From NCBI GenBank assembly GCA_947631205.1, contig CANRKL010000005.1, forward strand, positions 1-38,632: a stretch of DNA of 38,632 bases, in the 5' to 3' direction. This stretch comes from an uncultured Bacilli bacterium (GTDB taxonomy: Bacteria; Bacillota_I; Bacilli_A; RF39; UBA660). Every line of letters begins with the position of its first letter. The first letter of the stretch is position 1. Both the position numbers and the translations under genes were made by a program. The notes beneath the pieces are model-generated. The model was given only the letters and a program-made list of their open reading frames with translations. It was not told where the DNA came from and made no database searches. Positions 1 through 38,632 of the stretch are shown here, piece after piece.

Positions 1-69
1 CATGTGTTTGGATTATTTTAACGTCTTCATTGACGATTTTTGTCGTGGACAAAATTTATGTTTTTATTT

Positions 70-354
70 TCAACCTTCAACCTCTTTATTCTTTTTTTCT
101 TCTAATTTAGTTAAAATAGCTTCTACTGTATACCATTCTTCTTCTGTTTTTAAAGGCATTAATTCTTTGCTATTTTCTTTAATAATATTTGCATATACTC
201 TTTTAGATTCCCCATCATCTAAAACATTATCGGTATAAACAATATAACTTAAATTGCTTTTCTTAGGTGTAAAAATATATAAGACATCACATTCTTTAAT
301 ATTTCCTTTTTCATCTTTAATTTTAATTTTACTATAATTCTTTTTTTTGTTCAA
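70..354 (-). CDS. DUF1292-family small protein
   Basis: ORF 94 aa; acidic/aromatic pattern and position immediately downstream of ruvX, typical of DUF1292 (YrzB-like) in the ireB-ruvX-DUF1292 cluster of Firmicutes. Confidence 0.75.
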   Translation of the reverse strand: MNKKKNYSKIKIKDEKGNIKECDVLYIFTPKKSNLSYIVYTDNVLDDGESKRVYANIIKENSKELMPLKTEEEWYTVEAILTKLEEKKNKEVEG

Positions 355-775
355 ACTCTTTCCTTCTTCCTTTTAAAAAAGTATCTAAAATAAGAGAAGA
401 CGCTACATTATCAATAACTTTCTTTCTTTTTTTTCGACTATTATTGGAAGTTATTAATATTTTTTCAGCTTCAACAGTTGATAATCTTTCATCTACTAAA
501 TGAACTTTAAGCTTAAATTCTTCTTCTAATAATTCTTTAAACTTATAACTTCTTTCTCCGGCAAATCCTATACTATTATTCATATTTTTTGGTAATCCTA
601 AAACAAGCTCAGTAATATTTTTCTCTTCAATAATAGATTTTAGTTCTTTAAGACAAGCACGATAATCATTTACTGGAAAACAAATTGTCTTAACGGGCAA
701 AGCCATCATATTATCTTTATCACTTACTGATATTCCTAATGTTTTAGTTCCTAAATCTAATCCTAAGTATCTCAT
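332..775 (-). CDS. ruvX: Putative pre-16S rRNA nuclease / Holliday junction resolvase RuvX (YqgF)
   Basis: N-term MRYLGLDLGTKTLGISVSD, internal LVLGLPKNMN and VDERLSTVEAE motifs characteristic of YqgF. Confidence 0.95.
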   Translation of the reverse strand: MRYLGLDLGTKTLGISVSDKDNMMALPVKTICFPVNDYRACLKELKSIIEEKNITELVLGLPKNMNNSIGFAGERSYKFKELLEEEFKLKVHLVDERLSTVEAEKILITSNNSRKKRKKVIDNVASSLILDTFLKGRRKEFEQKKEL

Positions 776-1011
776 TTTAAGAATTCTTCTAATAGATAAG
801 CTAATATTTCACTTCTCTCTAAACTCATAATCTTTCCTCTAGCATCTTCAAATGTTGATATATAACCTGGGTCCCCACTAATTAAGTAACCAGCTAGTTG
901 TTTAATTGGGTCATACCCTTTTAATCTTAGACTTTCACATACTTCTTTTAAAGTAAGTCTAATATTTGCTTTCTCTATCATTTTAACATCAAATAAAGTC
1001 GTGTTTTCCAT
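772..1011 (-). CDS. ireB: IreB family regulatory phosphoprotein (YrzL-like)
   Basis: MENTTLFDV...GYDPIKQLAGYLISGDPGYISTFEDAR..I..LER.EIL; upstream of ruvX. Start taken as ATG at 1011 (GAGGTGG RBS) rather than the TTG at 1023. Confidence 0.9.
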   Translation of the reverse strand: MENTTLFDVKMIEKANIRLTLKEVCESLRLKGYDPIKQLAGYLISGDPGYISTFEDARGKIMSLERSEILAYLLEEFLK

Positions 1012-1058
1012 ATTCCACCTCAATTATCTTCTTTATTGTACCAAAAAAATACTATAAA

Positions 1059-1103
1059 GGTCAAGGTGGCTTATATTGACTTCAAAAAAAAAATGATTAT
1101 AAT
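1059..1103. promoter_or_regulatory. Divergent promoter region for ireB operon (-) and giant sigma-like gene (+)
   Basis: + strand TTGACT (1076-1081) N16 TATAAT (1098-1103); - strand TTGACC-N18-TACAAT reads towards ireB. Confidence 0.55.
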
Positions 1104-1122
1104 AACTTTCTAGGTGGTTTAT

Positions 1123-4100
1123 ATGCTTAATGATACTTTTAAAATGTATTTAAAAGAAATTAGTAGGTATCCTTTATTAGCAGAAGAAGAAACTAAAAGA
1201 CTAATTAAGGAATGGCAAGAAAATCATAATGTGGAAGCTTATCAAAAAGTTGTTAATTCTAACTTAAGATTAGTTATTAAACCCGCCAAAAAATACATAA
1301 ATCAAATAAATCACTTACAAATTTTAGATATTATTGAAGAAGGTAATTTAGGCTTATTAAGAGCAATTGATGATTATAATCCTGATTTAGGGTCTTTTAC
1401 AACTTATGCTTATGGTTGGATAGAAGGAAATATTTTAAAAGCTATTAATGAAAAAGAAGCAATGATAAGAAAACCTACTCACATCAAATATTTATTAGTT
1501 AAATATCTTAAGTTAATAGAAGAAAAACCTGATATTGATGATAAGTTAATATGTGAGACTTTAAATATTACTCTTAATACTTTAAAGAGAGTTAAAGAAT
1601 ATTATCAAACTGAACCAATAAGTTTAAATACTTTGATAAATGAAGAAGAAGAAGAAAGTGAAATAAGTGAGTTTCTTCCAATTAGTCACAATGATTATAA
1701 TGATTTAGTTGATAATATTAATGATAGAGAAATATATTTAGTATTTAAAGAAGTTTTAGGGGCACATGAATATTTTATTTTTTACTATCGTCTTATTAAT
1801 GATTCAAATATTTCTTTAAGAAAAATTGGTGATTATTTTCATGTTTCTGGAGAATCTATTAGAATGCTTGAAAAAAGAGTTAAGAAAAAAGTGGCGGCTT
1901 ATCTAAAAAATAAAAGATTATATCAAGCGACTTTAAAGAAAATTAAAAATAGAGAAAAAGATAATTTTAATAAATTAAAAATTACTCCTAATAATCCTTC
2001 AAATATTATTACTTACTTATACTTAAAAAATAAGATACCTTTTAGGGAACACTACTTATACTATTTAATTTATCTTAGTAACTATCATTATGAAATAGAT
2101 GATTATCAAAAAATATTTAATATTAGTTATCATGAATTAAAGGGTCTTATAAGTAACTTAAAAAAATATATAAATAATTTAAATTCTAAAGATTTTCAAG
2201 AATTTAGAGATAATCTTATGAATAAATATTTAGGATTAAAAATTTTAAAAATTAACTTAGATAGTCAAGATTTTTATTTCAAACGTTTTAAATTAACTCA
2301 AAAATATCAAAATCTAGATTTTCTAACGGTTATTAATTTATTTAATGAAATAAGCTATCACTTATCCCCTACTGATATTAGAATATTAAAAAAATATTAT
2401 AATGATTATTCGGATATGAAAGTAATTAGTCATTTAGAATTAGAAAAAAATATTAATTTAATTAAATTCAATTATTATCCTAAAGATACTAGTGTTTCTA
2501 AAAATAAACTTCTTAAAACTTTAGAAGAATATCGGAATGACTTTAGTGAAGAACAAATTTCATATTTACAAGCTTATTATTTTAATCAAATAGATAAAGA
2601 TGTTTTTCTTAAAAAGTATCCTAATTCTGGGTTAATTAAACATCATGAACATTTAGTAAATCGTTTAGAAAGATGTTATTATCATATCTTTAAGTATTTT
2701 GAAAATAATTTTAATAAAGAAAATTGGGTACAAATAAGAAGCCAATATTCAGAACGTTTTAGTGATTTGAAAAGGCAAATTTTAGACTTATATTATGGGA
2801 TTTATGATAGTCCTAAAAGTATTTTAGAAATATCTAATATTCTTCACTTAGATTATAAAAAAACTCATGCTTTTTGTCGTAATGCAAGGGATTTAGCTAT
2901 TAATATTTTAAATGGTTCAAGCGCTAAAAAGGAAATAATTAAGGAGAACTATATTCCGTATCTTAATGATTTACATTATGAATTTAAAAGTAGTATTAGA
3001 AATATTTTAAAATTATATATAATTGAAAATAAAACTTATGATGAAATAAGAGAGATAACTAGTTTATCAAAAACTAAAATATCTAATATTATAATTGAAG
3101 GAATTAAAAGAATTGATTATTATCGTTTTAATCTTTCTTCACCTTTTATTATTTCAAAAGAAGAATTACTTACTTTTTTGGATTCTCAAAATAAATTTAA
3201 TGAACAAGAAAAAGAAATACTTGTTTTAAAATATATTGATTGTTTGACAAATAAAGAAATTGAAGAAAAAACTCATGTGCAAATATCTAAAATAAATGCT
3301 ATTTCTAATAAATTTTCTAAACTTTACAACAGTTATTTAATTAAAGATATTTTGGTTAATGAAGATGATTATCAAGAAGAAATAAATAAACATCCAAGTG
3401 AGTCTTTGTTAAAAAAAGAAGAAAAAGAGTTTATCAGCTACTATTTAGGACTTACAAACTCTTATAATCCTCTTGGTCAAAAATTAGCTAAAGAAAAACT
3501 TATGGTAATGTTTTCTTTAAATCCCTCTACTTATCAGCATTTAGTTAATGATATTAGAAAAAAAATGAAAAGGTTAAAAGCAGGACTTCTTAGACCTTCT
3601 TATTCTTTTATTAAAAGAGATGATTTAGATAGAATCTTAGATGATAAACACTTACCTATTTCTTCTAAAGATAAAGATTTATTGTGTTATCTTTTTGAAT
3701 TAAAAGATTATCCTTATTATACTTTTGAAGAAGTAAGCACTATTAAAAATGAAAATGTAGATAATCTTCACCGAAGATATTATCAAATTATTGTAACTAT
3801 TTATAAGTATTTAAATCATGAAATAGATGGGAAGTATGATTTTAATGAAGATATTATGCCTATATTAAAATATTTTAGTTTGTCATCACGGGACTATATT
3901 ATTTCTTATTATAAAGATGAATTAACTTATGAGCAAATAAAAGATAAATATAATCTGACATTTAATGAGGTTGTTTCAATTTTTAGTCAGATTAAAAGTA
4001 AGATATATGATATTTTAAATAATCCGCAAGCTAAAAAGTTTGACTTTGATTTTTATTATCAAGAAAAAGATAATCCTGCCCTTCCTTATTATAGAGATAT

Positions 4101-4665
4101 AAGGTTAGCTAAACAAATTTTTGATTTGGCTTTTGGTCCTAAAAGATTAAGTAATCTAGGTATTGCTAAAGCTTTAAATTTAGATATTTCTTTATCAAAT
4201 ATTAATAGTATTATTAATGATTTTATGCTTAGTTTTTGTAAATTGAAAGATAATATTTTTAAAGAGAATACTTTTACTTATGAAGAAATATGGAGTTATT
4301 ATAAAAAAAATGAAGCTAATATGCCTAGTTATTTAAAAAATATTTATTTAAAATACTTTAAAAGAAAATGTGAACCATCATTTTTCATAATTAATGATTT
4401 AATTAAAGAAACTAAGAAAGATGCTTTTATCTACTCTTTAGCTACTAAAGAAGAAGTATTGCAACTATTAGATAAGTATAATGATAAATTACCTTATAAA
4501 GTTAAAGAAAATCTTATGAAAAATTTTAATATTTCTAAACAAAAATTTTTAAATGGTAAAGAGATAAATCATGTCTATAAATTATTAAATATTTTAGATA
4601 ATTCTTTAGAAAAAAAAGAAGCAATTAAAGAATTATATGATAAACCACCTATAAAACATCTGTAG
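1123..4665 (+). CDS. Giant sigma-70-like protein (sigma regions 1.2-4 at N-terminus, ~900 aa extension with multiple region-4-like HTH modules)
   Basis: DTFKMYLKEISRYPLLAEEETKRL (region 1.2), VNSNLRLVIKPAKKY..LQILDIIEEGNLGLLRAIDDYNPDLGSFTTYAYGWIEGNILKAI (region 2), ISLRKIGDYFHVSGESIRMLEKRVKKKV (region 4). Start taken as ATG 1123 with TAGGTGG RBS. Confidence 0.8.
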   Translation: MLNDTFKMYLKEISRYPLLAEEETKRLIKEWQENHNVEAYQKVVNSNLRLVIKPAKKYINQINHLQILDIIEEGNLGLLRAIDDYNPDLGSFTTYAYGWIEGNILKAINEKEAMIRKPTHIKYLLVKYLKLIEEKPDIDDKLICETLNITLNTLKRVKEYYQTEPISLNTLINEEEEESEISEFLPISHNDYNDLVDNINDREIYLVFKEVLGAHEYFIFYYRLINDSNISLRKIGDYFHVSGESIRMLEKRVKKKVAAYLKNKRLYQATLKKIKNREKDNFNKLKITPNNPSNIITYLYLKNKIPFREHYLYYLIYLSNYHYEIDDYQKIFNISYHELKGLISNLKKYINNLNSKDFQEFRDNLMNKYLGLKILKINLDSQDFYFKRFKLTQKYQNLDFLTVINLFNEISYHLSPTDIRILKKYYNDYSDMKVISHLELEKNINLIKFNYYPKDTSVSKNKLLKTLEEYRNDFSEEQISYLQAYYFNQIDKDVFLKKYPNSGLIKHHEHLVNRLERCYYHIFKYFENNFNKENWVQIRSQYSERFSDLKRQILDLYYGIYDSPKSILEISNILHLDYKKTHAFCRNARDLAINILNGSSAKKEIIKENYIPYLNDLHYEFKSSIRNILKLYIIENKTYDEIREITSLSKTKISNIIIEGIKRIDYYRFNLSSPFIISKEELLTFLDSQNKFNEQEKEILVLKYIDCLTNKEIEEKTHVQISKINAISNKFSKLYNSYLIKDILVNEDDYQEEINKHPSESLLKKEEKEFISYYLGLTNSYNPLGQKLAKEKLMVMFSLNPSTYQHLVNDIRKKMKRLKAGLLRPSYSFIKRDDLDRILDDKHLPISSKDKDLLCYLFELKDYPYYTFEEVSTIKNENVDNLHRRYYQIIVTIYKYLNHEIDGKYDFNEDIMPILKYFSLSSRDYIISYYKDELTYEQIKDKYNLTFNEVVSIFSQIKSKIYDILNNPQAKKFDFDFYYQEKDNPALPYYRDIRLAKQIFDLAFGPKRLSNLGIAKALNLDISLSNINSIINDFMLSFCKLKDNIFKENTFTYEEIWSYYKKNEANMPSYLKNIYLKYFKRKCEPSFFIINDLIKETKKDAFIYSLATKEEVLQLLDKYNDKLPYKVKENLMKNFNISKQKFLNGKEINHVYKLLNILDNSLEKKEAIKELYDKPPIKHL

Positions 4666-4696
4666 TTGATTTTTTGACAGTTTTTTTTATAAATAA

Positions 4697-4731
4697 GAAA
4701 AAAGCGATGATTTTTATTTCATCACTTTTTA
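4697..4731. terminator. Bidirectional terminator between convergent genes
   Basis: AAAAAGCGATGA...TCATCACTTTTT inverted repeat (one mismatch) flanked by A/T runs. Confidence 0.7.
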
Positions 4732-7299
4732 ATTAGCTTCTACTATAAGTCTTGCTCTAAAGTTTTTACCAGCTTGATAATTTTGCTGTAAGCCAGTATC
4801 TAAAAATTTATATTCAAGTTCATATTCATAAGTTGAATGAGCTGGAATTAATAAACTTTCAACTACATATTCATCATTAGTTGGGGATGGACTTTGCCCT
4901 TTTACTATTACTCCCTCTCTTCTTACTGTATATACAAGCTCACTATTAGGACTAAATTCATTTTTGACATCTGTAAATTTAATACTATAAGGAAGTGTTA
5001 TATCACTTGAATTTGATATTCTTAAAACTAAAGTTGAACTCCAGTTAGGTTGAATATTTGTTGCTACAACATCTTTAACATGAGTAACATATAAAATATT
5101 TTGATTACCTGCAGTTACATCTAATAAACCACCATCAGAAGTATCACAATTTTTATTACATTTACCATCATTATCGGTATCGATGTTTCTATCAGGAATA
5201 CCATCACCATTGGTATCACAGTTTAAATCGCATTTGCCATCGCCGTCAGAATCAATATTTATATCAGGAACGTTATCTCCATCTGTATCACAGTTGACAT
5301 CACATTTACCGTCGCCATTAGTATCTTGGTTAGATAAGTTTTTATCAGGTTTACCATCACCATCGGTATCAACGTTTGTATCTGGTACGCCATCACCATT
5401 AGTATCTATATCAACATCTGGTTTACCATCACCATTGGTATCAATGTTTACATCAGGAGTACCATCTCCATCAATATCCACATTGGTATCTGGCCATCCA
5501 TCTTTATCGACATCACAATTTATATCACACTTACCATCACCATTAGTATCTTGATTAGTTAAATTTCTATCAGGGGTACCATCACCATTAGTATCTTGAT
5601 TAAAGTGTGGCACGCGGTCTTTTTGATAATCAACATTAGTATCTGGTTTACCATCACCATCAATATCACAGTTTATATCACATACACCATCACCATTGGT
5701 ATCAACATTAGTATCAGGACTTCCTGTACCATTGGTATCAACATTAGTATCTGGTTTTTTATCACCATCTAAGTCACAGTTTAAGTCACATTTACCATCA
5801 TTATCCATATCAACATTTATTTCTGGCCAACCGTCGCTATCAGTATCACAGTTTAAATCACATTTACCGTCACCATTAGTATCTTGGTCCATTAAATTGT
5901 GGTCAGGTTTACCATCGCTATTACTATCAACGTTAAAATGTGGAATTTGGTCATTGTTATAATCAACATTTAAATCAGGTTTACCATCACCATTAGTATC
6001 ACAGTTGACATCACAAACACCATCACCATTGGTATCTTGATTAACTTTTGAATTATCACGGTCACAGTTTTCATCACAAACGCCATCATTATTATGGTCA
6101 ATGTTTTTATCTGGTTTACCATCGTTATTGGTATCACAGTTAAAATTACATTTGCCATCACCATCGGTATCACAGTTTAAATCACATTTACCGTCACCAT
6201 TTGAATCAATATTTAAATCAGGCATTCCGTCGCCATCGGTATCACAATTAACATCACACTTACCATCGCCATTGGTGTCTTGGTTCATTAAGTTTTCATC
6301 AGGTTTACCATCGCCATCGGTATCAACATTGGTATCAGGTTTTCCGTCTCCGTCAGTATCGATATTAGTATCAGGCTTGCCATCTTTATCATTATCTAAA
6401 TTTACATCTGGAGTTCCATTGCCATCAATATCAACGTTTGTATCTGGCCAACCATCTTTATTGTTATCACAATTAACATCACACTTACCATCACCATCAG
6501 TATCTTGATTAGTTAAATTTCTATCTGGTTTACCATCACCATCAGTATCTTCATTAAAATGAGGTTTTCTATCTTTTTTATAATCAACATTAGTATCAGG
6601 AACGCCATCTCCATCAGTATCACAGTTTATATCGCATTTGCCATCACCATCGGTATCAATATTTAAATCAGGGTCGCCATCTCCATCAATGTCAATATCT
6701 TTATCAGGTTTACCGTCACCATCAGTATCAATATTAACATCAGGTTCTTTATCACCATCAATATCGACATTAGTATCTGGCCAACCATCTTTATCAGTGT
6801 CACAGTTTATATCACACTTACCATCGCCATCAATATCTTGATTCAATAAATTTTTATCAGGTTTGCCATCGCCATCAGTATCTTGATTAAAGGTAGCATT
6901 TAAACTATTTTGATAATCAATATTTAAATCAGGAACGCCATCACCATCAGTGTCAATATTGACATTTGCTTTACCATCACCTGTCACATCAACATTTAAA
7001 TCAGGAATGCCATCACCATTAGTATCACAGTTTAAATCGCATTTGCCATCATTATTTGTATCACAATTTAACTTACAGGTTGAAGATGGTTTACCAGTAG
7101 AACCACCTGGACTTTCTTTATTAATATTTTTAACAAAAGCAAAAGTCGCTCCACCTATCCCAATAAACATAAGAAAAAATAATAGTATAACTATAATTAA
7201 ACTCTTACGATTGCTCTTTTCTTTTTCATCATTTAATAATTCCTTATATTGTTCTTCAAAATCTTCTTGTCTATTAATAGGATTATTGTTTTGTTCCAT
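4729..7299 (-). CDS. Membrane-anchored surface protein with very long DxDGDGxPDxNxD (EF-hand/thrombospondin type 3-like) repeat region and C-terminal beta-sandwich-like domain
   Basis: 856 aa; TM segment SLIIVILLFFLMFIGIGGATFAFV near N-term; about 640 aa of 13-residue D-rich repeats; non-repetitive C-terminal domain ending ...FRARLIVEAN. Confidence 0.85.
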   Translation of the reverse strand: MEQNNNPINRQEDFEEQYKELLNDEKEKSNRKSLIIVILLFFLMFIGIGGATFAFVKNINKESPGGSTGKPSSTCKLNCDTNNDGKCDLNCDTNGDGIPDLNVDVTGDGKANVNIDTDGDGVPDLNIDYQNSLNATFNQDTDGDGKPDKNLLNQDIDGDGKCDINCDTDKDGWPDTNVDIDGDKEPDVNIDTDGDGKPDKDIDIDGDGDPDLNIDTDGDGKCDINCDTDGDGVPDTNVDYKKDRKPHFNEDTDGDGKPDRNLTNQDTDGDGKCDVNCDNNKDGWPDTNVDIDGNGTPDVNLDNDKDGKPDTNIDTDGDGKPDTNVDTDGDGKPDENLMNQDTNGDGKCDVNCDTDGDGMPDLNIDSNGDGKCDLNCDTDGDGKCNFNCDTNNDGKPDKNIDHNNDGVCDENCDRDNSKVNQDTNGDGVCDVNCDTNGDGKPDLNVDYNNDQIPHFNVDSNSDGKPDHNLMDQDTNGDGKCDLNCDTDSDGWPEINVDMDNDGKCDLNCDLDGDKKPDTNVDTNGTGSPDTNVDTNGDGVCDINCDIDGDGKPDTNVDYQKDRVPHFNQDTNGDGTPDRNLTNQDTNGDGKCDINCDVDKDGWPDTNVDIDGDGTPDVNIDTNGDGKPDVDIDTNGDGVPDTNVDTDGDGKPDKNLSNQDTNGDGKCDVNCDTDGDNVPDINIDSDGDGKCDLNCDTNGDGIPDRNIDTDNDGKCNKNCDTSDGGLLDVTAGNQNILYVTHVKDVVATNIQPNWSSTLVLRISNSSDITLPYSIKFTDVKNEFSPNSELVYTVRREGVIVKGQSPSPTNDEYVVESLLIPAHSTYEYELEYKFLDTGLQQNYQAGKNFRARLIVEAN
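5135..7075 (-). repeat. Coding repeat array (39-bp DxDGDGxPDxNxD units with higher-order repeats)
   Basis: Tandem units visible at both DNA level (ccatcaccatnagtatc) and protein level; super-repeat landmarks HFN.D and GWP[DE].NVD recur. Confidence 0.9.
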
Positions 7300-7539
7300 A
7301 TTATCTCCTACTCTCTATTCTTATAGACTGATTATAGCATAAAGTGTAGCACTTAACAAGATTTTTTTTCAAAATAAAAACACCATATTTTGTGTTAAAA
7401 TATTCATCTACAACGCGATTTGGATATATAAAGATTTTTCTGTTCATTATCTTGCGGTATTTCATTATTTAAAAACTCAAAAAAGTCAATTTGACACATA
7501 TTATTCAGTTATTTTTTCATACTAAAAATGGTGATATTT

Positions 7540-8964
7540 GTGAAAAAAAATAGTATATGGCTTGATTATCCTTATAAAGAATCTTCTAAAACTTTAGAAA
7601 AAGATATTACAACTGATGTTTTAATTATTGGTGGTGGAATGACGGGTCTGTCGGTATCTTATTTTTTAAAAGATAGTAATTTAAAAGTTTGTCTTGTTGA
7701 TAAATCTTTAATAGCTCATGGTGTCAGTTCTAAAATGACTGCTAAAATATCTTATATTCAAGGTAATTATTTAAAAATTAAAAATTCATCTTCTTTAAGT
7801 AATGCCAAAAAGTATTTTTTATCTCAAAAGGAAGCTATTGGTATTTTACTTAATATTATAAATAAAGAACATATTTCTTGTAATTTAGAAGAAGTTCTTA
7901 CATATATTTATGCAGATACTCCTAAAGAAATTGTAAAATTACAAAAAGAGAAAAATCTTTTATCTAGTTGGCAGGCAAATATAGAAGAAGTAAAAAAAGA
8001 TAATTACTATGCTATTTCGACAACTAATTATGTTTTTCATCCCTTAAAGTATCTTTATGCTTTAAAAAGAATTTGTGAAAAAAAGATAGATATTTATGAA
8101 AATACGGAAATTAAAAGTATTAAAAAAGAAGATAATTATTTTATTTGTTCTTCTAATAATTATACTATTAAAGCCAAAAAGGTTGTTTTAGCTTGCCACT
8201 ACCCATTTTCTTTGTTTCCTTTTTTACTTCCCTTAAGAAGTTATGTTGAAAAGTCTTATCTTATGGCCTATTCTTATCCTTATAATAATCATACAGCTTT
8301 ATTATCTCAAAATAAATCATATCGTTTTTATGAAGATAAAAAAATTTATAAAATTTATCTTAGTAATTCGCATAATATTGGTAATCATTTAAATCGAAAA
8401 AAAGAGTATTATAAATTAATTAATAGTATAAAAGAAAGACCAGAATATCTTTGGGAAAATGATGATTTAATTACTATTGATTATCTCCCCTTTATTGGTA
8501 AGTTAAAAAGTAATGAAGAAAATATTTTACTTTCTACAGGTTATAATACTTGGGGAACGACAAATGCAACCTTAGCTGGTAAAATATTAAGTGATATTAT
8601 TTTAAAGAAAGAAAATCCTTATATTTCTTTATTTTCATTACAAAGGAATTATAATTACTTAGCTATATTTAATTCTCTTTCTAATATTTTTATTAATGGA
8701 AAAAGTTATCTTATAAATAAAATTAATCCTTCTAAAAAATGGTATTCTAGTGATATTTTCTTTAAGAAAAATAAAGCAATTATAAAAAGTAATAATAGTG
8801 AACATATAGTTATTAATAAATGTCCTCATATGGGTTGTCCTTTAATTTTTAATGAAGTTGAAAATGTTTGGGAATGTCCTTGTCATGCTTCTAAATTTGA
8901 TATTGATGGTAAATGTCTTAAAGGTCCTAGTAAACAGGATATTTCTTATCAAGAAAAAAAGTAA
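7540..8964 (+). CDS. FAD-dependent oxidoreductase with C-terminal Rieske [2Fe-2S] domain (YhfW-like)
   Basis: VLIIGGGMTGLSVSYFL dinucleotide-binding motif; C-term CPHMGCPLIFNEVENVWECPCHASKFD Rieske ligands. ORF track begins 7528; GTG at 7540 preceded by GGTGAT is a plausible start. Confidence 0.85.
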   Translation: MKKNSIWLDYPYKESSKTLEKDITTDVLIIGGGMTGLSVSYFLKDSNLKVCLVDKSLIAHGVSSKMTAKISYIQGNYLKIKNSSSLSNAKKYFLSQKEAIGILLNIINKEHISCNLEEVLTYIYADTPKEIVKLQKEKNLLSSWQANIEEVKKDNYYAISTTNYVFHPLKYLYALKRICEKKIDIYENTEIKSIKKEDNYFICSSNNYTIKAKKVVLACHYPFSLFPFLLPLRSYVEKSYLMAYSYPYNNHTALLSQNKSYRFYEDKKIYKIYLSNSHNIGNHLNRKKEYYKLINSIKERPEYLWENDDLITIDYLPFIGKLKSNEENILLSTGYNTWGTTNATLAGKILSDIILKKENPYISLFSLQRNYNYLAIFNSLSNIFINGKSYLINKINPSKKWYSSDIFFKKNKAIIKSNNSEHIVINKCPHMGCPLIFNEVENVWECPCHASKFDIDGKCLKGPSKQDISYQEKK

Positions 8965-8991
8965 AATAGCATATATTTTATTGAGGTAGTT

Positions 8992-9519
8992 ATGAAAAAG
9001 TTATTAATATGTAAAATTATTGGGATACTATTAACTTTTATTTTATGTTTTTTCTTACATTTTGCTTATCAAAATTTTCCTAATTTTCTTTTTAGTATCC
9101 TAACTCCAGTTAATGAAAGTATTTGGGAACACATGAAGTTAATTGCAACTTCTTTCATCATTATAAGTTTAATAGAGTATTTATTAATTCATAAAAAAAT
9201 TCATCTTAAAAATTTTACTCTAAACTTATTTATTGTTCCATCTTTAGGTATTATTACTTACTTAATTATTTATCTTCCCATCTTTTTAATTGTTGGTGAA
9301 AATATCTATATTAGTCTTGCTTTATTATTTTTAATTATTATTTTAATGCAAATACTAAGTTATTTTATTTTACAATATCCGACTATTAAGGGTGAAGAAA
9401 AAGTTGGCTTAATAGGATTATTCATTCTTTACTTTCTTTTCTTTTATTTTACTTATTTTCCACCCCATAATTTTCTTTTTTATGATTTAGTTAAAACTAG
9501 CTATGGTATTATTCATTGA
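8992..9519 (+). CDS. Multi-pass membrane protein (DUF6512-like)
   Basis: 175 aa, several hydrophobic segments; motif TPVNESIWEHMKL. Confidence 0.65.
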   Translation: MKKLLICKIIGILLTFILCFFLHFAYQNFPNFLFSILTPVNESIWEHMKLIATSFIIISLIEYLLIHKKIHLKNFTLNLFIVPSLGIITYLIIYLPIFLIVGENIYISLALLFLIIILMQILSYFILQYPTIKGEEKVGLIGLFILYFLFFYFTYFPPHNFLFYDLVKTSYGIIH

Positions 9520-10880
9520 TAAATATCGAAATAACCCTCCCAAGGGTCTTTTCTTTTAATTCTTTTTAAAGCTTCATCAATAGTTATTTCATCAGGTCTT
9601 ATCTTATCTAGTTCACTCCATTTAAGAGGCATTGATACGGACCCATTTTTAATTCTAATAGAGTAAGGAGCAACAGTAGTTGAACCCATTGTATTTCTAA
9701 CCCAATCAATTAAGATTTTGCCTTTTCTTTTATTTAATCTAATATTACTTACATATTTTGTAGGATAACGGTATTCCATTAATTTAGCAATGTTTTTAGC
9801 AACACTTCTAAAAGTTTGCCAATTTTTAATAGTATAAATAGGAACTACAATGTGATAGCCTTTTCCACCACTTGTCTTTAAAAAAGATACTAAGTTAAGT
9901 TCATCTAAGATTTTCTTTAAATCTCTTACTCCTTCTCTTACTTTACTAAGGGGCATACCAGTATCAGGGTCTAAATCAAAAACCATCATGTTTGGATAGC
10001 GATAAGAAAAAGCATGGGAACCCCATAGATGAAACTCATAACCATTCATTTCTACTTCATTAAGTAATCCTTCCCTGTCTTCTAAATAATAAAATTTTTG
10101 TTTATCGCCTTCTTTATTAGTTATTGTTTTTTCTTTAAAATACTTATTTTCATTAAAATGTTTCTTAAAGAAAGTATCACCTTTTACTCCATTAGGCGCT
10201 CTTTTGGTAGTAATAAGACGATTGGCTATATAAGGAAGCATTAAGGGAGCAACTTTTTGATAGTAATTAAATAAATCTTTTTTGGTAATTTTTTGTTTAG
10301 GAAATATTATTTTATCAGGATTAGTGAGATTAATATTTATTTTTTTATTTTGTATTTCTTCTTTTGTTTTTCCACTTCTTACACTAAATTTATAATTTTT
10401 AATATCAACAAAATTTTTAAATTCATCAGCTTCTTTTATTAATAACCAATTGTTTTCTTTAAAATGAACAAGATTCCATATTCCTTTTAATCTTTTACCA
10501 TGAAGTTCAAATTTTAAAAATCCTTTTTCTAAAGATTTTTTAGGATTATCTTCTAAAGTATAAGTACCTTCATCAAAAAGCATTACTACTCCAGCCCCAT
10601 ATAATCCTTCTTTTATTATTCCTTCAAAATCTTTATAATCATAGGGATGGTCTTCTACCATGACCGCTAATCTTTTGTCTTTGGGATTATAAGATGGTCC
10701 TTTAGGAACTGCCCAACTTTTTAATACTCCACCTACTTCTAGTCTTAAGTCATAATGTTCTTTAGAGGCCCAATGATGTTGGACGACAAATATTTTTTCT
10801 TGGGAATTTTTTTTCTTAACTCCTTTAGGTTCTTTTGTTTTACTAAAATCTCTTTTTTGATTATATTTTTCTAAAGCCAT
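9513..10880 (-). CDS. LigD-like protein: 3'-phosphoesterase (PE) domain fused to polymerase/primase (Pol) domain, no ligase domain
   Basis: PE: VVQHHWASKEHYDLRLEVGGVLKSWAVPKGPSYNP...VEDHPYDYKDFEGIIKEGLYGAGVVMLFDEGTY; Pol: LTNPDKIIFPKQKITKKDL..YYQ..., MVFDLDPD...FLKTSGGKGYHIVVPI. Confidence 0.9.
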   Translation of the reverse strand: MALEKYNQKRDFSKTKEPKGVKKKNSQEKIFVVQHHWASKEHYDLRLEVGGVLKSWAVPKGPSYNPKDKRLAVMVEDHPYDYKDFEGIIKEGLYGAGVVMLFDEGTYTLEDNPKKSLEKGFLKFELHGKRLKGIWNLVHFKENNWLLIKEADEFKNFVDIKNYKFSVRSGKTKEEIQNKKININLTNPDKIIFPKQKITKKDLFNYYQKVAPLMLPYIANRLITTKRAPNGVKGDTFFKKHFNENKYFKEKTITNKEGDKQKFYYLEDREGLLNEVEMNGYEFHLWGSHAFSYRYPNMMVFDLDPDTGMPLSKVREGVRDLKKILDELNLVSFLKTSGGKGYHIVVPIYTIKNWQTFRSVAKNIAKLMEYRYPTKYVSNIRLNKRKGKILIDWVRNTMGSTTVAPYSIRIKNGSVSMPLKWSELDKIRPDEITIDEALKRIKRKDPWEGYFDIYQ

Positions 10881-10928
10881 AATACCACCATAATTTTAAT
10901 ATAGGAATATTGTTTAATTTTATACTAT

Positions 10929-13900
10929 TTAATCTTTATTTTCATAAGCTAATAAATCTCTAATATCTTGTTCTGTAAGATTTTGTAAGAATTTATCATT
11001 ATCCATATCTTCTTCAATTATTTTATCAGATAAAACTTTTTTCTTTTCTTGTAAGGCTAATATTTTTTCTTCAATTGTTCCTTTACATATTAGCTTAATA
11101 ACTTCTACGGTTTTGGTTTGACCAATTCTGTGTGTTCGGTCGGTTGCTTGATTTTCCGCTTGAGGATTCCACCACATATCTAAGTGAATAACTACATCAG
11201 CACTGGTTAAATTAAGTCCAGTTCCTCCACTTTTTAACATTATTAAAAATACATTAGTCTTATCTTTATTAAACGCATCAACAAGCATTTGTCTTTTTTT
11301 AGCAGGAACATCTCCCGAAATCATATAACTAGAGATATTTTCTTTAGAAAATTTTTGTTCTACTATATCAAGGGCTGTTTTAAAACTAGAAAATAGTAGT
11401 ATTTTATGACCATTAGATATAACTTCTTTAATTATTTTTATTAAGTTTTCTAATTTAGCACTTTCTTCTTCATAATTTTTATATAAGATATGAGGGTCAA
11501 TACAAATTTGTCTTAGTCTGGTAAGCAAAGTTATTATTAACATTTTATTTTTAGTAAAGCCACTGTTGGTAATTAAATCATTCATTTTATCATTAACTAA
11601 TTTAACTTCAGCAGCATAGTATTTTTTTTGTAAAGGATTTAAATCTATGTATATATTATTTTCTATTTTAGGTGGTAAATCTTTTATTACATCATTCTTT
11701 TTTCTTCTTAAGATAAAAGGTTTTACTTGTTCTTTTAAACTTTTTAATAATTTATTGGTATCTTCATCAAAATCTTTAACTTTATATTTTTTTTGAAATC
11801 TTACTAAACTAGATAAAAATCCAGGCATGATAAAATCAAATATACTCCATAATTCAACTATTGAGTTTTCAATTGGGGTTCCGGTTAAGGCAAGTTTAGT
11901 TTCAGCTTTAATATTTTTAACAGCCATTGATAATCCAGCATGAGGATTTTTGATATTTTGGGCTTCATCGATTGCAAAAACTTTAAATACTTTATCTTGG
12001 TAAAATTCCTCGTCTTCCCTTAGTAATCCATATGATGTAATGTAAATATTTCCATGAAAGTTTTCTAGTTTATTTCTTCTTTCACTTCTTTGACCAGCAA
12101 AGACTTGGTATTTTAAATGAGGAGCAAATTTATGAAACTCATTTTCCCAGTTGTAAACAAGTGATGTAGGACAAACAATTAAAAATTTAGAATCACTATC
12201 TTCTTTTAATAATTTTTCAATGAAGATTATTGTTTGTAATGATTTTCCTAAACCCATTTCATCAGCTAATATGCCTCCAAAACCACATTTACAAATAGTA
12301 TACAACCATTTTACGCCACTTACTTGATAATCTCTTAACAGTTTTTGTTCATCTTTGGTAAATTCTAAATCATTATTTTGGAATTCTTTAAATTGATTAA
12401 TAAATTTTTGAAATAAAGAGTCAGTTTCAATTATATTATATTTTTTCTCTTTTAGGGAATCTAAATATAATGCTCGGTATTTAGGTATTTCACCATGACC
12501 TTCTTTTATATCTTTATTAGATAATTCTAATTCTTGAGTTAAATCTTTTATTTCATTTAAAGAATCTTGATCTAAGCTTAAGATGTCACCACTTTTTAAG
12601 CGATAGTATTTTTTATTTTCTTGCATGGATAAAAGAATATTATCTAATTCATCATTACTAATACCACCTAAGTCAAATTCATAACGAAGTATTTCATCTT
12701 GACCAATGGAAAAGTGAGTAGTTATTTTATTATCTTTAATAATATGAGTATTTTTAAAATTTTCGGTAGTAAATACCATATATTTTTCAGATAATTCATT
12801 AATCATGTTATCCATAAAATCACAAATTAAATCTAAATCACATAAAATTAAAGCATTATCTTTTTTAACAAATCCTAATTCTTCTAACTCTTTAACTACT
12901 TTTTCTTCATAATCAATATCTCTTATAACTTGACTTTCTTTATCAAAATAACTAATATCTTCATCATAAACAAATTTAGGATTACAAATAATACTATCTT
13001 CATTTAAATCAAAGTATAATTTAGTATCGGGATTATTTCCAATAATTAAATCATTAGTAGTTTCATCTAAAGTAATTTTTCCTTTAATTATTCTTAATAA
13101 ACTTTTTTGGAAGTCATAAAATTCTTTTTCACTAAAAATCATTTCATCTAAAGAATTATTTTTAAATTCATTTAGTAAAAATTGTTGTTTGGGATTTAAA
13201 TGATAGATTATATTATTATAATAAATATATTCATAGTCATCAGTTAAATTATAGAGATTATTTATGTTGTCAAGTGAGACTAAAGTATATTGTCCATTAG
13301 AAAGATGAAGAGAAAAATGCATGGGAAACTCATTTACTATGGGTGAATCTTCGGGGCTTTCATTGATATTTATTTTATGATATATTTTTAATAAATCTTT
13401 TATTTCTTGGCTATTTAAGCTTAAATAATTTCCGGTATAATAATGTCTAATTTTATAATTACTTATAAGTTTAATTAATTCTCTACTTTCTTTAGATAGA
13501 AAATGTTTTTCTGGGTCATAGACAAAACTAGTTCCAAAAGGATACTCCATACGTTCTTCTAAAGCTCTTTCAAAGCCATTAAACTTACTTAATAATGAAT
13601 AGAGTTTATCTATACCGATTTTAACTTTTAAATTTATACTGTCATAATAATAGTTATTTTCAATAGTTAAATAAGGAATTAGTTTAACTTCTTTTTTAAT
13701 TGTTACTTCTTCACTAAATTTTTCTTTTAATTTTTGAAATAAATCTTTAGTTTTTTCAATGTTATTTTTCGATTTAGTTACTGATTTAAATAATTCGTCA
13801 GAATAAGTTATTAAACAAGCCGCGATGTGCTTACAAGAAAAAGTAGCATTAAATTGTTCACAAGTACAAGAAGCACTTTCTATTTCATTATTTTTAATAT

Positions 13901-14078
13901 TAATATAAACGACATATCTTTTATTAATTCGTTCAGACCTTACTAAAAAATTATGTCTAATCTCACTCATGACATTTACTTTACCAACATAATCTATATA
14001 ATCTTCATCATAATTAAGACCTTTTTCATAATCTTTTGGTAAAACAAAATCTAAAATTTTATTAGTTATTTCATCCAT
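10929..14078 (-). CDS. SNF2-family DEAD/DEAH-like helicase/ATPase with N-terminal SWIM zinc finger
   Basis: SWIM SCTCEQFNATFSCKHIAAC; GGILADEMGLGKSLQTI Walker A; DEAQNIKNP; LTGTPIENS; GGTGLNLTSAD; DRTHRIGQ. Start taken as ATG 14078. Confidence 0.93.
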   Translation of the reverse strand: MDEITNKILDFVLPKDYEKGLNYDEDYIDYVGKVNVMSEIRHNFLVRSERINKRYVVYINIKNNEIESASCTCEQFNATFSCKHIAACLITYSDELFKSVTKSKNNIEKTKDLFQKLKEKFSEEVTIKKEVKLIPYLTIENNYYYDSINLKVKIGIDKLYSLLSKFNGFERALEERMEYPFGTSFVYDPEKHFLSKESRELIKLISNYKIRHYYTGNYLSLNSQEIKDLLKIYHKININESPEDSPIVNEFPMHFSLHLSNGQYTLVSLDNINNLYNLTDDYEYIYYNNIIYHLNPKQQFLLNEFKNNSLDEMIFSEKEFYDFQKSLLRIIKGKITLDETTNDLIIGNNPDTKLYFDLNEDSIICNPKFVYDEDISYFDKESQVIRDIDYEEKVVKELEELGFVKKDNALILCDLDLICDFMDNMINELSEKYMVFTTENFKNTHIIKDNKITTHFSIGQDEILRYEFDLGGISNDELDNILLSMQENKKYYRLKSGDILSLDQDSLNEIKDLTQELELSNKDIKEGHGEIPKYRALYLDSLKEKKYNIIETDSLFQKFINQFKEFQNNDLEFTKDEQKLLRDYQVSGVKWLYTICKCGFGGILADEMGLGKSLQTIIFIEKLLKEDSDSKFLIVCPTSLVYNWENEFHKFAPHLKYQVFAGQRSERRNKLENFHGNIYITSYGLLREDEEFYQDKVFKVFAIDEAQNIKNPHAGLSMAVKNIKAETKLALTGTPIENSIVELWSIFDFIMPGFLSSLVRFQKKYKVKDFDEDTNKLLKSLKEQVKPFILRRKKNDVIKDLPPKIENNIYIDLNPLQKKYYAAEVKLVNDKMNDLITNSGFTKNKMLIITLLTRLRQICIDPHILYKNYEEESAKLENLIKIIKEVISNGHKILLFSSFKTALDIVEQKFSKENISSYMISGDVPAKKRQMLVDAFNKDKTNVFLIMLKSGGTGLNLTSADVVIHLDMWWNPQAENQATDRTHRIGQTKTVEVIKLICKGTIEEKILALQEKKKVLSDKIIEEDMDNDKFLQNLTEQDIRDLLAYENKD

Positions 14079-14145
14079 TACAATCACCAAAAACTTTCAA
14101 GTCGGTAACTATTATATCATACTTTTTCTTATAAGCTATATTTTT

Positions 14146-17100
14146 TTATTTATTATTTGCAATTGTTTGGTAATAATTATATCTTTCTATGGCATTTTGT
14201 TTATTTTGTTCTAATAAAATAAGGGCTAAATCTTTATTTTTAATTTTTAATGAATTATAACGTATTTCATTGTCTAAAAATTCATGGTAACGATTAAAAT
14301 CTGGTTCTTTAGAATCCATAGTTAAAGTTTTCTCATCTGGATTATAGCGCATAAGTAAAGTATAACCTACATTTACAGCTAGTTTTTGTTCTTTAGTAGT
14401 ACAAGATAATCCTCCTTTTATTCCATGTTCAATACAAGGAGCATAAGCAATAATTAAACTAGGTCCATTATGTTCACTTGCTTCTTTAAAAGATTTTAAA
14501 GTTTGCATCATATCAGCCCCTAGGGAAATACTTGCAACATAACAATTAGGATATGACATAGCTATTCTAAATAAATCTTTTTTAGGACTTCTTTTTCCTA
14601 AATCAGCAAATTCAGCAACTTGACCATATCGACTGCTTTTACTTGTTTGACCTCCTGTATTAGAATATACTTCAGTATCTAATACTAAAACTTTAATATT
14701 TTCATTACTTGATAAGACATGGTCTAAGCCCCCAAAGCCTATATCATAAGCCCAGCCATCTCCTCCTATGGCCCAGACAGTTCTTCTAGGTATGTAAGAC
14801 AAGAGGCTTCGTAATTCTTCACTTATATCTCTCATAGCTAGTTCTTTAATTAATTCTTGGGTTTTATTGAAATCTTCAAAATTATCTAAAATATTTTGAT
14901 AAATAGGATAGTTTTTATCGTTTTTATTTTGGACATATGTATTAAGGATTTTTTTAATTCTTTCTCTTTTTACTTGATAAGATAAATGAATACCATAAGC
15001 AAATTCAGCATTATCTTCAAATAAAGAGTTAGCCCAAGGTATGGAATAAGGTGTTGTTGGTGCAGAGCCTCCATATATTGATGAACAACCTGTTGCATTA
15101 GCTATAACTATTTCATCTTGGAAAAGTTCGGTTAAAAGTTTAATATAACTAGTTTCTCCACAACCAGCACAAGCTCCTGAAAACTCAAATCTTGGCTTTA
15201 ATAATTGACTTCCTTTAATAGAATATTTAGGATATATTGAAGGATTTTCATAGTTATTAAAATATTTCATTGTTAAGTTATCTTCTTCTATATTATCAGT
15301 TAGTTCTAAAGCTTTTACTCCATTTTTTCCAGGACAAATGTCTATACATAATCCACAAGATGTACAATCCTTACTAGATACGCCGATATAAAAGTTATAG
15401 TTTTTATCTTTTATATCTGGTATACCATTACCATCTTTAACTAAGAAAGGTCTTATAACAGCATGAGGACAAACAAAAGAACACATTCCACAAGCAATAC
15501 AATTTTCTTTAATCCATTTAGGAGCATATTTAGATATACCTCTTTTTTCTAATTTACTAAGTCCATTAGGAAAAGCCCCATGACATACTTCTTTAAAGTA
15601 AGAGACTGGTACTTCATTGGCCATTCTGTGATTTATTAGACTAAATAAATCATTAGCTTCAATAATTGTTCCTATAGGGTTAGATAATTCATATTTTTTA
15701 ACTTTATTGATGGCTTCTTTAATAGCATTTTGGTTATTTGTAACTACATCCTCACCCTTAACTCTATAACTATCTTCTATTCTTTTAGATAATATTTCCA
15801 TACTATCTTTAATACCAAGAATATTTAAAATAATAATTTCCATAATCTTGCTTATTTTATCTTTTAAGTTATGTTTTAAAGCTAGGGAGAAAGCATCAAT
15901 AGTTAAAATTTTTAAGTTTCTTTCTTTGATAATTTTTAAATCATGTTGATTAATAATTTTAGATAAATCTTCATCATCACTCATATTAATTAAAACTAAA
16001 CTATTTTCTTTAGCTGAGTCTAATAAATGATATTTTTGAAAATATACTAATTTTGTTACAACAATTATGTCAGTATTAGTTACATAATAAGGGGCTTTAA
16101 TTATTTCATCGCTAATTCTTAAGTGACTAATTGTTACTCCTCCACTTTTTTTAGAATCATATTCAAAATATCCTTCAACATATGAATTATTGGCCCCAAT
16201 AATTTTTAATATATCTTTACTAGCTGATACCATTCCATCAGAACCAAAACCATATATTTTTAGTTCACGAGCATTAAGCATAATATTATAAGGTGATTCT
16301 TCTAAACTTTTATTAGTTACATCATCTTTAATGCCAATTGTAAAATCATTTTTTAAATTATTATCTAAGGCATCAAATACGCTTTTTATTTGACTAGGGG
16401 TGGTATTTTTAGAAGACAAGCCATATCTTCCACCAACAACTGTTATATTAGTATTTTTAAGGGCACTTAATATATCTAGGTATAAAGGCTCGCCATTACT
16501 TCCAGCTTCTTTGGTTCTATCTAAAACAGCAATTTTTTGGACAGTTTTAGGTAAAACATTTAATAAATATTTACTAGAAAAAGGACGATATAAATGGACT
16601 GTTATTAAACCAACTTTTCTATTATGTTTATTTAAATCATCAACAACTAATTTAATTGTATCACATACACTTCCCATAGCTACAATAACGTTTAAAGCTT
16701 CAGGGTCACCATAATAATTGAAAGGTTTATAATTTTCTCCTGTTAAATCGTTAATTTTTTGCATATAATCAAAAACAATATCTGGCATTTTTTCATAATA
16801 TGGATTTCTTGCTTCCACACTTTGAAAATATATATCTTCATTTAAAGCCATTCCATATTGAACATGGGCTCCAACATTTAAAGCATTATTTTTAAATTTT
16901 TCTAATTCTTCATAATCTATTAAATTTAATAATTTTTCTCTATCTATTGTTTCAATTACATTTATCTCATGACTAGTTCTAAAGCCATCAAAAAAGTGTA
17001 AGAATGGAATATGGCCTTTAATTGCAGAAAGGTGTGCCACAGCAGCTAAGTTATAGGCATCAGTTACACTGCTACTAGCAAGAATACAAAATCCTGTTTG

Positions 17101-17493
17101 TCTTGTAGCATAAATGTCTGAGTGGTCTCCAAAAATAGATAAAGCATGAGTGGCTACTGTTCTTGAAGCAACATGGATAACGCCTGGAAGTCCTTCTCCG
17201 GCTATTTTATACATATTGGGTATCATTAGTAGTAATCCTTGACTTGCTGTAAATGTTGTTGCTAAAGAGCCTGCTAATAAAGCCCCATGTAAAGCTCCAG
17301 CAGCTCCGGCTTCGGATTGCATTTCTACTACTTTAACTTTATCATTAAATAAATTTAGAGCACCTTCACTATTTAGATTATCAACATTACTAGCCATAGG
17401 GCTTGATGGGGTGATAGGATAAATGGAAGCCATTTCACTAAATAAATAAGCCATTTGACTACAAGCGGTATTTCCATCAACAATTTTTCTCAT
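14146..17493 (-). CDS. nifJ: Pyruvate:ferredoxin (flavodoxin) oxidoreductase
   Basis: 1115 aa; YPITPSSPMA N-term, two 4Fe-4S motifs (CIACGMCSFVCPHAV; CTSCGLCIDICPGK), TPP motif GGDGWAYDIGFGGLDHVLSSNENI. Confidence 0.97.
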   Translation of the reverse strand: MRKIVDGNTACSQMAYLFSEMASIYPITPSSPMASNVDNLNSEGALNLFNDKVKVVEMQSEAGAAGALHGALLAGSLATTFTASQGLLLMIPNMYKIAGEGLPGVIHVASRTVATHALSIFGDHSDIYATRQTGFCILASSSVTDAYNLAAVAHLSAIKGHIPFLHFFDGFRTSHEINVIETIDREKLLNLIDYEELEKFKNNALNVGAHVQYGMALNEDIYFQSVEARNPYYEKMPDIVFDYMQKINDLTGENYKPFNYYGDPEALNVIVAMGSVCDTIKLVVDDLNKHNRKVGLITVHLYRPFSSKYLLNVLPKTVQKIAVLDRTKEAGSNGEPLYLDILSALKNTNITVVGGRYGLSSKNTTPSQIKSVFDALDNNLKNDFTIGIKDDVTNKSLEESPYNIMLNARELKIYGFGSDGMVSASKDILKIIGANNSYVEGYFEYDSKKSGGVTISHLRISDEIIKAPYYVTNTDIIVVTKLVYFQKYHLLDSAKENSLVLINMSDDEDLSKIINQHDLKIIKERNLKILTIDAFSLALKHNLKDKISKIMEIIILNILGIKDSMEILSKRIEDSYRVKGEDVVTNNQNAIKEAINKVKKYELSNPIGTIIEANDLFSLINHRMANEVPVSYFKEVCHGAFPNGLSKLEKRGISKYAPKWIKENCIACGMCSFVCPHAVIRPFLVKDGNGIPDIKDKNYNFYIGVSSKDCTSCGLCIDICPGKNGVKALELTDNIEEDNLTMKYFNNYENPSIYPKYSIKGSQLLKPRFEFSGACAGCGETSYIKLLTELFQDEIVIANATGCSSIYGGSAPTTPYSIPWANSLFEDNAEFAYGIHLSYQVKRERIKKILNTYVQNKNDKNYPIYQNILDNFEDFNKTQELIKELAMRDISEELRSLLSYIPRRTVWAIGGDGWAYDIGFGGLDHVLSSNENIKVLVLDTEVYSNTGGQTSKSSRYGQVAEFADLGKRSPKKDLFRIAMSYPNCYVASISLGADMMQTLKSFKEASEHNGPSLIIAYAPCIEHGIKGGLSCTTKEQKLAVNVGYTLLMRYNPDEKTLTMDSKEPDFNRYHEFLDNEIRYNSLKIKNKDLALILLEQNKQNAIERYNYYQTIANNK

Positions 17494-17570
17494 ATTTAAA
17501 CTCTCCTATTCTAACTACCCCAATTATATCATAAGAAAATAAGAATAAGTTTAAAAAATTATTGCCCTTA

Positions 17571-17599
17571 TTGACAGTACAAAAATAGTTTGCTATGAT
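17571..17599 (+). promoter_or_regulatory. Sigma-A-type promoter of HAD-like gene
   Basis: TTGACA-N17-TATGAT, followed by AAGGAGGGGGA RBS and ATG 17624. Confidence 0.75.
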
Positions 17600-17623
17600 G
17601 TAGATACTTAAGGAGGGGGATTT

Positions 17624-18229
17624 ATGAAAGTTATTTTTTTAGATATTGATGGAGTATTACAACCATATAAAGCGAGAGAAAGATTTGAACACGATTTAGA
17701 TGAAACAGTAAAGGAATTATCAGAAAAATACAACATTGATTACACAATTTATAATAAGTATGATGTAGGTGCATGTTATTATGATTGGGATGTAGATGCT
17801 GTAAACAGAATTAAAAAAATTATTGAGAAAACAGGGGCTAAAATAGTTATTTCAAGTGATTGGCGAATGGCTGCTGACCTTGCTGACCCAGAAAAAAAGC
17901 AAATTAATAAAATGTTAAATTTTTTAAGATTATGGGGATTAGAAGAATATTTAGTTGGAGAAAATGATGTTTACAGAAGCAAAGAAATGGGCGATTTATA
18001 TGAGACTATAAGTTTAATGAAACGTGTAGGAAATATTAGTCGAACAATTGAAATACTTAATTATTTAAAAGCTCATGAAGAAATAAAAAACTATGTAATC
18101 CTTGATGATACTAGTATATTAATTGATGAACACTTTGTTAAAACTAAAGATGTAATTAATGATTACCAAATGAAAAAGGCAATTAAAATATTAAATGACA
18201 AACATATAGAAATTCATAAAGAATATTAA
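17624..18229 (+). CDS. HAD-like domain protein
   Basis: MKVIFLDIDGVLQPY (DxDGV), KIVISSDWR, NYVILDDTS. Confidence 0.8.
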   Translation: MKVIFLDIDGVLQPYKARERFEHDLDETVKELSEKYNIDYTIYNKYDVGACYYDWDVDAVNRIKKIIEKTGAKIVISSDWRMAADLADPEKKQINKMLNFLRLWGLEEYLVGENDVYRSKEMGDLYETISLMKRVGNISRTIEILNYLKAHEEIKNYVILDDTSILIDEHFVKTKDVINDYQMKKAIKILNDKHIEIHKEY

Positions 18230-18232
18230 AAA

Positions 18233-18266
18233 AACTTTTTGTATAAAACTACAAAAAATTTTTTTA
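18233..18266. terminator. Bidirectional terminator
   Basis: TTTTTGTA-taaaac-TACAAAAA followed by T run; A run on the 5' side. Confidence 0.65.
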
Positions 18267-18268
18267 TT

Positions 18269-19588
18269 TTAATTTACTCCCTCTATTACAAAGGGATTAG
18301 ATTTACTTCCATAATCACTTGCTGAATTTTCTTTTATTTTTATATTGTTTTTTAAATAAGCAGTTGGTTGTATGTAAGCATCTCCTGCAGGAACTTTTAA
18401 TTCTACATCAGCGCTGGCACCAATAATAAACACATATTGATAACCCCCCGAACCTGTTGGACCATTTGAACTAGAGACAGGTGTTAGAGTATACCTTTGA
18501 ATACCGTAAATATAAAACCAATTATATACTTCACAGTCACCCCTATCCCAGTTAAACATTGTTCGAACTAAACAACTATATCGCTTGGCTCCTCCGACTG
18601 CATATCCATAATCACTTAGATACATAAGCCCTATATATCCGTCCCATGTTGTTGTTCTTGGCACGTTATCATTGCAATCAAGCCTACTACAATATGCTTT
18701 TCCATTAATGTCACTTCTTTCCGCTTTATACATATATTTGGCTGTTATTTTATTTCTATCAATGATATTAATAGCTTCATCTATTGTTCCTGTATTCCAA
18801 CGCACCTTGACTAACTTATCTTTAACTCCAGGAGTTAATCCAATACTACTAAAATCACAAGCTGTTTGTTTATTATTTTCTCCGCTATAACATTGCCCGC
18901 TCTCTTTGTTCCAATATGCTCCAAAATTTAACGTCGTCATTAAGTCCGCTTGGCTCCATTCATTCACTCCACTACCTCTGTTTACTTCATTTGATGATGA
19001 GTCCCAGCTCCATCTTCCTATGTTATATGCTCTAATGATTTTTACTAAATTTTCTAAATGAATTCCACCACTTTCATCTACTACTGTCATATTATTCATG
19101 ACTCCGATGATTCGCCATAAAATTGGTTCCCCACTAGAATCTCTATCTCCTATATCAATGTAATTTTTTGGACTTGCTCCGATATATCTTAAATTTACTT
19201 CACTTGTGTCATCATAAGTTAAATTAGTTGTATCTTTATCTGCTATATCATAAAAATAGTCACTTAATAAATTAGATGAAAAATATAGTTTACATCTTGT
19301 TTGATTTTTAGATATATTTGTTACAAAAGGTGCCCATTTTTGATAATTCCACGCAATATTTGCTCCATTATTACATTCAGCATGGTCAAATCTTAAATTA
19401 TCTAGATTTCCTTTTTGGGGCATTTCACTTAATTGTTGTTCACCATTGTAAAAAACTAAATAGACATCTTCTTTTTTATTATATTTTTTATAAGTATTAA
19501 TAAATTGAAAGATTATTAACATTAATGTAAAAAATAGAAAAATTACAATTATTTTTAAACATATATCTTTATTTAATATTTTTTTCAT
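18269..19588 (-). CDS. TM-anchored surface protein (paralog of the next gene)
   Basis: N-term hydrophobic segment IIVIFLFFTLMLIIFQFI; shares LRYIG/FxxPKNYIDIGDR...LWRIIGVMNNMT...VNEWS.ADLMTTLNFGAYWNKESGQCYSGENNKQTACDFSSIGLTPGVKDKLVKVRWNTGT...SASDYGSKSNPF with 19599-20801. Confidence 0.7.
   Translation of the reverse strand: MKKILNKDICLKIIVIFLFFTLMLIIFQFINTYKKYNKKEDVYLVFYNGEQQLSEMPQKGNLDNLRFDHAECNNGANIAWNYQKWAPFVTNISKNQTRCKLYFSSNLLSDYFYDIADKDTTNLTYDDTSEVNLRYIGASPKNYIDIGDRDSSGEPILWRIIGVMNNMTVVDESGGIHLENLVKIIRAYNIGRWSWDSSSNEVNRGSGVNEWSQADLMTTLNFGAYWNKESGQCYSGENNKQTACDFSSIGLTPGVKDKLVKVRWNTGTIDEAINIIDRNKITAKYMYKAERSDINGKAYCSRLDCNDNVPRTTTWDGYIGLMYLSDYGYAVGGAKRYSCLVRTMFNWDRGDCEVYNWFYIYGIQRYTLTPVSSSNGPTGSGGYQYVFIIGASADVELKVPAGDAYIQPTAYLKNNIKIKENSASDYGSKSNPFVIEGVN
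18785..18925. repeat. 141-bp identical repeat, copy 1 (within paralogous CDS)
   Basis: tgttcctgtattccaacgc...ccaatatgctccaaa identical to 20082-20222. Confidence 0.9.
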
Positions 19589-19598
19589 TTTTTATGCC

Positions 19599-20943
19599 TC
19601 AACTTTCTAACTCAAATGGATTTGTTTTGCTTCCATAATCACTTGCAGAATTTGTCTTTATTTTAACAAAAGGTTTTAAATAGGCAACAGGGTGTACGTA
19701 ATAATTGTATTTTGTCCCATCTATTTCTACAAATCCACTTGAAGCAACATAAAAAACATAACAAGCGTTTACTCCATATGATACACTGGTTATAGTCCAC
19801 TGATAGCCTGTATCATCTATTAACCATCCATTTCCTTTGCAATTAGGGCTACTTTCAGACCATTTGGACATGGTTTTGTCTAAACAGGATTTATCTCCAA
19901 CTGCATACCCATAATCTGACGGATATATAAGTCCTATATAGCCGTCCCATGTTGTTTTTCGCTCTACTTTATCATTACAGTAATTTCCACCACTACAAAA
20001 TTTTTTTCCATTATTTTCACTTCTCTCTGCTTGATACATATAATTTACTTTAATGTTATTAGTATTATATTCTTCTCCTAATGTTCCTGTATTCCAACGC
20101 ACCTTGACTAACTTATCTTTAACTCCAGGAGTTAATCCAATACTACTAAAATCACAAGCTGTTTGTTTATTATTTTCTCCGCTATAACATTGCCCGCTCT
20201 CTTTGTTCCAATATGCTCCAAAGTTTAAGGTAGTCATTAAATCGGCTTCACTCCATTCGTTTACTCCGTAGCCTCTGTTTACTTCATCCGCTGATGAGTC
20301 CCAACTCCATCTTCCTATGTTATCTGCTCTAATGATTTTTACTAAACTTTGTCCTGTATTTTCACTTCCATCTTCATTGATAATCGTCATGTTATTCATA
20401 ACTCCTATTATTCGCCATAAGATTTTATTACCATTTGTTTCTCTATCCCCTATATCTATATAATTTTTTGGAGTTGAAAAAATATATCTCAAATTAGCAT
20501 CATTAGTATAATCGTACGTTAAATATGTTGTATCTTTTTCAGCTAATTTTATCAAATAGTCATTTGCCAAATTAGAAGAAAAATAAACTTTACATTTTGT
20601 TTTACTTTCTTTTAAATTAGTTATTATAATTCCCCAATTTTGATAATCCCATGAAATACTTGCACCCTTATCGCATTCAGCGCGTTCAAATCCTAAATTA
20701 TCTGGATTATTTTTAGTTGGCATATTTTCCAAAACAGTATTTCCATTATAAAAAGTTAAAAAAATATCACCACTGCCTTCATAGTTCACTGTCCCTTCCA
20801 TAACTTTGAAACTGACACTCTCTTGGTAGGCAGCATAACTTTTATTTAAATACCCCCCCCCCAGCGCACATTACGCCAAGGGCTACCGCGAAAGCCACAA
20901 GTTTCTTTTTATTATTTTTTTCTTTAAATTTATCTATTCTCAT
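19599..20943 (-). CDS. Secreted surface protein, out of frame in this assembly because of a G10 tract in the signal-peptide coding region
   Basis: ORF track shows 19599-20801 only. From ATG 20943 the reading is MRIDKFKEKNNKKKLVAFAVALGVMCAGGG then VFK-stop with 10 G; with 9 G it continues YLNKSYAAYQESVSFKVMEGTVNYEGSGDIFLTFYNG in frame with the 400-aa ORF (447 aa total). Confidence 0.8.
20082..20222. repeat. 141-bp identical repeat, copy 2
   Basis: Identical to 18785-18925. Confidence 0.9.
20853..20862 (-). repeat. Homopolymeric (G)10 tract on coding strand; candidate phase-variation switch
   Basis: tacccccccccc on + strand inside signal-peptide codons of the surface protein. Confidence 0.85.
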
Positions 20944-20990
20944 GACCTCACTCTCTTTCTATTATCTACATCATACCATAAAATAAAAAA

Positions 20991-21018
20991 GAAGTATAAC
21001 GTTTTTTTGTTACACTTC
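20991..21018 (-). terminator. Rho-independent terminator of the AAA-ATPase-like gene
   Basis: - strand GAAGTGTAAC-aaaaaac-GTTATACTTC-TTTTTTATTTT. Confidence 0.7.
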
Positions 21019-22683
21019 TACAATTTTCTTACATTCGTATCCTGAGAAGACTACGACATATTTTTTTAAGGGACTTTTTAAACTCTTATCTTTACTATAT
21101 TCTTCTATCTGTCTTTTTCCCTCTTCTATTTTACTATTTAATATTTTTTCACTATATTCACTTTTCTTGATATATTTTAATTCTATCATGATGTCATATT
21201 TGGCTTCTTCACTATTTCTAGTTATTAGTATATCAACATATCCATTATTACATGGATACTCTAATTTTCTATTTAAATCTGGGTGTCTTAATAAAGTATA
21301 ATACATTAATTCTATGTATTTTTCATCAAACTTGATAAATAATCTATTTCCTATTTCTTTTAATGTATCACTTACGTATTTACATATATTTTCTATCTTT
21401 CCAGTCTCTTCTATTTCTTTTACACTTTCTCCTAATCTGGCATTATCTAGTTCAACATTTATTGTTGATAAGATATGTTTAAAATAATTATTATAGGTAT
21501 CTTTCATTACTTGATTAGGTATTTTAAAAATTATACTATTTGCATATCTATCAAATCCATTAATAGTTAAGTATCCAAAATAATATAATAAACTTATTAT
21601 ATCTTCTTTACTAAAACTTTCTTCTAAATTAAATTTTGTTTTTAACTCTCCAATTATTCCATCAGTTTTTAATAGTTCATCTAATAGACTCTCATAGTAT
21701 TTATTGTCTTCTAATTTAATCAAATTTCCTATCTTTTCATAATTAACAGTTATATTATTATCTAATATTTGCTTTGGAATACTTTTAAATCTTTCATAAT
21801 AATCCAATAAATACATGACTAATGTTGCATTGAAGACTTTTTCATTAGAGTCTTCATTAAACAGATAACCATCGTAGTTTTCTATCATTAAATTATAGAT
21901 ATTTTCTCTATCTTTTTCTTCTACAAGGTCTTCTAATAATTTTTTTACTTCATCATGTGTTAAGCCTATCATGCTATTAAATTCTATGTCAGTTGATATA
22001 TCTGTTGCTATATTAAATCCAGTCGTCATTGAGTTTAGAGTTATCGGGCATATTCCTGTTGCAAAAAATCTTCCTACTACTCCTTCTTTTACATATATCT
22101 TTATATTAGCATAAAAACTTTTTACTATTCCAGTAACTACATTTTTAAATAATCCTGTATCTCCCTCTAAGATAGCATTTGTAAAGTTATCATATTCATC
22201 TATTATTATATATAATTTATGGTCTAATTCTAACCCTTTTACATAACTTAAAAATAATTTAATCATGTCATCTGCTGGTATCTCTTTATTATATTCATAT
22301 TCAATTTTATAACTATTTAAAAAATCATCTATTCCTGTTATGACACAATTTCTAAAACTATCTATTAACTCATCTTGTTCTTTAGATTCACTTATTCCTG
22401 AAAAATCGAATTTTAGAATATAATAATTATTTTTTCCAGAAGTTGGGTGTTTATATACATATGTCTCTTTAAACAAACTTTCAAATAAATCGACACTTTT
22501 AACATCATAGTAATAACTCATCATACTTGTAAACAAACTTTTCCCAAATCTGCCTGGTCTTAGATAAATTAATGTCTTTTTATAGTTCTCTAACTTTTCT
22601 AAATACATTGTCTTATCTACATATTTGTATCCCTCTAATATCAAATCTTTATAATCTATTATTCCATATGGTATTTTCTTCAT
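21010..22683 (-). CDS. AAA-ATPase-like (PF09820 type) protein with C-terminal PD-(D/E)XK nuclease-like domain
   Basis: IPYGIIDYKDLILEGYKYVDKTMYLEKLE...LIYLRPGRFGKSLF...; YIIIDEYDNF; C-term YDIMIELKYIKKSE. Confidence 0.85.
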   Translation of the reverse strand: MKKIPYGIIDYKDLILEGYKYVDKTMYLEKLENYKKTLIYLRPGRFGKSLFTSMMSYYYDVKSVDLFESLFKETYVYKHPTSGKNNYYILKFDFSGISESKEQDELIDSFRNCVITGIDDFLNSYKIEYEYNKEIPADDMIKLFLSYVKGLELDHKLYIIIDEYDNFTNAILEGDTGLFKNVVTGIVKSFYANIKIYVKEGVVGRFFATGICPITLNSMTTGFNIATDISTDIEFNSMIGLTHDEVKKLLEDLVEEKDRENIYNLMIENYDGYLFNEDSNEKVFNATLVMYLLDYYERFKSIPKQILDNNITVNYEKIGNLIKLEDNKYYESLLDELLKTDGIIGELKTKFNLEESFSKEDIISLLYYFGYLTINGFDRYANSIIFKIPNQVMKDTYNNYFKHILSTINVELDNARLGESVKEIEETGKIENICKYVSDTLKEIGNRLFIKFDEKYIELMYYTLLRHPDLNRKLEYPCNNGYVDILITRNSEEAKYDIMIELKYIKKSEYSEKILNSKIEEGKRQIEEYSKDKSLKSPLKKYVVVFSGYECKKIVEV

Positions 22684-22762
22684 GAGGCTTCAACTCCTTT
22701 GTTATCTTTATTATATACTTATCCATCAAAAAAAGCTAGATTTTTCTAGTCTTCATAAATAA

Positions 22763-23395
22763 TTACAATTCTTTTATAGCTTCAACATAATTAATCTTAT
22801 AACCTAATTTTTGATATTTTTCTTCATATTCAGTTAAAACATTTGGAATATCACTATTAGCTAAATCTAGTGATACTTTTTTCAAACGATAACCTTTCTC
22901 ACTTAAAGTTTCTAAAGAATAAGCAAATAGACCAATATTGTCTGTTTTCATAATTATATGAGCATTATTTAAAAATATTTTTTCATAATGTTTTAAAAAT
23001 TCTTTGGAAGTTAGTCTTCTTTTAGAATGTCTTTTTTTAGGCCAAGGGTCAGAAAAATTTAGATATAAAGTGGTAATTTCTTTTGTAAATATATCTTCAA
23101 TATTTTTGGCGTCATAACAAATAAATTTTATATTATCTAAATTTTCATTAGAAACTTTTTCAATGGCTCTTACTAGGACACTAGGATATTTTTCAATTCC
23201 TATATAATTTATATGGGGATTTTCTTTAGCCATATTAATTAAAAATTGGCCTTTTCCAGTTCCTATTTCTAAACAAATAGGATTATTATTAGAAAAAAGT
23301 TTTAACCAATTACCTTTATTTTCTTGGGGATTTTTAACATAATAATTACTATTTTCTAATTTTAAATCAGCATTAGAAACATTTCTTAAACGCAT
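22763..23395 (-). CDS. trmB: tRNA (guanine-N7-)-methyltransferase
   Basis: CLEIGTGKGQFLINMAKENP, LYLNFSDPWPKKRHSKRRLT, TDNIGLFAYSLE. Confidence 0.95.
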   Translation of the reverse strand: MRLRNVSNADLKLENSNYYVKNPQENKGNWLKLFSNNNPICLEIGTGKGQFLINMAKENPHINYIGIEKYPSVLVRAIEKVSNENLDNIKFICYDAKNIEDIFTKEITTLYLNFSDPWPKKRHSKRRLTSKEFLKHYEKIFLNNAHIIMKTDNIGLFAYSLETLSEKGYRLKKVSLDLANSDIPNVLTEYEEKYQKLGYKINYVEAIKEL

Positions 23396-23449
23396 ATTAT
23401 CACTACTTTCTTTTTATTTTCATATAATATTTATAAAGGAGGATATAAA

Positions 23450-23782
23450 ATGAAAAAGGACCGCAACTCATTTTTTCAATCTTCTAATTTTAACATGAGT
23501 ACTGCTCAAAATATTACTCCAATGAATTATGGAATGCCTCAAATGATGGGAAATATGTATAATCCTAATATGCCAAATATGATGGAGATGAAAGAACAGT
23601 TTTATCAAGCAAATATTCCATATAACAATCCTATGCCATCTAATATGAGTGAAATAGAAGCCAGAATGGCTAAATTAGAAAGGTCACTTAATCGTCTTGA
23701 AGCTAGGATAAATAAATTAGAAGGAACAACTTATTACTCCAAAGATAATTACGAAGTTGATGGAAATATGTATATGGTTTAA
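23450..23782 (+). CDS. Small Met/Asn/Pro-rich protein with C-terminal coiled coil
   Basis: 110 aa with strong RBS (AAAGGAGGA); MEARMAKLERSLNRLEARINKLE-type heptad region. Confidence 0.6.
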   Translation: MKKDRNSFFQSSNFNMSTAQNITPMNYGMPQMMGNMYNPNMPNMMEMKEQFYQANIPYNNPMPSNMSEIEARMAKLERSLNRLEARINKLEGTTYYSKDNYEVDGNMYMV

Positions 23783-25443
23783 TCGAGGCTTACTTTTCCT
23801 AAAGTAAGTTTTTTAATAATTTTATTAAGCATCTTTTTTCCTATAACTTCACTTAATAATCCTGTTTTATAAGTTAAATATAAATATATCACTCCTCCAC
23901 TAATGCTTATAATTATAACATAAATTAAAGAAGATAGTTTATTTTCTATATTAACAGGAATAATTTTTGATAAACATAAGACGACTATTATCATAGAAAC
24001 TATAGGATAAATAAGTTTTTTTAGCATATTTAAAGTACTATGATATTTAATTTGATGGTCTTTTTTTAAAGTAAATAAAGTATAAATTATTGAGAAAATT
24101 GTTCCAAGTAAAGTTGATAAAAGGGCACCATAAAAAGGTTCATAACCTAGGTGATTAAATAGAATCATTAAAGGAACATCAAAAATAGCATTTATTAAAT
24201 AACCAATGAATGTACATATGTAAACTGTTTTAAATTTGTTTAGGCTTTGCAATGTAGAGATAGCTATAATATTGATATTAAATACTAGGGAAGTAAGTAT
24301 TTGAAATTGTAAAATATTGGCTCCTAATTCGTTATATCCATAAAATAAGCTCCATATGGGTTTACTTAATAAAGATATTCCAATAGTCATAGGTAAGCTT
24401 ATTAAAATAATTAATTGTAATGATTGATTAAAGCGATGACCAACTTTTTCATAATTTTTTAAAGTTGCTTCTTCGACAATATTGGGAATTAAACTAATTT
24501 TAAGTCCACTAGCAATAGCATTTATTATCATTCCTATTTTAGCACTCCAAGTAACTACTGAAGATGTTACAAATTCCGTTGTTTTAGCAAGGTAGCCTAA
24601 ATGATTCATAGTTCTAGTTATTAGTACCATATCAATAAAGTTATATAAAGAAGCTGAGACATCTATAACAATAAAAGGAATAGAATAATTGATAATTTTA
24701 CGAAATATTTCTTTATTGGTTATATTATTTTTTTTTAATGATTTATTTAAATCTAATTTATGACTATTAATTTTTAAGCTATGATTTATATAAAAGAAAG
24801 CTAATAAGCCCCCTGCACACGCTCCAAAGATAGCAATACTTATAGATGGACCTATAGCTAATTTAAATACTTTTAAAGAAAGATAACTTCCTAATAAAAT
24901 AAATAATATTCTAATTACTTGTTCTATTATTTGACTAATACTTGTAACATTTATTATATTATGTCCTTGAAGGTACCCTCTTTTGACACTTAAAAGAGGA
25001 ATTACTAAAATAGCAAAAGATACACTTCTAATAACATTTGTTATGTCTTCTATTTTATTTCCACCTTGAAGGTCACCTAATATTAAATGACTTAAAGGAT
25101 TAGCTAAAATAAATAATATTAAAAAAGCAATAATGGAAATAATAAAAATTAATTTTTGACCTAAATGATATGCTCTTACTTTGGCTTCTATGTAACCTAA
25201 AGTATTATATTCTTTAATTATTTTACTGATTGCAATAGGAATACCAGCTGAACTTATTTCTAAAAAAATAACATAAATATTATAGCCATATGAATACAGT
25301 GATGAACCAAGATTACCGATAATAGCATAAAAAGGAATAACATAGAGCATTCCTAATATTTTAGTTAAAATAATAGCTAGAGTAGCAATAAAAGTTCCTT
25401 CAATAAATGAACTTTTTTGAGCTTTGACTAACTTATTTTTCAC
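23779..25443 (-). CDS. Polysaccharide biosynthesis/lipid II flippase family protein (SpoVB/MurJ-like)
   Basis: 554 aa, about 14 hydrophobic segments; N-term KSSFIEGTFIATLAIILTKILGMLYVIPFYAIIG typical of SpoVB-like MOP-superfamily proteins. Confidence 0.85.
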   Translation of the reverse strand: MKNKLVKAQKSSFIEGTFIATLAIILTKILGMLYVIPFYAIIGNLGSSLYSYGYNIYVIFLEISSAGIPIAISKIIKEYNTLGYIEAKVRAYHLGQKLIFIISIIAFLILFILANPLSHLILGDLQGGNKIEDITNVIRSVSFAILVIPLLSVKRGYLQGHNIINVTSISQIIEQVIRILFILLGSYLSLKVFKLAIGPSISIAIFGACAGGLLAFFYINHSLKINSHKLDLNKSLKKNNITNKEIFRKIINYSIPFIVIDVSASLYNFIDMVLITRTMNHLGYLAKTTEFVTSSVVTWSAKIGMIINAIASGLKISLIPNIVEEATLKNYEKVGHRFNQSLQLIILISLPMTIGISLLSKPIWSLFYGYNELGANILQFQILTSLVFNINIIAISTLQSLNKFKTVYICTFIGYLINAIFDVPLMILFNHLGYEPFYGALLSTLLGTIFSIIYTLFTLKKDHQIKYHSTLNMLKKLIYPIVSMIIVVLCLSKIIPVNIENKLSSLIYVIIISISGGVIYLYLTYKTGLLSEVIGKKMLNKIIKKLTLGKVSLD

Positions 25444-25609
25444 AATATATCACCATAGCAGAAAAACAATAGAGTTGGTCTTCTCCTTGCATGGCAATGG
25501 CTACTTGGTATTTTATATCAATAAGCTCACCATTTAGACTAGCTAAAAAACTATTAATTTTTATTTCTAAATCTTTTTCATGATTTTCATCAAAACATTT
25601 AACTTTCAT
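25433..25609 (-). CDS. Cse60-like sporulation-associated small protein (58 aa; not in supplied ORF track)
   Basis: My - strand translation: MKVKCFDENHEKDLEIKINSFLASLNGELIDIKYQVAIAMQGEDQLYCFSAMVIYCEK; RBS GAGGGT; overlaps the GTG start of the flippase gene. Confidence 0.75.
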   Translation of the reverse strand: MKVKCFDENHEKDLEIKINSFLASLNGELIDIKYQVAIAMQGEDQLYCFSAMVIYCEK

Positions 25610-25683
25610 AATCTTACCCTCTTTTTTATAGTTATATCAAATAAATATTTAGAATGTTGTCGAAAAAAGGGATTTTTATTAAT

Positions 25684-26838
25684 TTATTTTAATTTTTCTA
25701 TTGTTACAGTTACAACTGGAGTGGAAAGAGCAGATGATGATGAGATGTCACTAAGACTTGGAGATTCTATTACAAGAGGGCTTTTACCAGTGTTTACTAT
25801 CTCTATCCATTCAGCTGCATTGTTTAAATTGACAACACAACTTCCAGAAATTAAAGTGGGAATAGTTCTATTAGCCCAAAGGGAACAGCCTGATAAAATA
25901 ATGTCTTCTCCTACTTTTTTTATACTAACAGAAATAATATTATCAGAAGAACCTGGAAAAGAATCAGAAAGACGGGCAAGAAGTGAGAAAGTTATTTTAT
26001 ATACTCCTGATTCATAAAATGTAATGGTATCATTAATATCACTTAAATAAAATAATTTATTGGTGTCAATTGTTTTGGTTTTAATAGGTATTTCATAAGT
26101 TGGATTAATAGTTGCACTACCATTTATATCTTCACTTGTTGTGATAAAATAACCAACAGGAATATCTAAAGGACTTGCAGGACCTGGAGGACCTTCTATT
26201 CCTTGGGGGCCTTGTGGTCCAGTTTTACCCTCAGGACCCATAGGACCCATTTCTCCTCTTTCACCTTGGGGTCCTTTCTCTCCTGTTGGTCCCATATCTC
26301 CTTTAGGTCCTTTTATTTGACCGACATTTATCCATTCATTATTATCCGCTGACCAAACATATAAATCTGAATCTACTAAGTATGACTCCCCAATCGAACC
26401 TGTTGGGTGATTTTCTTCTAACTGTGATAAATCATCATAGTTTCCTAAAATAGTTACACTTGTTCCATCAGTTCCAACTTCTCCTTTAGGCCCCGTAAGC
26501 CCCATAGGACCTGTGGGACCCGTGGGCCCAATTGAACCTGTGGGACCCATTTTGCCTTCTGGTCCTTTTATTTGTCCAACATTTAACCAACTAAATGTAT
26601 CTTCTCCCCAAACATATAAATCTGAATCAACTAAGTAACATTCTCCACATTCACCAATAGGATGATTTTCTTCTAATTCAGCTAAGCTTTTATAATTCCC
26701 TAAAATTTGCAAAGGAGGTCCAACATTTCCTGTAGGGCCTGTAGGTCCAGTTACTAATAGCATACAATAAGATGTTTGAAATTTATTTTTCTCTTGATTA
26801 TTTTTTATTTTATTTAAAGCTTTTTCATAGGCATTCAT
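25684..26838 (-). CDS. Collagen-like (Gly-X-Y) protein with duplicated ~50-aa module and C1q/BclA-like C-terminal domain
   Basis: [82 protein letters not shown]; two [25 protein letters not shown] modules. Confidence 0.85.
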
Positions 26839-26885
26839 AAGATTTTCCTCCTACAGTAGTCTATGCTTATTTTATTTATAAGTAA

Positions 26886-26926
26886 TAAAAAAGATTGGAA
26901 AATAATTAAATCCTCAATCTTTTTTA
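26886..26926 (-). terminator. Rho-independent terminator overlapping leuS stop codon
   Basis: AAAAAAGATTG ... CAATCTTTTTT inverted repeat. Confidence 0.65.
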
Positions 26927-29730
26927 ATAATAATATTAACAATTTTATTTGGAATATATATAAATTTAATTATATCTTTACCATCAAGATATTTCTTTAT
27001 ATTTTCTAATTTTAAACATCTTTCTTTTACTTCTAATTCATTTTCATCAGTTGTAACTTCAAGTTCTCCACGTAATTTACCATTAATTTGAATACCAATT
27101 ACTTTAGAATTATCTAAAGTTTTTTCTTCATCATATTCTGGCCATTTACTTTCACAAATTGGCTTATAACCTAATTGTTCATTTAATTCTTCAGTTATAT
27201 GTGGAGCATAAGGATTCAATAGAGTTAGTAATAAGTGATAATCTTCTTTAGTTATATGGTCTTTTTTATCATAGGTATTAGCTAAAATCATTAATGTAGA
27301 AATAGCTGTGTTATAACCTAAATTAGTTGTATCATGTAATACTTTTTTTATTGATTTATGTATTATATTTTCTAAATCTTTAGAATAATTTTCTTCATCG
27401 ATTACTTTATTTTTAAGACGAATTATTTTATCAATAAATCTTTTACAACCTTTTAATGATTCAGTACTCCATGGAGCGTCTTGTTCATAGTCTCCCATAA
27501 ACATTTCATATACTCGTAATGTATCAGCCCCATATTCTTTAACTATATCATCTGGATTAATAACATTTCCTTTACTTTTACTCATTTTTTCATTATTAGA
27601 ACCTAAGACCATTCCATGACTTACTCTGGTCCATATCATTTCTTTATTAGGAACTAAGCCAATGTTATATAAGAATTGGACCCAGAATCTTGCATATAAT
27701 AGGTGTCTTGCTGTGTGTTCCATTCCCCCATTATACCAATCAACTTTTTTCCAGTATTTTAAGGCGTCCATACTGGCAAATTCTTCTTCATTATGAGCAT
27801 CCATAAATCTTAGAAAGTACCATGATGAACCAGCCCAATTAGGCATTGTATCAGTCTCTCTTTTGGCGTCTTTCCCACATTTTGGACATTTGCAATTTAC
27901 CCATTCGCTAATTTTAGCTAAAGGACTTTCTCCATTATCAGTAGGAACATATTCTGCTACATCAGGAAGTAATAAAGGTAAATCACTTTCATTCATTGGT
28001 ACCCAACCACAATCGGGACAATTTATCATAGGAATTGGTTCGCCCCAGAATCTTTGACGCGAAAATATCCAATCTCGCATTTTATAATTAACTTTTTTAC
28101 TTCCAAGACGTTTTTCTTCTAAGTACTCAATCATCTTAGTAATAGCTTCTTCTTTATTTAAGCCATTTAAAAATTCTGAATTAATATGAATTCCGTCAGA
28201 TAAAATGGCCGTAGGATTTATAGCATAGCTATATGTTTTTAAGTGTAATTCATCTTTTATTTCTTTAGCTATTGTATCTTTATCTACCCATTCAACAGTA
28301 AACTTTTCATCTTCATCTAAATTAAGACTAGTTTGTTCATTATTTTTTAATTTAAATAAGAAGCCAGTGCATTCAATATTAAAATATTTATCTTTATTAT
28401 AAGCATAATAGTGATGATTTATTTTAGGTAACTCTCTAATTAATTCTAAATTCTTATAACCTGTTTCTTCTTCTACTTCTCTTATGGCACATGATATGGC
28501 ATCTTCATTATCTTTAATAGAACCCCCAATAAATAGTCTTCCACCTAATTCATGCCAATTTATGGTTAGATATTTATCATTTTTTTCATCATAAACTATG
28601 GCTACTATAGATTTTTTAAATGTTTCATCAGAATGTTTAGAACCTGTTTCTTCTTCTAAAACTTGAATAATTGGAATATTAAATTTTTTAGCAAATTCAT
28701 AGTCTCTTTCATCGTGAGCTGGAACTGCCATAATAGCTCCTGTTCCATAAGAAGATAAGACATAATCACTTATATAAATTGGAATTTTTTCATTATTAAC
28801 GGGATTAATAGCATAAGCCCCAGTAAAAACACCTGTTTTTTCTTTGTTTAATTCAGTTCTTTCTAATTCATTTTTTAAAGTACAAGCTTTTTTATAAGAT
28901 TTTACTTCTTCTTTTTGAGAAAGAGTAGTTATTTTATCTACTAATTCATGTTCTGGGGCTAAGACACAATAAGTTACACCAAATAAAGTATCACATCTTG
29001 TTGTAAAGACTGTAAATTCTTCATTACTATCATAAACTTTAAATTTAACATGGGCCCCAACTGATTTACCTATCCAATTTATTTGACCTAGTTTTACTTT
29101 CTCAGCAAAATTGGTATCATCTAGTCCTTTTAGTAAATCTTCGGCATAATCACTCATTTTAAGCATCCATTGGGATTTTTCTTTTTGGACTACTAAAGAA
29201 CCACATCTTTCACAAATACCTCCAGCACTGTCTTCATTAGATAAAACGGTTTTACAAGTGTTACACCAATTTACTGGAACCGTGGCTTTATAAGCCATAT
29301 TGTGTTTATAAAATTGTAAAAATTGCCACTGGGTCCAACGATAATAAAGAGGGTCAGTTGTGGAAAACTCTCTACTCCAATCAAAGGAAAATCCTAAAGA
29401 TTGCATTTGTCTTTTAAAAGTTTTTATGTTTTCTTTAACAGCTTCTTTGGGATGAATATGATTTTTAATAGCATATTGTTCAGCAGGAGCTCCAAAAGCA
29501 TCCCAACCCATTGGAAATAAAACATTATATCCTTGCATTCTTTTAAGTCTTGCTAAGGCATCTTGAGCAGTGTAACTTCTTACGTGTCCAACGTGTAAGC
29601 CGGCCCCTGATGGATAGGGAAATTCAACTAATATATAATAAGGAGGCTTACTATCATTATTTATTGCCTTAAATGTTTCATTTTCTTCCCAATATTTTTG
29701 CCATTTTTTTTCTATATCATTAAAATTCAT
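26914..29730 (-). CDS. leuS: Leucyl-tRNA synthetase with embedded Nudix hydrolase domain
   Basis: HVGHV (HIGH), KMSKS, CP1 editing motifs (FTVFTTRCDTLFG, GTGAIMAVPAHDERDYEFA); inserted GGSIKDNEDAISCAIREVEEETGY matches Nudix box Gx5Ex7REUxEExGU. Confidence 0.95.
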   Translation of the reverse strand: MNFNDIEKKWQKYWEENETFKAINNDSKPPYYILVEFPYPSGAGLHVGHVRSYTAQDALARLKRMQGYNVLFPMGWDAFGAPAEQYAIKNHIHPKEAVKENIKTFKRQMQSLGFSFDWSREFSTTDPLYYRWTQWQFLQFYKHNMAYKATVPVNWCNTCKTVLSNEDSAGGICERCGSLVVQKEKSQWMLKMSDYAEDLLKGLDDTNFAEKVKLGQINWIGKSVGAHVKFKVYDSNEEFTVFTTRCDTLFGVTYCVLAPEHELVDKITTLSQKEEVKSYKKACTLKNELERTELNKEKTGVFTGAYAINPVNNEKIPIYISDYVLSSYGTGAIMAVPAHDERDYEFAKKFNIPIIQVLEEETGSKHSDETFKKSIVAIVYDEKNDKYLTINWHELGGRLFIGGSIKDNEDAISCAIREVEEETGYKNLELIRELPKINHHYYAYNKDKYFNIECTGFLFKLKNNEQTSLNLDEDEKFTVEWVDKDTIAKEIKDELHLKTYSYAINPTAILSDGIHINSEFLNGLNKEEAITKMIEYLEEKRLGSKKVNYKMRDWIFSRQRFWGEPIPMINCPDCGWVPMNESDLPLLLPDVAEYVPTDNGESPLAKISEWVNCKCPKCGKDAKRETDTMPNWAGSSWYFLRFMDAHNEEEFASMDALKYWKKVDWYNGGMEHTARHLLYARFWVQFLYNIGLVPNKEMIWTRVSHGMVLGSNNEKMSKSKGNVINPDDIVKEYGADTLRVYEMFMGDYEQDAPWSTESLKGCKRFIDKIIRLKNKVIDEENYSKDLENIIHKSIKKVLHDTTNLGYNTAISTLMILANTYDKKDHITKEDYHLLLTLLNPYAPHITEELNEQLGYKPICESKWPEYDEEKTLDNSKVIGIQINGKLRGELEVTTDENELEVKERCLKLENIKKYLDGKDIIKFIYIPNKIVNIIIKKD

Positions 29731-30098
29731 TATTTCTTCCTTCTTTCTACACCATATTTTTTTACTAAGTATCTTCCATATATTTCATATAAGGAATAGA
29801 TAAGCCCAAATAATAAAACAAAGCCAATCATAATTTGCCACAAAAAACTAATATCTAAAATAGTTATAAATGTTGTAACAAAAGATATTATAAAAGCATT
29901 TATTAAACTGATTACTAAGATTATTTTAAAGGGTTTTATTTTAGTTTTGTCTAGTCTAAATCTTCTTATTAAATAATTTAATAATTCTATTTTGTTAGTT
30001 TTATGTTTTTTTATTTTTCTTATTGAACTTAAGTAATTAACAACAAAAACGATTAAGAACAGTACTAAAAAAAATAAAATATCATAGATGTTTACCAT
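29730..30098 (-). CDS. Hypothetical membrane protein, co-transcribed with leuS
   Basis: 122 aa, three hydrophobic segments; RBS AAAGGAGG; TAATG overlap with leuS start. Confidence 0.6.
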   Translation of the reverse strand: MVNIYDILFFLVLFLIVFVVNYLSSIRKIKKHKTNKIELLNYLIRRFRLDKTKIKPFKIILVISLINAFIISFVTTFITILDISFLWQIMIGFVLLFGLIYSLYEIYGRYLVKKYGVERRKK

Positions 30099-30147
30099 AT
30101 TAGACCTCCTTTAATATACGTAGAAACTTTTTAAAACACTTTTAAGT

Positions 30148-30176
30148 ATTATAAAAAATTATTAACTTTTTTTCAA
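30148..30176 (-). promoter_or_regulatory. Promoter for 122-aa protein/leuS operon
   Basis: - strand TTGAAA (30176-30171) N17 TATAAT (30153-30148). Confidence 0.7.
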
Positions 30177-30184
30177 TGCTTTTT

Positions 30185-30213
30185 TTGACATTAGCCAAAA
30201 TGTTTATTATAAT
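30185..30213 (+). promoter_or_regulatory. Consensus sigma-A promoter for a putative ncRNA
   Basis: TTGACA (30185-30190) N17 TATAAT (30208-30213), both hexamers perfect consensus. Confidence 0.8.
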
Positions 30214-30219
30214 TAAAGA

Positions 30220-30300
30220 GCAAAAGTATTTTGGTACTTTTGTATTGTTATGGTTGGTAGGAGCGTCGCCTAATTTTATAGATGTTCCTACTTTTTATTT
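30220..30300 (+). ncRNA. Candidate small structured RNA (unidentified family)
   Basis: Two hairpins: CAAAAGTA-ttttgg-TACTTTTG (30221-30242) and GTAGGAGCGTC-N13-GATGTTCCTAC (30257-30291) followed by TTTTTATTT; no sizeable ORF; consensus promoter upstream. Confidence 0.6.
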
Positions 30301-30302
30301 GA

Positions 30303-30345
30303 TAAAAAAAGGTAATAACTACATTTTTCTTTATTACCCTTTTTA
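30303..30345. terminator. Bidirectional terminator (GH31 gene on -, possible second terminator on +)
   Basis: AAAAAAAGGTAATAA ... TTATTACCCTTTTT. Confidence 0.7.
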
Positions 30346-30373
30346 AATACTCAAAAATTCTTAATAAGAAACT

Positions 30374-32764
30374 TTATATTTCTGAAGCATATTCTAACAT
30401 TTTTAAAATCATATTAATATATTTAGAATCTAATCCATCTTTTTTCATTTTCTTAATAGCTATTCTTTTACGATTTACTGCTAAATCACTAAAGACTATA
30501 TTAGCTAATTTTTCTTTAACATAGGTTTCAATTTGTAAATCACTAATAATAGAGTCAATATCTTCATTAATTAGTCTTACCGCGTCTATTTCAATATCTT
30601 TACCTTTACAGTATACAGTTAGTTGACTAGTTGTTGACACATCTTTTATAGAAACAACAAAATCAGTATCATCGACATAACAAGTTTTTTCAATTGTATC
30701 TTTATCTTGATATACTGTAACATTATCAGCTTCTCTTGTATTTCTAAAGCGAATTTTGTAATCTCTTGTTGGAGGAATTATTCCTGATTTTCCTTCAATT
30801 GGATGAATGATAACCGTATAACTATTTTGAAGATAATTATAATCTATTGCGGTAGTCAGATAATAGCCATCTTTATAAAGACTTGTCACTCCATCATCTT
30901 CATATAATTTATATATATTACTTTTTCCTGGGAAAATATGTATTTCAAGTGATTTAGGTAGAGCTGTACTATTTAGATTATCTTCTAAATCTTGTAAAGG
31001 AATAATTGCTCCTTGTCTTGCAAAAATGGGATAATCTTCTTCTTTGAAAAAGGTAACATATCTTTTATTTCCAATAAATTTTTTACCTGTTTTAAAGTCA
31101 TACCATATTCCATTAGGTAAAAAAATTCTTTTAACTGACCGATTCATTAATAAGTCTTTTTCTGAAGTTATTGGGGCTACTAAAAGCTGAGTTCCAAAAA
31201 AGTATTCATTTTTGTATAATGGCTCATCAATTATTTCAGGGTGACTATAATATATTGGTTGAATTAAGGGAAGACCAGTTTTGTGATAATTGTAATTTTC
31301 GGTATATAAATAAGGTATTAGACGATGTCTTAATTGAGTATAATCTTTAATAACACTTAAAGTTTTATTATCCCATGCCCAAGGTTCTCTTTTGTAATAA
31401 CGTCCTTCATTAGAAGAAAAACGGAAAATAGGACTAAAACAACCTAATTCAACATAACGAATATATAATTCACTTTGTTCAATTCCCCCATTTGTTCCAC
31501 CAATATCATGACTCCACCAAGAAAGGCCGATATTAGACGCTAGGGAATTATAAAAAGGTATTTCTTCTAAAGTTTTCCATGATACTATATTGCTTCCACT
31601 ATAAAGTGTCCCATAGCGATGAGAGGAACGACAAATATTTCTTGTCATCATAAAGTTTCGATGGTTTATATCATTTAATTCATTACGATAGTGATAATAA
31701 TTTAGGGCTCTACTTGCTTCGGCGCTTTGCGGTTTACTATAATCAATCCAGAAAAAATCAATTCCTCCTTGTTTTAAAGGATTTATTAAAATATTAAAGT
31801 AATTAAATAAGACTGATTTATCAAATACATTAAAAGGGATTGTTCCACGATTGGTAAGACCAATATTATGTGCAATAGCGTCATACCCATCTTCATGAGG
31901 CATTATTCCTTCCGATGGGTCAATTTGTAAGCCTACTCTAACCCCATTTTCGTGCATATAATTTAAAAAGTAACTTGGGTCAGGTATTAAATTACGGTTA
32001 AATGTATATCCTGTTTTATATAAATTTGGGGCATTTCTATCTTTTAAATGCCAATTATCATCAAATAAAAATACAGACAAAGGAATTTGATTTTTTTGAA
32101 AATTTTTAACTAATTGTTTAATACTATCAAAAGTATATACTCCCTTTTTGTTCCACCAAACACCAAGAGCATAACGAGGAATTAATAAAGGGTATCCTGT
32201 AAGCATGAAATAATCTCTTAAGCAATAACCAAAATCTCTTTTATACATAAATAAATAAATATCAGTACTAGGATTTTGGCGCATTTGAAAGAATCCCTCT
32301 TCACTAAGTAGTAAAGAATTAGAATCATTTAATGTAGCAAAGCCATCTCCTGAATATAATCCTTTTATAAAATCTAACTTATTATTTATATAACCATTAC
32401 CAGTTGTTTTATAATTTCTAACTTCTTTTTGCTTAGGATTCCATATTTTATCAGTATTTAACAAAAATACTTCAATATTCATGCCTTCAAAAGGTTTTTC
32501 TTTAACATATTTTAAAGTAAAGTATTTAGTTGTTATTTCTAATATTCTTGTATCTTGTTTGACACTAAATTCTGGTTTGGGGAAAAGACGATTAGAAACA
32601 GTTTCTGTTAAATCATTAACAAAAATTCCATTTTTACTATACTCCAAACGTAATAATCGCTCAGTAAGCACAGTTATGCGGTAATTAGAACCTTGAAAAA
32701 CGCATTCACTATTACTGACCGCATTTTGATAATTTAATTTAAAATTATTAGCTAAATCGTTCAT
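30374..32764 (-). CDS. Glycoside hydrolase family 31 (alpha-glucosidase/xylosidase-like)
   Basis: LGVWWNKKGVYTF, FFWIDYSKPQ, SWWSHDIGGTNGG, YLYTENYNYHKTGLPLIQPI. Confidence 0.85.
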   Translation of the reverse strand: MNDLANNFKLNYQNAVSNSECVFQGSNYRITVLTERLLRLEYSKNGIFVNDLTETVSNRLFPKPEFSVKQDTRILEITTKYFTLKYVKEKPFEGMNIEVFLLNTDKIWNPKQKEVRNYKTTGNGYINNKLDFIKGLYSGDGFATLNDSNSLLLSEEGFFQMRQNPSTDIYLFMYKRDFGYCLRDYFMLTGYPLLIPRYALGVWWNKKGVYTFDSIKQLVKNFQKNQIPLSVFLFDDNWHLKDRNAPNLYKTGYTFNRNLIPDPSYFLNYMHENGVRVGLQIDPSEGIMPHEDGYDAIAHNIGLTNRGTIPFNVFDKSVLFNYFNILINPLKQGGIDFFWIDYSKPQSAEASRALNYYHYRNELNDINHRNFMMTRNICRSSHRYGTLYSGSNIVSWKTLEEIPFYNSLASNIGLSWWSHDIGGTNGGIEQSELYIRYVELGCFSPIFRFSSNEGRYYKREPWAWDNKTLSVIKDYTQLRHRLIPYLYTENYNYHKTGLPLIQPIYYSHPEIIDEPLYKNEYFFGTQLLVAPITSEKDLLMNRSVKRIFLPNGIWYDFKTGKKFIGNKRYVTFFKEEDYPIFARQGAIIPLQDLEDNLNSTALPKSLEIHIFPGKSNIYKLYEDDGVTSLYKDGYYLTTAIDYNYLQNSYTVIIHPIEGKSGIIPPTRDYKIRFRNTREADNVTVYQDKDTIEKTCYVDDTDFVVSIKDVSTTSQLTVYCKGKDIEIDAVRLINEDIDSIISDLQIETYVKEKLANIVFSDLAVNRKRIAIKKMKKDGLDSKYINMILKMLEYASEI

Positions 32765-32851
32765 TTTCCCTCTCCCTACTCTTACTAGACTTTAGTATAT
32801 CATAATTGCTTAATTTTATCAAACTAAGTATAATATATTTTGGTGATGGTG

Positions 32852-33799
32852 ATGTTTAAATATTCTTTGGATAACAAGAGGTATCATACTTTAAATTATT
32901 TTTATAAAAATAAATTTGGCAAAAAGGTTTTTAAAATTAGTTTAAATCCAGGATTTGGTTGTCCTAATATTAAAAATGGACATGGTTGTATTTTCTGTTC
33001 TCATTTTAGTGGGGATTTTGCTGGTGACCCTAGAGATAATCTTTTAAAGCAGTTTAATGAAGGAAAAATGATGATGGAAAAAAAATGGTGTGATGGCTAT
33101 TATATAGGTTATTTTCAAGCTGGAACTAATACTTATGCTCCATTAGATGTCTTAAAAGATTGTTATGAAAGTATTTTAAAAATTCCTAATGTGGTTGGTC
33201 TTTCTATTGCAACAAGATGTGATGCCTTACCCACTGATGTTATAAATTATTTAGAAGAGTTAAATCAAAAAACTTTTTTAACAATTGAACTGGGACTACA
33301 AAGTATCCATTCTAAAACTTTAAAATTAATTAACCGAGGACATACCTTAGAAGATTTTACAAAATGTGTTAAGTTATTAAAGAAAAAAGGACTTAAATGT
33401 GTAGTTCATATTATTAATGGACTTCCAAATGAAACAAAAGAAGATATGGTAAATACTGTTAAATATTTAAATGACCTTGGAATTGATGGAATAAAAATTC
33501 ATATGCTTCATATTTTAAAAGATACACCTTTAGCTAAGTTATATGAAGAAAAAAAATTCCATGTTTTAACTAAAGAAGAATATATTGATATTGTTTGTAC
33601 ACAGTTGTGTTATCTTGATGAAAATGTTGTTATTCATCGTATAACAGGAGACCCAACTAAAGAAGATTTGATTGGACCGGCATGGCTTCTTAAAAAATTT
33701 GTTGTTTTAAATGATATTGATAAAGAAATGAAAAAAAGAAATATTTATCAAGGATGTTTAGTCCATAAGGTAGATACTAGTAATAGGAAATCCCTTTAA
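32852..33799 (+). CDS. Radical SAM protein, TIGR01212/YtqA-like
   Basis: LNPGFGCPNIKNGHGCIFCSHFSGDFAG, YIGYFQAGTNTYAPLDVLK, TIELGLQSIH. Start taken as ATG 32852 after GGTGATGGTG. Confidence 0.88.
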   Translation: MFKYSLDNKRYHTLNYFYKNKFGKKVFKISLNPGFGCPNIKNGHGCIFCSHFSGDFAGDPRDNLLKQFNEGKMMMEKKWCDGYYIGYFQAGTNTYAPLDVLKDCYESILKIPNVVGLSIATRCDALPTDVINYLEELNQKTFLTIELGLQSIHSKTLKLINRGHTLEDFTKCVKLLKKKGLKCVVHIINGLPNETKEDMVNTVKYLNDLGIDGIKIHMLHILKDTPLAKLYEEKKFHVLTKEEYIDIVCTQLCYLDENVVIHRITGDPTKEDLIGPAWLLKKFVVLNDIDKEMKKRNIYQGCLVHKVDTSNRKSL

Positions 33800-34096
33800 T
33801 ATAGTTGTGTAAGATAATTCTTCACTACTTTGGGATGCGATATAATCTTGATATTTTTTCTTATATATTTCAAAAGAATTAGTAATATTGTTTCCTCTTA
33901 GATAATCACAAAAATCATAACTACAAATTTTACTAATTTTATTAGCAATCTTTTGTTCTTTAGCAAAAGAGACAAACTTATTACTATTTAAATTTACTAA
34001 GTTTATTTGATTTTTTTCTTGGCCATTAGTTTCTTTTATATTAATAATTCCATAACAAATAATGATAGTTAAAAAAAGAATTAGATATTTTTTCAT
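33758..34096 (-). CDS. Small secreted hypothetical protein
   Basis: 112 aa; MKKYLILFLTIIICYGIINIKET signal-like N-term; overlaps radical SAM CDS tail-to-tail. Confidence 0.5.
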   Translation of the reverse strand: MKKYLILFLTIIICYGIINIKETNGQEKNQINLVNLNSNKFVSFAKEQKIANKISKICSYDFCDYLRGNNITNSFEIYKKKYQDYIASQSSEELSYTTILKGFPITSIYLMD

Positions 34097-34158
34097 TTTA
34101 CTTCACCTATCATTAAAATGGACTTTTTTTCATAAAAAAAATTGGTACTTTTTCCCAA

Positions 34159-35370
34159 TTAATTTATTTTGTAATTTTCTTTTTCTAAAGATTCTCTTTG
34201 AAATTTAAAATTTTTATTTCTTTCCACAATTTTAACAATTTTTCCTTGTTCTCTTTCTTTGTTAGCTAAAGTAAATATTGTCATTTTTTCTTCTTTAGTA
34301 GCTTCTTTATTTAGAATATGGCAAATTTTTTCTTTGTGCCTTGGAACTTTAAAGCCTCTTTCTTCTAACAAAAGTATTAAGCGCTCAAAGCCAATTGAAA
34401 AGCCACAAGCTGCAACATCTATATTGGCAAAGTTAGAAATCATTTTGTCATAACGACCTCCGCCTCCTATGGCACTTGAAAGACCCTCTGCTAATATTTC
34501 AAAGATTGGTCCAGTATAATAGCCCATGCCTCTTACTAAAGTTGGGTCAAAAACTATTTCAGCATTAGTTATGTTTTTAACACAAGTAATTATTTCTTGT
34601 AAATTATTAACTATTTCTTTATCTATAGGTAGAGGCTCACAAAATTCTTCTAAAGTTTTAGAATCTTTGGTTATCAAAGATAAGTAATTATCAACAATTT
34701 TTTCATCAAGGCCATCTTTTAATAATTCTTCTTTAACCCCAGTTTCCCCTATTTTATCGTACTTATCTAGTGATATTAATACTTGATTTATTTTATCTAT
34801 TGGAATACATACATATTTACCCATTGCTTCTAGTATTCTTCTATCATTGATTTTTATTTTAAATTGCTGAAAATTTAATTTAGTTAAAAAGGTTATTACT
34901 GCCGTCATTAATTCAATTTCGGCGATGTTAGATTTTTCACCTAAAATGTCTAAATCACATTGCATTAATTCTCTGTAGCGTCCTTTTTGAGGTCTTTCTG
35001 CTCGGTAACTATATCCTGTTTGAAATGCTCTAAAAGGAGTACTTAAATTTTGCATATTATTAGAATACATTCTTGCTAAAGGAACAGTTAAATCATAACG
35101 AAGTCCACTATCAACAAGAGAATCAATAGAATCATCTAATGAATTTTCTAATTTTTCTCCTCTTTTTAATATTTTAAAAATAAGTTTCTCATTTTCTCCC
35201 CCTTGTTTACTTGTTAAGTTTTCGATATGTTCAACAGCTGGGGTGCCAATTAATTCAAAGCCAAAATTTTGATAAACTTCTTTCATTTGCTTTAAAACGT
35301 ATTCTCTTAATTCCATATCTTTAGGTAAAAAGTCTCGCATTCCTTTGGTTGGTGTTTTTATAAAAGTCAT
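34159..35370 (-). CDS. hisS: Histidyl-tRNA synthetase
   Basis: KGMRDFLP, RYDLTVPLARM, FRAFQTGYSYRAERPQKGRYRE, RGMGYYTGPIFEI, GGGGRYD, GFSIGFERL. Confidence 0.97.
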   Translation of the reverse strand: MTFIKTPTKGMRDFLPKDMELREYVLKQMKEVYQNFGFELIGTPAVEHIENLTSKQGGENEKLIFKILKRGEKLENSLDDSIDSLVDSGLRYDLTVPLARMYSNNMQNLSTPFRAFQTGYSYRAERPQKGRYRELMQCDLDILGEKSNIAEIELMTAVITFLTKLNFQQFKIKINDRRILEAMGKYVCIPIDKINQVLISLDKYDKIGETGVKEELLKDGLDEKIVDNYLSLITKDSKTLEEFCEPLPIDKEIVNNLQEIITCVKNITNAEIVFDPTLVRGMGYYTGPIFEILAEGLSSAIGGGGRYDKMISNFANIDVAACGFSIGFERLILLLEERGFKVPRHKEKICHILNKEATKEEKMTIFTLANKEREQGKIVKIVERNKNFKFQRESLEKENYKIN

Positions 35371-35473
35371 AATATCTTTCCTTTCATTTACTATATTTTA
35401 CTATAATAATCTCTTAGTTTACAAGAAAAAATAGTAGAATTTAGCATTAGTTTATATTATAATTATCTTACTT

Positions 35474-35549
35474 GCTGAAATAGCTCAGTTGGTAGAGCAC
35501 TTCACTCGTAATGAAGGGGTCGCAGGTTCGATTCCTGTTTTCAGCACCA
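35474..35549 (+). tRNA. tRNA-Thr (anticodon CGT), CCA encoded
   Basis: GCTGAAA/TTTCAGC acceptor, AGCTCAGTTGGTAGAGC D-arm, CTTCA-CTCGTAA-TGAAG anticodon arm, GCAGGTTCGATTCCTGT T-arm, ACCA. Confidence 0.96.
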
Positions 35550-35664
35550 GATTGATTGATACTCGGACTTTTGTAGTTCGGGTTTTAAAATGTTTGAGTT
35601 TATGATAAAATATTTATAGATTGAAATTGTCATGTTTGTCAATTTAGAAAATAGAAAACACACT

Positions 35665-35688
35665 TGCATATTGTCAAAAACAATATGC
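35665..35688 (+). promoter_or_regulatory. Perfect hairpin upstream of methyltransferase
   Basis: GCATATTGT-caaaa-ACAATATGC between dispersed repeat and RBS (AGGGG). Confidence 0.4.
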
Positions 35689-35704
35689 CTATAGGGGAAT
35701 AAAA

Positions 35705-36397
35705 ATGGAATACAAAGAATTTGCAAAATATTATGATATATTTTATAAAAATAAAAATTATGCTGAAGAAACAGAATTTTTAAAAAATTTTATTAATCAA
35801 GATGATAAAATTATCGATATAGGTTGTGGAACTGGCTTGCATGCTTCTTTACTACAACAGAATGGTTTCAAAGTTGATGGATTAGATCTTAATAAAGAAA
35901 TGTTAGATATTGCTAAAACTAGAGTTCACTCTAACCTTTATTTACAAAATATATTAGATATAAATATTAATCAAAAATATGATGTCATTATCTCCATGTT
36001 TGCTGTATTAAATCATTTAAAAGATACCCAAGAGTTAGAAAAGGCTCTTATGAATTTAAAAAATATTTTAACTGATAAAGGAAAAATAATAATTGATTTG
36101 CATAATCCCCAAAGCTCGGGTAATAAAACAGATTCTTATGATAATATGACTAGAATTATGGAATGGCATTATGATAAAAAATCAAAAATAGAAGATAGCA
36201 AAATTATATTTGAAATTGATGGTAAGAAGTATATAGGCAATCATACTTTTCGAATTTTTACAATTGATGAGGTAAAGCAATGTTGTGAAAATGTTGGTCT
36301 TGTTGTAAAAAAAGTATATGAAAATTATAATGTTAATAAGTGTGGCTCATGCATTTCTAAAAATTTACAATTTTTAATATATAAAGACCTATTTTAA
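35705..36397 (+). CDS. Class I SAM-dependent methyltransferase
   Basis: IIDIGCGTGLHASLLQQNGFKVDGLDLNKEMLDIA; YDVIISMFAVLNHL. Confidence 0.85.
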   Translation: MEYKEFAKYYDIFYKNKNYAEETEFLKNFINQDDKIIDIGCGTGLHASLLQQNGFKVDGLDLNKEMLDIAKTRVHSNLYLQNILDININQKYDVIISMFAVLNHLKDTQELEKALMNLKNILTDKGKIIIDLHNPQSSGNKTDSYDNMTRIMEWHYDKKSKIEDSKIIFEIDGKKYIGNHTFRIFTIDEVKQCCENVGLVVKKVYENYNVNKCGSCISKNLQFLIYKDLF

Positions 36398-36866
36398 TAC
36401 TTAAAAGTTGTCGTACTTCTTCCTTTAGGGCACCAGTGACGTTTCCTTTTATAGTTTGAACTTAACATATATAATCAATCCGTTTGGGTTGTTTTTTTGT
36501 GTTTTACAAAAAAATTAACAAAGAAAAGATGGTGTTTTATGATAAAGTTTACGACGCCAGAATTAGAAAAAAGTTCTAGAAAGTCCCAGTTCACAAGGTG
36601 ATTTTGATGGTACGTCAAAATACCTAGGAGGTTAAGTATTTCGGTATAAACAAAATAAGCAATCAATCACCAAAATATTATTCACTATTTAGCTGCTCTT
36701 AGGGAATAGATATTAATAGCATTTAAAGAATAATAAAATAAGCCAGACGAGTCTCACTAATTTAGCAAATTGATTTTAATTTTTTGAAAAGATACTATCT
36801 AAAAACATTTAAAGGTATTATAATATTTAGCGAAGAAATGATAGTTTGTTATATGGTTGGTGAAAT

Positions 36867-37600
36867 ATGAAAAATAAAGTTTTAAAATATTTACTTATCA
36901 CTTTTGGAATAAGCTGGATATGCTGGTTAGTAGTTATTTTATTCATTCAATTTGGTCTTTCTAAATATCCAGATGTTTTAAGTTGCACTATAGAAATTAT
37001 AGGAACTTTAGCTCCTACTATTGCATCAATTATGTTATTAGAAGAAAAGAAGAATTTTAAAAACATTGTGAAATTTATATTTAAAAAAATGAAAAAACTT
37101 TTTTGTATGTAATTATTTTTAGTATTATTTTGATTTTTAGTTTTGCATTTATTTGTAATTATAATAAAGAAATTCCATTTTATTTTATAGTACCATTATT
37201 TATATATGCTATAACTTTTGGCGGAGGTTTTGAGGAATTAGGTTGGAGAGGAATACTGCAACCTAATTTAGAAAAAAAGCATTCATTTATTGTTAATGCA
37301 ATAATAACTGAAATTATATGGGGACTATGGCATATTCCATTACAAATAATTCAAGGATTTGTTTTATTTGATCCTAATTTTGTTCCATTTATGTTTGGAA
37401 TTATTATGTTTAGTATTGTTTTAGCATATATTTATAAGAAAACGAATTCTATATTTTATTGTGCTTTTCTACACAGTTTGTATAATACTTTAACAACAAT
37501 TTTTATTGCCAACAATACTGAAGTATTAATGATAGAGTTTGTACTTGCATTCATATCTATATCTTTATATTACAAAGAAAAATATATGAATAAAGTATAA
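36867..37600 (+). pseudogene. CPBP-family intramembrane metalloprotease, frameshifted
   Basis: ORFs 36867-37112 and 37103-37600 in different frames; together give EELGWRG, WGLWHIP and HSLYN motifs. Shift lies at or near AAAAAACTTTTTTG (about 37092-37105). Confidence 0.75.
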
Positions 37601-37666
37601 TAATGATATAACGAATATTTTGTTATTGTAGATGTCTAAAACATTTGCTTTATGCTAAATTTATTG

Positions 37667-37699
37667 GTTGCCGAAAAGTTGCCGAAAAGTTGCCGAAAA
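37667..37699 (+). repeat. Three tandem 11-bp repeats gttgccgaaaa
   Basis: Perfect copies at 37667, 37678 and 37689. Confidence 0.9.
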
Positions 37700-37825
37700 A
37701 ATAGGAAACGACTTGTAAAAAGGCCGTTTTTATGTTATTATGTATTTGTCAAGGAAACTTGCATAAAATAAAAAAGGAACATTCAGTTTTGCTATGTTGA
37801 ATGTCTACCCAATTAATATTGTTTA

Positions 37826-37863
37826 GACATTTAATTCAAATGTGAATTAAATGTCATTTTTTT
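37826..37863. terminator. Strong terminator hairpin (+ strand T run)
   Basis: GACATTTAATTC-aaatgt-GAATTAAATGTC-aTTTTTTT; perfect 12-bp stem. Confidence 0.8.
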
Positions 37864-37946
37864 ATAACTACTATCATAATGATAATGAGAAATAAAATGA
37901 TAGCAATGAGCTTTAGAACTTTTACTACAAAAGTCTTAGTTTTCAT
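37854..37946 (-). CDS. 30-aa single-TM hydrophobic peptide (candidate type I toxin-like)
   Basis: My - strand translation MKTKTFVVKVLKLIAIILFLIIIMIVVIKK; strong RBS AGAGGAGGTttgataaa-ATG; stop codon lies inside the terminator stem. Not in the supplied ORF track. Confidence 0.55.
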   Translation of the reverse strand: MKTKTFVVKVLKLIAIILFLIIIMIVVIKK

Positions 37947-38065
37947 TTTATCAAACCTCCTCTCCACAAAGATTAGAGGTAGACACTCAACAACCGAAGT
38001 TCGAGAGTATTGTGCCAAACATTTGTTTTTTTATACAAGCAATTTTAATTCTAAATTTATGAAAG

Positions 38066-38166
38066 TTTAGAAAATACACTTGCTTATTGACCAAGATAAT
38101 GAGTATTTAAAAAATACTAATATTATGTTATTTTTAAAAAAAAGATGATATAATACCCTTTGAAAG
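38066..38166 (+). repeat. Dispersed ~100-bp promoter-like repeat, copy 1
   Basis: ttagaaaatacacttgcttattgaccaagataatgagtatttaaaaaatactaatattatgttatttttaaaaaaaagatgatataataccctttgaaag; near-identical to 38459-38557. Confidence 0.85.
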
Positions 38167-38176
38167 AAGTGATGAT

Positions 38177-38365
38177 ATGACAATACGAGTCCGAGTTCTA
38201 AATGGCTACTCAAAAAACATACCTAAAAATCTAAAAAAAGAACCTGTTATTTTAACGCCTGAGTATGTTAGAAGACTAAATGAACAAATCGCATATAATA
38301 TTCTTAAAAATCAAATAAATTCTCAGCCTGATGTTTTCACTTTAAAAAAAGTCATCAAGCATTAG
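38177..38365 (+). CDS. Small hypothetical protein (62 aa) driven by repeat copy 1
   Basis: MTIRVRVLNGYSKNIPKNLKKEPVILTPEYVRRLNEQIAYNILKNQINSQPDVFTLKKVIKH; TATAAT plus GAAAGAAGTGATGAT leader. Confidence 0.5.
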   Translation: MTIRVRVLNGYSKNIPKNLKKEPVILTPEYVRRLNEQIAYNILKNQINSQPDVFTLKKVIKH

Positions 38366-38458
38366 TTGATTTGATTATTGCTTTGTTTAGTATAACTGCT
38401 AAAAAATAGCGAGAATAATCCTTATATTGAATTTAAAAAATTTACTGATTTTATATAA

Positions 38459-38557
38459 TTTAGAAAACACACTTGCATATTGACCAAGATAATGATTATT
38501 TAAAAAATACTAATATTATGTTATTTTTAAAAAAAGGTGATATAATACCCTTCGAAA
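38459..38557 (+). repeat. Dispersed ~100-bp promoter-like repeat, copy 2
   Basis: tttagaaaacacacttgcatattgaccaagataatgattatttaaaaaatactaatattatgttatttttaaaaaaaggtgatataatacccttcgaaag; its first 22 bp (38461-38482) are identical to 35652-35673. Confidence 0.85.
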
Positions 38558-38632
38558 GATAGTGTGAAAAGTTTTATGGAAAATTAATAACACTAGTTGA
38601 AAAAGATATTAAGATGAAAATCTTGATATAAA

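Follow-up and report, generated by a model that had tools for sequence, protein, structure and literature searches.

Phase-variable surface genes controlled by poly-G or poly-C tracts are known from the contingency loci of Campylobacter jejuni, the poly-C and poly-G genes of Neisseria and porA-type promoters, in which the tract lies in the spacer. The repertoire of the uncultured Bacilli bacterium described here resembles these loci in that the G tracts lie close to the start of the gene or within the -35/-10 spacer, where their length sets frame or spacing, that the genes in the putative OFF phase are intact and that many loci exist per genome. Unlike in Campylobacter and Neisseria, however, the loci are mostly paralogs of a single repertoire, their modal tract length corresponds to the OFF phase, and they appear to be diversified by a diversity-generating retroelement (DGR) as well. 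Mollicutes also control surface-antigen families by repeats, among them vlhA, whose promoter contains GAA repeats. A large paralog family, control by repeat length and members that are for the most part probably silent are shared with vlhA-type families, whereas the repeat here is poly-G instead of a trinucleotide, is situated at a coding or a promoter site and is combined with DGR diversity; the comparison with vlhA does not extend to exclusivity. With respect to DGRs, the closest described system is that of Treponema denticola, which acts on TvpA and on remote targets and in which isolates have between two and seven target genes (PMC4891356). Both systems use one template repeat (TR), one RT and one accessory gene to serve dispersed surface-protein genes with C-terminal variable regions (VRs), but at least 14 clean VRs are found here, in two families with different N-termini that each lie behind poly-G, and as far as the available text of that report goes, no phase switch is described for the T. 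denticola targets (PMC4891356). Some DGRs have been reported with many VR copies (PMC6642488). Our literature search gave no paper that combines "diversity-generating retroelement" with "slipped-strand mispairing", and among the papers on DGRs together with phase variation, phase-variable or homopolymer none indicates, by title and abstract, that both act on one repertoire.

The tract from which we started lies in a stretch of 38,632 nucleotides from one contig (the window), and it is very probably a slipped-strand phase switch, one of about 50 in a surface repertoire of which many members are also DGR-diversified. The forward strand reads C10 at 20853-20862, corresponding to G10 on the minus strand, on which all features of this locus are encoded. 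Translation from the ATG at 20943-20941 runs through 27 codons (20863-20943; MRIDKFKEKNNKKKLVAFAVALGVMCA) into the tract, continues with VFK and ends at a premature TAA (20842-20844). Behind the tract, the frame that enters YLNKSYAAYQESV has no stop over 417 codons down to 19599 (P0001, 19599-20852; by paralog comparison a member of surface family A) and includes the 400-aa ORF at 19599-20801, so that the full-length product comprises 27 + 3 + 417 = 447 codons once the frame is restored. A change by a single unit would toggle the gene between the truncated and the full-length reading, and paralogs with G9 are in phase. In the N-terminus, a KNNKKK stretch is followed by a 15-residue segment that reaches a mean hydropathy of 1.8, and this basic start with its hydrophobic core is conserved in about 30 paralogs, which makes a signal peptide or membrane anchor plausible. 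Apart from the tract there is no G or C run longer than 6 in the window, the runner-up being C6 at 18444-18449, and with 27% GC a tract of G>=10 is expected only 0.0025 times under a first-order Markov model. Re-reading the DNA thus reproduced the coordinates, the translation and the 447 aa of an earlier sequence-only reading of this locus, and its statement that the tract is the only long G/C homopolymer holds as well.

The tract is not an isolated case in its genome (G000; 1.146 Mb in 68 contigs, 27% GC, 88% complete). Under the same type of model, 58 tracts of G>=8 stand against 2.1 expected, an enrichment of about 28-fold, and for G>=10 the ratio is 51 to 0.07, or about 700-fold; every one of the 58 tracts is followed by T. 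The sequence context was read for 57 of them, and at least 47 fall within the part of the gene that encodes the N-terminus, in two related families of surface proteins. In family A (33 members, including the window gene) the distance from ATG to tract is 81-84 nt whenever the contig includes the start, whereas in family B (14 members) the tract lies 18-27 nt past the ATG, before a strong hydrophobic segment. A smaller tract-bearing family C (four members) has a hydrophobic N-terminus. The few remaining tracts are found outside these families. Three genes with such a tract, L088, L090 and L091, read in frame at G10 and encode a Big_2 protein of 1091 aa, a sulfatase-like protein and an unassigned protein. 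Two of these genes, L088:540-3812 for the Big_2 repeat surface protein and L090:2140-3750 for the sulfatase-like protein, are possible default-ON switches at G10. The same three genes also bear on the explanation that G10 is an assembly or consensus artefact and that the real tracts are G9 with the genes ON. Homopolymers are indeed error-prone and several tracts are located at contig ends, but G8 to G11 occur at different loci within one assembly, and a systematic +1 error is not to be expected when three genes need G10 to be in frame. We therefore consider such an artefact extremely unlikely.

If the tract is a slipped-strand switch, its length should decide on the frame, and this is what the paralogs display. 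Among the 47 members of families A and B, 41 have G10 and are all out of frame, four have G9 and are in frame, and two have G11 and are out of frame; for members whose start lies past the contig end the phase was assigned by homology. Paralogs with the tract at the identical codon carry G9, G10 or G11, and the frame follows the length. Under random and independent phases, at most four of 47 members ON corresponds to p = 7e-5, a value that is only indicative as the paralogs share ancestry. Where the contig permits, the ORFs behind the tract are open for about 390-540 codons. It could also be argued that most copies are decaying paralogs, i.e., pseudogenes frozen by a frameshift in which the tract is incidental. 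The RT and TR of the DGR in this genome are degraded, and a few members have further breaks, namely L079, a G9 member broken further downstream, and C31:13561, which carries two stops. Such a decay is nevertheless very unlikely, since about 40 out-of-frame ORFs are intact apart from their frame, with a median dN/dS of 0.28 over family A pairs, the tracts are enriched far above expectation and other species share the arrangement. Pairs in which both members have G10 (n = 351) likewise reach 0.28, with a maximum of 0.44, and judging from these ratios purifying selection acts on the out-of-frame ORFs. Intact ORFs and purifying selection together imply that no permanent loss of the frame has occurred. 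The outcomes that would have spoken against the sequence-only reading, a fixed G9 or decay mutations elsewhere, were not seen.

The number of G>=9 tracts per genome reaches 55 in other members of the genus, and a sample of 117 genomes from the wider family includes 47 with at least one tract of G>=10. In a second genome of the genus (G001) the tract of the family A homolog is also 81 nt from the ATG, with G10 (OFF) in four copies and G9 (ON) in one. In five further genomes (G002, G014, G015, G018, and G023) the tract is instead placed between TTGAC(A) and a -10-like box, that is, in the -35/-10 promoter spacer, and precedes homologs of family A, B or C. According to a simple motif rule, the spacer at G10 is most often 20 bp long (23 loci). 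Sigma-70 promoter spacers usually have 16-18 bp, and since 20 bp exceeds this range, G10 may also be the weak state in the promoter spacers. Over the sampled relatives the tract lengths range from G8 to G17, with 77 cases of G10, 19 of G9, 17 of G11 and rare cases of 8, 12, 13, and 17. Of the 31 translational loci in the relatives, 8 are ON, a fraction not significantly under 1/3 (p = 0.25), so that a tuning toward default-OFF is based mainly on the genome studied here and on the promoter spacings.

That the same tract occurs either at a coding site or in a promoter spacer favors length switching at the DNA level and disfavors programmed frameshifting or recoding; these two tract positions are the best argument for DNA-level length variation. 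Constitutive recoding would mean that G10 is the working length and that slippage of RNA polymerase or ribosomal frameshifting continuously yields the full-length protein, which would fit the predominance of G10 and the purifying selection on out-of-frame ORFs. We consider it improbable, since recoding cannot act in promoter spacers and in-frame G9 copies exist. Moreover, a ribosomal -1 shift on G10 leads into the wrong frame, where by sequence another stop is met, and a net +1 or -2 would be required. For slipped-strand mispairing, in contrast, the tract excess, the paralog lengths, the intact ORFs and the promoter-spacer tracts all agree with the contingency locus in OFF phase that had been proposed from the window. 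We rejected the idea that slippage stems from a loss of mutS, as this gene is found in 35 of 37 genomes; with MutS present, high slippage lacks a ready explanation.

Besides the tract, families A and B have in common a C-terminal motif that ends with AVRPVAYL and contains scattered variable residues. On contig C46, a family A gene and a TR-like repeat (L102:1703-1800) occur together with a MutS_I-like ORF and a bAvd gene (PF22296, E 2e-11). The contig also encodes an RT that has YMDD and a GLPIGNLTSQ motif (IGxxxSQ type) and that is interrupted by frame breaks. At the level of the repertoire, the components of a DGR are thus found: an RT with IGxxxSQ, an accessory protein and a template repeat. 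The MutS_I-like ORF between TR and bAvd (L102:1955-2314) has 120 aa and matches MutS domain I above the cut-off (PF01624), and such matches recur next to DGR RTs in many relatives. Among named records, the closest RTs belong to uncultured Bacilli MAGs, several of which are by title from animal gut samples. In the genome itself the copy of the TR shows drift and no RT besides the broken one was found, which makes present activity of the DGR in this strain uncertain; the missing 12% of the genome could contain an intact copy.

The traces of DGR action were read from the 14 members with an in-register VR, which have 28 hypervariable columns, all at codon positions 1 and 2. Taking the TR of a relative (L144) as reference template instead of the TR of the genome itself, an adenine is found in 26 of the 28 hypervariable columns vs. 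1 of 63 others (Fisher p = 2e-19). Third-codon-position identity is 0.97 in the VR core, as expected from repeated homing off one template, vs. 0.68 across the aligned genes (0.63 for A-B pairs). In intact RT/TR/VR cassettes of relatives, the VR and its adjacent TR differ at non-A positions in 0 of 45, 1 of 47, and 0 of 48 cases. The window gene has a C-terminal segment at the position of the variable region of many paralogs (19677-19793, minus strand), which has no template match: 7 of 24 A positions and 37 of 80 non-A positions differ from the template, and the gene was rejected as a current DGR target. Phase variation would accordingly apply to the window gene, and DGR targeting to other members of its family.

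The neighborhood of the window gene is also repeated in the genome. A tract-less paralog D of 439 aa (18269-19588, minus strand) starts 10 nt past the family A gene, and this unit, in which 8-11 nt separate an A gene with a tract from a following D gene without one, recurs; six such pairs were read and a seventh was deduced from coordinates. Examples of the two-gene units are 18269-20852 in the window as well as L095, L099, and L093. Upstream, a terminator-like inverted repeat with a T run (20985-21018, minus strand) overlaps the end of a gene that by domain match is of the AAA-ATPase_like/PDDEXK_9 type (21010-22683, minus strand) and that is context, outside the switch. A few other repertoire members are preceded by 3' ends resembling that of this gene.

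Neither the window protein nor its neighbor was assigned to a family of Pfam or NCBIfam, a profile search of PDB sequences gave no match and viral_contigs contained no close relative of P0001. Two AlphaFold models (pLDDT 62 and 68), with which a C-type-lectin (CLec) fold of the C-terminal domain was looked for, gave no PDB match at E<=0.001 in Foldseek, and sub-threshold hits to EgtB/OvsA and Lcl were left aside. The proteins of the repertoire are probably displayed on the surface, where they may have an adhesive or receptor role.

In the proposed slipped-strand mechanism, the ribosome would stop three sense codons past the tract in the G10 phase and the gene would be OFF, while slippage during replication, presumably reversible in living cells, would bring the tract to a length of the other phase class and turn the gene ON. 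With a modal length of 10 as the OFF phase in families A and B, each cell would display few members, in changing combinations. The DGR would rewrite the C-termini of many members through adenine-directed mutagenic retrohoming, which suggests a division of labor in which the DGR makes the variants and the poly-G tracts choose those that are shown. Whether this amounts to a two-layer system with near-clonal expression, in which a retroelement mutates dozens of tips, default-OFF poly-G picks the displayed subset and the switch by frame or by promoter varies with the species, appears to us evenly balanced.

Phase variation and DGRs are usually treated separately, but in this uncultured gut lineage a single repertoire would be subject to both. 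Expression, selection and silencing of DGR variants thereby become testable in existing metagenomes, from which tract lengths and VR sequences can be read. The targets of one DGR type may far exceed the two to seven given for T. denticola (PMC4891356), and many DGR targets may escape annotation, being out of frame in the consensus.
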